DNA of 64,000 nt, taken from Collimonas sp. OK607 (GTDB taxonomy: Bacteria > Pseudomonadota > Gammaproteobacteria > Burkholderiales > Burkholderiaceae_D). A model generated the notes under the pieces. The model saw nothing but the letters and a program-made list of their open reading frames with translations, did no database searches and was not told the DNA's origin. The position numbers and the translations under genes are program-made. Shown in pieces: positions 1-64,000 of this stretch; position 1 is the first letter of the stretch; each line of letters begins with the position of its first letter. The stretch covers positions 1 through 64,000 of the forward strand of contig NZ_FOKF01000029.1 of assembly GCF_900111995.1 (NCBI RefSeq). The letters run 5' to 3'.

Positions 1-265
1 TATCCGTCACGCAGCTCTCGTTCATACCCGGTAACGCCAAGTCCAGCTCGGCCAGTACTTCCCGCACCGAACGGTGGCGATATAGTGCCAAGGCAATGAC
101 CAACCACACCACCTGTTGCGCAGGTAACCGGCGTTGCCGAATACTGGCTTTGCCCGTGTGGCTCAGCGCATCTTCTATCCATTCAAATGGCAAATGCTCG
201 CCAAGGCGTCGCCAGTCGGGCGCGGGCAAGTCCGCTGTCGTTAGAGGAAGGGCATCGGAAAACAT
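1..265 (-). CDS. IS4-family transposase, N-terminal fragment (cut by window edge)
   Basis: Reading the minus strand from an ATG at 265 gives 88 residues without a stop up to the window edge. They contain the pattern typical of the IS4 transposase N-terminal domain: a 'LPFEWIEDAL' segment, then 'RQRRLPAQQVVWLVIALALY' followed by 'RHRSVREVLAELDLALPG'. The catalytic DDE domain would lie to the left, outside the window, so integrity cannot be judged. An inverted terminal repeat should sit a little upstream (about 290-360), but with one end visible I could not define it. Family assignment is from recognised sequence pattern; activity is unknown. Confidence 0.8.
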   Translation of the reverse strand, partial: MFSDALPLTTADLPAPDWRRLGEHLPFEWIEDALSHTGKASIRQRRLPAQQVVWLVIALALYRHRSVREVLAELDLALPGMNESCVTD

Positions 266-451
266 CGTGCCCGAAGGCTAACAGTTCCGCTTCGCGTTTA
301 CAACACCTTCCCGCAGGGTGGCTTCGGTCTTAACTTAACGGCATTAGGGTCAGAGTCGAATATTCCCCGACGCCAAGAGCATCGCCGACTTACAACCCTC
401 CGTAGGCCTGCAACCCGGCATCAGATTCCAGTATTGTTCAGGTAGGTCGCA

Positions 452-481
452 GGGACACTGGTTGGGCGTTTCAGCCCAACC
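452..481. repeat. Short palindrome, possibly a degenerate REP element
   Basis: GGTTGGGC (460-467) pairs with GCCCAACC (474-481) around a six-base loop, preceded by GGGACACTGG, a string that recurs in the REP-type element at 12.05 kb. There is no T-run on either side, so a Rho-independent terminator is not supported. The rest of 266-495, between the transposase fragment and the phosphatase gene, shows no gene that I can support. Confidence 0.3.
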
Positions 482-495
482 TATAAAATCATCGA

Positions 496-2238
496 TCAAT
501 GCAAATCCGGCAAAGCCTTAGTACGCTCAATCTGAACAGCCCGCAATTCCCTCGGATCCAGCGCCAGCAACGAGAGAATTGTCGGCGCAATCTGCGTAGT
601 CTCGACATGATCATCATTTGACTGGTGTGCGATACCAGCACCCCATACTACGATCGGCACATGTCTATCCTGCTGCGCATTGCCGCCGTGCTCGGCAATC
701 TTGGACAACTTGCCACCGGCCCAGACGACTCCTTGCTGCGCGATGCCGACTACATCGGGAACGCGTTCATCTCCACGTTTGGTACCGAACAAATCTTCAG
801 CCTCTTCATCCGCATAGATTTTTGTGACGCCGGCTTGCGTGAATGGTTTGGAGACGGCGTTACCCAAAGTATCCGAGCCGACGCCGGTTCCCGAATAACC
901 AAGCAGGAATTTCTTTGCAAAGTGCGTTGCTTTGGTCGAGCGGTCGGTGAGCCACATCAGAATGCCGTCGTCATCAATTGCATGGGCAACCAAATGGGTT
1001 TGGGCAGGGTCTTTGCAGCTTGCGCTATTGTTTTCCCATGCGCAGTTCAATGCGTCAATCATGTCGCCATCATTGACTATCGTCAGTGCCGTGCGGTTCT
1101 GTGGCGACTGGCCATGTTTTGCGGAGAGAATTACTACCGTGTTTTTGAGATCATGCGTGAGATCAAGCGCGCTGACCATCGTCTTGAGCTGGTCATCCAC
1201 AAACGTTAATGCACTTTGCAATACCGGCCCTGGTACCGCGCCATTCAAGGTGTAACCGCCCAAGCCATTGGTCATGATGGTGTTGGGGTCGCTCGGGTCT
1301 GTGTAGTAGCCTGATTTGTTGAGTTTCTGCGCGGTGGAGACAGCCTGGAAGTTCATGCCGTAAATTGCTGGCGTACCCAATGCGTTATTGCCAGCATGGT
1401 CGAAACCTTTGATCCAATTCACGACCGCCTTTACTTTGAAGGCATCATATTTTTGCGTGTTGGTGTTGTCTTTGGTCCAGTCGTCACCGACACCCGCGGG
1501 TGCAGAAGGATCAGTGACTGAACTGTTGATTTCAGGTGCGAACAAGTCATCAATTCCCTTCCCGGATGGGCCGTTGAGAATTTCATACGCTGCGTGCTTG
1601 TCCGACCACGCTGTACGTAAATGATGCTGCTTCGCCACTTCAAAAATCGTATTCACTTGAAGATACTGGTGTGGATAGACTGGCAAACATGTTTTTGGAT
1701 CTACTGGTAATGTTTTTGGATCTATCAAATCTTGTGCATGGCCAGTCAACTGAGAAATTTTTGTAAAGTCCGCATATAACCCGGGAATCTGTTGGCCACT
1801 GTCTAAGCGGTTCATGTCTTTTGCGTCAACTTCAGCATAGTAAACTTCCGCCCCCGGTTTCGCTCCTGCACAACTGGTCGTTCCCGCCGGCAGCAGCCCT
1901 CGGCTGTAGGCGTCATCGTAATAAATACCCGTGGTTTTCGGATTGCCGCCAGTGACTTGTCCGACCATGCCTGGAAATGAATCCGAAGGAAAAGGGGTTC
2001 TGGCGTTGGTGTAGTTCGCGCCTTCACGCACCATGCGTGCGATTGTGGAGTGCGGATACGCGGTAACGAACCAGTCAAGATCTGCCTGATGCAGGCCGTC
2101 GACTGAAATAAGCAGGACATGCCTGGCTGGTTTAGCTTGCTGTTTCTCAGCCTCCCTCTCATCAGCATGACTAAACGTCGTTGCACAAGCGAGCAAAGAT
2201 AGCAGCGCCGCCAAAGTGAATTTTTTCGGGATTCGCAT
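496..2238 (-). CDS. Secreted alkaline phosphatase superfamily protein (nucleotide pyrophosphatase/phosphodiesterase type)
   Basis: This 580-residue protein starts at the ATG at 2238, preceded by AGGAAGAG; a longer frame to 2295 lacks that signal. The first 25 residues (basic start, hydrophobic stretch, ending SHA) look like a Sec signal peptide, so it probably acts in the periplasm or outside. The mature protein opens with 'LLISVDGLHQADLDWF', the metal-binding Asp motif of the superfamily, followed by 'TPFPSDSFPG', where the second Ser stands at the Thr/Ser nucleophile position of NPP-like enzymes. 'SAKHGQSP' and the C-terminal 'TTQIAPTILSLLALDP' are further family marks. It likely hydrolyses phosphomono- or diesters; substrate unknown. 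No operon partner is evident. Confidence 0.8.
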   Translation of the reverse strand: MRIPKKFTLAALLSLLACATTFSHADEREAEKQQAKPARHVLLISVDGLHQADLDWFVTAYPHSTIARMVREGANYTNARTPFPSDSFPGMVGQVTGGNPKTTGIYYDDAYSRGLLPAGTTSCAGAKPGAEVYYAEVDAKDMNRLDSGQQIPGLYADFTKISQLTGHAQDLIDPKTLPVDPKTCLPVYPHQYLQVNTIFEVAKQHHLRTAWSDKHAAYEILNGPSGKGIDDLFAPEINSSVTDPSAPAGVGDDWTKDNTNTQKYDAFKVKAVVNWIKGFDHAGNNALGTPAIYGMNFQAVSTAQKLNKSGYYTDPSDPNTIMTNGLGGYTLNGAVPGPVLQSALTFVDDQLKTMVSALDLTHDLKNTVVILSAKHGQSPQNRTALTIVNDGDMIDALNCAWENNSASCKDPAQTHLVAHAIDDDGILMWLTDRSTKATHFAKKFLLGYSGTGVGSDTLGNAVSKPFTQAGVTKIYADEEAEDLFGTKRGDERVPDVVGIAQQGVVWAGGKLSKIAEHGGNAQQDRHVPIVVWGAGIAHQSNDDHVETTQIAPTILSLLALDPRELRAVQIERTKALPDLH

Positions 2239-2497
2239 GGTTCTCTTCCTATAGTGAAATAGTGAAATAGAGACGTGAATTGGTAATGCAGACATCCAGC
2301 ATAAGGTTCATATATGACCGGATAATTACGTACGGCAATATTTTTGTTTTGTAGGAACACTGCGTGTTCTCGCGGAGAAGATTACTAAAATGAGGGAGTT
2401 GTTTCGCGTGTTGTTCAGGAGGGAGCCGACGTGTCATGCTTAGAAAAATGACACCCAGTGTCCTAGTGCCGTTCAGTTAGGGGCAGAACGGCATGAA

Positions 2498-2580
2498 GTA
2501 GGGTGGGCAGATTTTCTGCCCGCGCTGAATGCGATCCTCGAGTAATCGATGTTCCGCGTGGGCACGGGTGCCCACCCTAC
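2498..2580. repeat. REPIN-like element: two inverted GTAGGGTGGGCA repeats
   Basis: GTAGGGTGGGCA (from 2498) is mirrored by TGCCCACCCTAC (ending 2580), with smaller hairpins inside each half, such as GGGCAgattttcTGCCC. This is the arrangement called a REPIN: two REP palindromes in inverted order with a spacer. Related copies lie at 12044-12162 and 23813-23851. It occupies the otherwise gene-free interval 2239-2651 between the phosphatase promoter side and the end of the small lipoprotein gene; nothing else is recognised in that interval. No REP-associated transposase is in the window. Confidence 0.75.
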
Positions 2581-2651
2581 CAGTTCCTGCAAATAAAAAT
2601 GCCGTCCAGTCTTACCTGAACGGCATTACGCACTGTGTCCGGTGTGTCGCC

Positions 2652-2963
2652 TCAGCCCCGCCGCACCCACGTCACCTTACCTGCAGTAATCCCCAGCGTG
2701 CGCCGGGCTTCCTGGTAATCCATCGTTCCGGCGAATTGCTCGCCATCGCGCTCACCGATGCGCCAGACGCAGCCGGACAACATGGCGACGGCATCCTGTT
2801 CGGTCTTGCCTACCACCGCACTATCTTCCTGTTTGTCTGCCGCACACCCCGACGGCGAGTTGCTCGCATGCGTTTCGGTTTGTGGGGTTGGCGCTGGCTC
2901 ATCCATAGGGGCGCATCCTTGCAGCGCAGCGAAACATGCGGCGGCCAATATAAGTCGATTCAT
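2652..2963 (-). CDS. Small lipoprotein, hypothetical, possibly peptidase-inhibitor I78-like
   Basis: A 103-residue protein with a lipoprotein signal: MNRLILAAACFAALQGC, whose Cys would be lipidated, followed by a Pro/Thr-rich linker. The ATG at 2963 is preferred over that at 2969 because the GGAAA upstream lies about seven bases away from it. The C-terminal half ('VGKTEQDAVAML', 'GTMDYQEARRTLGI', 'GKVTWVRRG') resembles the small I78 inhibitor fold pattern in which a 'TMDY..R' stretch is conserved; this is a weak resemblance by eye. It lies next to, but is not obviously transcribed with, the Lrp regulator gene on the same strand. Confidence 0.6.
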   Translation of the reverse strand: MNRLILAAACFAALQGCAPMDEPAPTPQTETHASNSPSGCAADKQEDSAVVGKTEQDAVAMLSGCVWRIGERDGEQFAGTMDYQEARRTLGITAGKVTWVRRG

Positions 2964-3007
2964 GGTCATTTTCCGTAATCACAATTCAGTGAATTATCCG
3001 CAATGTA

Positions 3008-3466
3008 TCAGCGTATCGGCAGCTTGGTAGTGTGCTTGACCTCTTCCATCACTGCATAAGTGTGCGTCTCGCGCACGCCTTTGAGCTGCAACAGCGATTT
3101 GCCGAGAAACTCGCGGTAGGCGTTCATGTCCTTGACGCGCGCCTTGACCAGGTAATCGAAGCCGCCGGCCACCATGTGGCATTCCAGCACTTCCGGGATG
3201 ATTTGCACGCTTTGGCTGAATGCTTCGAATACTTCCGGCGTGGTGCGGTCCAGCACCACCTCGATAAACACCAATAACGCCACGTCCAGCAGCTGCGGAT
3301 TGAGCTGGGCGGTGTAGTGCAAAATATAGCCGGCCTCCTGCAATTTGCGCACGCGCTCCAGGCAGGCGGCGGGCGACAAATTGACGCGGGCCGAGAGGTC
3401 GACATTGCTGATACGACCATCATTTTGCAATTCGGCCAGGATTTTCTTACTTATCTTGTCTAGCAT
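3008..3466 (-). CDS. Lrp/AsnC-family regulator, probable regulator of putA
   Basis: The start MLDKISKK at 3466 gives 152 residues, the usual Lrp size; the frame continues to 3580 but the extra N-terminus is not Lrp-like. The N-terminal helix-turn-helix (about residues 4-55, 'LDKISKKILAELQNDGRISNVDLSARVNLSP') is followed by a RAM ligand-binding domain ('VLECHMVAGGFDYLVKARVKD'). It is transcribed away from putA across a 304-base AT-rich spacer. Lrp-type regulators divergent from putA (PutR) activate proline catabolism in several proteobacteria, so control of putA by proline is inferred from context. The Shine-Dalgarno sequence is weak. Confidence 0.88.
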   Translation of the reverse strand: MLDKISKKILAELQNDGRISNVDLSARVNLSPAACLERVRKLQEAGYILHYTAQLNPQLLDVALLVFIEVVLDRTTPEVFEAFSQSVQIIPEVLECHMVAGGFDYLVKARVKDMNAYREFLGKSLLQLKGVRETHTYAVMEEVKHTTKLPIR

Positions 3467-3479
3467 GGGCTGTTTTCTG

Positions 3480-3523
3480 AAAAATTTTATTCGGTTAAAT
3501 TTTCTCACCAATAACAAAATTTT
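3480..3523. promoter_or_regulatory. Candidate Lrp-type operator: three AAATTTT blocks
   Basis: In the spacer between the Lrp-type gene and putA, three A-tract/T-tract blocks occur at 3481-3488, 3497-3503 and 3516-3523, about 16-19 bases apart, close to the regulator's own start. Lrp-family proteins commonly bind clusters of such AT-rich degenerate palindromes in phase. The site assignment is inference. The remaining 3524-3770 shows no gene; it should hold the putA promoter, but I could not identify -35/-10 elements with confidence. Confidence 0.3.
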
Positions 3524-3770
3524 GATAGCGGCCATTATTACCAGAATTAATCCATGCCGATGCCGCCTACAATCGAACAACTTAGATTTCTACCGAAACT
3601 AAAACAACAATGCCAGCGAGCAAATCTGCGGCTGGACGATGGTGTTGCAATTCCTGCAATATAACTGCGGGCAAAGTCAGCATTGTCGCCCGACAGCGGG
3701 TTGCTTACGGCTTGTGGGAGCAACCACAAGTTGACACCTGAATATTCTTACCGAGACCGAGACAATCGCC

Positions 3771-6700
3771 ATGCCGCCGCTACCGCCGTCATCCCAGCCA
3801 TCCAGCAACACTCCTTCCGCCACCATGTTCAGCACTCCATTCACCGCGTTCCACCACGAAGTCATGACCGATCCGACGCCATTGCGCGCCGCCATCACCG
3901 CTGCTTACCGGCGCGATGAAACGCTGGCCGTGCAATGGCTGCTGGCGCAGGTGCAGACCAGCGCCGGCTCGCATGCTGCCAGCCAGACGCTGGCGCGCAA
4001 GCTGGTGCAAGCGGTGCGGGAAAAGCGCACACGCGCTTCCGGCGTCGACGCTTTGATGCATGAATTCTCGCTGTCGTCGGAAGAAGGCGTGGCGCTGATG
4101 TGCCTGGCGGAGGCGCTGTTGCGGATTCCGGATCACCAGACTGCCGATCGCCTGATCGCCGACAAGATCAGCAAGGGTGACTGGCGCAGCCATCTGGGAG
4201 AATCGCCGTCGATGTTCGTCAACGCGGCCACCTGGGGCTTGCTGATTACCGGCAAGCTGGTGGCCACCAATAGCGAGCGTGGGCTGGGCTCGGCGCTGAC
4301 TAAATTGATCGGCCGCGGTGGTGAACCGCTGATCCGCAAGGGTGTCGACGTTGCCATGCGCATGTTGGGCAATCAATTCGTCACCGGCCAGACCATCGCT
4401 GAAGCACTCGACAACAGCCGCGACAATGAAAAGCGCGGCTATCGTTATTCCTACGATATGTTGGGCGAAGCGGCTTTGACGGAAGAAGATGCGGCCGCCT
4501 ATTACCGCTCGTATGAAGATGCGATCCATGCCATCGGCAAGGCTTCGGCCGGGCGCGGCATCAAGCAGGGGCCGGGGATCTCGGTCAAATTGTCGGCGTT
4601 GCACCCGCGTTATTCGCGCGCGCAACGGCAACGTACGATGGAAGAATTGCTGCCGCGTTTAAAACAATTGCTGCTGCTGGCTAAACAGTACGACATCGGT
4701 TTGAATATCGACGCTGAAGAAGCCGATCGCCTGGAATTGTCGCTGGATTTGATGGAAGCACTGGCGTTCGATCCTGATCTGGCCGGTTTCGACGGCATCG
4801 GTTTTGTGGTGCAGGGTTATCAGAAGCGTTGTCCTTTCGTGATCGATTATCTGGTCGACCTGGCGCATCGCAGCGGCCGTAAATTCATGGTGCGGCTGGT
4901 CAAGGGTGCTTATTGGGATTCTGAAATCAAACGCGCGCAGGTCGACGGCTTGTCCGGTTTTCCGGTATATACCCGCAAGGTGTACACCGATGTTTCGTAT
5001 CTGACCTGTGCACAAAAATTGCTGGCGGCGACCGATGTCATTTACCCGCAATTTGCTACGCATAATGCGCATACGCTGGCTACCATCTACAGCTGGGCGC
5101 AAGAAAAAAATATAACCGATTATGAATTCCAATGCCTGCACGGCATGGGTGAAACCTTGTACGACCAGGTGGTCGGCAAGGACATGCTGGACAAGCCTTG
5201 CCGGATCTACGCGCCGGTCGGTTCGCATCAGACTTTGCTGGCTTACCTGGTGCGGCGCTTGCTCGAAAACGGCGCCAATTCTTCTTTCGTGAACCAGATC
5301 GTCGATGAGAATGTTTCGATTGATTCGCTGATTGCCGATCCGCTGCAAGCCGCACGGGAACTGGGCGGAGAGCCGCATCCGCAAATTGCATTGCCGTTGG
5401 CGATGTACGGCGCGGAACGCAAGAATTCGGCCGGCCTGGACTTGAGCAACGAAGAAGTACTGCGTCAGATCGAAAGCGCTTTCGGCGTATTCGGCAAGCA
5501 GCAATGGCATGTCGCGCCGATGTTGGCCGAACCGCAAACCTTCAACCAGGCTGCGCGTCCGGTATTGAATCCGGCCGACCAGCGTGACGTGGTCGGCAGC
5601 GTGATCGAAGCCAGCGTAGCCGATGTGGATAAAGCTTTGCACGCCGCCAGCGTCTACGCCATGGATTGGCAAACCCTGCCGCCGGCGGAACGGTCCGACA
5701 AACTGGATCGCGCCGCAGCATTGTTCGAAGATAATCAGCTGGAATTGATCGCCTTGGCGATCCGCGAGGCAGGAAAATCGCTGCCCAACGCTATTGCTGA
5801 AGTACGCGAAGCGGTCGATTTCTTGCGCTACTACTCGGCACAGGTCCGGCATGCGCAGAATGCGCTGGCGCTGGGGCCGGTGGTGTGTATCAGCCCGTGG
5901 AATTTCCCGTTGGCGATTTTCATCGGCGAAGTCAGCGCTGCGCTGGCCGCCGGTAACGTGGTGTTGGCCAAGCCGGCCGAACAGACGCCGCTGATCGCCG
6001 CGCGCGCAGTACAACTGATGCATGAAGCCGGCGTGCCGCACGCAGCCCTGCAATTCTTGCCGGGCCAGGGTGACACCGTCGGCGCTACACTTACCGCCGA
6101 TTCACGCGTCAAGGGAGTGATTTTTACCGGCTCGACCGAGGTTGCGCAAATCATCAATCGCACCTTGGCCAAACGTTCGCAGGCGGAATCGGTCGACTTG
6201 CCGTTGATCGCCGAAACCGGCGGCCAGAATGCCTTGATCGTCGACTCCAGCGCGTTGCCGGAGCAAGTAGTGCAGGACGTGCTGAGTTCGGCTTTCGATA
6301 GCGCCGGCCAGCGCTGTTCTGCTTTGCGCGTACTGTGCCTGCAAAACGATATCGCTGATCGCACCTTGCATATGCTGAAGGGCGCCATGCAGGAGCTGCG
6401 GATTGGTAATCCCGATCGTTTGAGTACTGATATCGGGCCGGTGATCGATGCCGATGCGCAGGGCCAGTTGTTGGCCCATATCGAAAAGATGCGCACCACG
6501 GCGAAAGATTTCTATCAGTTGCCGCTGCCGGCTGAACAAAGCAACGGCACTTTCGTGGCGCCTACGCTGATCGAAATCGGTTCCATGTCTGAGTTGAAGC
6601 GCGAAGTATTCGGCCCGGTATTGCATGTGCTGCGTTATGCGCGCAACGACCTGCCGCAACTGATCGACGCCATCAACGGCAGCGGTTACGGCCTTACCCT

Positions 6701-7505
6701 GGGCATCCATTCGCGCATCGACGAAACCATCGATTTCATCGTCGCTCACGCGCACGTCGGCAATATCTACGTCAACCGCAATATCGTCGGCGCGGTAGTC
6801 GGCGTGCAGCCGTTCGGCGGCGAAGGAAAATCCGGCACAGGGCCGAAGGCCGGCGGTCCTTTGTATCTGAAACGCCTGCAACGTAATTCTGCAGTTTCGT
6901 TGGGTGCGCACACGATTCACGCACCGAATGCCGACGCCTCGATCGCAACACCGGTGCTGCAAGCCTTGCTGAGCTGGGCCCGGACCCACGGCCATCAACG
7001 CATCGCTGCGCTGGGCGAGGAATACATGCATGCCAGCTGGCTCGGTACTTCGCTGGTGCTGCCCGGTCCGACCGGTGAGCGCAATAGCTTGTCGTTCGCA
7101 CCACGCGGCGCGATTCTGTGCAGTGCGGATAACGTCGGCGCCATGTTGAATCAACTGGCGGCGGTTTTCGCTACCGGCAATTTACCGGTGGTCGAAACGA
7201 CTTCGTCTGCGATGATTCCGGAAGGTTTGCCACGTGCGGTGCGTTCTGCGATCCGGGTGGTCGAGAAACTCGCCGGCGACGACCATGCCACACGTCTGCA
7301 ACTGGCTCTGGTTGACGGCGCAGGCACCGCGCGCCTGCGTCCTTTGTTGACTGCGCTCGGGGAACAAAGCGGGGCATTGGTGCCTTTGCTGGAAACTTCT
7401 GAATACGCCTCGATTCCATTGTGGCGTTTGCTGGCCGAACGCGCTGTTTGCGTCAATACCACCGCTGCCGGCGGTAACGCCAGCCTGATGACTTTGCAGG
7501 CTTAG
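3771..7505 (+). CDS. putA: Bifunctional proline dehydrogenase / L-glutamate gamma-semialdehyde dehydrogenase PutA
   Basis: PutA oxidises proline to glutamate in two steps, passing electrons through FAD to quinones and reducing NAD+. The 1244-residue frame has the PutA arm region first, then the proline dehydrogenase barrel ('KGAYWDSEIKRAQ' near residue 380, 'ENGANSSFVNQIVDENVS' near 497), then the aldehyde dehydrogenase ('SPWNFPL' near 707, catalytic Glu in 'AETGGQNA' near 813, catalytic Cys in 'SAGQRCSALR' near 847), and a C-terminal extra domain. There is no N-terminal ribbon-helix-helix, so this PutA should not be its own repressor; the divergent Lrp-type gene probably takes that role. Start uncertain: MFSTPF at 3825 and MTDPTP at 3864 are alternatives and none has a strong ribosome-binding site. 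Confidence 0.95.
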   Translation: MPPLPPSSQPSSNTPSATMFSTPFTAFHHEVMTDPTPLRAAITAAYRRDETLAVQWLLAQVQTSAGSHAASQTLARKLVQAVREKRTRASGVDALMHEFSLSSEEGVALMCLAEALLRIPDHQTADRLIADKISKGDWRSHLGESPSMFVNAATWGLLITGKLVATNSERGLGSALTKLIGRGGEPLIRKGVDVAMRMLGNQFVTGQTIAEALDNSRDNEKRGYRYSYDMLGEAALTEEDAAAYYRSYEDAIHAIGKASAGRGIKQGPGISVKLSALHPRYSRAQRQRTMEELLPRLKQLLLLAKQYDIGLNIDAEEADRLELSLDLMEALAFDPDLAGFDGIGFVVQGYQKRCPFVIDYLVDLAHRSGRKFMVRLVKGAYWDSEIKRAQVDGLSGFPVYTRKVYTDVSYLTCAQKLLAATDVIYPQFATHNAHTLATIYSWAQEKNITDYEFQCLHGMGETLYDQVVGKDMLDKPCRIYAPVGSHQTLLAYLVRRLLENGANSSFVNQIVDENVSIDSLIADPLQAARELGGEPHPQIALPLAMYGAERKNSAGLDLSNEEVLRQIESAFGVFGKQQWHVAPMLAEPQTFNQAARPVLNPADQRDVVGSVIEASVADVDKALHAASVYAMDWQTLPPAERSDKLDRAAALFEDNQLELIALAIREAGKSLPNAIAEVREAVDFLRYYSAQVRHAQNALALGPVVCISPWNFPLAIFIGEVSAALAAGNVVLAKPAEQTPLIAARAVQLMHEAGVPHAALQFLPGQGDTVGATLTADSRVKGVIFTGSTEVAQIINRTLAKRSQAESVDLPLIAETGGQNALIVDSSALPEQVVQDVLSSAFDSAGQRCSALRVLCLQNDIADRTLHMLKGAMQELRIGNPDRLSTDIGPVIDADAQGQLLAHIEKMRTTAKDFYQLPLPAEQSNGTFVAPTLIEIGSMSELKREVFGPVLHVLRYARNDLPQLIDAINGSGYGLTLGIHSRIDETIDFIVAHAHVGNIYVNRNIVGAVVGVQPFGGEGKSGTGPKAGGPLYLKRLQRNSAVSLGAHTIHAPNADASIATPVLQALLSWARTHGHQRIAALGEEYMHASWLGTSLVLPGPTGERNSLSFAPRGAILCSADNVGAMLNQLAAVFATGNLPVVETTSSAMIPEGLPRAVRSAIRVVEKLAGDDHATRLQLALVDGAGTARLRPLLTALGEQSGALVPLLETSEYASIPLWRLLAERAVCVNTTAAGGNASLMTLQA

Positions 7506-7541
7506 GCTAATAGAAATCGAATAGCGACAGGTGAAAACAAG

Positions 7542-7579
7542 AAGGCTGGCTGAACCATGTGTTCAGCCAGCCTTTTTTT
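7542..7579 (+). terminator. Rho-independent terminator of putA
   Basis: A perfect 14-base stem (AAGGCTGGCTGAAC, 7542-7555, with GTTCAGCCAGCCTT, 7561-7574) and a five-base loop run into seven Ts (7573-7579), 36 bases after the putA stop. The opposite strand is also T-rich after the hairpin, so it may terminate the convergent DUF3300 gene as well. Confidence 0.92.
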
Positions 7580-7636
7580 GAACAGCAGCTTAAGGCTAAC
7601 TGTTTCGGCCGTCCCGATTACATTTTCTCAGCGCGC

Positions 7637-9679
7637 TTATTTGTGATCGTCTTCCTTCTTTTGCAGATGGATGCCGCCATTGTTATGCGGCTGCTCGTGA
7701 TTTTGCTGCGGCTGAGCTTGTGGCCGTGGTTGCATTTGCGGCTGTGCCTGAGGTTGTGGCCGTGGTTGCATTTGCGGCTGTGCCTGAGGTTGTGGTCGTG
7801 GTTGCATTTGCGGCTGTGCCTGAGGTTGTGGTCGTGGTTGCATTTGCGGCTGTACCTGAGGTTGTGGCTGCGGCCGCACTTGTATTTGCGGTTGAGGCTG
7901 AGGCTGTGGCCGCGGTTCCGGACGGTTGAATACCTGAGGAGCAGGATTTGCCGGCGGCCGATTCATTTCCTGATGAAATTGCTGGCCACCATTAGGCCGG
8001 TTCTGGAACTGTTCCGGCTGCCGATTCTGCACATTCTGCGGTGGCTGAACTGGCTGTGGTTGTGGCTGCGGCCGTGTCATCTCCGGCGCGACAGGGCGGT
8101 TGATGTTCGGCCTTTGCATATTGCCGCCGAAAGGATGCTGGTTCAGGTTCGCGGGCTTTTGCGCTTCCACATTCCTGGGCGGAGCCGGGTGCAGGTTCTG
8201 CGCGTTTTGCTGTAGCTGATTCGGCATCGGTCTTGCATTCTGCCCAGGCTGGCCGAACGCCGGATGTCCCTGTTCGCCGGCTTGCGGCTGATTTGGCGCC
8301 GGCCGGACAAATCCCGGGCGCGCCAACTGATTCAGATTCGGTGCGCCACCTACACCATTTGCACCTGGCGGAACCTTGCCGAAATTGGGCTTGGTCATGT
8401 GGTTGAAATCCGGCTGCGGATGATTCGGCCGGGCATTACCGGCAAGCGGCGCGGCATTCTGATTCGCCTGCGGCTGTGCAGGATTTCCCTGCGCACCGAA
8501 GTTAGGCCGGGCTGCATTGAAATTGGGAGCGCCACCGCCTGGCTGGCCAGGGCGCCCGCCATTGGCTAACGCGGGATTGTTGGCAGGGCCGCCAAAATTA
8601 TTGCGGTTGTTGTTATTGTTGTTGAAGCGGTTGTTATTGTTGTTGTTACTATTGTTATTGATCACCGTATTGTTATTCGTAACGTTATTGGTAACGCGGT
8701 TGACGATCGTGGTCGAACGCGACACATAGGTATTGTCGTTATACACAACCGCAGGGCGATGCCAGTTGCCGCCATTCCAGTTGCCACCGCCACCGCCGCC
8801 ACCAGGACGACCGCCCCAATGCACGCCCCAGGAATTCCAACCCCAGTCGTGATGGCTGATAACGCTGCCCACTACAATCCCCAACCCGAAAGTAAGCACC
8901 CCGGCAGTCACAATTTCGCCAGGCGGATAATACACAGGGGCGGGTTCGTAGGAGTAGCCGGGATAAACCGGCAGCGGCTCGCCGTAGACCACTCCTGGAT
9001 CGTAGGCGGGTACATACACTACGTCCGGTTCGGCCGGTTCAATCACGATGGTTTCCGGCGGCGGTTGCACCATTACCGGGCCGTCGTAGATCGGTGGCTC
9101 ACCGGGCGCTTGCGCGTAATCGTAAGCTGGCGCCGGCTCGGCGCGCGGCCTCACCGCAATCCGCTGTTGTCTTGTGTTTTTCAGGTTGCCGCTGCTGGCG
9201 GCGCGCTGACGCATGACCTGAATCGCGTTCATGACATCGACAGGATCGTTGACATAGGCGTCGCCGAGAGCCGAGGTCCAGGGAATATTGCGGGCCATCT
9301 GGTCGAGCACGCTAGGGAACTGGGTCAAGCCTTTTACGCTGACATCCCAGGGTTGTTGATTGGCGGCGTCCTGCAATTGGCTGCCTTTCAGATTCTTGTT
9401 CTGCGCCAGCCAGTTGTCTGCAGCCGTCACCTGGTCGGGATAGCTGGATGCTGCCAGTACTTGCGCCACCAGTTTGTCAGGAAACAAGGCGATCGGGCCG
9501 ACCAGCTGGTATAGCTGATCGGCGGTTGGCGGGACATACGCGGGGGCCGCCTGTGCTTGGGGCACTTGCGGCGCCGTCGCGGCGGGCGTGGTGTCGGCTT
9601 TTTTATCGCAGCCCGCGAGCGGCAACATTGCCACACACACGCTCAGCATCAGCGCCAATGGGGTTTTATTGTTTTGCAT
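7637..9679 (-). CDS. DUF3300-domain lipoprotein with low-complexity, repeat-bearing C-terminus
   Basis: 680 residues from the ATG at 9679, preceded by GGGAGA. A lipobox (LPLAGC near residue 23) predicts a lipid-anchored envelope protein. Residues about 50-200 carry the conserved DUF3300 block ('QLVGPIALFPDKLVAQVLAASSYPDQV', 'NPWD/QPWDVSVKGLTQFPSVLDQMA'-type segments). Then come a tyrosine/proline-rich stretch, one short hydrophobic segment ('VLTFGLGIVVGSVIS'), a glycine/tryptophan patch, Asn-rich runs, and a long Gln/Pro/Asn-rich tail ending in four 12-residue repeats. DUF3300 proteins are of unknown function. The gene converges on putA. Confidence 0.85.
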   Translation of the reverse strand: MQNNKTPLALMLSVCVAMLPLAGCDKKADTTPAATAPQVPQAQAAPAYVPPTADQLYQLVGPIALFPDKLVAQVLAASSYPDQVTAADNWLAQNKNLKGSQLQDAANQQPWDVSVKGLTQFPSVLDQMARNIPWTSALGDAYVNDPVDVMNAIQVMRQRAASSGNLKNTRQQRIAVRPRAEPAPAYDYAQAPGEPPIYDGPVMVQPPPETIVIEPAEPDVVYVPAYDPGVVYGEPLPVYPGYSYEPAPVYYPPGEIVTAGVLTFGLGIVVGSVISHHDWGWNSWGVHWGGRPGGGGGGGNWNGGNWHRPAVVYNDNTYVSRSTTIVNRVTNNVTNNNTVINNNSNNNNNNRFNNNNNNRNNFGGPANNPALANGGRPGQPGGGAPNFNAARPNFGAQGNPAQPQANQNAAPLAGNARPNHPQPDFNHMTKPNFGKVPPGANGVGGAPNLNQLARPGFVRPAPNQPQAGEQGHPAFGQPGQNARPMPNQLQQNAQNLHPAPPRNVEAQKPANLNQHPFGGNMQRPNINRPVAPEMTRPQPQPQPVQPPQNVQNRQPEQFQNRPNGGQQFHQEMNRPPANPAPQVFNRPEPRPQPQPQPQIQVRPQPQPQVQPQMQPRPQPQAQPQMQPRPQPQAQPQMQPRPQPQAQPQMQPRPQAQPQQNHEQPHNNGGIHLQKKEDDHK
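7730..7873. repeat. Tandem repeat, 4 x 36 bp, inside the DUF3300 gene
   Basis: A 36-base unit starts at 7730, 7766, 7802 and 7838, with one or two changes per copy. On the minus strand each unit encodes twelve residues of the type PQAQPQMQPRPQ. The in-frame length and near identity suggest recent expansion by slippage or recombination, so copy number could vary between strains. Confidence 0.92.
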
Positions 9680-9982
9680 TTTTTCTCCCGACAGCAAGAT
9701 ATGGATTAGATCGAGGATCGTAGTTACAAGCTAGCACGGCAGATTGTCTATGCAACAAGGGGTTACAAACTCTTGCAAGTCTCACACTCTATATTCACAC
9801 TCGGCAAACGGCCGGTCTGAATCTGCCCGTATCTTCATTTAACGTTCCCTCATCAGGTCTCGATGACACGCACGATGGCATACAATCATTTATCAAATTC
9901 AACATTGCAAAAATAGCAACCTAGATACTGCCGGGACACTTGTCAAATTGAACCTTTTCATCATGATTCAGATCACAAATCT

Positions 9983-12016
9983 ATGACTACCCCTAAATTT
10001 CGACCCGCGCGGCTACTTTTATGGTCGATCGCGGCGTTGATCGGTTTGATCGCGCTATGTACAGCATTACTGCTTACCTTTGACTGGAACCGTGCCAAGC
10101 CATGGCTCAACGAGCGCGTCAGCAAGGCTACCGGACGCAATTTTGCAATTCGCGGCGATCTGTCGCTGACCTGGGAAAAATCGCAAACCGACCAGGATAG
10201 CTGGCGTCGCTGGGTGCCCTGGCCGCGTCTTAGCGCCAAGGACATCGTGCTCGACAATCCGGATTGGGCCAGGACAGGCCCGCATATGGCAGAGATCGGC
10301 CAGCTAACGTTTTCATTAAGTCCCTTGCCTCTGCTGGCCCACAATATCGTATTGCCTTCGCTGGAGCTGAACGCACCGAACATTGCATTGGAGCGCAAAC
10401 CGGATGGCGACAATAACTGGACGTTCAAATCGAGCGGACCGTCTGCCTGGCAGCTGGAACTGAAAAAACTGGTGCTGGCCAAGGGCACGGTGAGATTGCT
10501 GGATCCGGTCAGCAAGATAGACATCAAGGCCGATATCGACAGCTTGCCGGTGACCAGTCCGGAAGGCTATGGTATCGGCTGGAAAGTTGGCGGCACGTTT
10601 AATAAAGCCGCTGTCAGCGGCGAGGGCAAGGCCGGCGCAGTGTTGTCCTTGCAAAATTCCAGCACGCCGTATCCGCTGCAAGCCAGCGTCCATGTCGGCA
10701 AGACCGCGATTGCCATACAGGGAACCCTGACCAAACCGAGCGACCTGGCGGCGCTTGACCTGCGTCTGAAATTGTCTGGCGCCAGCATGTCGAACCTGTA
10801 TCCGTTGACCGGTATCGTGCTGCCGGCAACCCCGCCATTTGCCACCGAAGGGCGGCTGATCGGCAAGATCAACCGTACCGGCGGCGACTGGACCTACGAT
10901 AAATTCAGCGGCCGTGTCGGCTCCAGCGATTTGTCCGGGACGCTTGAATATATCGCGCAGAAACCGCGACCATTGTTAAAAGGCGCATTGCTGTCCAACC
11001 AGCTCAGACTGCAGGATCTGGCGCCGTTGATCGGCGCTGACTCGAATGCCAGCAAGGCCAATCGTGGCGACGGCGTGGCCCAGCCAGGTAATAAGGTGCT
11101 ACCTGTCGAGCAGTTCGACACCACGCGCTGGGGCAGCATCGATGCCGATGTGAAATTCACCGGTCGCAAAATTATCCGCGACAAGGAGCTGCCGATCCAG
11201 GATCTGGTGGCGGACCTGCATTTGAAAGATAGCGTGCTGTCATTGACGCCTTTGAATTTCGGCGTGGCGGGCGGTAATCTGATTTCCAACATCAAGCTTG
11301 ATGGCAGCAATAAACAGATCAAGGCTGAGATGAAGATCTCGGCGCGACATCTGAAAATCAAGCAACTATTCCCGACATTGGAATCGGCCCAGGCCAGCCT
11401 GGGTGAAATAAACGGCGATGCTTCGCTATCGGCTGTCGGCAATTCCGTCGCCAGCATGCTGGGCAGCGCGAACGGCGAACTGAAAACACTCATCAATCAA
11501 GGCTCCATCAGCAAGTTCGTGCTGGAAGCGGCTGGCCTGAACATCGGCAATGTAGTTATTTCCAAGCTGTTCGGCGATAAGCAGGTCAAGGTGAATTGCC
11601 TGGCCAGCGATTTTGCGGTGACCAATGGCGTCATGGACGCCCGCACCTTCGTGATGGATACCGACGATGCGATCATCAACGTCGATGGCAAGATCAATCT
11701 GGCTCAGGAGTCGCTGGCCCTGATCATTCATCCTAAATCCAAGGGGCTGCGGATTTTCACGCTGAGAACGCCGATATACGTCACAGGCAGCTTCAAGAAC
11801 CCTGATGTAGGGGTGGACAAGGGTGTATTGGCCTTGAAGGCTGGCGGCGCGATTGCGCTTGCCGTGCTGGCGCCGGTGACGGCTGTGCTGCCGTTGATTA
11901 ACATCAGCCCGGATCAGCAGAGCGATTGCGCCGGTTTGCTGGCCGAAGCCAGGCAGAAGCCGGTAGCGCCGCCGCCCGGCAAGACTTTGCAGCAAAAGAG
12001 AGCTAAAGCGCACTAG
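9983..12016 (+). CDS. AsmA-family envelope protein
   Basis: 677 residues. One N-terminal membrane helix (about residues 10-33, 'LLLWSIAALIGLIALCTALLL') anchors a long periplasmic part. 'DWNRAKPWLNERVSKATGRNFAIRGDLSL' directly after the helix is the AsmA family opening, and the C-terminal half ('GEINGDASLSAVGNSVASMLGSANGEL', 'DDAIINVDGKINLAQESLALIIHPKSKGLRIFTLRTPIYVTGSFKNP'-type pattern) is the AsmA_2 region. Such proteins belong to the bridge-like lipid transport group and affect outer-membrane composition; the precise role here is unknown. It is divergent from the DUF3300 gene. The 303-base spacer 9680-9982 is AT-rich and holds no gene or site that I can name. Confidence 0.85.
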   Translation: MTTPKFRPARLLLWSIAALIGLIALCTALLLTFDWNRAKPWLNERVSKATGRNFAIRGDLSLTWEKSQTDQDSWRRWVPWPRLSAKDIVLDNPDWARTGPHMAEIGQLTFSLSPLPLLAHNIVLPSLELNAPNIALERKPDGDNNWTFKSSGPSAWQLELKKLVLAKGTVRLLDPVSKIDIKADIDSLPVTSPEGYGIGWKVGGTFNKAAVSGEGKAGAVLSLQNSSTPYPLQASVHVGKTAIAIQGTLTKPSDLAALDLRLKLSGASMSNLYPLTGIVLPATPPFATEGRLIGKINRTGGDWTYDKFSGRVGSSDLSGTLEYIAQKPRPLLKGALLSNQLRLQDLAPLIGADSNASKANRGDGVAQPGNKVLPVEQFDTTRWGSIDADVKFTGRKIIRDKELPIQDLVADLHLKDSVLSLTPLNFGVAGGNLISNIKLDGSNKQIKAEMKISARHLKIKQLFPTLESAQASLGEINGDASLSAVGNSVASMLGSANGELKTLINQGSISKFVLEAAGLNIGNVVISKLFGDKQVKVNCLASDFAVTNGVMDARTFVMDTDDAIINVDGKINLAQESLALIIHPKSKGLRIFTLRTPIYVTGSFKNPDVGVDKGVLALKAGGAIALAVLAPVTAVLPLINISPDQQSDCAGLLAEARQKPVAPPPGKTLQQKRAKAH

Positions 12017-12043
12017 GCGCATTTCCTCGCCCGAAGCGGCCGG

Positions 12044-12162
12044 GTAGGGTGGGACACTGGTGCCCACGCGTGAATTCACGCCACGTACATACCTATTTCT
12101 TTGCCGCGCTGGTCGGTACTCCGGTTATCGCGGTAACGCGTGGGCATTCGTGCCCACCCTAC
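12044..12162. repeat. REPIN-like element between convergent genes
   Basis: GTAGGGTGGGACACTGGTGC at 12044 is mirrored by GTGCCCACCCTAC ending at 12162, with GTGCCCACGCGTG-type inner arms on both sides. It is the same family as 2498-2580 but has a longer spacer. It lies in the 174-base gap between the asmA-like and pyrB-like stop codons; no canonical terminator is seen there, so its hairpins may shape the 3' ends of both transcripts. Confidence 0.75.
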
Positions 12163-12190
12163 AATGGCAACACCGTCCGGCCGGTATTTC

Positions 12191-13492
12191 TCAATCCAAT
12201 CCATCAAACACCGCATCGTCCGGCCCCACATGGTGTGGCGAACGCCAGCTGACATCTCGCATCGAATGCTGCACCTGATTCTCCACGCCTAGCAAAGTAG
12301 CAAAGATCGCCATTCTTACCGGTATGCCATTGTCGGTCTGGCGGAAAATCGCCAGGCGCGGATCGTGGTTTAGATCCGTGCTGAGGTCGTTGGCGCCGGG
12401 GCGGCCGTCGCGCGGCAAAGGATGCATGACGATGGTGTCGGCGCTGCAGGTGGCATCGATCATAGCCTGGTTAATCTGGAAATCCGGGGTATAGCCTTCT
12501 ATCGCTTCATCGGCAAAGCGCTCCTTCTGGATCCGCGTGGCATATACGATATCGGCACCTTTCAACCCCTGCGCCAGGGAAGTGGATTGTTCCACCACAT
12601 GGCCACCGCGTGCAATCCGGTCCAGGATATGCGCAGGCATCTCCAGCCCAGGCGGTGCGATCAGGGTGAACCTCAAGCCGCGATACAGCGCCAGCAGCTT
12701 GATCAGCGAATGCACTGTGCGGCCGTACTTCAAATCGCCCGCCATGACGATGTGGGCGCCATCTATCAGTTTCCCTAGCCGCGAGAATTCGCGTTGTATG
12801 GTGTACAGGTCGAGAATCGCCTGGCTCGGATGCTCGCCGGGGCCATCGCCGCCATTGATCACCGGGATATTCGTAGCGCGGGCGAATTCGTCGACCGCCC
12901 CTTGTTCCGGATGCCTGACCACCAACGCGTCGACATATCCGCTAATGACACGGCTGGTGTCGTAAATCGACTCGCCTTTGGTCATGGAAGAGAAGGTGAA
13001 GCCGGTTGTATCGCATACCGAACCACCCAGCCGGCAAAAGGCCGCCCCAAAACTGATACGCGTGCGCGTGCTGGCTTCAAAGAACAAATTGGCTAGCACG
13101 GCACCCTCGAGGATGCGCGAGACCTTCTGGCGCCTTGCAATGGGCTGCATGATGTCCGTCACGCGGAACAGCTGCTCGAGCGAATCTCGCGAAAACTGGT
13201 CTACCGACAGGAGTTGCGGTTTGCCGTTATAGGAAATCTGCTCGCGTAGCGGTGCATCTGGTCTTGCTATATATACGCTCTGCGTTAAAGGCGATTTCGT
13301 TGACTCGCCCGCAAGGATTTCGTTGACGAATTTGCTGACAATGTCAGGCATGACGCGGAATTCGCCGGAAGTTTCTGGAAGCAACCAGGTATCCAATGCG
13401 CGCTTTCGAACGCCGATTCGGTCGGAAAAATTATCCCTGGTGAGGTTCATGCGACGCATAGCGTCGCGGAGAAAAGTCTGTTGATCGCTCAT
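12191..13492 (-). CDS. pyrB: Aspartate carbamoyltransferase with N-terminal helix-turn-helix extension
   Basis: 433 residues from the ATG at 13492, which has AAGGAA about six bases upstream; the ATG at 13498 touches that signal and is less likely. From about residue 91 the protein is a full ATCase catalytic chain: carbamoyl-phosphate loop 'ASTRTR' (140-145), 'GEHPSQAILDLYTI', and the late 'HPLPRDGR'. It condenses carbamoyl phosphate and aspartate in pyrimidine synthesis. The first 60 residues are not part of the usual catalytic chain (about 300-340 residues). 'LTRDNFSDRIGVRKRALDTWL' looks like a Cro/XRE-type helix-turn-helix. No pyrI or dihydroorotase gene is adjacent. Whether this is the housekeeping enzyme or a regulatory paralogue cannot be told from here. 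Confidence 0.88.
   Translation of the reverse strand: MSDQQTFLRDAMRRMNLTRDNFSDRIGVRKRALDTWLLPETSGEFRVMPDIVSKFVNEILAGESTKSPLTQSVYIARPDAPLREQISYNGKPQLLSVDQFSRDSLEQLFRVTDIMQPIARRQKVSRILEGAVLANLFFEASTRTRISFGAAFCRLGGSVCDTTGFTFSSMTKGESIYDTSRVISGYVDALVVRHPEQGAVDEFARATNIPVINGGDGPGEHPSQAILDLYTIQREFSRLGKLIDGAHIVMAGDLKYGRTVHSLIKLLALYRGLRFTLIAPPGLEMPAHILDRIARGGHVVEQSTSLAQGLKGADIVYATRIQKERFADEAIEGYTPDFQINQAMIDATCSADTIVMHPLPRDGRPGANDLSTDLNHDPRLAIFRQTDNGIPVRMAIFATLLGVENQVQHSMRDVSWRSPHHVGPDDAVFDGLD
13274..13286. promoter_or_regulatory. Operator-like dyad C, inside the HTH-ATCase gene
   Basis: TACGCTCTGCGTT has TACGC and GCGT(T) arms around three bases. With its flanking TATATA it shares 14 of 15 bases with the dyad just upstream of the gene (13508-13520). 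It lies in coding sequence (codons for QSVYIARP), so its conservation in two places is notable but could be chance. Confidence 0.35.
13451..13467. promoter_or_regulatory. Operator-like dyad A, perfect 7-3-7 palindrome at codons 9-14
   Basis: GCGACGC-ATA-GCGTCGC is a perfect inverted repeat whose core ACGCATAGCGT is the same as that of the dyad at 13508-13520 read on the other strand. It lies 55 bases (centre to centre) from that site. Binding by the protein's own helix-turn-helix is inference. Confidence 0.4.
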
Positions 13493-13507
13493 TCGCATTT
13501 CCTTATA

Positions 13508-13520
13508 TACGCTATGCGTA
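13508..13520. promoter_or_regulatory. Operator-like dyad B, upstream of the HTH-ATCase start
   Basis: TACGC-TAT-GCGTA is a perfect five-base inverted repeat lying directly before the ribosome-binding site of the ATCase gene, where a bound protein could block transcription or translation. It shares its core with the dyads at 13451 and 13274. Confidence 0.45.
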
Positions 13521-13649
13521 CATTAAAGCTTTGAATTTCGCTTGTCCAGATTTTTCGTTTTTTTACCGCTGCTTATTATTTAGGCAGAAGAAAAATTTTC
13601 TTAAAAATTGCCTGTCTGAACTAAAAAACATCCGTAAACAGCCGTTTTT

Positions 13650-13885
13650 TTCGATTTTGTGGATAAATCTGTGGATATTGTGCTTTTCAATTGTGGATAT
13701 CTGGAATAGTTTTCCACAGCCGTCTTTTTATCCAAGAACTATTCTTCGGGGATACACCGATTACTCAGCCTTTATCCAATTCGCAAGTCATTGAATGAAT
13801 GGTAAAATTTATAGTTATCCACAGAAAAGCAGGACGTTAACTACTACTACTATTTATATATATAAATCTTTAAATACAAAACCGA
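13650..13885. repeat. Origin module, copy 1 of a direct duplication
   Basis: The order in this copy is: TGTGGATAA 13658, TGTGGATAT 13670 and 13692, TTTTCCACA 13710, TTATCCAA 13728 and 13772, TTATCCACA 13815, CTA x4 13841, AT tract to about 13876. Copy 2 repeats this order at a constant offset of 391-392 bases. The strongest identity runs from GTTAACTACTACTAC through TCTTTAAATACAAA. Confidence 0.88.
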
Positions 13886-14040
13886 AAAGCTTTTTCTTTT
13901 GAAGTTGCTTTGAAAAAATAATTAACGAAAAGAAGTTAAAAAGCCAACTTTTCAAAAAAAATTAGCTTTTTGTTCAAGTTCTATTTGATGGAGTTTACAA
14001 AAGACATCTACTTCAAAAGTAGAAAAGAAGGGGATCCAGA

Positions 14041-14280
14041 AAAGCAACTGTGGATAAGTCTTTGGATAACTACAGGAATCCATTGTGAATAAATACGTTA
14101 GATATCCACACCCTATTTTTTATCCAAGAAATGTTCTTTCCAGATACAAGGTTTACTCAGCCTTTATCCAAGTCGTAAGTACTTGAATGAATAGTCAAAT
14201 TCGTACTTATCCACAGAAAAACACGTGGTTAACTACTACTACTATTTATATATATAAATCTTTAAATACAAAGCTGAAGA
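14041..14280. repeat. Origin module, copy 2 of a direct duplication
   Basis: This copy carries TGTGGATAA 14049, TTTGGATAA 14061, TGTGAATAA 14084, ATATCCACA 14102, TTATCCAAG 14120 and 14164, TTATCCACA 14207, CTA x4 14233 and an AT tract to about 14268. Box cores and the trio/AT block are conserved relative to copy 1, while the bases between boxes have diverged. That pattern suggests selection on the boxes. The 150 bases between the copies are A/T-rich with no boxes noticed. Confidence 0.88.
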
Positions 14281-14334
14281 AGCTGGTTTTCCAAAAAAAG
14301 AGGGGTTATCCCTTAGAAAAATGCTTTTAAAGCA

Positions 14335-15222
14335 TTAATTACGCCAAATCGTTTTCAATATTGCAAATATTGCAGCGATAACTGGATCGTCTTTACGTTT
14401 ATCCAGGGTGATAAACGAAAGTTCGGTGGATAAATTGACCGTGTCTGAAATTACCAGGCCATGAGCATGTGCTTCCCGTAATGCAATTGACTCGCGCACC
14501 AAAGATAGACCAACTCCGGATTTCACCAGATCCAGCATCGATGGTTCCTGATCAACCAAAGCAACTTTATTCGGAGTAACTTTGTATTGAGCAAAGGTTT
14601 TACTGAGTAAACGATGATGGGCCGACTCTGGCGGAGTCCAAATCCAGGGTAATTCAGCCAATGCAGGCCAGTCTTTTCCGGAAACGCGGCTTTTCCAACC
14701 TGATGGTGCAAGCACACAGTAAGTAAATTGTGTCAGTGTGAGCCGATGGAAAGTTTTGCTTGGTGTGCCGAGGTAGTAGCCGACATCGAGATGGCCTGAT
14801 TTGATCTGCCGAAGTACATCACCAGACATGCTGTGTTGCAACTGTGTAGAAAGCTGTGGATAACTTTCTACCAAACGCTGAAGGAAAGCGCCGAGCCGGA
14901 TAAATTCAGGATCGAGAATAGTGCCGATCGCGAGTTTTCCGCCCAGTATTTCAGAGCTGTTTGAATGCAGGCTTTCTGCTTGTTGACGTAATTCGGACAC
15001 GGCGGCGATTGCACGTTCGGCAAATGGCAGTAACTTGGTGCCATCAGCGGTTAACGTCATGCCGCTTGGGATGCGTGTAAATAATTGCAGATTCAAGCTG
15101 CTCTGCAACGACTTGATTTGCAGGCTGACAGCCGGTTGTGTGACATGTAGTAATTCGGCAGCGCGGGTCAGATTTCCTTCTCTGGCGACGGTGACGAAAG
15201 CGCGAAGTTGGGTAATATCCAT
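14335..15222 (-). CDS. LysR-family transcriptional regulator
   Basis: 295 residues. The N-terminal winged helix-turn-helix (about 1-60, 'MDITQLRAFVTVAREGNLTRAAELLHVTQPAVSLQIKSL') is typical, followed by a two-lobed effector domain ('GGKLAIGTILDPEFIRLG', 'HLDVGYYLG', 'VKSGVGLSLVRESIA'). It is divergent from mmsA across 140 bases, so it most likely controls the mmsA-GMC genes; the inducer is unknown. The gene ends at the edge of the origin-like block. Confidence 0.9.
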   Translation of the reverse strand: MDITQLRAFVTVAREGNLTRAAELLHVTQPAVSLQIKSLQSSLNLQLFTRIPSGMTLTADGTKLLPFAERAIAAVSELRQQAESLHSNSSEILGGKLAIGTILDPEFIRLGAFLQRLVESYPQLSTQLQHSMSGDVLRQIKSGHLDVGYYLGTPSKTFHRLTLTQFTYCVLAPSGWKSRVSGKDWPALAELPWIWTPPESAHHRLLSKTFAQYKVTPNKVALVDQEPSMLDLVKSGVGLSLVRESIALREAHAHGLVISDTVNLSTELSFITLDKRKDDPVIAAIFAILKTIWRN

Positions 15223-15362
15223 TTGATTAATTTTTCATCATGGTGATTTGATTATTAGCATTGCTTATATTGATGTTGATCATAACTCATTGGATTGTTG
15301 GTAAAGCTAGCGATATTCTGTAAAAACGCTATCCCAACCCGGTTTCACCAAAAGGAATCCTT

Positions 15363-16898
15363 ATGACTGCCTCATTCAATTCATCCAGTTCAACTCCACT
15401 AATCCAGCACTACATCAATGGCAAAGTGGTTGAATCCGGCAGCGGCCGCATGCAAGATGTGTTTAATCCCGCTACCGGTGCGGTTTCTGCAAAAGTTGTC
15501 CTGGGTAGCGTGGAAGAGGTCAACGCTGCAGTTGCTGCGGCGTCGGCCGCTGCGCCAGCGTGGGCTGACACTGCGCCGCTGAAGCGTGCGCGGGTCATGT
15601 TCAGGTTCAAGGAATTGATGGAACAGAATCACGATGCGCTGGCAGCGGCGATTACGCGTGAACATGGCAAGGTATTTTCCGATGCCAAGGGGGAAGTGAC
15701 GCGTGGTATCGAGATCGTCGAATTTGCTTGCGGCATCCCGCATCTGCTGAAGACGCAATTTACCGACAATATCGGTGGCGGTATTGATAACTGGAATTTG
15801 CGTCAACCGCTGGGTGTTACCGTTGGCATCACGCCTTTCAATTTTCCGGTGATGGTGCCGCTTTGGATGGCGCCGATGGCGATTGCTACCGGTAATACTT
15901 TTATTCTCAAGCCATCTGAACGCGATCCGTCGCCATCATTGATGATGGCCGATCTATTTCACAAGGCAGGTTTGCCGGATGGCGTATTCAACGTTGTGCA
16001 GGGCGATAAGCTGGCAGTCGATACGTTGTTGCAGCATCCTGACGTGAAGGCGGTATCGTTTGTCGGATCGACGCCAATTGCAGAATACATTTATCAGGAA
16101 GGCGCCAGGCGCAAAGGCGCTTACCCGCTTAGAGTGCAAGCGCTGGGGGGCGCCAAGAATCATCTGGTGGTGATGCCGGATGCCGATCTGGACCAAGCGG
16201 TCGACGCGTTGATGGGGGCCGCTTATGGATCGGCCGGCGAGCGTTGCATGGCGATTTCAGTGGCCGTCGCAGTAGGTAATGTCGCGGACAAATTGATAGC
16301 CGCTTTGATTCCACGCGTGAAGGCGCTCAAGATCAAAAATGGCATGGAAGCGGATGCCGAAATGGGCCCGGTTGTCAGCGCCGCACACAAGGATAAGATC
16401 GAGACCTATATTGAAGGCGGCGTTGCTGCCGGAGCCAAGTTGCTGGTCGATGGCCGTGGCTTGAAAGTAGCCGGCCTGGAGCATGGATTCTTCCTTGGCG
16501 GATCGTTGTTCGATCAGGTTACGCCAGAGATGACGATTTATAAGGAAGAGATTTTCGGGCCGGTTCTGTGCATCGTACGGGTTCCGGATTTTGCTGCCGC
16601 CGTGAACCTGATCAACGCCCATGAATTTGGTAACGGCGTATCGTTGTTCACCTCGGACGGCAATACTGCGCGCGAGTTTTCACGTCGGGTTGAGGTCGGG
16701 ATGGTTGGCATCAACGTACCGATTCCAGTGCCGATGGCATGGCATTCTTTTGGCGGCTGGAAGCGTTCTCTGTTTGGGGATACGCATGCGTATGGCGAGG
16801 AAGGATTGCGGTTTTATACGCGGTACAAATCGATCATGCAACGTTGGTCGCAGACGATTTCCAAAGGCGCTGAATTCACGATGCCGGTTGCAAAATAA
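15363..16898 (+). CDS. mmsA: CoA-acylating methylmalonate-semialdehyde dehydrogenase
   Basis: 511 residues, start preceded by AAAGGAAT. The enzyme converts methylmalonate or malonate semialdehyde plus CoA and NAD+ to propionyl- or acetyl-CoA in valine, inositol or beta-alanine breakdown. MmsA marks are '[17 protein letters not shown]', '[14 protein letters not shown]', the family-specific '[11 protein letters not shown]' in place of the usual ALDH catalytic Glu motif, and the catalytic Cys in 'GSAGERCMA'. The next gene follows after 46 bases of A/T-rich sequence on the same strand, so co-transcription with the GMC oxidoreductase is likely. Confidence 0.93.
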
Positions 16899-16944
16899 AT
16901 AGTATAAATAATAATATAAATAATTAGAAAATAGAAAGAGACGC

Positions 16945-18567
16945 ATGGAAACAGCAGGTAAGTACGACTACATCGTGATTGGCGCGGGGACCGCCGGCTG
17001 TGTGTTGGCGAATCGTTTGACACAGGATAGTTCGGTCAGGGTGCTACTGATTGAAGCAGGCGCAAAAGACGATTACATCTGGATCCATATTCCTGTCGGC
17101 TACCTGTATTGCATCAATAATCCTCGCACCGACTGGATGTACCGTACTGAACCTGATGTCGGTTTGAATGGACGTAGCCTGATCTATCCGCGCGGTAAGG
17201 TATTGGGTGGAAGCTCATCGATCAACGGCATGATTTACATGCGCGGCCAGGCGCGTGATTATGATCAGTGGGCGCAGCTTACCGGCGATCCGGCATGGCG
17301 CTGGGAACAGGTGCTGCCATTGTTTAAAAAGAGCGAAGATCACTACGGCGGCGCTAATGAATTCCACGGCGCTGGCGGTGAGTGGCGCGTTGAAAAACAG
17401 CGTTTGTCCTGGAAAATCCTGGATGCTTTCCGGGATGCTGCTGCTGAAGTAGGGATCCCTAAGGTTGACGACTTTAATCGCGGCGACAATGAGGGATCCG
17501 GCTACTTTGACGTCAACCAGAAACGCGGTATTCGCTGGAACGCAGCCAAGGCGTTTTTGCGTTCCGCCAGCGGCCGCGGCAATTTAACGATCATGACTGG
17601 CTGCCAGGCCAAGCGGCTGGTGCTGGAGCGCAGTGAGCAGGGGCTGGTGTGCAAAGGGGTTCAGTTTTCTGGCGGCGGCAAGGAGTGGCATGCCGAGGCC
17701 AGCCGCGAAACTTTATTAAGTGCGGGCGCTGTAGGTTCTCCGCAAATTTTGCAATTGTCCGGCATCGGTCCGGCGGCGCTATTGCAGCAGCATCAAATTC
17801 CGGTCATGCAGGATACGCCGGGTGTGGGCGAGAATCTGCAAGATCATTTGCAGATCAGGATGGCGTTCAAGGTTAGCGGCGTCAAGACTCTGAACACGAT
17901 GAGTAACAACTGGTTTGGCAAAGCTAAAATCGGCATGGAATATCTGCTGAGGCAGAGCGGCCCGATGTCGATGGCGCCTTCGCAATTGGGAGCGTTTGCC
18001 AAATCCGATGCAGCGCAGTCGACTGCGAATCTGGAATATCACGTGCAGCCTTTATCGCTGGAGAAATTCGGCGATCCTTTGCATGCGTTTCCAGCTTTTA
18101 CCGCTAGCGTCTGTAATTTGCGTCCGACTTCGCGCGGCCAGGTACGGATCGGTTCAGGTGCGGCGGAGGCAGCACCAAAAATCACGTTGAATTATCTGGA
18201 TACCGATGAAGACCGTAAAGTGGCGGCAGCTTCGTTGTTGCTTACCAGAAAAATTATTGCTGCACCGGCGTTACAAAGGTATCTGCCGGAAGAATTCAAG
18301 CCTGGTTTGCAATACCGGACTGAAGAAGAATTGATCAAGGCTGCCGGTGAGGTAGGCACCACGATTTTCCATCCGGTAGGGACCTGCAAGATGGGCCGTG
18401 GCGACGATCCGATGGCGGTGGTAGATAGCCAGCTCAGGGTTAAGGGCGTAGCCGGATTGCGCGTGGTTGATGCCTCCGTGATGCCGACGATCACCTCCGG
18501 CAACACCAATTCACCGACCTTGATGATTGCGGAAATGGCAGCAAAATTCATAAAGGAAGGCCGCTAG
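16945..18567 (+). CDS. GMC-family FAD oxidoreductase (choline dehydrogenase-like)
   Basis: 540 residues from an ATG preceded by AAAGAGACGC. The N-terminal 'YDYIVIGAGTAGCVLANRL' is the FAD Rossmann motif, with GMC signature 1 at 'GKVLGGSSSINGMIYMRGQ' and signature 2 at 'GAVGSPQILQLSGIG'. The C-terminal catalytic His region is 'HPVGTCKMG'. GMC enzymes oxidise alcohols to aldehydes. Placement right after mmsA suggests that the product may be an aldehyde or semialdehyde fed to MmsA, but the substrate cannot be read from sequence; 'choline dehydrogenase' would be over-annotation. Confidence 0.9.
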   Translation: METAGKYDYIVIGAGTAGCVLANRLTQDSSVRVLLIEAGAKDDYIWIHIPVGYLYCINNPRTDWMYRTEPDVGLNGRSLIYPRGKVLGGSSSINGMIYMRGQARDYDQWAQLTGDPAWRWEQVLPLFKKSEDHYGGANEFHGAGGEWRVEKQRLSWKILDAFRDAAAEVGIPKVDDFNRGDNEGSGYFDVNQKRGIRWNAAKAFLRSASGRGNLTIMTGCQAKRLVLERSEQGLVCKGVQFSGGGKEWHAEASRETLLSAGAVGSPQILQLSGIGPAALLQQHQIPVMQDTPGVGENLQDHLQIRMAFKVSGVKTLNTMSNNWFGKAKIGMEYLLRQSGPMSMAPSQLGAFAKSDAAQSTANLEYHVQPLSLEKFGDPLHAFPAFTASVCNLRPTSRGQVRIGSGAAEAAPKITLNYLDTDEDRKVAAASLLLTRKIIAAPALQRYLPEEFKPGLQYRTEEELIKAAGEVGTTIFHPVGTCKMGRGDDPMAVVDSQLRVKGVAGLRVVDASVMPTITSGNTNSPTLMIAEMAAKFIKEGR

Positions 18568-18790
18568 CAGAGACTATTCAGGGTAATCTAGTTTCCTTGC
18601 GTAAATATCGAGCAAACTATTTTGTCAGGCATAGTTAATTTCTGTAAAGTTTTTGTATAGTATTTCTACGTATTGCTCCAGTAGAGTGGCAACGGTAGTA
18701 TCCATAAAAAAATATAAGGCTGATAAGATGATTGCCATATTATCTTTACGCCAGGAATGTTCCTAACAAGCAATATCAATAGGAGACCAG

Positions 18791-19561
18791 ATGACCGACA
18801 TCATCTTGGAGACAAAAAACCTGACCAAGGAGTTCAGGGGGTTTACGGCCGTTAATGGCGTTAACCTGCAGGTCGAGCGCGGCCATATCCACGCACTGAT
18901 CGGTCCCAACGGGGCAGGGAAGACGACTTGTTTCAATCTGCTGACTAAATTCCTGGTGCCGACTTCCGGCCAGATCCTGTTCAATGGCCGCGATATCACC
19001 ACCGATGCGCCGGCCCAGATCGCGCGCCAGGGGATCATCCGTTCCTTCCAGATTTCTGCTGTTTTCCCGCATTTGAGCGTGATGGAGAATGTCCGCATAG
19101 GATTGCAGCGCACACTGGGGACTTCGTACCATTTCTGGAAAAGCGGCAAGTCGCTGGCGCAATTGAATGAGCGCGCGATGGAGTTGCTGGCAGAAGTCGA
19201 CCTCACCGAGTTTGCCGATACCCTGACAGTCGATTTGCCATACGGCCGCAAGCGGGCGTTGGAGATTGCCACTACCCTGGGTATGGAGCCGGAACTGATG
19301 CTGCTGGATGAACCCACGCAAGGCATGGGACATGAAGACGTCGACCGGGTCACGGCACTGATCAAGAAGGTATCTGCCGGCCGCACCATCCTGATGGTGG
19401 AGCACAACATGAATGTGGTGTCAGGCATCTGCGACAAGATCAGCGTGCTGCAACGTGGCGCGATGCTGGCGGAAGGCCGCTATGAAGAAGTCTCGAAGAA
19501 CCCGTTGGTAATGGAAGCCTATATGGGCACCACTACCGAGGTACTGGCAGGAGCGCATTGA
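18791..19561 (+). CDS. livG: Branched-chain amino acid-type ABC transporter, ATP-binding protein 1 (LivG)
   Basis: 256 residues. Walker A is 'GPNGAGKTTCFN' and Walker B 'LMLLDEPTQGM'; the signature motif is altered, reading 'LPYGRKRALEIATTL' as is usual in LivG. It energises the permeases LivH/LivM encoded downstream. It is the first gene of livGFKHM; its stop overlaps the livF start (TGATG). The 223-base leader 18568-18790 has a possible sigma-70 pair (TTGTCA, 17 bases, TAAAGT) but is otherwise unremarkable. Whether the cargo is an amino acid, amide or urea is not determined. Confidence 0.9.
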   Translation: MTDIILETKNLTKEFRGFTAVNGVNLQVERGHIHALIGPNGAGKTTCFNLLTKFLVPTSGQILFNGRDITTDAPAQIARQGIIRSFQISAVFPHLSVMENVRIGLQRTLGTSYHFWKSGKSLAQLNERAMELLAEVDLTEFADTLTVDLPYGRKRALEIATTLGMEPELMLLDEPTQGMGHEDVDRVTALIKKVSAGRTILMVEHNMNVVSGICDKISVLQRGAMLAEGRYEEVSKNPLVMEAYMGTTTEVLAGAH

Positions 19562-20319
19562 TGTCTGCAGTTGATTCCCCACAATCCCCATCTGTCGGCG
19601 CGGCTGCTAAAGGTACGCCTGCGCTAGAGCTCGAAAATCTGCAAGCCTGGTATGGCGAATCGCATATTTTGCACAATGTGAATCTGAGTGTGAACAAGGG
19701 CGAAGTGGTGACGCTGCTGGGCCGCAACGGCGCCGGCCGCACCACCACCATGCGCGCGATCATGGGCCTCACCGGTGCACGTAAGGGATCGATCAAGATC
19801 GGCGGCGTTGAAACCATCGCGCTACCGACCTACAAGATTGCCCATCACGGCGTTGGTTATTGTCCTGAAGAGCGCGGCATTTTTTCGTCCCTGTCGACGG
19901 AAGAAAACCTGCTGTTGCCGCCGTCGCTGTCGACCACTGAAAAGGGCATGTCTGTCGAAGAAATCTATGACATGTTTCCCAACCTGAAAGAACGCAGGAA
20001 CAGCCAGGGCACGCGGCTCTCCGGCGGTGAACAGCAGATGCTGGCGGTTGCGCGCATCTTGCGCACCGGTGCACGTTTGTTGTTGCTGGATGAAATTTCC
20101 GAAGGCCTGGCGCCGGTGATTGTGCAAACGCTGGCACGCATGATCACCACGTTGAAAGCCAAGGGTTACACGATCGTGATGGTGGAGCAGAACTTCCGGT
20201 TTGCAGCGCCTTTGGCCGATCGTTTTTACGTGATGGAACACGGTCAGATTGTCGAGTCGTTTGCGTCGTCGCAGCTGGAAGAAAAGATGCCGGTGTTGAA
20301 TGCATTATTAGGTGTGTAG
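19561..20319 (+). CDS. livF: Branched-chain amino acid-type ABC transporter, ATP-binding protein 2 (LivF)
   Basis: 252 residues from the ATG at 19561, which shares bases with the livG stop. The signature motif 'LSGGEQQMLAVARIL' and Walker B 'LLLLDEISEGL' are normal. Walker A reads 'LGRNGAGRTTTMRA', with Arg where almost all ABC ATPases have Lys. The conserved surroundings argue against a decayed gene. If this half-site is weakened, LivG would carry most hydrolysis in an asymmetric dimer, as in other degenerate ABC pairs; that is inference. Confidence 0.9.
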   Translation: MSAVDSPQSPSVGAAAKGTPALELENLQAWYGESHILHNVNLSVNKGEVVTLLGRNGAGRTTTMRAIMGLTGARKGSIKIGGVETIALPTYKIAHHGVGYCPEERGIFSSLSTEENLLLPPSLSTTEKGMSVEEIYDMFPNLKERRNSQGTRLSGGEQQMLAVARILRTGARLLLLDEISEGLAPVIVQTLARMITTLKAKGYTIVMVEQNFRFAAPLADRFYVMEHGQIVESFASSQLEEKMPVLNALLGV

Positions 20320-20379
20320 TTTGGGCAGGGAGTCTCGCTAATTGCGAGATGACGAGTCGTTTAAAAAATGGAGAAGACA

Positions 20380-21594
20380 ATGAATATCAAATTAAAGACT
20401 TTGGCAGTCGCGGTGAGCAGCACCATCGCTCTCGGTTTTGCAGTGCCTGCATCGGCGCAGATTTCCGGTGACGTCATCAAGATCGGTTTCATCACCGACA
20501 TGTCGAGCGTCTACTCCGACATCGACGGCCCTGGCGGCGCTGAAGCGATCAAGATGGCGATTGCCGATATGGGCGGCAGCATCAACGGCAAGAAGATCGA
20601 ACTGGTGACGGCTGATCATCAGAATAAAGCCGACATCGCATCGAGCAAGGCACGCGAATGGTTTGACCAGCAAGGACTGGACATGCTGATCGGCGGCACC
20701 AACTCCGGTACTGCTTTGGCGATGGCAAAGATTACCGCTGAAAAGAAGAAGCCGTTCTTCGAAATCGGCGCCGGCAGCACGCGCCTGACGAATGAAGAAT
20801 GCACACCTTACACCGTGCACTATGCTTACGATACCTACGCCTTGGCCAAAGGTACCGGCTCGGCCGTGGTAAATCATGGTGGCAAGACCTGGTATTTCCT
20901 GACCGCCGACTATGCATTTGGCGCGTCGCTGGAAAAAGATACGACCGCAGTGGTGAAAGCTGCCGGCGGCACCGTATTGGGCGCGGTCAAGCATCCGCTG
21001 AACGCTTCCGATTTCTCTTCCTTCATGCTGCAGGCACAATCGTCCAAAGCACAAATCATCGGCCTGGCGAATGCCGGCGGCGATTTGATCAATGCGGTCA
21101 AGGCAGCCAACGAATTTGGTGTCACCAAGAACGCCAAGCTGGCCGGTTTGCTGGTGTTCATCAACGACATCCATTCGCTGACACTGAAACAAACTCAGGG
21201 CATGTACCTGACCGACAGCTGGTACTGGGATCAAAACGACGAATCGCGCAAATGGGCCAAGCGCTATTTCGAAAAAATGAAAAAGGAACCGTCCAGTTTG
21301 CAAGCGGCCGATTATTCCGCCGCGATGCAATACCTGATGGCGGTCAAGGCGATCGGCACGGATGACGGCGAGAAGGTGATGGCGCACCTGCGCACCGCCA
21401 AGTTCAACGACATGTATGCCAAGAACGCTTATCTGCGTCCAGATGGCCGGGTGGTGCATGACATGACGCTGTATCAGGTCAAGGCGCCGGCTGACTCGAA
21501 ATACCCTTGGGATTACCTGACCAAGATCCAGACTATCCCTGGCGAGCAGGCTTTCACCACCAAGGCCGAGAGCAAGTGCGGATTGTGGAAATGA
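20380..21594 (+). CDS. livK: Branched-chain amino acid-type ABC transporter, periplasmic substrate-binding protein (LivK)
   Basis: 404 residues. The ATG at 20380 is chosen because GGAGAAG lies seven bases upstream; the ATG at 20368 overlaps that signal. A signal peptide (residues 1-25, ending PASAQ) exports it to the periplasm. The mature domain is a type I binding protein (Peripla_BP_6): 'GDVIKIGFITDMSSVYSDIDGPGGAEAIKMAI', 'GTNSGTALAMAKI'. Sequences of this type often bind amino acids, amides or aromatic acids. It sits between the ATPase and permease genes. Confidence 0.9.
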   Translation: MNIKLKTLAVAVSSTIALGFAVPASAQISGDVIKIGFITDMSSVYSDIDGPGGAEAIKMAIADMGGSINGKKIELVTADHQNKADIASSKAREWFDQQGLDMLIGGTNSGTALAMAKITAEKKKPFFEIGAGSTRLTNEECTPYTVHYAYDTYALAKGTGSAVVNHGGKTWYFLTADYAFGASLEKDTTAVVKAAGGTVLGAVKHPLNASDFSSFMLQAQSSKAQIIGLANAGGDLINAVKAANEFGVTKNAKLAGLLVFINDIHSLTLKQTQGMYLTDSWYWDQNDESRKWAKRYFEKMKKEPSSLQAADYSAAMQYLMAVKAIGTDDGEKVMAHLRTAKFNDMYAKNAYLRPDGRVVHDMTLYQVKAPADSKYPWDYLTKIQTIPGEQAFTTKAESKCGLWK

Positions 21595-21816
21595 TATAGC
21601 AGCTCTGCAGTAACCGCACTTGACCGTGGTTAAGAACCAAGGTTGTGAGCCAAGGTCAATTGCGTGGTCTGAAGATATGCCTGGCGCATCGTCAACCTGC
21701 TGCCGGCCTGCACATTTCCGATGAGATGCGCAGGCCGGTTCGCTGTTTGATATTTTGTCCGATGCGCTGTTCGATTGTCCTTCACTCGCCCGAGTGATTT
21801 TTTTGATGACATTGCC
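21595..21816 (+). promoter_or_regulatory. livK-livH spacer with two stem-loops
   Basis: The 222-base gap between the binding protein and first permease genes contains TTGACCGTGG/CCAAGGTCAA and CCGGCCTGC/GCAGGCCGG (perfect nine-base arms) without a T-run. Such hairpins can hold up 3' decay so that the binding protein is made in excess of the membrane subunits. This reading is inferred from position only. Confidence 0.35.
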
Positions 21817-22701
21817 ATGGAAATATTCGGCATTCCTTTTCAAGCCTTGATGAGCCAGCTGTTGCTGGGCCTCGTCAACGGTTCGTTTTACGCCATGCTG
21901 TCGCTCGGCCTGGCGGTGATCTTCGGCCTGCTCAACGTGATTAATTTCGCGCACGGTGCGCTGTACATGATGGGCGCGTTCCTGGCCTGGATCGGCCTGA
22001 CTTATTTCAACCTGAATTACTGGGTGATGCTGATCCTGGCGCCGCTGCTGGTGGGCTTGTTCGGCATCGTCATAGAGAAGACCATGCTGCGCTGGCTGTA
22101 CAAGCTGGATCATCTTTACGGCTTGTTGCTGACCTTCGGCATCACCTTGATGGTGGAGGGGATCTTCCGCTCGTTCTATGGCGTCTCAGGGCAGCCGTTT
22201 TCGGTTCCTGACCTGTTGAGTGGCGCTACCGATCTCGGCTTCATGGTGCTGCCGAATTACCGCGCCTGGGTGGTGGTGGCATCGCTGACGGTGTGTTTCT
22301 CAACCTGGTTCGTGATTGAAAAGACCAAGCTCGGCGCATATCTGCGCGCCGGTACCGAGAATCCGAAACTGGTTGAAGCGTTCGGCGTCAACGTGCCGCT
22401 GATGGTGACCTTGACTTACGGCTTCGGCGTCGCTTTGGCGGCCTTTGCCGGGGTGCTGGCGGCGCCGGTGATCCAGGTCTCGCCACTGATGGGCTCGAAC
22501 CTGATTATCGTCGTATTCGCGGTTGTAGTGATCGGTGGCATGGGTTCCATCATGGGATCGATCATTACCGGCCTGGCGTTAGGCGTAATTGAGGGGCTGA
22601 CCCGGGTGTTTTATCCGGAAGCGTCGGCCACGGTGGTGTTTATCGTGATGGCGATTGTGCTGATGATCCGGCCGGCAGGCCTGTTCGGTAAAGAGAAATG
22701 A
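21817..22701 (+). CDS. livH: Branched-chain amino acid-type ABC transporter permease (LivH)
   Basis: 294 residues from the ATG at 21817; the open frame extends back to a TTG at 21775 but MEIFGIPFQALMSQLLLGLVNG is the typical LivH start. Around eight hydrophobic segments are seen. 'GLAVIFGLLNVINFAHG' near residue 30 and 'NPKLVEAFGVNVPLM' (cytoplasmic coupling loop) are family marks. It pairs with LivM to form the channel. Stop and start of the next gene overlap (ATGA). Confidence 0.9.
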   Translation: MEIFGIPFQALMSQLLLGLVNGSFYAMLSLGLAVIFGLLNVINFAHGALYMMGAFLAWIGLTYFNLNYWVMLILAPLLVGLFGIVIEKTMLRWLYKLDHLYGLLLTFGITLMVEGIFRSFYGVSGQPFSVPDLLSGATDLGFMVLPNYRAWVVVASLTVCFSTWFVIEKTKLGAYLRAGTENPKLVEAFGVNVPLMVTLTYGFGVALAAFAGVLAAPVIQVSPLMGSNLIIVVFAVVVIGGMGSIMGSIITGLALGVIEGLTRVFYPEASATVVFIVMAIVLMIRPAGLFGKEK

Positions 22702-23705
22702 GCGGAGCAGCTATGAGCATGAGTATGAATACCAAGAAGATCGGCTACGGCTTGCTGTTAGTGGCCTTACTGGCAGCACCGTTCGGTATTTACCCGGTGT
22801 TCCTGATGAAGATCATCTGCTTCGCGCTGTTTGCCTGCGCCTTCAATCTGCTGATCGGCTTTACCGGTTTGTTGTCGTTTGGACATGCCGCATTTTTTGG
22901 CGGCGCCGGATACATTGCCGGTTATATGTTGACGACTCTGGGCTTGCCAACGGAAGTCGGGCTGATTGCAGGTACTGCCGCGGGTGCTTTGATCGGGCTG
23001 GTGATGGGCAGCCTGGCGATCCGTCGCCAGGGGATTTACTTCACGATGATCACTTTGGCGCTGGCGCAGATGCTGTATTTCGTTTGTCTGCAAATGCCGT
23101 TCACTGGCGGCGAGGATGGTTTGCAAGGTGTACCGCGCGGGCATTTGCTGGGCTTCATCGATCTTGGTAACGACTTGAATTTGTACTATGTGGTGTTGGC
23201 GATTGCCGTGGCCGGCTTTGCGCTGATCGTGCGTACCGTGAATTCTCCGTTTGGCCAGGTACTGAAAGCCATCAAGGAAAATGAGCCGCGCGCCATTTCG
23301 CTGGGCTACGACGTTAATCGTTACAAGCTGCTGGCCTTCGTGTTGTCGGCTGCTTTGTCGGGCCTGGCCGGTTCTACCAAGACGCTGGTGCTGGGTTTCG
23401 AAACGCTGACCGACGTGCATTGGACGATGTCCGGATTGGTGGTGTTGATGACGCTGGTGGGTGGCTTGGGTACTATCATCGGTCCGATTGTCGGTGCGTT
23501 GATCATCATCATGCTGGAAAACAAACTGGGCGATATTGGTACCTGGCTTGCATCTGTTACCCATATTGACTGGTTTAACGGGCTGGGCGAATCGGTGACT
23601 ATCGTTACCGGTTTCATTTTTATCGTTTGCGTGCTGGCGTTCCGGCGGGGGATTGTCGGTGAGATTTCTGCTTTGATTAGTAAGCGATCTTCCGAAAGTA
23701 GATAG
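22698..23705 (+). CDS. livM: Branched-chain amino acid-type ABC transporter permease (LivM)
   Basis: 335 residues, start in an ATGA overlap with livH; MSMSMN at 22713 is an alternative start. It is a multi-pass membrane protein with 'NLLIGFTGLLSFGHAAFFGGAGYIAGY' and the coupling-loop motif 'SPFGQVLKAIKENEPRAISLGYD', both characteristic of LivM. It is the last gene of the transporter operon, followed by a strong terminator. Confidence 0.9.
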   Translation: MSGAAMSMSMNTKKIGYGLLLVALLAAPFGIYPVFLMKIICFALFACAFNLLIGFTGLLSFGHAAFFGGAGYIAGYMLTTLGLPTEVGLIAGTAAGALIGLVMGSLAIRRQGIYFTMITLALAQMLYFVCLQMPFTGGEDGLQGVPRGHLLGFIDLGNDLNLYYVVLAIAVAGFALIVRTVNSPFGQVLKAIKENEPRAISLGYDVNRYKLLAFVLSAALSGLAGSTKTLVLGFETLTDVHWTMSGLVVLMTLVGGLGTIIGPIVGALIIIMLENKLGDIGTWLASVTHIDWFNGLGESVTIVTGFIFIVCVLAFRRGIVGEISALISKRSSESR

Positions 23706-23732
23706 TCGATGACGTAATCCTGGCCCGTGGTT

Positions 23733-23769
23733 AAAAACCCGTACTCAGCTTAGCTGGTACGGGTTTTTT
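23733..23769 (+). terminator. Rho-independent terminator of the liv operon
   Basis: The arms AAAAACCCGTAC and GTACGGGTTTTT pair around a 12-base loop, ending in a run of Ts, 28 bases after the livM stop. Confidence 0.92.
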
Positions 23770-23812
23770 GTTTTAGGGTAAGGATTAACATCATCTGCCC
23801 AAATAATAGGCA

Positions 23813-23851
23813 GCCCGGTAGGATGGGCACGATGTGCCCATCCTACCGGGC
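23813..23851. repeat. REP-type palindrome (single)
   Basis: The 18-base arm GCCCGGTAGGATGGGCAC and its perfect complement enclose the loop GAT. The GTAGGATGGGCAC core differs by one base from the GTAGGGTGGGCAC of the elements at 2498 and 12044. It lies between the liv terminator and the TauE/SafE gene. Confidence 0.75.
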
Positions 23852-23996
23852 TTATCCGAGCCTCCCCATTTTTTCCAGCTAATCGAATTACTTGGATAGC
23901 TATGACTAAATAACATAGCCATCCTGCATGCCTATTCAGGTTCAGACACGTAAAATTGCATGTCTTCAATATCCATCAAACTTCGTTTGCCACACC

Positions 23997-24770
23997 ATGC
24001 CTGAGTTATTTCCCGATTTTCTTATTTTGGCCGTTGCCAGTTTCGTTGCAGGTTTGATTGATGCGGTGGTTGGAGGAGGGGGCTTGATCCAGATTCCAGC
24101 CCTGTTCTCGATGCTGCCTAATACAGCACCAGCCACCATCTTCGGGACTAATAAACTGGCGGGGATATTCGGTACTAGCGCTGCGGCAATCAATTTCTCC
24201 AGGCGGGTCAAGCTGGCATGGAGTGCTGCACTGCCTGCGGCGGGAGCGGCATTTGTGCTTTCCTTCCTGGGTGCTTATGTCGTTACCCATATACCGACCG
24301 AGGCGATTCGTAAGTCTCTACCCTTTATTTTGCTGGCTGTCGCCATATATACGGTGAAGAAGAAAGACTTCGGTAGCATCCATGCCCCCCTGCATACCGG
24401 ATCGAAAGAGAAACTGCTCGCGATATTGATTGGTGGCGGTATCGGATTTTATGACGGTGTTTTTGGCCCTGGCACAGGTAGCTTCCTGATTTTCCTGTTT
24501 GTACGGTTTTTTGGCTTCGATTTCCTGGCGGCTTCGGCCGTATCCAAGGTTATTAACGTCGCGACCAATTTGGCTGCCTTGCTGTGGTTTGGATATAGCG
24601 GACATATCATCTGGCAGCTTGGATTGATAATGGCTATCTGCAATGTCGGTGGATCGTTGGTCGGTACAAGGCTCGCACTCAAACATGGCAGTGGCTTTGT
24701 GCGGAAGCTGTTTTTGCTGGTGGTGTCGGTATTGATCTTGAAAACTGGTTACGATGCTTTCCTTAAATAG
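23997..24770 (+). CDS. TauE/SafE-family membrane exporter
   Basis: 257 residues from MPELFPDFLIL at 23997; the frame runs back to 23928 but that part is not family-like. There are about eight hydrophobic segments, and the two internal repeats each begin with a Gly-rich turn: 'DAVVGGGGLIQIPAL' and 'GFYDGVFGPGTGSFLIFLF'. Family members export sulfite, sulfoacetate or other organosulfur anions, or are of unknown substrate. No sulfur gene is nearby to narrow it down. Confidence 0.85.
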   Translation: MPELFPDFLILAVASFVAGLIDAVVGGGGLIQIPALFSMLPNTAPATIFGTNKLAGIFGTSAAAINFSRRVKLAWSAALPAAGAAFVLSFLGAYVVTHIPTEAIRKSLPFILLAVAIYTVKKKDFGSIHAPLHTGSKEKLLAILIGGGIGFYDGVFGPGTGSFLIFLFVRFFGFDFLAASAVSKVINVATNLAALLWFGYSGHIIWQLGLIMAICNVGGSLVGTRLALKHGSGFVRKLFLLVVSVLILKTGYDAFLK

Positions 24771-24815
24771 GTGCCCAAGCAGGTGAGCAGGTAGGTAGAG
24801 ATACTTTTCCATAAG

Positions 24816-24850
24816 CGGCGATTGTTTCACGTGAAACAATCGCCGTTTTT
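24816..24850 (+). terminator. Terminator hairpin with a parS site as its stem
   Basis: CGGCGATTGTTTCAC and GTGAAACAATCGCCG form a perfect 15-base stem with no unpaired loop bases in DNA (in RNA the inner bases would open), followed by TTTTT. It lies 45 bases after the exporter stop. The inner 16 bases are a consensus parS, so one sequence may serve both uses. Confidence 0.75.
24823..24838. promoter_or_regulatory. parS: parS centromere site 1
   Basis: TGTTTCACGTGAAACA matches the bacterial parS consensus (TGTTNCACGTGAAACA) exactly. ParB clamps load here and spread; ParA then segregates the origin region. parA and parB lie 3.6-5.4 kb to the right. Confidence 0.95.
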
Positions 24851-24882
24851 GTTTTGACGTTTTCAAGAATCCGATATTGCAA

Positions 24883-24898
24883 TGTTTCACGTGAAACA
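24883..24898. promoter_or_regulatory. parS: parS centromere site 2
   Basis: This is a second exact TGTTTCACGTGAAACA, 60 bases from the first and 120 bases before mnmG. Paired parS sites upstream of mnmG fit an origin-proximal location. Confidence 0.95.
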
Positions 24899-24933
24899 TC
24901 TGTTGTGTTGTGGTCGCCGTAGTGATCTGCACA

Positions 24934-24973
24934 CTACACTAGGAGTGTAGGCGAAGGCTGCATGCTTTATAAT
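24934..24973 (+). promoter_or_regulatory. Probable mnmG promoter with an inverted repeat at the -35 position
   Basis: TATAAT at 24968-24973 lies 44 bases before the mnmG start. There is no TTGACA at the right distance; instead CTACACT-AGG-AGTGTAG (24934-24950), a perfect seven-base inverted repeat, covers the expected -35 region. The repeat could be an activator or repressor site. Assignment rests on the -10 and spacing only. Confidence 0.45.
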
Positions 24974-25017
24974 CACGCCTCTGCTCACTGTTTTTCATCG
25001 TCTCTAAGAGGCGCACT

Positions 25018-26943
25018 ATGCTTTTTCCTACAAATTTTGATGTAATCGTCGTCGGCGGCGGTCATGCCGGCACCGAAGCCGCGCTGGCGTCCGCTCGCAT
25101 GGGCCAAAAGACTTTATTGTTGACTCACAATATCGAGACCTTGGGTCAGATGTCGTGCAATCCTTCAATTGGTGGGATAGGCAAGGGCCACCTTGTAAAA
25201 GAGGTTGATGCCATGGGTGGCGCGATGGCTATCGCCACCGATGAAGCAGGTATCCAGTTTCGTATCCTGAATTCCTCAAAAGGTCCGGCAGTACGCGCAA
25301 CCCGCGCGCAAGCCGACCGTATCCTGTACAAGCAAGCGATTCGCTCCCGGCTGGAAAATCAGGAAAACCTTTGGTTGTTCCAGCAAGCCGTGGATGATCT
25401 GCTGGTAGAGGGCGATCGCGTGGTTGGCGCCGTGACGCAAGTTGGCATCCAGTTCCGTAGCAGGGCAGTGGTCTTGACCGCCGGTACTTTCCTGGATGGG
25501 AAGATCCACGTTGGTCTCAATAACTATTCGGCTGGTCGCGCCGGCGATCCACCGGCGATTTCCTTGTCGGCACGCCTGAAAGAACTGAAGCTGCCGCAAG
25601 GTCGTCTGAAGACCGGCACGCCACCACGTATCGATGGCCGCACCATCGATTTTTCGGTGATGCAGGAGCAACCGGGCGATCTCGATCCGGTGCCAGTATT
25701 TTCCGTGATGGGGAATACTGCGATGCACCCGGCGCAACTGCCATGCTGGATTACCCATACCAACCAGCAAACGCATGACATCATTCGTGCCGGCCTCGAT
25801 CGCAGCCCGATGTATACCGGCGTGATAGAGGGAGTGGGGCCGCGTTACTGTCCATCCATCGAAGACAAGATCCATCGCTTTGCCGGCAAGGATTCGCATC
25901 AGATATTCCTGGAACCGGAAGGCTTGACCACCAACGAGTTCTACCCGAATGGCATTTCGACAAGTTTGCCATTCGATGTGCAGCTGGCTTTGGTGCATTC
26001 GATGCGCGGGTTGGAGAACGCGCACATCCTGCGCCCCGGTTACGCTATCGAATACGATTACTTCGATCCACGTGGTTTGAAGGCTTCGCTGGAAACCAAA
26101 TTGATTCAAGGCTTGTACTTTGCGGGTCAGATCAATGGCACTACAGGTTATGAAGAGGCAGCGGCCCAAGGTATGCTGGCCGGCTTGAACGCCGCTTTGC
26201 AAACACAAGAACGCGATGCCTGGACTCCACGGCGCGACGAGGCTTACCTTGGTGTACTGGTCGACGACCTGATTACCCAAGGCGTGCAAGAGCCTTACCG
26301 CATGTTCACCAGCCGCGCCGAGTATCGCCTCAGCCTGCGCGAAGATAACGCTGACTTGCGCCTGACAGAGATCGGCCGTCAGCTCGGTTGCGTCGGTGAT
26401 GCGCAATGGGTGCAGTTCGAGAAGAAACGCGAAGCGGTAGCGCTGGAGATGGAACGCCTGCGTTCAACCTGGGTGAATCCCCGCATCGTGGCCGAAGCAG
26501 AAGCCGAGCGTTTGCTTGGCAAGTCCATTGAGCGCGAATATTCCCTGGTCGACCTGTTGCGCCGGCCAAACGTTACTTATGATCAACTGATGACGCTCAA
26601 GGGTATCGATGGCCAGGATCTGGGTGGCCCGGGCGTTCAGGACGATACGGTCAAGGAACAAGTCGAGATCCAGGTTAAATACGCCGGCTACATTGACCGC
26701 CAGGCGAAAGAAGTAGAGCGCCATGAGCACAATGAAAACCTGAAGCTGCCTGCCGATCTGGATTACATGGATGTGCAAGCCTTGTCGATTGAGGTGCGCC
26801 AAAAGCTGAACCTGCACAAGCCGGAAACTTTCGGCCAGGCTTCGCGGATTTCAGGCGTCACGCCGGCGGCGTTGTCGCTGTTGCTGGTGCACCTGAAAAA
26901 AGGTGGCATGAAGCGTCTGGATGCAGACGATCAGGCTGCCTGA
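25018..26943 (+). CDS. mnmG: tRNA uridine-5-carboxymethylaminomethyl modification enzyme MnmG (GidA)
   Basis: 641 residues, usual family length. The FAD-binding '[21 protein letters not shown]' opens the protein; '[21 protein letters not shown]' and '[18 protein letters not shown]' are MnmG signatures, and '[25 protein letters not shown]' is a third. With MnmE it modifies the wobble uridine of several tRNAs. It starts the block mnmG-rsmG-lysE-parA-parB, an order common near bacterial origins. mnmE is not in the window. Confidence 0.97.
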
Positions 26944-27016
26944 TTGCTAAATTACGTAATTGCTTAATAATCAACTACCATCAAGGTAATTGCCGGGATA
27001 ATCGAGGAGTGGCACC

Positions 27017-27694
27017 ATGAGTTCAACGCAGACCGCGCCAGCGGCACAACAAGCGCTGGAAGCGAGCCTGCAGCAAGGTGCGCAAGCATTGGGGATCGAA
27101 TTGGATCCCCAACAGCAGCAGCAATTGCTGGCTTATCTGGCATTGTTGGCGAAGTGGAACCGGACCTATAACCTGACTTCGATCCGCGAACCAGCGCAGA
27201 TGATGACGCACCATTTGCTGGACTCCCTGGCGGTGGTGCCGGCCTTTGCCGCGGCGGAGCATGTGCTGGACGTCGGCTCGGGCGGCGGCCTGCCAGGAGT
27301 GATCCTGGCGATCTGGGCTGCCAAGGCCAAGCCGGCGATGCGGGTGTCGATGATCGACACGGTGCACAAGAAAACGGCATTCCTGACGCAGGTCAAAGCC
27401 GAGCTAGGCCTTGCCAACGTCACAGTTCATACCGCAAGAGTAGAGCAGTTGCAGGTAGTGCAAAAATTTGATGTGATCACTTCCAGGGCATTTGCCGAGC
27501 TGGCGGATTTTATTAACTGGTCAGCGCATTTGTTGACGGATAATGGCCAATTCATTGCTCTCAAGGGCATACAGCCGGACGAAGAAATCGCGCGCCTGCC
27601 AGCCGGTTGGCAAGTGACGGAAGTGCGGCCACTAAAGGTGCCGGGACTGGATGCAGAACGCCATCTGATTTTTATCAAACGCAGTGCAGCGTAG
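27017..27694 (+). CDS. rsmG: 16S rRNA (guanine-527-N7)-methyltransferase RsmG (GidB)
   Basis: 225 residues, ATG preceded by GAGGAGTGGCACC. The SAM-binding motif 'VLDVGSGGGLPGVILAI' and 'YNLTSIREPAQMMTHHLLDSL' are RsmG hallmarks. It methylates G527 of 16S rRNA; loss is known to give low-level streptomycin resistance. It follows mnmG by 73 bases. Confidence 0.96.
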   Translation: MSSTQTAPAAQQALEASLQQGAQALGIELDPQQQQQLLAYLALLAKWNRTYNLTSIREPAQMMTHHLLDSLAVVPAFAAAEHVLDVGSGGGLPGVILAIWAAKAKPAMRVSMIDTVHKKTAFLTQVKAELGLANVTVHTARVEQLQVVQKFDVITSRAFAELADFINWSAHLLTDNGQFIALKGIQPDEEIARLPAGWQVTEVRPLKVPGLDAERHLIFIKRSAA

Positions 27695-27770
27695 ACGAAG
27701 CAGTAATACCAAACTACAGTAAGGTAGCCTGTCCAATCTCAGCCTGATCCATCACAGGAGTAAATTCATC

Positions 27771-28406
27771 ATGAGCGCCTTGTTTCATACCCTCGGCATT
27801 ACCGATGTCTGGCAATTGATCGTCGCCACCATGGTGTTCCTGATGCTGCCGGGTGCCGGTACTTTTTGTATCCTGACCAGCGCCGGCCGGCATGGCGTGC
27901 GGGGCGGTTATGCATCGCTGTTCGGCATCATGCTGGGCGACGCCGTGCTGATGTTTTTGGCAGCGATAGGCGTAGCAGCCTTGCTGACAGCGAATCCGCT
28001 GGTGTTCAAGGGCGTGCAATATTTAGGCGCTGCTTATCTGGCTTACCTCGGCTGCAAATTGTTATTTGCGAAGAAGGGTGCTGACGCCAGTGCCGCTGTC
28101 GGTTTTACCGGCGCCGGCAATTTTTCCCGCGGCTTCCTGGTGACCTTGGTCAATCCCAAGGCAATTGTGTTTTACATGGCGTTTTTCCCGTTGTTCATCG
28201 ATCCGGCGACGCAGCGCGGCAGCCTCACATTCCTGACCATGGCTGCAATCATCTCCAGTTGCGCGCTGTTTTACGGTAGTCTGCTGGTACTGCTCGGGAA
28301 CACTGCTGCCAAACGCCTGGGACACAATCGCCGTATTGCCGCATTCGCCTCCAAAGCCGCAGGAATTTTCCTGATCGGTTTTGGCATCAAATTAACGACT
28401 AACTAA
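27771..28406 (+). CDS. LysE/RhtB-family amino acid exporter
   Basis: 211 residues with five to six hydrophobic segments. 'MLPGAGTFCILTSAGRHGVRGGYASLFGIMLGD' is the family's conserved N-terminal block, and 'GFLVTLVNPKAIVFYMAFFPLFID' the second. Family members export lysine, homoserine, threonine or other small amino acids. It sits between rsmG and parA; the start is preceded by CAGGAG. It has no evident functional link to segregation. Confidence 0.88.
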   Translation: MSALFHTLGITDVWQLIVATMVFLMLPGAGTFCILTSAGRHGVRGGYASLFGIMLGDAVLMFLAAIGVAALLTANPLVFKGVQYLGAAYLAYLGCKLLFAKKGADASAAVGFTGAGNFSRGFLVTLVNPKAIVFYMAFFPLFIDPATQRGSLTFLTMAAIISSCALFYGSLLVLLGNTAAKRLGHNRRIAAFASKAAGIFLIGFGIKLTTN

Positions 28407-28428
28407 ATCACGACCTTCATACCAATAC

Positions 28429-29199
28429 ATGGCAAAAATATTTTGTGTCGCCAATCAAAAGGGCGGGGTCGGTAAAACCACCACCGCCGTCAATCTGGCC
28501 GCTGGCCTGGCGCAACTGAATCAACGCGTCTTGCTGGCCGATCTCGATCCACAGGGTAATGCCACCATGGGCGCCGGGATCAACAAGGGCACGCTGACGG
28601 CGTCGATCTACGAAGTGCTGTTGGGGATGTCGGATATCAAAGCGGTCCGCAAAACTTCAGAGACCGGCGGCTTTGATGTGCTACCGGCAAATCGTGAACT
28701 GGCCGGTGCCGAAGTGGAAATGGTCGAGCTGGAAAATCGCGAGAAACGTTTGAAGGATGCTTTCACCAGCGTTGCAGACGAATACGATTTCATCCTGATC
28801 GACTGTCCGCCGGCGCTCTCGATGCTGACGCTGAACGGATTGTGCGCAGCGAACGGGGTAATCATCCCGATGCAGTGTGAATACTATGCGCTGGAAGGTT
28901 TGTCGGACCTGGTCAACACCATCAAGAAGGTACACGCCAACCTGAATCCCGACCTCAAGATCATCGGCCTGCTGCGTGTCATGTTCGATCCACGCATGAC
29001 TTTATCGCAACAGGTTTCGGAGGAGTTGGAAAAGCACTTTGGCGACAAGGTGTTCAAGACGGTTATCCCGCGCAACGTGCGTCTGGCGGAAGCGCCGTCG
29101 TATGGCATGCCGGGTGTCACTTTTGACGCCGCTTCCAAAGGGGCGCAGGCTTATATCGCCTTTGGCGCCGAGATGGTAGAACGTATCAAGACAATGTAA
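28429..29199 (+). CDS. parA: Chromosome partitioning ATPase ParA (Soj)
   Basis: 256 residues, the chromosomal type without an N-terminal helix-turn-helix. The deviant Walker A is 'KGGVGKTTTAVNLAA', with 'LADLDPQGNAT' and the Walker B-like 'FILIDCPPALSMLT'. It forms ATP-dependent dimers on DNA that pull ParB-parS complexes apart. It starts 22 bases after the exporter gene and precedes parB. Confidence 0.96.
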   Translation: MAKIFCVANQKGGVGKTTTAVNLAAGLAQLNQRVLLADLDPQGNATMGAGINKGTLTASIYEVLLGMSDIKAVRKTSETGGFDVLPANRELAGAEVEMVELENREKRLKDAFTSVADEYDFILIDCPPALSMLTLNGLCAANGVIIPMQCEYYALEGLSDLVNTIKKVHANLNPDLKIIGLLRVMFDPRMTLSQQVSEELEKHFGDKVFKTVIPRNVRLAEAPSYGMPGVTFDAASKGAQAYIAFGAEMVERIKTM

Positions 29200-29299
29200 T
29201 ACATAAGTTGTACACCGGCTATACACCGCCTTTGCACAGACTTATACGCAACTCATCAACAGCTTATCAATATGGTTGCAAACAGGGTTATCAACAGAG

Positions 29300-29308
29300 T
29301 TATCCACA
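29300..29308 (+). promoter_or_regulatory. DnaA box in the parA-parB spacer
   Basis: A perfect TTATCCACA sits 41 bases before the parB start, with one-mismatch TTATCAACA at 29288-29296. The 149-base spacer is rich in repeated CTTATCA/GTTATCAACA strings. Possible DnaA control of parB, or a minor DnaA-titration site. Confidence 0.55.
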
Positions 29309-29348
29309 ACCCCGTTGCAAGGTAATCAGTAATTTACGGTAGGAAAAG

Positions 29349-30245
29349 ATGGTCACGAAAAAATCAAAAGGATTGGGCCGCGGCCTGGAGGCTTTACTGG
29401 GCGGCTCCACCGATATCACGGAAGCTGTGCCGACTATTGCCGGCGCGCCATCGGTATTGGCGGTCACCGTCATGCAAGCCGGTAAATACCAGCCGCGTAC
29501 GCGCATGGACGAGGGCGCCTTGGCCGAGCTGGCAGCGTCGATCAAGGAGCAGGGCTTGCTGCAGCCGATCCTGGTGCGGCCGATCGCCTTGCACAATGGT
29601 TCCCAGCACTATGAAATCATCGCGGGTGAGCGGCGCTTCCGTGCGGCGCAGCTGGCCGGCCTGATCGAGGTGCCGGTGCTGGTCAAGGATGTCGACGACC
29701 AGACCACTGCGGCGATGGCGCTGATCGAAAACATGCAGCGCGAAGACCTGAATCCGCTGGAAGAAGCGCAAGGTATTCACCGTCTGATCACCGATTTCAG
29801 CTTTACCCATGAGCAGGCAGCGGTATCGGTAGGGCGTTCGCGCAGTGCGGTCTCGAATCTGTTGCGATTGCTGAACCTGGCCAGGCCGGTGCAAACCATG
29901 CTGATGGCGGGCGATATCGATATGGGCCACGCGCGGGCGCTGCTGGCGGTGGACGCCGCAACCCAGATCACGCTGGCCAACCAGGTCGTGGCCAAACGGA
30001 TGTCGGTACGCGATACCGAAAAACTCGTGGTGCGCACCACCACCGAGGCCGATTCAGCTAGCCGGCCAGCCAAAACCAAGGAAAAGTCGCGCGATATCGC
30101 GCGGCTGGAAGAAGAGTTGTCTGATTTGCTGGCGACCCAGGTAACAATCAAGACCGCAGCCAAGAATCGCGGTCAGCTGATTATCGATTTCTCGGATCTG
30201 GATACGCTTGACGGTTTGATTGCTCGTCTCAAAGGTGCAGAGTAG
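29349..30245 (+). CDS. parB: Chromosome partitioning protein ParB (Spo0J)
   Basis: 298 residues. The N-terminal CTPase/ParB domain has 'QPRTRMDEGALAELAASIKEQGLLQPILVRP' and 'EIIAGERRFRAAQLAG'. The central helix-turn-helix ('SFTHEQAAVSVGRSRSAVSNLLRLLNL') recognises parS, and a short C-terminal dimerisation domain follows. The parS sites at 24.8 kb are its expected targets. It is preceded by AGGAAAAG. Confidence 0.96.
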   Translation: MVTKKSKGLGRGLEALLGGSTDITEAVPTIAGAPSVLAVTVMQAGKYQPRTRMDEGALAELAASIKEQGLLQPILVRPIALHNGSQHYEIIAGERRFRAAQLAGLIEVPVLVKDVDDQTTAAMALIENMQREDLNPLEEAQGIHRLITDFSFTHEQAAVSVGRSRSAVSNLLRLLNLARPVQTMLMAGDIDMGHARALLAVDAATQITLANQVVAKRMSVRDTEKLVVRTTTEADSASRPAKTKEKSRDIARLEEELSDLLATQVTIKTAAKNRGQLIIDFSDLDTLDGLIARLKGAE

Positions 30246-30398
30246 AAAAAACGCAAAACGGAAAAAATAGGGCGGTCTCACAATATTGGTGCATCGGTCA
30301 CAATCAAATTGACTGCCGATCCGATTGCATGACACGCAAGGCCGACCTTTTTAATCAAGTCCAGGTGTTGCATAAGCTTATGATTCGGCAGCAAAAGT

Positions 30399-30428
30399 TT
30401 GACGAAAGCCGCGGCCAGCCTTTATAAT
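30399..30428 (+). promoter_or_regulatory. Sigma-70 promoter of the atp operon
   Basis: TTGACG (30399-30404), an 18-base spacer and TATAAT (30423-30428) make a near-consensus promoter about 120 bases before atpI. The rest of 30246-30548 has no convincing gene; a 32-codon frame at 30328 contains the promoter and was rejected. Confidence 0.85.
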
Positions 30429-30548
30429 CCTCGGGCTTCTAAAACAGCCGTAGACTAGAATGAGCTGGGGGGAATTAGCTGCGCTGCATCGACTAAGTTG
30501 CAGTCGCGTTCTGTTCGGCGAATAGCTTTCGCACAATATTGGGTCAGT

Positions 30549-30893
30549 ATGCTGCGCATCGTGCTTATGCAATTCATTACTACGGTCGTGCTGGCAGCTG
30601 TGGCAGGTTTACTGGCCGGCGTATCCGGATTTTGGTCCGCGCTTTTAGGTGGTGTGTGTTGCGCGGTTCCCAACGGATTGTTTGCTCTCCGTCTTTACAT
30701 CAGCGCGCGCAAACCAGGCGGCGCCAACCCGATGTCTTTTTTCATCGGTGAGTTTGTCAAAATTGCTACAACGATTGCGCTGGTTGGCGCGGTCGTATGG
30801 TTGTATCACGATTTGAATTGGCCGGCATTTATCGTCAGCTTCATTGTGGTACTCAAAAGTTACATAATTTTACTTTTTAGACATCGATCATGA
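30549..30893 (+). CDS. atpI: ATP synthase subunit I (AtpI)
   Basis: 114 residues from the ATG at 30549; the frame extends to a TTG at 30498, and neither start has a clear Shine-Dalgarno. Four hydrophobic segments ('[25 protein letters not shown]', '[19 protein letters not shown]', '[18 protein letters not shown]', '[16 protein letters not shown]') fit the small AtpI membrane protein that helps assemble the c-ring. Its stop overlaps the atpB start (ATGA), as expected for the first gene of the operon. Confidence 0.85.
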
Positions 30894-31714
30894 CTGTAGC
30901 TCCAAGCGAAGCACTAACCCCCTCAGAATATATTGTCCATCACCTCGGACATTTTTCCACTGGCCATCAATCCAAGATAGTCGATTTTTCGATTATCAAT
31001 ATCGACACGATCTTCTGGTCGGTATTTGCAGGCGTAGTCGGTTGCCTGTTGATGTATCTCGCCGCGCGTAAAGCGACTGCGGGCGTACCAGGGCGCTTCC
31101 AGGCTTTCGTCGAAATGGTAGTCGAGATGGTCGACGATCAAGCCAAGGGCATCGTCCACGGCGATCGCAGCTTTATCGCACCGTTGGCGCTGACCGTATT
31201 CATCTGGGTCGCCCTGATGAACTCGCTCGACTTCCTGCCGGTCGACATGTTCTCCACCCTCTTCAAATGGGTCGGTCTGGATGGTGTCATTTCCCATCAT
31301 CGCGTAGTACCTACCGCCGACTTGAACGGCACCATGGGCATCGCCCTGGGCGTACTGGTGCTGATGCTGTACTACAGCTTCAAGATCAAGGGCATCGGCG
31401 GTTTCCTGCACGAACTGGTCGCCGCGCCTTTCGGTATCTGGCTTGCTCCAGCCAACCTCTTGCTGAACATCATTGAATTTGCTGCAAAAACCGTGTCGCT
31501 GGCGATGCGACTTTTCGGCAACATGTATGCCGGTGAGTTGTTGTTCCTGTTGATCGCGTTGCTCGGTTCGACTGCTACTGCGTTCGGTTTCGTGGGCCAC
31601 GTCATTGCCGGTTCCATCTGGGCGATTTTCCATATCCTGATCGTGTTGTTACAAGCGTTTATTTTCATGATGCTGACTCTGGTGTACATCGGCCAGGCAC
31701 ATGAGGCTCACTAA
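30890..31714 (+). CDS. atpB: F0F1 ATP synthase subunit a
   Basis: 274 residues, multi-pass membrane protein. The essential proton-channel arginine is in '[17 protein letters not shown]'. It forms the two half-channels through which protons reach the c-ring. The start overlaps the atpI stop. It is followed by an unusual U-rich spacer before atpE. Confidence 0.97.
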
Positions 31715-31760
31715 AGAGCGCCGGTTTTGAATTTGTGGTTTTAGTTTTAGATCTGTTTTT

Positions 31761-32084
<324 letters not shown>

Positions 32085-32151
32085 TTTAATCGAGCGTAAC
32101 CGAATCGGCTGAAAGCATTTCAGCCCACGTTATTCTGAGAAGGAAATTACT

Positions 32152-32622
32152 GTGAACTTAAATGCAACATTGTTTGCGCAGTTCCTGGTCTTCTTTATCC
32201 TCGCCGGCTTCACGATGAAATTCATCTGGCCGCCGCTGATAAAAGCGCTTGATGAGCGCGCCAAGAAGATCGCGGACGGCCTGGCAGCCGCTGATCGCGG
32301 CAAGGCAGATCTGGCAGCCGCTGAAAAGCGTGCTTCGGCAGAACTGGCAACCGCGCGCGACGAAGGTCAAAAGCGTATTGGCGAAGCTGAAAAGCGCGGC
32401 CAGCTGATCGTCGACGAAGCCAAGAAAACGGCTTCCGAAGAAGCTGCCCGTATCATCGCTAACGCTAAAGCCGAAGCGGAACAGCAAATGACTAAAGCAC
32501 GCGAAGCTCTGCGCGGTGAAGTTGCGACCCTTGCGGTCAAAGGCGCCGAACAGATCCTCAAGCGCGAAGTCGATACTGCGGCACATGCCGATTTGCTGAA
32601 CCAACTGAAGACAGAGCTGTAA
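32152..32622 (+). CDS. atpF: F0F1 ATP synthase subunit b
   Basis: 156 residues from a GTG start at 32152, preceded by GAGAAGGAAATTACT. One N-terminal membrane helix ('[23 protein letters not shown]') is followed by a long charged Ala/Glu/Lys-rich helix that forms the peripheral stalk. It is followed after two bases by atpH. Confidence 0.96.
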
Positions 32623-32624
32623 TC

Positions 32625-33164
32625 ATGGCTGAACTTGCAACGATTGCTCGTCCTTATGCAGAAGCACTGTTCCGTGTAGCCAAGTCGCAAGACCTGGCTG
32701 CGTGGGCGAATCTGGTTGTCGAGATGGGCCAGGTAGCGGCCAATTCCGATGTCAAGGCGCTGGCACACAATCCTGCCCTTACGCATCAGCAAATCGCCGA
32801 TACGTTCCTGGCGCTGTTGAAATCGCCGCAAGCAGCGACCGCCGAAGTGAAGAACTTCGTCGCGACGCTGGTTGATAACGGTCGTTTGATCGCGCTGCCG
32901 GAAATCGCCGAGCAATTTCAAGTGCTGAAGAACGCACAAGAAGGTGCTGCGGATGTCGAGATCACCAGTGCTTTTGAAATGACCGAAGCGCAAGTGAAAG
33001 ATTTGACCGCCACGCTGGAAAAGAAGTTCGGCCGCAAGCTGAACCCTTCGGTAACTGTGGATAACTCGCTGATTGGCGGCGTACGCGTAGTAGTCGGCGA
33101 TGAAGTGCTCGACACATCGGTGCGCGCCAAGCTGCAAGAACTGCATGCTGCCCTGGCTGCGTGA
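32625..33164 (+). CDS. atpH: F0F1 ATP synthase subunit delta
   Basis: 179 residues, normal length. '[18 protein letters not shown]' at the start and the C-terminal '[34 protein letters not shown]' are family signatures. It joins the b dimer to the top of the alpha/beta hexamer. Confidence 0.96.
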
Positions 33165-33230
33165 TTATCGATTGGCTTTGACCTTTGCTTATCTGCGTAA
33201 CCGAGCAACGAGAAAATTTTAGGAGTTAAT

Positions 33231-34772
33231 ATGCAACTCAACGCGTCTGAAATCAGCGAACTGATCAAGAGCCGGATTCAAGGCCTTGGCGATACCGCTG
33301 AAATTCGCAATCAAGGCACGGTTATTTCCGTGTCCGACGGTATCTGCCGTATCCATGGTCTGTCTGACGTGATGCAAGGTGAGATGCTGGAATTCCCAGG
33401 TAACACATTCGGCCTGGCGCTGAATCTCGAGCGCGACTCTGTCGGTGCCGTTATTCTGGGTGACTTCGAACACATTTCCGAAGGCGATACAGTTAAATGT
33501 ACCGGCCGTATTTTGGAAGTGCCTATCGGTCCGGAACTGCGCGGCCGTGTAGTGAACGCGCTGGGCCAGCCGATCGACGGCAAGGGTCCGGTCAACGCCA
33601 AGCTGACAGCTCCGATTGAAAAGATCGCGCCGGGCGTTATTGCCCGTCAATCCGTTTCGCAGCCAATGCAAACCGGTATCAAGTCGATCGACTCGATGGT
33701 ACCTATCGGCCGCGGCCAGCGCGAACTGATCATCGGCGACCGCCAGACCGGTAAGACCGCTGTTGCGATCGATGCGATCATCAATCAAAAGGGCCAGGAC
33801 GTGACATGTATCTATGTCGCTATCGGTCAAAAGGCATCGTCGATCAAGAACATCGTGCGTTCGTTGGAAACACACGGCGCCATGGAATACACCATCGTGG
33901 TTGCTGCATCGGCTTCCGAGTCGGCTGCGATGCAATACCTGTCGGCTTACTCCGGCTGCGCAATGGGCGAATATTTCCGTGACCGCGGTGAAGACGCACT
34001 GATCGTGTATGACGATTTGTCCAAGCAAGCTGTTGCATACCGTCAGGTATCGCTGCTGTTGCGCCGTCCACCAGGCCGTGAAGCTTACCCTGGCGACGTG
34101 TTCTACCTCCACAGCCGTTTGCTGGAACGCGCAGCACGTGTGAACGAAAAATACGTTGAAGATTTCACCAAGGGTGAAGTCAAGGGCAAGACTGGTTCGC
34201 TGACTGCTTTGCCGATCATCGAAACCCAGGCTGGCGACGTTTCCGCTTTCGTTCCGACCAACGTGATTTCGATTACCGACGGTCAGATCTTCCTGGAAAC
34301 TTCGTTGTTCAACGCTGGTATCCGTCCTGCGATTAACGCTGGTATTTCGGTATCGCGCGTTGGTGGTGCTGCTCAGACCAAGGTTATCAAGAATCTGTCC
34401 GGCGGTATCCGTACCGACTTGGCGCAGTATCGTGAACTGGCTGCGTTTGCGCAGTTTGCTTCCGACCTCGACGAAGCGACCCGCAAGCAGTTGGACCGCG
34501 GTGCACGCGTGACCGAGCTGTTGAAGCAAGCGCAATACTCGCCGTTGTCGATCTCGCTGATGGCTGTGACTTTGTTCGCGGTCAACAAGGGCTTCCTGGA
34601 CAGCATCGACGTCAAGCAAGTACTGCCATTCGAAAGCGGTCTGCATAACTACATGAAGACCAGCCACGCGCCTTTGCTGCAAAAGATCGAAGAAACCAAG
34701 CAACTCGACAAAGATGGTGAAGCTGCATTGTCTACCGCCGTTGCTGATTTCAAAAAATCGTTCGTGGCTTAA
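33231..34772 (+). CDS. atpA: F0F1 ATP synthase subunit alpha
   Basis: 513 residues, ATG preceded by TTAGGAG. Walker A is '[11 protein letters not shown]'; '[15 protein letters not shown]' and '[20 protein letters not shown]' are alpha-chain marks. It is the non-catalytic nucleotide-binding subunit. The long antisense frame over this gene is a shadow of its codon bias. Confidence 0.98.
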
Positions 34773-34789
34773 TTTAACTGGAGCACGGA

Positions 34790-35662
34790 ATGGCTACAGG
34801 TAAAGAGATACGCAGCAAGATCAAGAGCGTAGAAAATACGAAGAAGATCACCAAGGCGATGGAAATGGTCGCCGCATCCAAAATGCGCAAGGCGCAGGAC
34901 CGGATGCGTGCGGCACGTCCCTACAGTGACAAGATTCGTAATATCGCTTCTAACTTGTCGCAAGCCAATCCAGAGTACACGCACCCGTTCATGGTGAAGC
35001 AGGACAACTCCAAGAACGTTGGTTTCATCGTTGTAACGACCGACAAAGGTCTGTGCGGCGGCATGAACACCAACTCCTTGCGTTTGCTGACCGCGAAACT
35101 GCGTGAGCTGGAAGGACAAGGCAATAAGGTTCAGGCAGTAGCGATCGGCAACAAGGGTCTGGGTTTTCTGCACCGGATCGGCGCCAAGGTCGTTGCGCAT
35201 GCCGTGCAACTGGGCGATACGCCGCATCTGGACAAGCTGATCGGACCAGTCAAAGTACTGCTCGACGCTTATCAGGAAGGTCGCCTGGACGCGGTTTATC
35301 TGGTGTACACCAAGTTCATCAACACGATGAAGCAAGAGCCGATGCTGCAGCAGTTGCTGCCGTTGTCGAGCGATCGTCTTGAGGCTGATAAAGAAGGTTC
35401 GCATTCCTGGGACTACATTTACGAGCCGGATGTGCAAAGCGTCATCGATGAATTGCTGGTGCGTTACGTGGAAGCGCTGATTTATCAGGCTGTCGCCGAA
35501 AACATGGCGTCCGAGCAATCGGCGCGGATGGTGGCGATGAAGTCGGCTAGCGACAACGCGGGTAACGTGATTGGCGAACTGAAACTGGTATACAACAAGA
35601 CGCGCCAAGCTGCGATCACGAAGGAATTGTCTGAGATCGTCGCCGGTGCTGCTGCGGTGTAA
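34790..35662 (+). CDS. atpG: F0F1 ATP synthase subunit gamma
   Basis: 290 residues. The N-terminal coiled-coil ('[32 protein letters not shown]') and the C-terminal helix ('[38 protein letters not shown]'-type) make up the rotor shaft. Length and position are typical. Confidence 0.97.
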
Positions 35663-35678
35663 CGCAAACTGCGTTTAA

Positions 35679-37112
<1,434 letters not shown>

Positions 37113-37144
37113 TTGACAAGCGCTGCAGCTGAGCGTGGTGGCGA

Positions 37145-37171
37145 GTAACTGGCAGCGCAGCTGCTGGTTAC
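37145..37171 (+). promoter_or_regulatory. RNA hairpin in the atpD-atpC spacer
   Basis: GTAACTGGCAGC (37145-37156) and GCTGCTGGTTAC (37160-37171) pair over twelve positions in RNA if two G-U pairs are allowed, with a three-base loop. There is no T-run, so it is not a classical terminator. It may slow decay or reduce read-through into atpC, consistent with the need for fewer epsilon than beta chains. Confidence 0.4.
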
Positions 37172-37238
37172 TATTCCGCTCAACGGTTGGCGATGGCGCT
37201 TCTCGGTAGTTGATTTAATGGACAACAAAGGGTTTAAG

Positions 37239-37664
37239 ATGGCACACACTATTCACGTAGACGTTGTTTCCGCGGAAGAGCTGATCTTCTCCGGTGAAGC
37301 CGAATTCGTCGCGTTGCCGGGTGAGTCGGGCGAGCTGGGGATTTATCCTCGTCATACCCCGCTGATCACGCGCATCAAGCCGGGTGCTGTTCGGATCAAG
37401 GTGGCAGGCCAGGCGCAGGACGAATTTGTATTCGTTGCCGGTGGTCTGCTGGAAGTGCAGCCGAATAACGTCACCGTTCTGGCCGACACCGCAATCCGCG
37501 GCGCCGATCTGGACGAAGCGAAGGCAACCGAATCCAAGCGTCGCGCGGAAGAAGCGCTGAGCAACAAGGAATCCGTGATCGATTACGCAAAAGCACAGGC
37601 CGAGTTGTCGGCAGCTATTGCGCAATTGGCAGCGATTGCGAAATTGCGTCAAAAAGGACGCTGA
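37239..37664 (+). CDS. atpC: F0F1 ATP synthase subunit epsilon
   Basis: 141 residues from [10 protein letters not shown] at 37239, with AAAGGG eight bases upstream; an in-frame ATG at 37218 precedes that signal and is less likely. The N-terminal beta-sandwich ('[26 protein letters not shown]') is followed by an Ala-rich helical hairpin that can inhibit ATP hydrolysis. It is the last gene of the operon. Confidence 0.96.
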
Positions 37665-37690
37665 TTTTGTAATTCAGCTGTACTTCGGAT

Positions 37691-37730
37691 GGCAACAAGA
37701 AAAAGCAGCTTCGGCTGCTTTTTTGTTGCC
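37691..37730 (+). terminator. Rho-independent terminator of the atp operon
   Basis: AAAAAGCAGC-TTCG-GCTGCTTTTTT forms a stable tetraloop hairpin, extended outward by GGCAACAA/TTGTTGCC. The U-tract at 37719-37724 lies inside the extended stem. It begins 27 bases after the atpC stop. Confidence 0.93.
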
Positions 37731-37878
37731 TGAACGGTTTGTCTTTAACATTTGTTGTCGCAGTTTTAACGGCGCAGCCAGCCATGGAGGAACGCGCGCG
37801 GGTAAAAAAACTGCCTACCCCGCGTGCTAAGATGTATCAAGCTTCACGCGTATATAAAACGCGGCAAGGAGAAGACAA

Positions 37879-38028
37879 ATGAAAATCCGGTTATTGCATT
37901 TGTTCATCATCACGCTGTTGGCAATCGGCCTGTGCGCTTGCGAGAAACCCGTCGACACGGCGCCGACACCTAAAGTCCACGAGGTCGGCGCTACCGCAGA
38001 CAACCATCAAGCAGAAAATGCCCGGTAA
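37879..38028 (+). CDS. Very small lipoprotein (49 residues)
   Basis: The ATG at 37879 has a strong AAGGAGAAGACAA in front. The peptide begins MKIRLLHLFIITLLAIGLCAC, a short lipoprotein signal with a lipobox ending LCAC (LGLC or CAC variants are possible), followed by about 28 hydrophilic residues ending QAENAR. Proteobacteria carry many such mini-lipoproteins ('YPPxG/LptM-like' small lipoproteins are examples), but I do not recognise a family. It is separated from the atp operon by the terminator. Confidence 0.65.
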   Translation: MKIRLLHLFIITLLAIGLCACEKPVDTAPTPKVHEVGATADNHQAENAR

Positions 38029-38209
38029 AAACAGCAACACGCGGTGCGTTTGAAAGCCGGCCGTTGCTATTGAAGAAGATCGACAACGGTGGCGTGTTCT
38101 GAGCTTGCTGGCAGGAAATCAGATTCTCGCGGTAAGATCGTGTAAAGCGTTTTAAGCAAGACTCCTTAAGTAAGATTCCACTTACGCCGACAAGCCCTTC
38201 ATCGAACCC

Positions 38210-38650
38210 ATGCCAAATACGACCGCTCCCGTTCCCAACCCAGCCAACCCGATCATCGCCATCGTCGGCCTGTCGTCCAAACCAGACCGGCCGAGCTACG
38301 GTGTAGCCCGTTACATGCAGGAGCGCGGTTATCGGATTATCCCGGTCAATCCGATGCATGTAGGCGCTCACATCCTCGGAGAGCATTGCTACGCCAATCT
38401 GTATGATGCGGCGAAAGCACTTGCTGCGGACAACCAGAAAATCGACATCGTCGATTGTTTCCGCAAGGCAGAGGACATTCCCCCTATCGTGGGCGAGGCG
38501 ATCATGATCGATGCGCGCTGCATCTGGATGCAGCTTGGCATAGTCAATGAGCCCGCTGCGGCAAAGGCGCGTGCCAACGGCATCCAGGTCGAGATGGATA
38601 GCTGCATCAAGATTGAGGATGCTCTTGGCAATCTGCACGGTATTTTGTAA
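38210..38650 (+). CDS. CoA-binding domain protein (YccU-like)
   Basis: 146 residues forming a single CoA-binding Rossmann domain: 'PIIAIVGLSSKPDRPSYGVARYMQERGYRIIPVNP', then 'KIDIVDCFRKAEDIPPIVGEAI' and 'IWMQLGIVNEPAAAKARANGIQVEMDSCIKIE'. Homologues bind CoA or acyl-CoA; the cellular role is unknown. It is a stand-alone gene. Confidence 0.88.
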   Translation: MPNTTAPVPNPANPIIAIVGLSSKPDRPSYGVARYMQERGYRIIPVNPMHVGAHILGEHCYANLYDAAKALAADNQKIDIVDCFRKAEDIPPIVGEAIMIDARCIWMQLGIVNEPAAAKARANGIQVEMDSCIKIEDALGNLHGIL

Positions 38651-38708
38651 GCAAGCGGCATAACCGCCAAAATATCACCCGCACATAGTCACGTTATCGG
38701 AGAGAACG

Positions 38709-39515
38709 ATGAAAGCATGCAAGCAGTTTCGTGCTGGTAAGAACACCAGGATCAAGGATGTCGACGCGGCGCAGAAGCCGCTTTCGAGCGGCGACAAAAT
38801 CAAGGACAAGGAACTGGTGACCGAGTTGGCGACCCAGATCGCGGCGCAACAGGAAATGTTGTTCGCCGGCCGGAGTCGCAAAATATTGGTGGTGTTGCAG
38901 GGCATCGATACCAGCGGCAAGGATGGCACGGTAAAAGAGGTGTTTAGCGTCATCAACCCGCAAGGCGTCCAGATTGCAAATTTCAAGGCCCCCAGCGACA
39001 TCGAGCGCGCCCACGACTATTTATGGAGGGTGCATCAGCAGGTGCCGCAGTGGGGCGAGATCATGGTTTTCAACCGTAGTCACTACGAAGACGTATTGAT
39101 AACCCGGGTGCATGACTGGATCGATGAGGCCGAATGCGAGCGCCGCTACGGACAAATTCGCGATTTTGAACGGATGCTGGCCGAAACTGGGACTACAATA
39201 ATCAAGTGCCTGCTGCATATTTCGAAAGATGAGCAGCGCGATCGTTTGCAGGAGCGCATTGATGACCCGGCCAAGCACTGGAAATTCGATATTCAGGACC
39301 TGGAGGAGCGTAAAAGCTGGGATAAGTACCAGGAATTGTTTGGCAAGGCGATCCAGGCAACCGATGCTGACCATGCTCCCTGGTATGTAATCCCGGCCAA
39401 TTCCAAGACCCATCGTAATTTAGCGATTGCCAGCATTCTGCTGGAAACGCTGATTGATCTGAAACTGAAACCGCCAGCTGCCAAGCCGGAGTTAAAAGGT
39501 TTGAAGATCGAGTGA
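38709..39515 (+). CDS. ppk2: Polyphosphate kinase 2 family protein (polyphosphate:nucleotide phosphotransferase)
   Basis: 268 residues, single PPK2 domain. The P-loop is 'VLQGIDTSGKDGTVKEVFSVINPQG', with the lid/catalytic 'FKAPSDIERAHDYLWRVHQQVP' and Walker B 'IMVFNRSHYEDVL'. The 'ERKSWDKYQ' and 'APWYVIPANSKTHRNLAIASILLETL' segments are typical of the PPK2 group that phosphorylates AMP and ADP from polyphosphate. Subclass (II or III) was not resolved. The start is preceded by GGAGAGAACG. Confidence 0.9.
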   Translation: MKACKQFRAGKNTRIKDVDAAQKPLSSGDKIKDKELVTELATQIAAQQEMLFAGRSRKILVVLQGIDTSGKDGTVKEVFSVINPQGVQIANFKAPSDIERAHDYLWRVHQQVPQWGEIMVFNRSHYEDVLITRVHDWIDEAECERRYGQIRDFERMLAETGTTIIKCLLHISKDEQRDRLQERIDDPAKHWKFDIQDLEERKSWDKYQELFGKAIQATDADHAPWYVIPANSKTHRNLAIASILLETLIDLKLKPPAAKPELKGLKIE

Positions 39516-39548
39516 ATTTGCAGGCGCTAACCACTATAATTGCTTGCC

Positions 39549-39584
39549 GTTGAGCAAAACGTTGAGCAAAACGTTGAGTAAAAT
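39549..39584. repeat. Tandem repeat, 3 x 12 bp
   Basis: GTTGAGCAAAAC is repeated at 39549 and 39561, with a variant (GTTGAGTAAAAT) at 39573, in the 123-base gap between ppk2 and the SGNH hydrolase gene. Unit length is slightly longer than one DNA turn. Purpose unknown. Confidence 0.85.
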
Positions 39585-39638
39585 CATATAAATAAATAGT
39601 TTGATCCTGGACCATAGTAGTAATCAAGGAGACATGAA

Positions 39639-40451
39639 GTGCGCCGCTGGTTGCCGGAACTGATTGCATTACCGCTCTTGCCATGGCTGATCATACAAGG
39701 CCGTCGCACCCGCCGCATCACACCACGCCTGCCGGAAGCCAAGGGACCGACAATCGGCCAGGCCCAGATTGCCAGTGCCACGGAACCGCCACAGCGGCCG
39801 CTAGCATTACTGACTATCGGCGAATCGCCGGTAGCCGGAGTCGGCGTCGCCACCCATTACGAAGCGATCACCGGTCAGTTTGCCGCTGCGCTGGCGATGC
39901 GCCTGCAGCGTACCGTGACCTGGCAGGCGGTCGGAGAAAATGGCGCGACCCTGAGCGACGCGGTCAAGACCATGTTGCCGCAGGTGGCGTCGCAAAAAGT
40001 TGACATCGTGCTGATCGCCTTTGGTGTCAATGACACCACCGCGTTTCGTTCCTGCCGCCGCTATCGGGCCGAGCTGTTGCAATTGATGCGTGACTTGCAG
40101 GCGCATTTGTCGCCGCGCCTGATCGTGATTTCCGGCATTCCGCCTATCCACGCTTTCCCGGCGCTGCCAGAGCCCCTGCGTTATGTGCTTGGCATAAAAG
40201 CCAAAGCACTGGATGAAACGGTGGAAGAACTGATCGCCAATCTGCCCGCGGATCTCAATCGTTTGCGCGTGACGCGTGTGCCGATCCTGATCGACATCAA
40301 CGATCACGCGCTGATGGCTTCGGATGGTTACCATCCTTCGGCCAGCGGTGTCTCGCTATGGGCACGCCAGCTGGCGACAGCCGTCGCCGCGCATCTGAAA
40401 TCGATCAAGAAGAGCAAGATTGCGCAGCAGTCGGCCAGCAAGCAGGGATAG
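39639..40451 (+). CDS. SGNH/GDSL-type esterase family protein
   Basis: 270 residues from a GTG start at 39639 with AAGGAG eight bases upstream; an ATG five bases earlier is in another frame that stops after nine codons. A hydrophobic N-terminal stretch may be a signal anchor. SGNH blocks: 'LLTIGESPVAG' (block I, Ser nucleophile in GES rather than GDS), 'AFGVNDTT' (block III Asn), and 'SDGYHPS' (block V Asp/His). Probably a lipase or esterase acting at the membrane; substrate unknown. Confidence 0.85.
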   Translation: MRRWLPELIALPLLPWLIIQGRRTRRITPRLPEAKGPTIGQAQIASATEPPQRPLALLTIGESPVAGVGVATHYEAITGQFAAALAMRLQRTVTWQAVGENGATLSDAVKTMLPQVASQKVDIVLIAFGVNDTTAFRSCRRYRAELLQLMRDLQAHLSPRLIVISGIPPIHAFPALPEPLRYVLGIKAKALDETVEELIANLPADLNRLRVTRVPILIDINDHALMASDGYHPSASGVSLWARQLATAVAAHLKSIKKSKIAQQSASKQG

Positions 40452-40467
40452 TCTTCGCAACCTGGTG

Positions 40468-41253
40468 CTATTTAAGCCACTGGTTGAACACCCGGTCATA
40501 GTCGCCGGTTGCCTTCAGCTGGTGCATCCAGGTGTCGACGAATTCCTTGAACGGCATATCACCGCGCGGCAGCATGAAGGCTTTTTCCGAGAATTGCAGC
40601 GGCTGGTCGGGACGAATCGAACATAGCTGCGGATGCAGCTTCGCCTGCCACAGGGTTTCGCTGGCGTCGGTCACCATCACATCGGCTTTTCCCTGCACGA
40701 TCTGGTCGAAGATGGTGACGTTATCCGGATGCAGGATCAGCTGCGCCTGCTTGTAGTTGGCGCGGGCGAAACGCTCATTGGTGCCGCCCGGATTGACGAT
40801 GGCGCGGGTCGTCGGCTGGTCGATCGCGGCCAGCGACTGGAACTTGCCGACATCGGTACAACGTGCAATCGCGGCCTTGCCATCCACCATATGTGGCGCC
40901 GAAAACGACACTTTCTTTTGGCGCTCCAGCGTCACCGACACCCCGCCCATGGCTATATCGCACTTCTCAAGGAAATCACTGGTCAGGTTGGTCCAGCTGG
41001 TTTTGACAAAGCGCGCCTCGACACCGAGTGCCTTGGCCAGCGATTTGGCCAGATCGACATCGATACCTTCAAAACTGTTGTCGCTCCTGAAAAAAGTGAA
41101 CGGCTTGTAATCGCCCGTCATGCAAACGCGGAGACTCCCGGATTTGATGACTTCGTCCAGTCGTGACGGCGGCACCTGGGCCGACGCTGAGGTGGCTACA
41201 GAGGTACCTGCGGCGCTGAGCAACAACATCAACGTAAAAACAAACTTCTTCAT
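40468..41253 (-). CDS. Periplasmic amino-acid-binding-type protein, cyclohexadienyl dehydratase (PheC)-like
   Basis: 261 residues from the ATG at 41253 (AAGGAGAACCC upstream); signal peptide 1-26 ending SASAQ. It is a type II binding fold: 'SGSLRVCMTGDYKPFTF', 'SFEGIDVDLAKSLAKALG', 'CDIAMGGVSVTLERQKKVSFSAP', 'VNPGGTNERFAR', 'ADVMVTDASETLWQAK'. Several stretches match the PheC branch of this fold, a periplasmic prephenate/arogenate dehydratase, better than transporters. No ABC partner genes are adjacent, which also favours an enzyme or an orphan binder. It converges on the SGNH gene. Confidence 0.8.
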   Translation of the reverse strand: MKKFVFTLMLLLSAAGTSVATSASAQVPPSRLDEVIKSGSLRVCMTGDYKPFTFFRSDNSFEGIDVDLAKSLAKALGVEARFVKTSWTNLTSDFLEKCDIAMGGVSVTLERQKKVSFSAPHMVDGKAAIARCTDVGKFQSLAAIDQPTTRAIVNPGGTNERFARANYKQAQLILHPDNVTIFDQIVQGKADVMVTDASETLWQAKLHPQLCSIRPDQPLQFSEKAFMLPRGDMPFKEFVDTWMHQLKATGDYDRVFNQWLK

Positions 41254-41297
41254 GGGTTCTCCTTGGTTTCGGTCTGGATCGGGACAGCTTTCATTTT

Positions 41298-42803
41298 TCA
41301 TTTCCAATGCGCTTTTATGATGGCCGCCAGCTTGTCGAAAGCTGGCGCTATCTGCTCATTTGGGACACATGCATAGCCCAGCAGCAAGCCATTGCGCGTA
41401 GTTTCGGCATTCATGTAATAACGCGACAGCGGCCGCGCCACAATACCCGCTTCACGCGCGGCACGACTGATCGCCAGATCGTCGCATTGCACCGGCAAGC
41501 CCAGCGCCAGATGCAGGCCGGCCTCGCCGCCGGTAAGCGTGATGCGGTCGCCGAAATGACGTGCGATTGCGGCTTGCAGCAGATGCAAACGCTCGGCGTA
41601 CAACACCCGCATGCGGCGGATGTGCGAAGCGAAATGTCCCTCTGTCATGAAATCGGCCATGATCGCCTGCATGAATACCTGGCTGCCGCGATACAGCTCG
41701 GAAACCCCGATTGCAAACGTCGCGGCGAGCGATTCCGGCACCACCATGAAGCCGATGCGCAGACTGGGGAACATGGTCTTGCTGAAGGTCCCCATGTACA
41801 ACACGCGGTCGTCGGTATCCATGCCTTGCAAAGACGCCAGCGGCCGGCTGCCGTAACGGAATTCGCTGTCGTAGTCGTCTTCGATGATCCAGACTTTGCG
41901 GGTCGCCGCGTACTCCAGCAACATGCGCCGCCGTGACAGACTCATTACCATCCCTAGCGGATACTGATGCGACGGCGTGGCGCAGATAAAGCGTGGCGGC
42001 TGGCGCAGGTTGGCCAGCCGCATGCGCATGCCTTCCGAGTCGACCGGGATCGCCACCGGCTTGATGCCGAGCGAATTGAGGACGCTGCGCGTGCCCCAGT
42101 AACAGGGATCTTCGACCCAGGCGCTATCGCCATGTTCTCCCAGCAGCTTGACGACGATATCCAGCGATTGATGGATCCCGGTAGTGATGATTACCTGGTT
42201 GGCATTGCAGTTGACCGAGCGCGCGATGCGCAAATATTCAGCGATCGCCTCGCGCAGCGGCATGTAACCGCCGGCGTCGCCATAGGTCAGCAGTTCTGCG
42301 CGTGAGCGGCGCCAATGCTTGTTTTGCAGGCGGCTCCAGATCTTGTTCGGGAATAGCGTCACGTCCGGCACACCGGGCATGAACGCGCCCCACTGCAAAT
42401 CGCTGACGCCAGCCTGCTGGATCAGTTTCGCGCCGTGTGCTGACAATTCTGATTCACCGCTGGGATCTGTCAGTGGCGGTGTGTTCAAGCGCATCTCTGG
42501 AATCTGGTCAGGCGTGGTATCGGCGATGAAGGTGCCGGAACCGGCCCGGGTTTCCAGATAACCTTCGGCGATCAGCTGCTCGTAGGCATAGGTCACCGTA
42601 TTGCGCGATATCGTCAGTTCGCGCGCCAGATCGCGCGATGACGGCAGTTGCCAGCCGGATGGCAGCAATTGCGACAAGATAGCCTCGCGGATGGCCTGGT
42701 AAATCTGCCGGTTAAGGGGAGTGCTGACAGCCTTGGCGATAGCGCCATCGGCGCCGCGCTCTATGCGCATCAGCAAAAAATCGGTGAGCGAGGCGATGCG
42801 CAA
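41298..42803 (-). CDS. MocR-type regulator (GntR helix-turn-helix fused to aminotransferase fold), GabR-like
   Basis: 501 residues from a TTG at 42803 with GGAG five bases upstream; an in-frame ATG at 42770 has no such signal. The N-terminal GntR domain (about 25-95, 'LPSSRDLARELTISRNTVTYAYEQLIAEGYLETRAGSGTFI') is followed by a fold-type I aminotransferase domain with the PLP-lysine region 'YMGTFSKTMFPSLRIGF'. MocR proteins sense PLP-bound amines; GabR controls gabT/gabD. It is divergent from gabT, so it most likely regulates the 42.9-50.4 kb cluster in response to GABA or a related amine. Confidence 0.92.
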   Translation of the reverse strand: MRIASLTDFLLMRIERGADGAIAKAVSTPLNRQIYQAIREAILSQLLPSGWQLPSSRDLARELTISRNTVTYAYEQLIAEGYLETRAGSGTFIADTTPDQIPEMRLNTPPLTDPSGESELSAHGAKLIQQAGVSDLQWGAFMPGVPDVTLFPNKIWSRLQNKHWRRSRAELLTYGDAGGYMPLREAIAEYLRIARSVNCNANQVIITTGIHQSLDIVVKLLGEHGDSAWVEDPCYWGTRSVLNSLGIKPVAIPVDSEGMRMRLANLRQPPRFICATPSHQYPLGMVMSLSRRRMLLEYAATRKVWIIEDDYDSEFRYGSRPLASLQGMDTDDRVLYMGTFSKTMFPSLRIGFMVVPESLAATFAIGVSELYRGSQVFMQAIMADFMTEGHFASHIRRMRVLYAERLHLLQAAIARHFGDRITLTGGEAGLHLALGLPVQCDDLAISRAAREAGIVARPLSRYYMNAETTRNGLLLGYACVPNEQIAPAFDKLAAIIKAHWK

Positions 42804-42832
42804 AGTGGCTCCATTAGAAAACTGAAAGTGGC
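42802..42832. promoter_or_regulatory. Direct repeat AAAGTGGC x2, candidate MocR operator
   Basis: AAAGTGGC occurs at 42802-42809 (overlapping the regulator's start codon) and 42825-42832, 23 bases apart on the same strand, followed by the TATATTATAG sequence that could be a gabT -10. MocR regulators typically bind direct repeats spaced by about two turns in divergent promoters. The assignment is inference. Confidence 0.4.
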
Positions 42833-42919
42833 ACTATATTATAGATCCAGCTCGGCCTTAGTATGCATCAAAGCTAATACAAAAACCGCATAACGCGTAC
42901 AACGCATTTAGGAGCCATT

Positions 42920-44248
42920 ATGAAAAACGACGGATATCACGCAGCCGCCGCTGCAGATGTAGCAAACTCAAACACCAACGCAGCATTGCATCAACGCAAA
43001 AACGCCGCCACCCCGCGCGGCGTCGGCGTCATGTGCGATTTCTACGCGTCGCACGCACTCAACGCAGAAATCTGGGATGTGGAAAACCGCCGCTTCATCG
43101 ACTTCGCTGCCGGCATCGCCGTCCTGAACACAGGCCATCGCCATCCAAAACTGGTGGCCGCAATCCAGGAACAACTGGGCAAATTTACCCACACCGCTTA
43201 CCAGATCGTGCCGTACGCCAGCTATGTTGAACTGGCTGAGCGCATCAACGCCGTCACGCCAGGCGATCATGCAAAAAAAACCACTTTCTTTTCAACCGGC
43301 GCCGAGGCGGTAGAAAACGCCGTCAAGATCGCCCGTGCCGCTACCGGACGTAGCGCGGTGATCGCGTTTTCCGGCGCCTTCCACGGTCGCACCATGATGG
43401 GCATGGCGCTGACCGGCAAAGTCGTGCCGTACAAGGTCGGCTTCGGGCCGTTTCCGGCCGAGGTCTATCACGTACCGTTCCCGATCGAACTGCATGGCGT
43501 CAGTGTGGAAAGCTCGTTGGCGGCGTTGCAATCGCTGTTCAAGGCGGACGTCGATCCCAAGCGTGTCGCCGCCATCATTCTGGAGCCGGTACAAGGCGAG
43601 GGCGGTTTCTACGCTGCGCCGCCGGAATTGATGCAGGCGCTGCGCAAATTGTGCGATGAGCATGGCATCTTGCTGATAGTTGACGAAGTGCAAACCGGCT
43701 TTGCCCGTACCGGGAAGATGTTCGCGGTGGAACATTCCGGTGTGATTCCGGATTTGATGACGATGGCCAAGAGCCTGGCCGGCGGCATGCCTTTGTCGGC
43801 AGTGTGCGGCCGCGCCGAGATCATGGATGCGGCAGCACCCGGCGGCCTGGGCGGCACGTACGCCGGCAATCCGCTGGCAGTGGCCTCCGCGCTGGCAGTG
43901 CTGGAGGTGATCGAGGAAGAGAAGCTGGTCGAACGCGCCAATCTGCTCGGCGCCAAGCTGAAGCAGGCTTTGGAAGGCCTGCGCGCAGAGATTCCGCAGA
44001 TTGCCGATATCCGTGGCCTGGGCGCGATGGTGGCGGTGGAATTCCTGCAACCGGGCACCCGCCAGCCGGATGCCGAGTTTACCAAGAAGGTACAGGCGGA
44101 AGCCCTCAAAAATGGCTTGCTGTTGTTGAGCTGCGGGATCTACAGTAATGCGATCCGCTTCTTGTTTCCGCTGACAATTGAGGATACCTTGATGGATGAG
44201 GCACTGGGCATCCTGAGTGCCGCGATGCGCACCGTCGCAGCTGCTTGA
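42920..44248 (+). CDS. gabT: 4-aminobutyrate--2-oxoglutarate aminotransferase
   Basis: 442 residues, ATG preceded by TAGGAGCC. A class III aminotransferase: 'AIVLNTGHRHPKLVAAI'-type opening, 'FFSTGAEAVENAVKIARAATGRSAVIAFSGAFHGRT', 'LLIVDEVQTGFARTGKMFA' and the PLP-lysine in 'MTMAKSLAGGMPLSAV'. It converts GABA to succinate semialdehyde. The downstream gabD and the GabR-like regulator support the GABA assignment; activity with other omega-amines (5-aminovalerate) is possible. Confidence 0.93.
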   Translation: MKNDGYHAAAAADVANSNTNAALHQRKNAATPRGVGVMCDFYASHALNAEIWDVENRRFIDFAAGIAVLNTGHRHPKLVAAIQEQLGKFTHTAYQIVPYASYVELAERINAVTPGDHAKKTTFFSTGAEAVENAVKIARAATGRSAVIAFSGAFHGRTMMGMALTGKVVPYKVGFGPFPAEVYHVPFPIELHGVSVESSLAALQSLFKADVDPKRVAAIILEPVQGEGGFYAAPPELMQALRKLCDEHGILLIVDEVQTGFARTGKMFAVEHSGVIPDLMTMAKSLAGGMPLSAVCGRAEIMDAAAPGGLGGTYAGNPLAVASALAVLEVIEEEKLVERANLLGAKLKQALEGLRAEIPQIADIRGLGAMVAVEFLQPGTRQPDAEFTKKVQAEALKNGLLLLSCGIYSNAIRFLFPLTIEDTLMDEALGILSAAMRTVAAA

Positions 44249-44267
44249 AACTTGTCGGGAGAATGAG

Positions 44268-45416
44268 TTGAAGCAAGAAAATATCGCTACCCACCTGCCC
44301 TTGGTTTCCAAGGAAGTTGCCGATAAACCAGGCACACCGGATATCCTGGTGCAGTTTTCCGGCGTCAAGAAAACCTATGACGGCGAGAATCTGGTCGTCA
44401 AGAACCTGAACCTGGATATCCAGCGCGGCGAGTTCCTGACCTTGCTGGGCCCATCTGGTTCCGGCAAGACCACCTGCCTGATGATGTTGGCCGGATTCGA
44501 GTTTCCGACTGGCGGCGAAATCCGGCTGGACGGGCAGCTGCTCAACAAAGTGCCACCGCATAAACGCAACATCGGCATGGTGTTCCAGAACTACGCCCTG
44601 TTTCCGCACATGACCGTGGCGCAGAACGTTGCCTATCCGCTGCAGGTACGCAATATCAGCGGTAGCGAGCGCGTCGAAAAGGTAAAAAAAGCGCTGGATA
44701 TGGTGCAGATGGGTAAATTCGGCGATCGTTATCCGGCACAACTCTCCGGCGGCCAGCAGCAGCGGATCGCGTTGGCGCGGGCGTTGGTGTTCGATCCTAA
44801 GCTGGTGCTGATGGATGAACCGCTGGGTGCGCTCGACAAGCAGTTGCGCGAACATATGCAGCTGGAGCTGAAAGCTTTGCACAAGCGTCTCGGCGTGACG
44901 TTTGTCTACGTCACCCATGATCAAAGCGAAGCGTTGACCATGTCGGACCGCGTCGCCGTATTCGACCAGGGCATCATCCAGCAACTGGCTGTGGTCGACC
45001 GTCTCTACGAATATCCGGAAAATCAATTTGTGGCCGGTTTCATCGGCGACAACAATCGTTTCAATGGCGTGCTGGCTGCGACCGATGGCGGTAGCGCCAC
45101 CGTGCGCTTGCCGCACGGCGGCTTGTTGAACGGCCTCAATGCCAACCAGGCCAGCGTCGGTCAGCAAGTAGTGGCGTGCATCCGGCCGGAACGGATTCGT
45201 TTGTTGCCGCTCGCCGATGCCCCGGAAAGCGCCTTGCGTGTCAGTGTCACTAGCCTGATCTATTTCGGCGATCACGTGCGGGTGCGCTGCGCGATCCCGC
45301 AGCAAGACGACTGCTTCATCAAACTTACCCTGAACGACCCGGCGCTGGCCGGGTTATACGAAGGCACCCAGGTCGCATTGGACGTAGATCCCAAGCACCT
45401 GCGCATTTTTCTTTAG
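44268..45416 (+). CDS. Polyamine/GABA-type ABC transporter ATP-binding protein (PotA-like)
   Basis: 382 residues from a TTG start at 44268 with GGGAGA upstream; an ATG five bases earlier is out of frame and stops at once. Walker A 'GPSGSGKTTCLMMLAGFE', signature 'LSGGQQQRIALARAL', Walker B 'LVLMDEPLGALDK', and a C-terminal TOBE-type domain place it in the PotA/FbpC group. It starts 20 bases after gabT, so it is co-transcribed. It energises the two permeases downstream. Confidence 0.92.
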   Translation: MKQENIATHLPLVSKEVADKPGTPDILVQFSGVKKTYDGENLVVKNLNLDIQRGEFLTLLGPSGSGKTTCLMMLAGFEFPTGGEIRLDGQLLNKVPPHKRNIGMVFQNYALFPHMTVAQNVAYPLQVRNISGSERVEKVKKALDMVQMGKFGDRYPAQLSGGQQQRIALARALVFDPKLVLMDEPLGALDKQLREHMQLELKALHKRLGVTFVYVTHDQSEALTMSDRVAVFDQGIIQQLAVVDRLYEYPENQFVAGFIGDNNRFNGVLAATDGGSATVRLPHGGLLNGLNANQASVGQQVVACIRPERIRLLPLADAPESALRVSVTSLIYFGDHVRVRCAIPQQDDCFIKLTLNDPALAGLYEGTQVALDVDPKHLRIFL

Positions 45417-45480
45417 TAACAACCCTACCTTTGTCTGTTGGTTTTTCTTTGCAATTTAACCGTTTTATCTAGTCAGTTGA

Positions 45481-45525
45481 GGACAGAGTAATTCGCCACG
45501 CTACGGTGGCTTTTAAACTCTGTCC
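45481..45525. promoter_or_regulatory. Nested inverted repeat before the binding-protein gene
   Basis: GGACAGAGT (45481-45489) pairs with ACTCTGTCC (45517-45525), and inside lies GCCAC-GCTACG-GTGGC. The result is a stem with an inner hairpin, 25 bases before the binding-protein start. It could stabilise the downstream mRNA or be a mobile REP-like palindrome; I saw no second full copy in the window. Confidence 0.45.
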
Positions 45526-45550
45526 CGCAATTATTATAAAAGGAGACGTG

Positions 45551-46600
45551 ATGAAGTCATTTATAAAAGCTGCCAAACCAGTTTTCACCAGCATCGTATT
45601 GTCGCTGGCCGCAGTCGGCATGGCGCAGGCCGCAGCCCTTACCGTGGTTAATTTCGGTGGCGCCAACGGCGCCGCGCAAAAGGTTGCCTACATCGATCCC
45701 TATGCCAAGGCTAGCGGCGACAAGATCACGGTAGTGGAATTCAATGGTGAGCTGGCCAAGGTCAAAGCAATGGTCGAAGCCAAGAAGGTAAGCTGGGACG
45801 TAGTGGAAGTGGATGCCGGTGATATCGGCCGCGCTTGCGAAGAAGGCTTGCTCGAAAAAATCGACTTCAGCAAGATCGGCAACAAGGCCGATTTCAGCCC
45901 TGCAGCCATTCACGAATGCGGCGTTGGTGCTTTTGTCTGGTCGACCGTGCTGGCCTACGATGCCGACAAACTGAAAGTCGCACCGAAGACCTGGGCCGAT
46001 TTCTGGGACGTCAAGAAATACCCCGGCAAACGCGCTATGAAGAAGGGCGCCGAGTACACGCTGGAATTCGCGCTGATGGCGGATGGCGTGGCGCCGAAAG
46101 ACGTGTACAAAATACTCGGTACAAAAGCCGGTGTCGATCGCGCCTTCAAGAAACTGGACGAACTTAAACCGAATATCCAATGGTGGGAAGCCGGTGCGCA
46201 GCCGCCGCAATTCCTGGTGGCAGGCGATGTCGTGATGTCGACCGCATTTAACGGCCGTATCGATGCCGCGCAACGGGAAGGCAAGAATCTGAAAGTCAGC
46301 TGGATCGGCAGTATCTACACACTGGATTTCTGGGTGATCCCAAAGGGCACGCCGAACAAGGCCGACGCTGAGAAATTCATCGCCTTCGCCAGCAAGCCGG
46401 ATTCGCAAAAAGCCTACGCCAGCAATATCTCTTACGGCCCGGTGAACAACAATGCACTCAAGCTGCTGGACCCGAAAGTGCTGGCTAATTTGCCGACCTC
46501 GCCGACTAACGCCAAGGATGCCTTGCAACTGAGTTTGTCGTTCTGGACCGATCACGGTGAAGAACTGGAGCAACGCTTCACTGCCTGGGCAGCCAAGTAA
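45551..46600 (+). CDS. Polyamine/GABA-type ABC transporter periplasmic binding protein (PotD/PotF-like)
   Basis: 349 residues from MKSFIKAAKP at 45551 with AAAGGAGACGTG upstream; the frame before it covers the nested inverted repeat. Signal peptide ends near AQAA. The mature protein begins 'LTVVNFGGANGAAQKVAYIDPYAKAS' and has 'VAPKTWADFWDVKKYPGKRAM', a spermidine/putrescine-binding family pattern. The gabT/gabD context suggests putrescine, GABA or another amine as cargo. Confidence 0.9.
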   Translation: MKSFIKAAKPVFTSIVLSLAAVGMAQAAALTVVNFGGANGAAQKVAYIDPYAKASGDKITVVEFNGELAKVKAMVEAKKVSWDVVEVDAGDIGRACEEGLLEKIDFSKIGNKADFSPAAIHECGVGAFVWSTVLAYDADKLKVAPKTWADFWDVKKYPGKRAMKKGAEYTLEFALMADGVAPKDVYKILGTKAGVDRAFKKLDELKPNIQWWEAGAQPPQFLVAGDVVMSTAFNGRIDAAQREGKNLKVSWIGSIYTLDFWVIPKGTPNKADAEKFIAFASKPDSQKAYASNISYGPVNNNALKLLDPKVLANLPTSPTNAKDALQLSLSFWTDHGEELEQRFTAWAAK

Positions 46601-46703
46601 AAGATTGGGTTAACCGCAAACGGTACTGTGTGTAAGTACAGCACAGCACAGCACCGCTTGCGGTAGTTCTTTGCAATTCACTATTCAGCATACCCGGAAC
46701 ACC

Positions 46704-47993
46704 ATGACTTCTATTGCATCTGCCGGCGTCGGCTCTGTCATGACGCCGCCTGCATCACCGCAGAATTCCCACCTCAAGCGCGAACTGCGCCAGGCACAAT
46801 TTCGCAAGCGCGCCGCCGCGCTGGCATTGATCGCACCGTTGGCGATTTTCCTGTTGCTGACCTTCCTGGTGCCGATCGCCATGTTGCTCAAGCGCGCCGT
46901 GGAAAACCCGGAAATCGCGACCACACTGCCGCACACCGTGGCGGCATTAAACAATTGGGATCGCAAGAGCACGCCGCCGGATGCCGCCTATGCCGGACTG
47001 GCAAGCGATCTGTTGCAAGCTAAAGAAGACAGCTCCGCCGGTTCGCTGGCGCGCCGTCTCAATTCGGAAATCTCCGGCGCCCGTTCGATCATCATGAAAA
47101 CCGCGCGTGCTTTGCCGCTGCTGGATGCAGACGGCAAGCCGCTGCCGGCCACGCAGATCAAACAGGCGTTGATCGATATCGATGAACAATGGGGTCAGCT
47201 GCCGTACTGGCAAGTGATTGCCAAGAATGGTGCGCCTTATTCGCCTTATTACCTGCTGGCGGCGCTGGATCTGAAGCAAGACGCCTTCGGCCATATCGAA
47301 AAGGCGGATCCCAGCGCCTCGGTATATCAAAAGATTTTCGGCCGCACTTTCTGGATGGGCCTGGTTGCTACGCTGGCCTGCCTGGTGCTTGGCTATCCGC
47401 TGGCGTACTGGCTGTCAACCATGTCGGAACGGCGCGCCAACCTGTTCATGATCCTGGTGCTGATTCCATTCTGGACTTCGATCCTGGTGCGGGTCGCGGC
47501 CTGGATCGTGTTGCTGCAATCGGAAGGCCTGGTTAACAAAGCCCTGATGGTGACCGGCCTTACCCAGGCGCCGCTGGAGCTGCTGTTCAACCGCATCGGC
47601 GTGTATATCGCGATGACGCACATCCTGCTGCCGTTCATGATCCTGCCTTTGTATAGCGTGATGAAGGCGATCCCGCCGACTTACCTGCGCGCGGCGGTAT
47701 CACTCGGCAGCCATCCGTTCGCCGCGTTCTGGCGCGTATATGTGCCGCAGACGTATCCGGGTATTGGCGCCGGCGCTTTGCTGGTGTTTATCCTGTCGGT
47801 CGGTTACTACATCACGCCAGCTTTGTTAGGCGGACCGAACGAACAGATGGTCAGTTATTACATCGCTTATTTCACCAATGTCACCATCAACTGGGGCATG
47901 GCTTGCGCGCTCGGTGCCTTGCTGTTTGCCGCGACGCTGGTGCTGTACGGTGTGTATCGCCGCTTCACAAAAAACGATGTGGCGATGGGGTAA
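46704..47993 (+). CDS. ABC transporter permease (PotB-like) with a large periplasmic insertion
   Basis: 429 residues from MTSIASAGVG at 46704; a TTG-initiated frame from 46671 is less likely. Membrane helix 1 (about residues 40-62) is followed by roughly 150 mostly hydrophilic residues before the usual permease core ('FGRTFWMGLVATLACLVLGYPLAYWLS'), where ordinary PotB proteins (about 280-310 residues) have a short loop. The coupling motif is 'YLRAAVSLGSHPFAAFWRVYVPQTYPG'. The insertion probably lies in the periplasm and could touch the binding protein. Confidence 0.9.
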   Translation: MTSIASAGVGSVMTPPASPQNSHLKRELRQAQFRKRAAALALIAPLAIFLLLTFLVPIAMLLKRAVENPEIATTLPHTVAALNNWDRKSTPPDAAYAGLASDLLQAKEDSSAGSLARRLNSEISGARSIIMKTARALPLLDADGKPLPATQIKQALIDIDEQWGQLPYWQVIAKNGAPYSPYYLLAALDLKQDAFGHIEKADPSASVYQKIFGRTFWMGLVATLACLVLGYPLAYWLSTMSERRANLFMILVLIPFWTSILVRVAAWIVLLQSEGLVNKALMVTGLTQAPLELLFNRIGVYIAMTHILLPFMILPLYSVMKAIPPTYLRAAVSLGSHPFAAFWRVYVPQTYPGIGAGALLVFILSVGYYITPALLGGPNEQMVSYYIAYFTNVTINWGMACALGALLFAATLVLYGVYRRFTKNDVAMG

Positions 47994-47997
47994 GAAA

Positions 47998-48837
47998 ATG
48001 AAAACGAAACTATTTCCGCAATTTCCTCCCTACGTCTCATTGACCGAACGCGTCTGGTTTTTCTTTTCACGCGGCTTCAATCTGCTGGTGCTGCTGTTCC
48101 TGCTGCTGCCGATCCTGGTCATCATTCCGCTGTCGTTCAGCGACAGTACTTTCCTGGTGTATCCGATCCACGGCTTTTCCTTGCGCTGGTATCAAAACCT
48201 GGTGCAATCTGAAGAATGGGTTAGCGCTGCCAAGAACAGTTTCATCGTGGCGCCGTTGGCTACCGTGCTGGCGACCATACTTGGCACCTTGGCGGCGGTC
48301 GGCCTGAACAAGGCGGACTTCCGCGGCAAGGGTTTGCTGATGGCGGTGCTGATTTCGCCGATGGTGGTGCCGGTAGTGGTGGTGGGTGTCGGCGTCTATC
48401 TGTTTTTTGCGCAGATCGGTTTGTCCGACAGTTATACCGGCCTGATACTGGCGCATGCAGCGTTGGGCGCACCGTTTGTGGTAACCACAGTGCTGGCGAC
48501 GCTGCAGGGATTCAACCAGAACCTGGTGCGTGCCAGCCTTAGCCTGGGCGCCAATCCGCTCTCTACTTTCTTCCGGATTACCTTGCCGGTGATTGCACCG
48601 GGTTTGATCTCCGGCGCGTTATTCGCCTTCGCCACCTCGTTCGACGACGTAGTGGTAACCTTGTTTGTAGCCGGTCCCGGACAAGCTACTTTGCCGCGTC
48701 AGATGTTTACCGGCATCAAGGAAAACATCAGCCCGACGATTGCTGCGCTGGCCACCATCCTGATCGTGTTTTCCACCTGCCTGCTGCTGGTGCTGGAATG
48801 GATACGAGGACGCAACAAGGCGCTCGCCAAATTCTAA
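47998..48837 (+). CDS. ABC transporter permease (PotC-like)
   Basis: 279 residues from the ATG at 47998, four bases after the previous stop. Six hydrophobic segments are seen; the coupling motif is 'NLVRASLSLGANPLSTFFRITLPVIAPG'. It completes the four-component transporter (ATPase, binding protein, two permeases). Confidence 0.92.
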   Translation: MKTKLFPQFPPYVSLTERVWFFFSRGFNLLVLLFLLLPILVIIPLSFSDSTFLVYPIHGFSLRWYQNLVQSEEWVSAAKNSFIVAPLATVLATILGTLAAVGLNKADFRGKGLLMAVLISPMVVPVVVVGVGVYLFFAQIGLSDSYTGLILAHAALGAPFVVTTVLATLQGFNQNLVRASLSLGANPLSTFFRITLPVIAPGLISGALFAFATSFDDVVVTLFVAGPGQATLPRQMFTGIKENISPTIAALATILIVFSTCLLLVLEWIRGRNKALAKF

Positions 48838-48930
48838 AGTAGCACAGCACAAGCTACTACTTTCTACTGTTTTCGGCGCGCATATCTTCGCTTGATATGC
48901 GTGTCTTCAACGTTCACAGGAGTTATCCAC

Positions 48931-50385
48931 ATGATGCAATTAAAAGATCCTTCATTGTTCCGTCAGCAAGCCTACATCAATGGCGAATGGTGCAACGCCG
49001 ATAAAGGTGGCAGCCATGCCGTGACCAATCCTGCTACCGGCGAAACCATAGGCAGCGTGCCGCTGATGGGCGCCGCCGAGACCAAGCGCGCGATTGCCGC
49101 CGCCAACGACGCCTGGCGCCAATGGCGCCGCAAAACCGCCAAGGAACGCAGCATCATCCTGCGCAAATGGAATGACCTGATGCTGGCCAATCTTGACGAT
49201 CTGGCGCTGATCATGACTGTCGAGCAGGGCAAGCCGCTGGCCGAAGCCAAGGGTGAAATCGCTTACGCTGCTTCGTTCATCGAATGGTTTGCGGAAGAGG
49301 GCAAGCGCGCCGGCGGCGATACCATTCCATCGCCGTCGCCGAGTTCGCGCATCGTGGTGGTGAAAGAGCCGATCGGGGTTTGCGCGGCGATCACGCCGTG
49401 GAATTTTCCGGCGGCGATGATCACCCGCAAGGCCGGCCCGGCGCTGGCCGCAGGCTGCACCATGGTGCTCAAGCCGGCTGAGTCGACGCCATTCTCGGCA
49501 CTCGCCCTGGCGGTGCTGGCCGAGCGCGCTGGCATACCCGCTGGCGTGTTCAGCGTGGTGACCGGCTCCGCCCGCGAAATCGGCGCGGAAATGACCAGCA
49601 ACCCTATCGTGCGCAAGCTGACCTTTACCGGCTCCACCGGTGTCGGCAAGCTGTTGATGGAACAATGCGCAGCCACCATCAAGAAACTGTCGCTGGAACT
49701 GGGTGGCAACGCACCGTTCATCGTGTTCGACGATGCCGATCTGGATGCAGCCGTGGAAGGTGCAATGGCTTCCAAATATCGCAATGCCGGGCAAACCTGC
49801 GTATGCGCCAACCGCCTGTATGTGCAAGATGGCATCTATGACGCTTTCGCCGAAAAGCTGGTGGCCGCGGTGGCCAGGCTGAAGGTCGGCAACGGTCAGC
49901 AAGAGGGAGTCACCCAAGGCCCGCTGATCGACCAGAAGGCGGTCGCCAAGGTTGAAGAGCATATCGCCGATGCGGTGGCGAAAGGCGCGCGCATCCTGGC
50001 CGGCGGCAAGCGCCATGCGCTGGGCCAGAGTTTCTTCGAACCGACCGTGCTGGCCGATGTGACTTCCGACATGATCGTTGCACGCGAAGAGACCTTTGGT
50101 CCGATGGCGCCCCTGTTCCGCTTCAAGACCGACGAAGAAGTGCTGGCGCTGGCCAACGACACCGAATTCGGTCTCGCCAGTTATTTCTACTCACGCGATA
50201 TCGGCCGTATCTGGCGTGTGGCCGAAGGCCTGGAAAGCGGCATGGTCGGCATCAACACCGGTTTGATTTCGAATGAGGTCGCGCCGTTCGGGGGCGTTAA
50301 GCAATCCGGGTTGGGGCGCGAAGGTTCGAAGTACGGCATTGAGGATTATCAAGTCATTAAATATCTATGCATGGGCGGGATTTGA
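48931..50385 (+). CDS. gabD: NAD(P)-dependent succinate-semialdehyde dehydrogenase
   Basis: 484 residues from the ATG at 48931 (AGGAG eight bases upstream). ALDH motifs: 'ITPWNFPAAMITRKAGPALAAGCTMVLKPAESTPFSALALA', catalytic Glu in 'LSLELGGNAPFIVFDDADLD', catalytic Cys in 'NAGQTCVCANR'. The GabD-type C-terminus 'GLISNEVAPFGGVKQSGLGREGSKYGIEDY' is clear. It oxidises the GabT product to succinate for the TCA cycle. It closes the cluster and is followed by a terminator. Confidence 0.94.
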   Translation: MMQLKDPSLFRQQAYINGEWCNADKGGSHAVTNPATGETIGSVPLMGAAETKRAIAAANDAWRQWRRKTAKERSIILRKWNDLMLANLDDLALIMTVEQGKPLAEAKGEIAYAASFIEWFAEEGKRAGGDTIPSPSPSSRIVVVKEPIGVCAAITPWNFPAAMITRKAGPALAAGCTMVLKPAESTPFSALALAVLAERAGIPAGVFSVVTGSAREIGAEMTSNPIVRKLTFTGSTGVGKLLMEQCAATIKKLSLELGGNAPFIVFDDADLDAAVEGAMASKYRNAGQTCVCANRLYVQDGIYDAFAEKLVAAVARLKVGNGQQEGVTQGPLIDQKAVAKVEEHIADAVAKGARILAGGKRHALGQSFFEPTVLADVTSDMIVAREETFGPMAPLFRFKTDEEVLALANDTEFGLASYFYSRDIGRIWRVAEGLESGMVGINTGLISNEVAPFGGVKQSGLGREGSKYGIEDYQVIKYLCMGGI

Positions 50386-50451
50386 GATCGACCGATCGCC
50401 AATCTTGCTGTGATTGATACAGCAGCAACGATTTCTAAACTATTCATCTGC

Positions 50452-50484
50452 CTCGCCTGTCTTTAAAAGCAGGCGAGTTTTTTT
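50452..50484 (+). terminator. Rho-independent terminator of the gab/pot cluster
   Basis: CTCGCCTG and CAGGCGAG pair around a ten-base loop and are followed by seven Ts (50478-50484), 66 bases after the gabD stop. Confidence 0.9.
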
Positions 50485-50627
50485 GCATCTATGCATTTTT
50501 TGCCAAAGTAACATATCGTTACTGAAATTACACCGCGTAAAGGCATGCAAGGTTTGCTTGCCGGTTTAATAGATTTTGTTATTTCATCATCGCATGACGT
50601 CCCTTTCCTGGAAACGGCGGAAACAAA

Positions 50628-52421
50628 ATGGACTGGCATCATCAACTGCTCGACAGTGTCATCTGGCTTTGCAAGGCATTCGCTATCAGCATGGTGGCAA
50701 TCGCCTGTATTACGGCCCTGCTTGGCAAATTCACCTATTGGGGACAACAGTTCTTACGGGTAACCTGGGTCTGGTTTTCACCGGTCCGCAACTGGCGACC
50801 GCTGGGGATACTCTCGTTGCTGATCCTGATGACCTTGTTCGCGGTGCGCATGGATATCTTGTTCACGTTCTGGAGCAACGGCATGTACACCTCGCTGCAG
50901 AACTTCAATGCTGCTGCGTTCTGGTCGCTGATGGCGGTGTTCGGTATCCTTGCGAGCGTTCATGTAGTGCGCGGACTGGTGAATTTTTACATCAGCCAGG
51001 CGTTCCAGATTCATTGGCGTGTCTGGCTGACAGAGAACCTGATGGCGCGCTGGCTGGACCAGCAGGCTTACTACCGCAGCCAGCATCTGCCCGGCAGAAC
51101 CGATAATCCGGATCAGCGTATCCAGCAGGATATCTCCGGTTTTGTCAGCAGCTCGCTCACGCTATTCCTAGGGCTCATCAGCTCTGCGGTTTCACTGTTT
51201 TCGTTCACGCTGATCCTGTGGAGCTTGTCCGGCACGCTCACCCTGTTTGGCGCGGAAATTCCACGGGCAATGATTTTTCTGGTCTATGCGTATGTACTGG
51301 TTGCCACGGTGTTTGCAGTGAAACTCGGGCGCCCGCTGATCAAGTTGAATTTTCTGAGCGAAAAGCTGAACGCCGATTTTCGTTATGCCTTGATACGTTT
51401 GCGCGAGTACGGAGAGAATATTGCTTTCTTCCGAGGCGAAGCGGTGGAGCATCGGACCTTGCTCAAGCGCTTCTCGCATGTCATCGAGAATACCTGGGCG
51501 ATTGTCTTTCGATCACTGAAATTCCAGGGCTTCAACCTGGGGATTAACCAGTTGGCCGTCGTGTTTCCGGTAGTGGTGCAGGCGCCGCGCTTCTTCAGCA
51601 AGCAGATCACGCTGGGTGATCTGATGCAGGCCTCGCAGGCTTTTGGACAGGTTCAGGATGCCTTGTCCTTCTTCCGAACCTCATATGACGAATTCGCCAG
51701 TTATCGCGCCATCGTCAACCGCCTGACCGGTTTCCTGGATACAGTCGATGCCGCCGATCAACTCACCATGCCGCAGATTGCACATCAGGGACAAAATTTT
51801 GCGGTCGAAGCGCTAACTGTCAAAAGTCCGGGCGGCGCGATATTAACTGCAAATCTGAACTTGGCTTTGGCGCCCGGCGCCGCATTGCTGGTGCGCGGCC
51901 CTTCCGGTGTCGGTAAAACCACGCTGTTACGCGCGATAGCGGGATTGTGGCCGTATGCCGACGGCAAGATCGTCTATCCGGCTGGACAGCAATGCCTGTT
52001 CTTGCCGCAGAAGCCTTACCTGCCACTGGGGACTCTGCGATCGGCCCTGTATTACCCCTCGGCCGAGCCGGCCCAACCGGACGACAGCGCGGTTCGCGCG
52101 ATATTGGAACAGATACAACTCGGACATCTGACGGTACAGCTGGATACGGAGAGTGAATGGAGCAACATCCTGTCGCTCGGCGAACAACAGCGGTTGGCGT
52201 TGGGGCGCGTGCTGTTGCACCGACCGCAACTGGTCTTCCTCGACGAAGCCAGTTCTGCCATGGACGAAGGCCTGGAGCATGCAATGTACAGTTTGCTACG
52301 CAAGCAACTGCCGGATGTGATCCTGATCAGTGTCGGCCATCGCAGCAGCCTGGCGGCATTCCACAGCAGCGAACTGATATTGCAGCATGGCGGGAAATGG
52401 ATCCTGAGTAATTTGCCATGA
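50628..52421 (+). CDS. SbmA/BacA-like ABC transporter, membrane and ATPase domains fused (YddA type)
   Basis: 597 residues. The N-terminal half has about six hydrophobic segments and the SbmA/BacA-type block 'FQIHWRVWLTENLMARWLDQQAYYR', 'TDNPDQRIQQDISGF'. The C-terminal half is an ABC ATPase: Walker A 'GPSGVGKTTLLRAIAGLWP', signature 'LSLGEQQRLALGRVLL' (one change from LSGGE), Walker B 'LVFLDEASSAMD'. YddA-type transporters are poorly characterised; relatives move peptides, cobalamin or very-long-chain fatty acids. Stand-alone gene. Confidence 0.88.
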   Translation: MDWHHQLLDSVIWLCKAFAISMVAIACITALLGKFTYWGQQFLRVTWVWFSPVRNWRPLGILSLLILMTLFAVRMDILFTFWSNGMYTSLQNFNAAAFWSLMAVFGILASVHVVRGLVNFYISQAFQIHWRVWLTENLMARWLDQQAYYRSQHLPGRTDNPDQRIQQDISGFVSSSLTLFLGLISSAVSLFSFTLILWSLSGTLTLFGAEIPRAMIFLVYAYVLVATVFAVKLGRPLIKLNFLSEKLNADFRYALIRLREYGENIAFFRGEAVEHRTLLKRFSHVIENTWAIVFRSLKFQGFNLGINQLAVVFPVVVQAPRFFSKQITLGDLMQASQAFGQVQDALSFFRTSYDEFASYRAIVNRLTGFLDTVDAADQLTMPQIAHQGQNFAVEALTVKSPGGAILTANLNLALAPGAALLVRGPSGVGKTTLLRAIAGLWPYADGKIVYPAGQQCLFLPQKPYLPLGTLRSALYYPSAEPAQPDDSAVRAILEQIQLGHLTVQLDTESEWSNILSLGEQQRLALGRVLLHRPQLVFLDEASSAMDEGLEHAMYSLLRKQLPDVILISVGHRSSLAAFHSSELILQHGGKWILSNLP

Positions 52422-52622
52422 ACAGCTGATTGTTACTCGTTGGCTATATCGCAAAAATCCAACACTTTCCTCATCGGCGCGCCTATTTCATGTGTGAAAT
52501 CTGGTAGCGCTACCACAAATAAATCGCCGTTGATATAATGTTGCTTCGCACCATCTCCCCCGGTGCGCGCCTCCGACCGCCACGCAGCTTATTCCCGGCG
52601 GTTCCATTTCCGGACGATCATC

Positions 52623-53795
52623 ATGCTGTCTTTGCCCCTATTTGCCCTTGCTGTTGCCGCTTTCGGTATCGGTACGACGGAGTTCGTCATCATGGGTTTG
52701 CTGCCTGATGTCGCGCGTGACCTGGGGGTGACAATCCCGGCGGCCGGGATGCTGGTGACCGGTTACGCATTGGGCGTGACAATCGGCGCGCCGATCGTGG
52801 CGATTGCCACCGCCAACATGCCGCGGCGGACGGCGCTGCTAAGCTTGATGGGCTTGTTTATTATCGGCAATGTCTTGTGCGCCTTGTCGCCCAATTACAC
52901 CGTGTTGATGCTGGCACGGGTGGTGACAGCGTTTTGCCATGGTGCGTTCTTCGGTATCGGCTCGGTAGTGGCGGCTGGACTGGTGGCGCCGAACCGGCGT
53001 GCGCAGGCGATCGCCCTGATGTTCGCCGGCCTGACCCTGGCCAATGTGCTCGGCGTGCCGTTCGGCACGGCTCTCGGGCAACAACTGGGCTGGCGCTCGA
53101 CGTTCTGGGCAGTGACGGTGATCGGCGTACTGGCGGCAATTGCGCTGGCGCTCTGGCTGCCGAAAAAAATCGAGATGCAAAAGACCAGCCTGCTGCAGGA
53201 ATTTGCGGTGCTCAAGGACAAGCAGGTACTGATGGTGCTGGGGATCAGCGCGCTGGCTTCGGCCAGCTTGTTTTCGGTATTCACTTACATCACGCCGATC
53301 CTGGAAGATGTCACCGGGCTGACACCGCATGCCGTGACGTTGGTGCTGCTGGTATTCGGCCTTGGCTTGACGGTGGGCAGCGCACTCGGCGGCAAACTGG
53401 CCGACTGGCGCCTGATGCCGTCGCTGATCAGCTTCCTGGTGGCGCTGGCAGTAATCCTGACTATATTTACCCTGACCATGCGTACGCCGTTGCCGGCAGT
53501 AATCACGATATTTATCTGGGGCGTGCTGGCCTTCGCGATCGTGCCGCCGTTGCAGGTGCTGGTAGTGGAACGCGCCAGCGCTGCACCGAACCTGGCTTCG
53601 ACCTTGAACCAGGGCGCCTTTAATCTCGGCAATGCAGGCGGCGCCTGGTTTGGCGGCATGGCCATCGGCGCCGGCTTCCAGTTGACTACTTTGCCTTATG
53701 TCGGCGTAGTGGTGGTGGTGTTGGCGTTGGGCCTGACTTTATGGTCGGCCGCCATTGAGCGCAATGATGGCTTGGCGATGACGCCGAGCGAGTAG
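52623..53795 (+). CDS. MFS transporter, AraJ/DHA1 type
   Basis: 390 residues from MLSLPLFALAVAAFGIGTTEF at 52623; the frame before it is not membrane-like. Twelve hydrophobic segments. 'GTTEFVIMGLLPDVARDLGV' and 'ADWRLMPSLISF' are typical of the AraJ/YdhP subgroup, which exports sugars, arabinose-like compounds or drugs; cargo unknown. It converges on the PhyH gene with a 36-base gap holding a weak GGGCG/CGCCC hairpin. Confidence 0.88.
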   Translation: MLSLPLFALAVAAFGIGTTEFVIMGLLPDVARDLGVTIPAAGMLVTGYALGVTIGAPIVAIATANMPRRTALLSLMGLFIIGNVLCALSPNYTVLMLARVVTAFCHGAFFGIGSVVAAGLVAPNRRAQAIALMFAGLTLANVLGVPFGTALGQQLGWRSTFWAVTVIGVLAAIALALWLPKKIEMQKTSLLQEFAVLKDKQVLMVLGISALASASLFSVFTYITPILEDVTGLTPHAVTLVLLVFGLGLTVGSALGGKLADWRLMPSLISFLVALAVILTIFTLTMRTPLPAVITIFIWGVLAFAIVPPLQVLVVERASAAPNLASTLNQGAFNLGNAGGAWFGGMAIGAGFQLTTLPYVGVVVVVLALGLTLWSAAIERNDGLAMTPSE

Positions 53796-53831
53796 GGCGA
53801 TCGCGCCCATACTCAATTTTTTCCAACGCTT

Positions 53832-54788
53832 TTACCAACTTCTTTTGCCCAGGATCTTCTCGCCCAGTTCGCTCAACTGCGCGAGGGGATAACGGGTTTT
53901 TTCCCATTCGCGCGGGTCGCCGGGGAAGGCATAACCATCCGGCGGCGTGCGCTGCTCCCAACTCTTCACCCGCCAATCCCGCAATTCCGCCTGTTCTTCA
54001 CGTGCTGGCGTAAACGCGATGTACTGCGCCAGCCGGACCTTGTCGTCGGACGTGTTGGGACGGATGCCGTGCGCCAGCACGCTGTTGAATATCAGCAGGT
54101 CGCCAGCTCGCATCGGTATGAACTTTGCCTGCCACGGTAGCGCTTCCACATCGGGACGCAACGGATTGCGATCCTGGGGCGCGTTCTTGCGCCATTCGGC
54201 GAAGTGCTGGAACAGTTCGGGGATGCATTGAAAACCGCCACCTTCCGGCGTCGTATCCGATAACGCCAGCACGCCCTGGACATTCACCGGCAGCGGCTCC
54301 AGCGAGGTGTCGGCATCCCAATGGATAAAGCCGCCGAAACGCCTCGCGCCCTGGTTCGGCGTATTCAGGTTGGCGCGGTCTATGGTTACCCACAGGTCTT
54401 CGCGATCCCAGATGTCGACGAAAGCGTCTACTACGCGCGGCGTCTGGCGGTTGTCCCAGAAGGTCTGGTGATGATAGGCCTCGACCATGCCGGAACCGTT
54501 CAACTCTTTCATTTCATGGTCGCGCAACTGCGCGCGATTCCAGGTTTCAGGTGCATTGGGATCCAATTCCTGGAACTCCCACAGGAAGTCGACGGTGCGT
54601 TGCACTTGTTCGGCGCTTACGGCGTTCCTGACGATCACATAACCATAGGTTTGCCAGTGATAGAAGTCAGCTGCAGTCAGTACGCGCAGCGGTAAGGTTT
54701 TTTGTATGTCGCGCAGTTGCGCCTGTTCGGGATAAAGCACGGACGGGTTGCTGAGACGCTGCGTGGCGGCTACGTAAGGCTGGTTCAT
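53832..54788 (-). CDS. Phytanoyl-CoA dioxygenase (PhyH) family oxygenase
   Basis: 318 residues. An Fe(II)/2-oxoglutarate oxygenase fold: the metal-binding H-x-D is in 'GFIHWDADTSLEP', the distal His in 'SVLAHGIRPNTSDDKVR', and the following Arg would hold 2-oxoglutarate. Bacterial members hydroxylate varied small molecules (ectoine, siderophore or lipid intermediates). The divergent AraC-type gene is probably its regulator. Substrate unknown. Confidence 0.87.
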   Translation of the reverse strand: MNQPYVAATQRLSNPSVLYPEQAQLRDIQKTLPLRVLTAADFYHWQTYGYVIVRNAVSAEQVQRTVDFLWEFQELDPNAPETWNRAQLRDHEMKELNGSGMVEAYHHQTFWDNRQTPRVVDAFVDIWDREDLWVTIDRANLNTPNQGARRFGGFIHWDADTSLEPLPVNVQGVLALSDTTPEGGGFQCIPELFQHFAEWRKNAPQDRNPLRPDVEALPWQAKFIPMRAGDLLIFNSVLAHGIRPNTSDDKVRLAQYIAFTPAREEQAELRDWRVKSWEQRTPPDGYAFPGDPREWEKTRYPLAQLSELGEKILGKRSW

Positions 54789-54914
54789 GGAAATCTCCGC
54801 GTTGGTTTTATGGGATGGGGCAGTTAGATTCTGGGCCCGCAGTCCTCATCAGATTTCGCCGCAACTGCCGCTTATTGATACTATTCTGATATAGTTACTC
54901 ACTGAAAGGTCAGA

Positions 54915-55769
54915 ATGAGACCGCAATATGAACATCTCACCCTCTCGCCCGGACATTCCTGGCAACTGTTGTGGCGTGAGCTGCCGGAGTTACCGTTTCT
55001 CTGGCATTACCATCCGGAGTTCGAGCTGACCTTGACCTTGAACGCGCGTGGCCAGCGTTATGTGGGCGACCATCTGGCTGATTTCTCGGATGGCGACCTG
55101 ATCTTGCTGGGGCCGAATCTGCCGCACACCTGGTCGGCTAGTGAACGCATAGCGCCCGAGCGCCAGATGCTGGCCGTGGTGGTCTGGTTTTCACGCGACT
55201 GGCTGATCCAGTTGCAAACCAGCTTGCCGGAGCTGGCCGGTTTGCTGCAACTGGGCAAGCGAGCGGATAGGGGATTGCAGTTCTCGGCCGATACAGCGAT
55301 CCGCGTCAGGCCATTGATGCTGCGCATGGAGAAACTGGCGCCGGCGCAGCGGCTGCCTCTATTGCTGGAGTTGCTGTTGCTGCTGGCGCAAGATGATTTG
55401 GCGCAGCCGCTGGCCTCGGTCGCTTCGGCATCGATCGCGGTGGATGCGCAACGCCAGCGCATGGGGCGGGTGCTGGATTACATGCATGCGCATTTTCAGA
55501 CGGCGTTGCCGGTGGAACTGCTGGCCGAGCGGGCGGCGTTGTCGGTGGGCGCCTTCCACCGGTTTTTCAAGCGCCACACACAGTTGACGGTTACCGCCTA
55601 TCTGGCCCAGCTGCGGATCGGCAGCGCCTGCCAGCAACTGATCCAGACCGACAAGGCGATAGGCGTGATTGCGCAGGAATCGGGCTATCGCAACCTGGCC
55701 CATTTCAACCGGCAGTTCCGTGCCGCCAAGGGTGTCAGTCCGCGTGACTTCAAACAAAGATATAGATGA
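54915..55769 (+). CDS. AraC-family transcriptional regulator
   Basis: 284 residues with an N-terminal cupin-like sensing region ('LPFLWHYHPEFELTLTLNARGQRYVGDHLADFSDGDLILLGPNLPHTW') and a C-terminal double helix-turn-helix ('VELLAERAALSVGAFHRFFKRHTQLTVTAYLAQLRIGSACQQLIQTD', 'GYRNLAHFNRQFRAAKGVSPRDFKQRYR'). It is divergent from the PhyH gene over 126 bases. Confidence 0.9.
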   Translation: MRPQYEHLTLSPGHSWQLLWRELPELPFLWHYHPEFELTLTLNARGQRYVGDHLADFSDGDLILLGPNLPHTWSASERIAPERQMLAVVVWFSRDWLIQLQTSLPELAGLLQLGKRADRGLQFSADTAIRVRPLMLRMEKLAPAQRLPLLLELLLLLAQDDLAQPLASVASASIAVDAQRQRMGRVLDYMHAHFQTALPVELLAERAALSVGAFHRFFKRHTQLTVTAYLAQLRIGSACQQLIQTDKAIGVIAQESGYRNLAHFNRQFRAAKGVSPRDFKQRYR

Positions 55770-55819
55770 AATATAGCTAAATCGGAGTGTCCGCGCTTAC
55801 TTCTGATCTATAAATTTGG

Positions 55820-56707
55820 TCAGGATGGCACTACCGAACGGGCCCATGTGAGATCGCTGCTAAGCCAGCGAGCGGCCTCGCTTTGCTGGTCTTGCTTGCT
55901 CCAGATCAGGTCGACGCTCTTCAGGAAAGCCGGTTCCTGATACTCGTGCGCCAGGATTTTCAAGCCGTCCCTGGCATCGATTTCCTGCATAGCGTGCTGT
56001 GGCAGGAAAGCCCAGCCCATTCCCCGCTTGAGCAGATCCAGCAGCAATTCCGGACTTTCTATACGCCACATGATCTCGCTGTAACGTCCGAAGATCGGTG
56101 CGTCGCCGCCATTGCGGCTGGACGCCAGCAATTGCCGGTGTTGCGCCAGATCGCTGTTATGCACCAGCGGCAAGCGGCTCAATGCATGATCGGCCGCCGC
56201 CACCGGAACGAATTGCAGCTGTCCCAACGAGCTGGCGTTGAAGTCGCTTGGCATGGGATCGACCGTGACTGCAATCGCGATGTCCAGCAAGCCACGCCGC
56301 ATCAGGTCAGTGGCATCGATACTGGTAGGGCGGAACAATTCCAGTTGCAATTCTGGAAAGCGGCGTTCCAGCTCTGCACACAAGGCATGGCTACGGGTCA
56401 CCGGCAAGGCCTGGTCAATGCCCAGCCGCAAGCGATGGCCGTGACCGGCGCTCAGGCTATGTGCCTTGCGTTCCAGGTTGCCGGCCGCGGTCAGAGTCGA
56501 GCGGGCAAAACCGAGCAGTACTGCGCCGTCGGCAGTTAGCGCCAGATGATGCAAATCGCGTTCGAACAAGCGCGTGCCCATATCCACTTCCAGGTTGGCC
56601 AGCGCGGTGCTGACGGTCGATTGCGCCTTGCCCAGGCGCCGCGCCGCCGCCGACAGGCTGCCGCAGTCGGCGATGGTGGCAAATACCAGCAGGTTTTCGA
56701 GAGTCAT
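55820..56707 (-). CDS. LysR-family transcriptional regulator
   Basis: 295 residues. The N-terminal helix-turn-helix region ('LENLLVFATIADCGSLSAAARRLGKAQSTVSTALANLEVDMGTRLFERD') is standard; an effector domain follows. It is divergent from the M20 amidohydrolase gene with a 138-base gap, so probably regulates it. Confidence 0.9.
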   Translation of the reverse strand: MTLENLLVFATIADCGSLSAAARRLGKAQSTVSTALANLEVDMGTRLFERDLHHLALTADGAVLLGFARSTLTAAGNLERKAHSLSAGHGHRLRLGIDQALPVTRSHALCAELERRFPELQLELFRPTSIDATDLMRRGLLDIAIAVTVDPMPSDFNASSLGQLQFVPVAAADHALSRLPLVHNSDLAQHRQLLASSRNGGDAPIFGRYSEIMWRIESPELLLDLLKRGMGWAFLPQHAMQEIDARDGLKILAHEYQEPAFLKSVDLIWSKQDQQSEAARWLSSDLTWARSVVPS

Positions 56708-56845
56708 GGGAATGGCATGAAGGGTGATAGGCGGAAGATATACGGCAGCGTTATCGACAAAACAGATGACCGTTAATTATGGCATGGCGGGCTTCATGAT
56801 TAGTATGCATCGGCAGCTAGCCAATCTACTATCTTGGAGACAAGC

Positions 56846-58432
56846 ATGACCACAGAAGCTAAACAAAGCGCGCTGGACTGGGTGAGCGACAACGCCAGTC
56901 AGTTATCCGACTGGCATCAAACTATCTGGCACTACGCCGAACCGGCTTTTCGCGAGTACAAATCCAGCGCCTGGTATGTTGCCATGCTGCGTGAATACGG
57001 TTTTGAAGTCGAAGTCGGCAGCGGCGGCATGCCGACCGCCTTTGTCGCCACTTTCAAGAACGGCGAGGGGCCGACGATTGCCACTTATGCTGAATACGAT
57101 GCAGTGCCGGGCAACTGCCAGGCGGCGTCGACCAGGAAAGAACCGCGCAAGGGTTTGTCCAAATACGCGCCGGGCCATACCGATCCGCATTCGGCGCTGG
57201 GGATCAGCGCACTCGGCGGCGCCCTGGCTGCTCAAAGCGCCATGTTGAAATTCGGGATACAGGGCACGCTCAAGATTTTCGGCGAACCGGCTGAAAAATT
57301 GCGGGCATCCAAACCCATCCATGCCGCCAAGGGTTATTACGATACGCTGGATGCGGCAGTGAGTTTTCATCCGACCTATATGTTGCCGCTGTGTAACACC
57401 ACGGTCTGGGACGCGCATTGCGGCGTCGGCTACAACTATATCTACACCTTCACCTGCGACGCGCCGGAAAACTGGATTGCCGCCGACAAGTTCAGCCCGA
57501 TACCGCAAAACCACCTGGCTGCGCGTGCCCCCGGTGCCAACGATGCGCTGGTGCTGTTCTACAACCTGAATGAGAGCCTGCGCCGTTCGATGCTGCCGGC
57601 CACCGGTTTGTGGAGTTTCAACGAAGCCATCCTGTGCGCCGGCCAGGCCACCGCCGACAACCTGACGCCGCATGTTTCGCAAATCAATTTCATGCTGCGT
57701 ACTGACTCCATCGAGCAGGCCGAGATCATTAGCCAGGTGATGGATAACAATGCAGAAGCCGCGGCCAAGGCGACTTTTTGCGAATGGAAGAAAACCTGGG
57801 TCAGCAAGTCGCGCGGCGGTTTGCCCAATCATGTGATGGCGCGCGCGACTTACGACAATATGGTGCTGGCCGGACCGCCGAAGTGGGATCAGCAGGCGAT
57901 CGAGATCGCGCAGGAGATGCAGCAGAATCTCGGTATCGAGAAGATGGAAAAGCCATTTTTGGCGGTTACCGAAGAATTGATCGATCCGGAAGATTGCGAA
58001 CGCGAGTTGCGCAAGCAAATGCCGGCCTGGCAGAAATACCTGACTTCGGACGACTACACCGATTACACCTGGCATTGCCCGACCGTGCGCCTGTATGTGG
58101 CACGGCCAATGCTGACGGCGCCACGCGGTTTTGTGTATCCGGACTGGGTGGCGAATGCGCTGGGCGGCATACCCGCCACCATCGATCCGATGATCCAGTC
58201 CGCCGCCAAGACTATCGCCGCGACCTTGATCGATCTGTTTACCAAGCCGGATCTATTGGAGGCTGCCAGCGCGGAATTCAGGCAGCGCACCGGCGGCGGT
58301 ATTGGCGGCAGCGAGTGGCAGGCGCCTTTGCTGGACAAGGATTTCAAAGTGCCGCATCAGTATCGCTGGCCGGAATACATCACCACCGTGCGCGGCGAGG
58401 AGTGGACGATTCCCTGGCGCGACGATGAATGA
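56846..58432 (+). CDS. M20-family amidohydrolase-like protein (AbgB-related)
   Basis: 528 residues from MTTEAKQSAL at 56846 (TTGGAGACAAGC upstream). Overall pattern follows AbgB-like metallo-amidohydrolases: 'HQTIWHYAEPAFREYKSSAWYVAMLREYGFEV', 'ATYAEYDAVPGNCQ' and 'KIFGEPAEKLRASKP'. The usual metal motif 'GHGCGHN' reads 'GHTDPHSALG' here, losing Cys/Asn positions while keeping two His. It is some 50 residues longer than AbgB. It probably cleaves an amide bond; function on guanidino or acyl-amino compounds is suggested only by its neighbour speB-like gene. Confidence 0.8.
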   Translation: MTTEAKQSALDWVSDNASQLSDWHQTIWHYAEPAFREYKSSAWYVAMLREYGFEVEVGSGGMPTAFVATFKNGEGPTIATYAEYDAVPGNCQAASTRKEPRKGLSKYAPGHTDPHSALGISALGGALAAQSAMLKFGIQGTLKIFGEPAEKLRASKPIHAAKGYYDTLDAAVSFHPTYMLPLCNTTVWDAHCGVGYNYIYTFTCDAPENWIAADKFSPIPQNHLAARAPGANDALVLFYNLNESLRRSMLPATGLWSFNEAILCAGQATADNLTPHVSQINFMLRTDSIEQAEIISQVMDNNAEAAAKATFCEWKKTWVSKSRGGLPNHVMARATYDNMVLAGPPKWDQQAIEIAQEMQQNLGIEKMEKPFLAVTEELIDPEDCERELRKQMPAWQKYLTSDDYTDYTWHCPTVRLYVARPMLTAPRGFVYPDWVANALGGIPATIDPMIQSAAKTIAATLIDLFTKPDLLEAASAEFRQRTGGGIGGSEWQAPLLDKDFKVPHQYRWPEYITTVRGEEWTIPWRDDE

Positions 58433-58452
58433 TTAAAGTAATGTTTAAATGA

Positions 58453-59406
58453 TTAGCGACGCGGCACGCCCGGCAGCACACACAGCATTTCATAAGCCAG
58501 GTTGGCGCCCAGCAGGGCGGTAGTGCCGACCGGATCGTAAGGCGGCGATACTTCCACCAGATCGGCGCCGACGATGTCCAGGCCCCAGGCGCCGCGGATG
58601 ATTTCCAGCGCTTGCGGCACGGTCAGGCCGGCGATTTCCGGGGTGCCGGTGCCGGGCGCATAGGCCGGATCGATGCCGTCGATGTCGAAACTCAGGTACA
58701 CCGGGCCGCCTGCCACGCGGGCGCGCACTTCTTCCATCAGCGGCGACAGCGATTTGTTCCAGCAGTCTTCCACCTGTACCACCTTGAAGCCCTGGTCGCG
58801 GCACCAGTCGAAATCTTCTGCGGTGTAGCCGGTGCCGCGCAAGCCGATTTGCACCACGCGTTGGCAATCCAGCAAGCCTTCTTCCACCGCGCGGCGGAAT
58901 GGCGTGCCGTGGGCGATTTTTTCACCGAACATGGTGTCATTGACGTCGGCATGGGCATCGACGTGGATCAGGCCGATCTTGCCGTACTTGCGGTGTAGCG
59001 CGCGCAGGATAGGCAGCGCGATGGTATGGTCGCCACCCAGTGAAATCGGCCGGCAGCCGGAGGCGACGATGTTGTCGTAGGCAGTTTCAATCAGCTTGAT
59101 CGAATCGAGCAGGTTGTAGGGATTGATGGCAACATCGCCAAGATCGGCGATACGCAGCGCATCGAAAGGTGCAGCGCGAGTGGCCATGTTGTAAGGTCGT
59201 AGCAGCACCGATTCGGTACGGATCTGGCGCGGCCCGAAGCGCGTGCCGGAACGATTCGAGGTGCCCAGGTCGAACGGAACGCCGACGAAACAGGCGTCCA
59301 GCTCGGCGCTGCTGCTTACGTGCGGCAAGCGCATCATGGTGGCGATGCCGCCGAAACGTGGCATGTCGTTGCCGCCAAGCGGTTGATAAAGTGGGGTTTC
59401 CGACAT
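58453..59406 (-). CDS. Ureohydrolase: agmatinase / guanidinobutyrase family
   Basis: 317 residues. The binuclear Mn site is intact: 'ISLGGDHTIALP', 'LIHVDAHADVNDT' and 'YLSFDIDGIDPAYAPGTGTPE'. Members hydrolyse agmatine, guanidinobutyrate or guanidinopropionate to an amine plus urea. 'SGTRFGPRQIRTESVLLRPYN' resembles guanidino-acid hydrolases. With gabT/gabD and an amine transporter in the same window, guanidinobutyrate-to-GABA is attractive but unproven. It converges on the M20 gene with a 20-base gap. Confidence 0.88.
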   Translation of the reverse strand: MSETPLYQPLGGNDMPRFGGIATMMRLPHVSSSAELDACFVGVPFDLGTSNRSGTRFGPRQIRTESVLLRPYNMATRAAPFDALRIADLGDVAINPYNLLDSIKLIETAYDNIVASGCRPISLGGDHTIALPILRALHRKYGKIGLIHVDAHADVNDTMFGEKIAHGTPFRRAVEEGLLDCQRVVQIGLRGTGYTAEDFDWCRDQGFKVVQVEDCWNKSLSPLMEEVRARVAGGPVYLSFDIDGIDPAYAPGTGTPEIAGLTVPQALEIIRGAWGLDIVGADLVEVSPPYDPVGTTALLGANLAYEMLCVLPGVPRR

Positions 59407-59466
59407 GATCGTCTCCGGTAAGGGGAAGGGGTTATGTTTTCTATACAGCGCCCACTCTAGCGGGAA

Positions 59467-59538
59467 ATCACATCATAAAAAATGATCGTGATGTAACGCT
59501 TACATTGATAAAAATCGATGTATTATCGATCTGACCCG
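59467..59538. promoter_or_regulatory. Palindromes in the speB-like / LysR divergent promoter
   Basis: ATCACatcAT...ATgatcGTGAT (59467-59492) is an imperfect dyad and ATCGATGTATTATCGAT lies 20-odd bases on. LysR regulators bind dyads of this kind next to their own gene and the divergent target. No individual T-N11-A site was fixed. Confidence 0.4.
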
Positions 59539-59567
59539 CACCCTCCTTTAGCTTTACCCGATGCAAC

Positions 59568-60482
59568 ATGCTCCAGCAATTATCCGATCTTGATCTGCGT
59601 CTGATTCGTGTCTTCCTGTCGGTGCTGGACGCCGGCGGCATTTCCGCTGCACAGACGGCCCTGAATGTCAGCCAGTCCACCATTAGCACGCAGGTGGCGA
59701 CGCTGGAGACGCGGCTCGGGTTTCGTTTGTGTGAACGCGGCCGGGCCGGGTTTCGGCTGACGCCGCGTGGTGAACAGTTCGCCCAGTCCAGCCGTCGGTT
59801 GTTGGAGAACATCGACCATTTTTGCCTGGACGCGCGCCAGATCGGCCGCAAGCTGGTGGGGCAATTGCATTTGGGCCTGATCGGCCACGCCGCCATGAGC
59901 GCCAACGCGCGCCTGAGCCAGGCCATCGCCCGGTTCCGTGCCAGGGACGAGGCAGTAACGCTGTCGCTGGCAGTGCTGGCCCCGGGCCAGCTGGAAGAGG
60001 AGGTGATAAACGGCCGGCTCGACCTTGGCATCGGTTATTTCTGGCATCGCCTGCCGAATCTGGAATATTTGCCCTTGTACACCGAGCATCAGGTGGCGTA
60101 TTGCGCTGCCGCACACCCGTTGTTCAGCCGGGCCGGTAAATTAGAACCGGCAGACCTGGCGCAGCACGACTGGGTTTGGCGCAGTTACCCTCTGCCAGAG
60201 GCCGAAGGCAAGGGCGGCATGTCTGCACCGGCGCGGGTGACTGCGCTGGCTGACAACATGGAGGCAGTCGCGGTCCTGATCTTGTCGGGGCAGCATCTCG
60301 GATTCCTGCCGCAACACTTCGCCGCGCCGCTGGTACAGCAAGGATTGCTGGCGGCCCTTAATCCGGCACAGTTCTCCTATGAGGTCACATTGCATATGGT
60401 CGCACGCCGCCAATCCAGCCGGGGCGAGGTCCTGCAAGCGTTTCAGGACGACCTGGTTGCGGTGCATCGGGAAGGCACCTGA
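59568..60482 (+). CDS. LysR-family transcriptional regulator
   Basis: 304 residues. The helix-turn-helix region reads 'LDLRLIRVFLSVLDAGGISAAQTALNVSQSTISTQVATLETRLGFRLCERG', followed by an effector domain ('GQLHLGLIGHAAMS', 'GRLDLGIGYFWHRLPNLEYLPLY'). It is divergent from the ureohydrolase gene and so its likely regulator; the inducer could be the guanidino compound. Confidence 0.9.
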   Translation: MLQQLSDLDLRLIRVFLSVLDAGGISAAQTALNVSQSTISTQVATLETRLGFRLCERGRAGFRLTPRGEQFAQSSRRLLENIDHFCLDARQIGRKLVGQLHLGLIGHAAMSANARLSQAIARFRARDEAVTLSLAVLAPGQLEEEVINGRLDLGIGYFWHRLPNLEYLPLYTEHQVAYCAAAHPLFSRAGKLEPADLAQHDWVWRSYPLPEAEGKGGMSAPARVTALADNMEAVAVLILSGQHLGFLPQHFAAPLVQQGLLAALNPAQFSYEVTLHMVARRQSSRGEVLQAFQDDLVAVHREGT

Positions 60483-60578
60483 TACCAACCTATACCAACC
60501 ATACGCTGCACCAATGCCGCAGCCGTGGATTTGGATGAGATAATGGGGCTATTACCACACGCATTCAGATTGCCTCTC

Positions 60579-61658
60579 ATGTCCCAATTCGCCCCGCTCA
60601 AGAACGACACCTTCCTGCGCGCACTGTTGCGCCAGCCAACCGAATACACACCGCTGTGGCTGATGCGCCAGGCCGGCCGCTATCTGCCGGAGTATCGCAA
60701 AACCCGCAGCCGCGCAGGTTCTTTCATGGGGCTGGCGACCAATCCCGATTACGCTACCGAAGTCACGCTGCAGCCGCTTGACCGTTTCCCGCTGGATGCC
60801 GCGATTCTGTTTTCCGACATCCTGACCGTGCCGGACGCCATGGGACTAGGCCTGTATTTCGCCGATGGCGAAGGCCCCAAGTTCCAACGGCCGCTACGCG
60901 ATGAAAAAGATGTGATGGCGTTGCAAACCCCTGATCTGGGCAAGCTGGACTATGTTTTCAAGGCGGTCACGCAAATTCGTACGGAGCTCAACGGCCGCGT
61001 GCCGCTGATCGGCTTTGCCGGCAGCCCTTGGACCCTGGCTTGCTATATGGTCGAAGGCGAAGGTTCGCGTGAGTTCCATACGGTCAAGACGATGTTGTAC
61101 AACCGTCCGGACCTGATGCACCACGTGCTCAGCACCAATGCGGCGGCAGTAGCGGCTTACCTGAACGCCCAGATCGACGCCGGCGCACAAGCCGTGATGA
61201 TTTTCGATTCTTGGGGCGGGGCGCTGGCGGATGGCGCTTACCAGGAATTTTCACTGGACTATATGCGCCAGGTGGTTTCCCAGCTGAAGCGCGAAAAAGA
61301 CGGGGTGCCGATTCCGGCGATTGTATTTACCAAGGGCGGCGGTTTGTGGCTGGAGCAGATTGCCGATATCGGCGCCGACGCCGTCGGTCTCGACTGGACT
61401 GTCAATCTGACCGAGGCGCGGGCCCGTATCGGCCAGCGGGTGGCCTTGCAGGGCAACCTGGATCCTGCGGTGCTGTTTGCCAAGCCAGAGCAGATCCGTA
61501 GCGAAGTCGAGCGTTTGCTGAACGCATATGGCGTGCCGCAAGCTGATAGCGGCCATGTATTCAACCTGGGTCACGGCATTTCGCAATTCACGCCGCCGGA
61601 GTCGGTTGCCGTCATGGTGGATGCGGTCCATGAAATCAGCCGTAAATTGCGGAGATAA
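60579..61658 (+). CDS. hemE: Uroporphyrinogen decarboxylase
   Basis: 359 residues from [10 protein letters not shown] at 60579; upstream in-frame ATGs are not family-like. Signature 1 '[16 protein letters not shown]' and signature 2 '[16 protein letters not shown]' are both intact. It decarboxylates uroporphyrinogen III to coproporphyrinogen III in heme synthesis. No obvious terminator follows; the next 843 bases are gene-free. Confidence 0.97.
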
Positions 61659-61770
61659 GCGTGAGGCAATAGGCGCTTACCGGCGCCCGTCTATGCCTGC
61701 TAACTGGTGCGGAATGTTGTTACACAGTGTCACGCATAACACATTCGGCACCAATCAGGCGATTGTCACT

Positions 61771-62055
61771 CGCTAGTTATGCACAAAAAAAATCTGCTGC
61801 ACCACGGCAATTTTTTATAACTATATTTATTATTTAGCCCTTGAATACGTTTTGTAAGTGTTTGATTTTAAATGATTTATTTTCTGCTTTTAGTTTAGGC
61901 AATTTATTGAGACCCGCATCAAATATGCGTCTGCAGCCTGTCAAGACCAGGTTACCCACAAAGTTATCCACAGACATTGTGGATAATTTGAAAAGCGCTT
62001 ATGAAACCGATGGTTAGGACATTTCCTAATGTTTTACATTAAGTAGAATCTTAGG
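61771..62055. repeat. DnaA-box module before priA, copy 1
   Basis: This copy carries GTTATGCACA (61776), TTTGATTTTAAATG, TAGTTTAGGCA, the box trio 61952/61964/61978, then AAAAGCGCTTATGAAACCGA and TTTTACATTAAGT. The same strings in the same order appear in copy 2 with an offset of 454-457 bases, so the pair is an imperfect direct duplication. Confidence 0.8.
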
Positions 62056-62227
62056 ATTAAGGATTTCCCGAGCATTTTTGACAGTTGACATCGGACTAAT
62101 TTTTTCGATGCGAAACTTGATGATCCAATAGCAAAAAGCAACATGATGGTGCAGGTCAGTGCATTTGGCTGTATTCATGGATGTTACTTTTTGGTGCCTG
62201 CACTTGTTGACTCCTTGCTGATTTCGA

Positions 62228-62505
62228 ATTTAGTTATGCACATATTGAAGTTACTTCAAGGCTATTTTTTTACTACATGAGAATTACTACCTATCAAGAG
62301 TGAATAGGTTAAGCCTTTGATTGTAAATGGTATTTTTATTGATGCTAGTTTGAGCAAGAGCCAAAATATGTCGTAAACAGGCGCTTTCACGTTGTTTACG
62401 CAACCTTGTCCACAAAGTTATCCACAGATTTTGTGGATAGTGCTCAAAAGCACTTATGAAACTGATAGTTAGCTTATTTCCTCGGGAATTACATTAAGTT
62501 CGTGA
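62228..62505. repeat. DnaA-box module before priA, copy 2
   Basis: This copy carries GTTATGCACA (62233), TTTGATTGTAAATG, TAGTTTGAGCA, the box trio 62406/62418/62432, AAAAGCACTTATGAAACTGA and ATTACATTAAGT, running directly into the priA start codon. Boxes are better conserved between copies than the bases around them. Confidence 0.8.
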
Positions 62506-64000
62506 AACAAAGCATTCTCCAAATCGTCCTCGACACTCCCTTGGATAGCAGTTTCGACTATCGCTGGCAGGCCAGCGATGAAAGCGAAGCCATGCCCCAA
62601 ATCGGACAGTTGGTTCAGCTTTCTTTCGGTCGCCGCGAAGTAGTCGGCATGATTGTCGGCATCAGCGCCGAGAGCGACGTGCCAGCCGAAAAATTAAAAA
62701 ACGTCCAGGCGGTGCGCCATCAGCTGCCGCCGCTCTCGAAGCAATGGCTCGCTCTCTGTCGTTTTGCAGCCGATTATTACCAGCGGCCGCTGGGCGAAGT
62801 AGCGTTACCGGGTTTGCCGAAAAACCTGCGTGCGCTGACCACCGTGGCGTTGGATCGCGGCTTGAAGAAATTGCAGCAAGCCGGCGCCGCGCACGATGCC
62901 ACGCCGATTGACGTGGCACAGCTGAATCCGGCACAACAGCAGGCGGCCGATGCGATTGCGGGCGCCACCGGCTTTGCGCCGACGTTGCTGTATGGCGTCA
63001 CCGGTAGCGGCAAGACCGAGGTCTATCTGCAGGCTGCGGCACAAATCCTGGCCCATAGTGAAAACGGCGCGGACAATCCCTCGCAAATCCTGATCCTGGT
63101 GCCGGAAATCAATCTGACGCCGCAACTGGAGGGCAACATCCGCGCCCGTTTCCCAGGCGTGATGGTGGCGACTTTGCATAGCGGCCTGGCGGAAGGCGAG
63201 CGCATGCGTCATTGGCTGGCAGCGCATTTGGGACAGGCGCGGATTATTCTCGGGACCCGGCTGGCGGTGTTGGCTTCGTTGCCACATTTAAAGCTGATCG
63301 TCATCGACGAGGAACACGACCCGTCCTACAAGCAGCAAGAAGGTTTGCGCTATTCGGCACGCGATCTGGCGGTGTGGCGTGCTCATCAGTTGGGGATTCC
63401 GATTGTGCTGGGCTCGGCCACGCCATCGCTGGAAACCTGGCATCACACTCAATCCGGACGCTACAAGAAACTCGAACTGCGCGAGCGGGCGGTCAAGGAT
63501 GCGGTATTGCCGCTGGTGCGCCGCATCGACATGGAACGCGACAAACCCAGCGAGGGACTGACCTCGACCCTGGTTAGTGCGCTCAAGCTAAGGCTGGAGC
63601 GGGGCGAGCAATCGCTGTTGTTCCTGAACCGCCGCGGTTACGCGCCGGTGATCGCTTGCGATGCTTGCGGCTGGGTCAGCAACTGCACCCGCTGCACCTC
63701 GTTCATGGTGCTGCACAAACCCGAACATCGCCTGCGCTGCCATCATTGCAGCCTGGAGCTGCGGATCCCGAAATCCTGTCCAACCTGCGGTAACGTCGAT
63801 TTGCAGCCGTTGGGACGCGGCACGCAACGATTGGAAGAGGGATTGCGAGCGATGTTTCCGGAAGCACGGGTATTGCGCATCGATGCCGATTCCACACGTC
63901 GCAAAGGTAGTGCCCAAGCGGCTTTCGATAGCGTGCACAACGGTGAGGTAGATATTTTGATCGGCACCCAGATGGTCGCCAAGGGACATGATTTCAAAAA
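62502..64000 (+). CDS. priA: Primosomal protein N' (replication restart helicase PriA), 3' end outside window
   Basis: 499 residues are visible from a GTG start at 62502 (an in-frame TAG at 62466 limits upstream choice; Shine-Dalgarno weak). The N-terminal DNA-binding region ('VLDTPLDSSFDYRW', 'GQLVQLSFGRREVVGMIVG') is followed by the helicase P-loop 'LLYGVTGSGKTEVYLQAA', 'LVPEINLTPQLE', the DEEH box 'LIVIDEEHDPSYKQQEGLRYSARDLA', and a zinc-binding set of eight Cys ('CDACGWVSNCTRC', 'CHHC', 'CPTC'). 'DILIGTQMVAKGHDF' is at the right edge. PriA restarts stalled forks. The gene starts at the end of a DnaA-box module. Confidence 0.96.
   Translation, partial: MKQSILQIVLDTPLDSSFDYRWQASDESEAMPQIGQLVQLSFGRREVVGMIVGISAESDVPAEKLKNVQAVRHQLPPLSKQWLALCRFAADYYQRPLGEVALPGLPKNLRALTTVALDRGLKKLQQAGAAHDATPIDVAQLNPAQQQAADAIAGATGFAPTLLYGVTGSGKTEVYLQAAAQILAHSENGADNPSQILILVPEINLTPQLEGNIRARFPGVMVATLHSGLAEGERMRHWLAAHLGQARIILGTRLAVLASLPHLKLIVIDEEHDPSYKQQEGLRYSARDLAVWRAHQLGIPIVLGSATPSLETWHHTQSGRYKKLELRERAVKDAVLPLVRRIDMERDKPSEGLTSTLVSALKLRLERGEQSLLFLNRRGYAPVIACDACGWVSNCTRCTSFMVLHKPEHRLRCHHCSLELRIPKSCPTCGNVDLQPLGRGTQRLEEGLRAMFPEARVLRIDADSTRRKGSAQAAFDSVHNGEVDILIGTQMVAKGHDFK

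Follow-up and report, generated by a model that had tools for sequence, protein, structure and literature searches.

Twin predicted DnaA unwinding modules at a putative chromosomal replication origin of Collimonas sp. OK607

Introduction

Bacterial origins of replication are usually described with a single opening site, and oriC of Escherichia coli, which adjoins mnmG (gidA), has one unwinding region. In bipartite origins, such as those of Helicobacter pylori and Bacillus subtilis, clusters of DnaA boxes flank dnaA and only one of them has an unwinding region. Origins away from dnaA are already known, and one precedent is Cupriavidus metallidurans, which belongs to the same bacterial order as the genome studied.

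On chromosome 1 of C. metallidurans CH34, the skew transition lies about 90 kb from dnaA and adjoins a 213-nt region with three perfect DnaA boxes (PMC2864759). E. coli oriC also lies apart from dnaA, and has a weak score as a basal unwinding system (PMC8287927). For Burkholderia cenocepacia, in the passages of the published account that deal with the matter, the exact origin was left open by the authors.

The closest described system is the basal unwinding system (BUS), composed of a DnaA-box, a spacer, and DnaA-trios, and found in B. subtilis and other bacteria (PMC8287927; PMC6669920). By the rule of the published search, the box may have up to two mismatches and the spacer may not exceed 16 nt, except where a further box intervenes (PMC8287927). 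For more than 99% of the genomes the program retained a single candidate (PMC8287927), and therefore repeated modules would not show.

Here, we describe a locus in Collimonas sp. OK607 that is very probably the chromosomal replication origin (oriC) and that contains two complete units of this general type. In common with BUS, each has a strong box, a short spacer, at least three trios of the 3'-GAT-5' type, and an AT tract, with the difference that BUS is one module and here there are two. Like E. coli oriC, the locus is separated from dnaA and near mnmG, but it is doubled and about 11 kb from that gene, where E. coli has a single unwinding region. It shares with bipartite origins the presence of more than one DnaA-box cluster at a (putative) single origin, and differs from them in having triplets and an AT tract in both units. 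It also has both a duplication and trios, neither of which is described in the part of the C. metallidurans report concerned with the CH34 region (PMC2864759). As far as our literature searches show, it is new for an unwinding core to be doubled (in some genomes triple or inverted) and to be maintained across a family: no description of tandem modules was met in searches on repeated unwinding modules and on where the origin lies in this group.

Results

Two complete units in one intergenic region

The window analysed is a stretch of 64,000 nucleotides (contig C36, positions 1-64000) of a 5.37-Mb genome in 90 contigs, and all coordinates refer to it unless a genome is named (Table 1). The intergenic region between the aspartate carbamoyltransferase (ATCase) and lysR genes is 68.3% AT, against 44.7% for the window, and a unit of roughly 215 bp occurs in it twice in direct orientation, at a distance of 391-392 bp. 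Each unit has about seven DnaA-box-like sites, in the order of three minus-strand boxes, a plus-strand box, a pair of TTATCCAA-type sites, and TTATCCACA, which is followed by 17 nt, CTACTACTACTA, and TTTATATATATAAATC. The repeat (13687-13886 and 14079-14278) has 81% identity over 200 bp at an offset of 392, the first boxes of the two units are offset by 391, and the two AT tracts are identical. Every element named by an earlier sequence-only reading of the window (two direct copies with boxes, TTATCCACA, a 17-base spacer, four CTA triplets, and the same AT tract) was re-found.

Allowing up to one mismatch, 10 DnaA boxes lie within 13655-14216 and 35 in the whole window, as against a mean of 9.2 expected from shuffles, and 4 of the genome's 37 perfect copies of TTATCCACA fall in the twin-unit locus. 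None of 20,000 mononucleotide shuffles of 13500-14330 yielded any match to the box-spacer-triplet pattern. The locus thus has the DnaA-box cluster and the AT-rich region adjoining the boxes that are looked for in an oriC. With regard to BUS, both units have a perfect TTATCCACA next to the trios, where up to two mismatches are allowed, and four CTA triplets (3'-GAT-5' on the other strand), where at least three trios with a middle adenine are required. Within 16 nt of the trios, the best site is a reversed one, with 4 mismatches in unit 1 and 2 mismatches in unit 2. We class the units as BUS-like, not as strict members, because the 17-nt spacer exceeds the published limit by one base. The earlier assignment to the known basal unwinding architecture is therefore borne out for the box, the trios, and the AT tract, and is one base too generous for the spacer.

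The hexamer GTTAAC lies right before the triplets (13836-13841 and 14228-14233), is kept in both units across the genus loci, and is common to most units of relatives, with GTTTAC in the type that has a 13-nt spacer. When the window was scanned for modules under lax rules, further weak matches came up at 14049 (minus), 14102 (plus), and 62234 (plus), which are excluded from the count.

The dnaA gene of this genome is on a separate contig (C60), in agreement with the earlier statement that none is nearby. The partition elements it had named are present as well: parA at 28429, parB at 29349, and sites at about 24823 and 24883 that we take to be parS-like, with 0 mismatches to the consensus. An Rfam search over the window gave nothing at the gathering score, and a tRNA/tmRNA search of the window found none. 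A 16-bp repeat, TATATACGCT[C/A]TGCGT, occurs inside the ATCase gene (13270-13285) and just upstream of it (13504-13519), and is perhaps an autoregulatory site of that gene.

Table 1. Features of the twin-unit locus and its neighbourhood (window coordinates); invariant columns are from the alignment of 13 genus loci.
Feature	Position	Strand	Conservation or remark
ATCase gene, one flank of the intergenic region	12191-13498	-	
Intergenic region with both units	13499-14334	.	836 bp, 68.3% AT
Unit 1 (DnaA-box array, spacer, triplets, AT tract)	13655-13868	+	
Unit 1 DnaA box 1, TTATCCACA	13658-13666	-	8/9 columns invariant
Unit 1 DnaA box 2, ATATCCACA	13670-13678	-	
Unit 1 DnaA box 3, ATATCCACA	13692-13700	-	
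Unit 1 DnaA box 4, TTTTCCACA	13710-13718	+	9/9 columns invariant
Unit 1 box-like site 5, TTATCCAAG	13728-13736	+	2 mismatches; 9/9 columns invariant
Unit 1 box-like site 6, TTATCCAAT	13772-13780	+	2 mismatches; 7/9 columns invariant
Unit 1 DnaA box 7, TTATCCACA	13815-13823	+	adjoins triplets; 8/9 columns invariant
Unit 1 box-to-triplet spacer	13824-13840		17 nt
Unit 1 triplets, CTACTACTACTA	13841-13852	+	other strand 3'-GAT-5' trios; 10/12 columns invariant
Unit 1 AT tract, TTTATATATATAAATC	13853-13868	.	likely unwinding element
Inter-unit spacer	13869-14040	.	72.7% AT; 32/156 columns of 13885-14040 invariant
Unit 2 (DnaA-box array, spacer, triplets, AT tract)	14045-14260	+	
Unit 2 DnaA box 1, TTATCCACA	14049-14057	-	9/9 columns invariant
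Unit 2 DnaA box 2, TTATCCAAA	14061-14069	-	
Unit 2 DnaA box 3, TTATTCACA	14084-14092	-	
Unit 2 DnaA box 4, ATATCCACA	14102-14110	+	2/9 columns invariant; unconserved across the genus
Unit 2 box-like site 5, TTATCCAAG	14120-14128	+	9/9 columns invariant
Unit 2 box-like site 6, TTATCCAAG	14164-14172	+	9/9 columns invariant
Unit 2 DnaA box 7, TTATCCACA	14207-14215	+	adjoins triplets; 8/9 columns invariant
Unit 2 box-to-triplet spacer	14216-14232		17 nt
Unit 2 triplets, CTACTACTACTA	14233-14244	+	10/12 columns invariant
Unit 2 AT tract, TTTATATATATAAATC	14245-14260	.	
lysR gene, other flank of the intergenic region	14335-15222	-	
mnmG, rsmG, parA, parB (neighbours on the putative origin side)	25018-30245	+	

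The duplication is older than the genus

The region was searched for in 40 genomes (own included) and was found in 17: our own, 12 of 14 same-genus relatives (80-96% identity), and 4 of 9 other family members, in which the matches are weak pieces. Of the two same-genus genomes with no match, one is 1.7 Mb and the other is 86% complete. Both units are present at all 13 genus loci found, our own among them. When the 26 units are placed in a tree, the second copies fall into a single clade with a support of 1.000, from which it follows that the duplication is older than the genus and that gene conversion is not erasing the difference between the copies, over the unit as a whole. Gene conversion could explain the final 45 aligned bases of the units, from GTTAAC to the end of the AT-rich tract, which are identical.

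Conservation follows the boxes and triplets. Between units 1 and 2, these are identical at 68 of 75 positions, as compared with 110 of 157 elsewhere (Fisher p = 2.5e-4), so the divergence previously seen between boxes holds except in the identical final 45 bases. Across the 13 loci, 127 of 150 box and triplet columns are invariant vs 220 of the 461 other columns of 13655-14265 (Fisher p = 1.2e-16), and in the inter-unit spacer 32 of 156 are. Four [C/T]TA triplets are retained in 26/26 genus units; the five sets that deviate from CTA x4 always do so by a C to T change at the first base of a triplet, which therefore remains a valid trio type. The comparison across relatives, proposed earlier as a check, thus agrees with the view that both copies are kept.

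Multiple units recur in the family

The pattern TTATCCACA-N(11-22)-YTAYTACTA matched 73 of 116 family genomes (own included) and its control, the same pattern backwards, matched 0 of 116. Among the matching genomes at least 36 have two or more units, at least 34 have them within 1.5 kb, and at least four have three, while 37 show a single unit by that pattern; the remaining 43 of the 116 had no match. The multi-unit count is an underestimate, with five genomes (G048, G056, G088, G110, and G128) entered as single: G048 has three units, and in the other four, of which G128 is Herbaspirillum aquaticum, the triplet run of a second unit is imperfect. With at least 34 of 116 family genomes having two or three matches within 1.5 kb, the earlier view that two copies are unusual does not hold in this family.

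Two or three full triplet runs are found in several genera, and some units of relatives have a 13-nt spacer. The pairs are inverted in G016 and G047; in loci L047 (8410-9420) and L115 (1501-1999) of these relatives, the modules face each other about 1 kb and 0.5 kb apart. A broader module finder, run over 2.4 Mb of G003, G005, G048, and G098, gave 8 matches, all of them at the twin-unit locus.

Beyond the family, a sample of 150 genomes from the order (5 of them of the family) gave 10 matches, of which 6 were among the 145 outside the family, and none of those six had a close unit pair; the control matched once, in one genome (G152). As the pattern was made from the family, it understates units outside it. 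A multi-phylum scan returned at least 119 named loci; with at least three boxes required nearby, among those listed 77 have one module, 23 have two or more, and 19 have none. Among the 23 multi-module loci listed, 14 consist of one triplet run with two adjacent boxes and 9 of two modules more than 200 bp apart; 8 of these nine are labelled as Burkholderiales genera or Burkholderiaceae and one as Pantoea sp. 18069. This last locus (L181), the label of which may be wrong, has two modules 429 bp apart with 14-nt spacers. The three-box rule dropped Undibacterium amnicola and a Curvibacter, both of which have two modules by looser rules.

Placement relative to dnaA and strand asymmetry

The gene order putA-[units]-...-mnmG-rsmG-parAB-atp is kept in three relatives (G003, G098, and G048) and partly in other loci. 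In neither G098 nor G048 did ATCase turn up next to the units, and the earlier placement of the origin next to this gene describes a feature of the genus. In six same-genus genomes assembled into one or two contigs, the distance between the units and dnaA is 48-62 kb on the assumption of circular contigs; elsewhere it goes from about 7.6 kb (G056) to 719 kb (G015). Thus, the units are indeed away from dnaA, as had been remarked, and the distance is nothing special given this range in relatives and the Cupriavidus and E. coli precedents. No cluster of at least four DnaA boxes per 500 bp was found at dnaA in G003, G098, or G048, and no module at dnaA in G003, G005, G048, G098, or our own genome.

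The clearest placement comes from G015 (6,136,891 bp), with the units at 5.4175-5.4179 Mb and dnaA at 0.5 kb. Here, GGGCAGGGCA is on the plus strand at 32/33 sites from 0.02 to 2.43 Mb and on the minus strand at 22/23 sites from 2.53 to 5.02 Mb, with none beyond; GGGCAGGGCT is plus at 15/18 sites up to 2.42 Mb, minus at 18/21 from 2.46 to 4.97 Mb, and plus at 5/6 from 5.52 to 6.13 Mb; and, of 301 sites for GGGCAGGGC, the first 100 listed, which extend to 2.07 Mb, are without exception plus. The polarity switch therefore falls somewhere from 5.02 to 5.52 Mb, a 0.5-Mb interval that takes in the units and leaves dnaA outside, with small site numbers near the switch.

In two of four relatives, raw GC skew agrees with the locus. 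In G048, the cumulative minimum over a 600-kb stretch falls at 1,858 kb (range of the step, 1,808-1,917 kb), beside the units at 1,854-1,855 kb, with dnaA at 2,201 kb; for G005, a step was fitted at -55 kb (bootstrap range, -67 to -31), with the units at -62 kb and dnaA at 0. The other two misfit. The G003 step at +25 kb (7 to 44) misses both the units (-48.5 kb) and dnaA, with a steady fall of the skew ending near -44 kb, close to the units. In G098, the minimum over 600 kb is at 4,605 kb, the units are at 4,446 kb, and the step fit of 4,182 kb (4,148-4,202) has dnaA in its range with the sign unchanged. The skew check in these relatives thus gives a divided answer, and within the window itself the cumulative minimum is near 4 kb, not at the foreseen 13.5-14.3 kb. 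As for other measures, the octamer minima (+38 kb in G003, +22 kb in G005) are off the units, the fourfold-site skew minima miss them in all four genomes (G003, G005, G048, and G098) with wide ranges, and the gene-strand fits in these four are mutually discordant. KOPS (GGGNAGGG) switch near 1,951-1,956 kb in G048, about 100 kb from the units, and are too sparse near the origin in G003 and G005.

Taken with the G015 switch, which places it best, the locus is probably at the chromosomal origin, as first suggested. A dnaA-linked origin is ranked low because the scanned dnaA loci have neither box cluster nor module and, in G015 and G048, lie off the switch; G003 and G098 do not rule against it cleanly.

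A further box cluster in the hemE-priA gap

Another duplicated cluster of DnaA boxes lies between hemE and priA (61740-62520). Its two units, roughly 300 bp long and displaced by about 454 bp, both have TTATGCACA and three closely spaced boxes. The cluster has 8 boxes (up to one mismatch) in 676 bp and no CTA-rich triplet run; the lax scan yielded only CTATTTTTT at 62234. In relatives, box clusters besides the units are found near hemE (G003, G098, and G048), at 4,436 kb (G098), and at 1,917 kb (G048), with the hemE-side cluster almost 200 kb from the twin units in G098 and G048. Lacking CTA-rich triplets, and with its counterparts off the raw skew minimum in G003, G098, and G048, the cluster was rejected as the origin. 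It may be a titration or reactivation site of the datA/DARS kind, or perhaps it controls priA.

Discussion

Here, we propose that the locus is oriC in the form of a tandem origin, in which two complete modules for unwinding by DnaA have been inherited separately and both work, a reading that we regard as reasonably likely. By analogy with the basal unwinding system, DnaA would fill the array of about seven sites in each unit, pass from the last strong box (TTATCCACA) over the short spacer onto the single-stranded 3'-GAT-5' trios, and so open the adjoining AT tract for helicase loading. The two modules would constitute two opening sites, of the same polarity here, and such multiplicity may make initiation more robust or more cooperative. 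Each unit can probably open alone, since both have kept their boxes and triplets from before the genus arose and many relatives carry two or three units. In relatives these are imperfect in some and inverted in others, and the opposite polarity makes it unlikely that polarity is the point, so that redundancy or cooperativity appears the likelier purpose of the doubling.

Might only one of the two units open, with the other being a DnaA titration or timing site or a decaying former core? Array quality does differ between the units, as at the box at 14102, four Herbaspirillum-type loci have a second unit in which the box and GTTAAC are retained beside imperfect triplets, and 37 of the 73 matching family genomes are single-unit by the stricter pattern. 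Against this, triplets would be dispensable for titration and yet each of the 13 genus loci retains them in its two units, where they change only to another trio type, and full runs are present two or three times over in several genera; we consider single-unit opening a minority prospect, though one to be taken seriously. That the repeat is a neutral tandem duplication with no functional meaning we find scarcely credible. Slippage can create direct repeats, and the identity of the last 45 aligned bases is explicable by gene conversion, but the copies predate the genus and, taken across the whole unit, are inherited separately, other genera have multiple units at different spacings and in different orientations, and the conservation of functional columns and not of the inter-unit spacer contradicts neutrality.

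A further option is that replication starts elsewhere, at dnaA or at a box cluster such as that of hemE-priA, and that the locus is a DnaA-binding regulatory region. The G003 raw skew step, which is nearer to dnaA than to the units, the G098 step-fit range, and the eight boxes of the hemE-priA cluster with its hemE-side counterparts in three relatives are all consistent with this. It is nonetheless improbable in our estimation: dnaA has no box cluster of the size sought (G003, G098, and G048) and no module (these genomes, G005, and our own), the switch in G015 and G048 is away from dnaA, and the hemE clusters are off the raw skew minimum in the three relatives (G003, G098, and G048), our own having no CTA-rich triplets. 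Hence, a tandem origin with two working modules is the reading that we prefer.

In light of these findings, what might the doubling mean for the family? That many related bacteria keep two or three cores makes it look useful and not accidental. There is, in our judgement, an even chance that this Burkholderiales family has multi-core origins, with two or three full modules within about 1-2 kb, each opening and loading helicase. The units, which lie up to 719 kb from dnaA in complete relatives, are also a warning against the convention of setting the origin at dnaA.

If multi-core origins, in direct or inverted order, are indeed the rule here, then initiation would be redundant or shared between cores. 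A family that keeps two or three cores is natural material for asking what number of opening events an origin requires, by what route each of the two forks receives its helicase, and whether repeated cores alter timing, with the inverted pairs of G016 and G047 and the direct pairs elsewhere offering a ready-made comparison.
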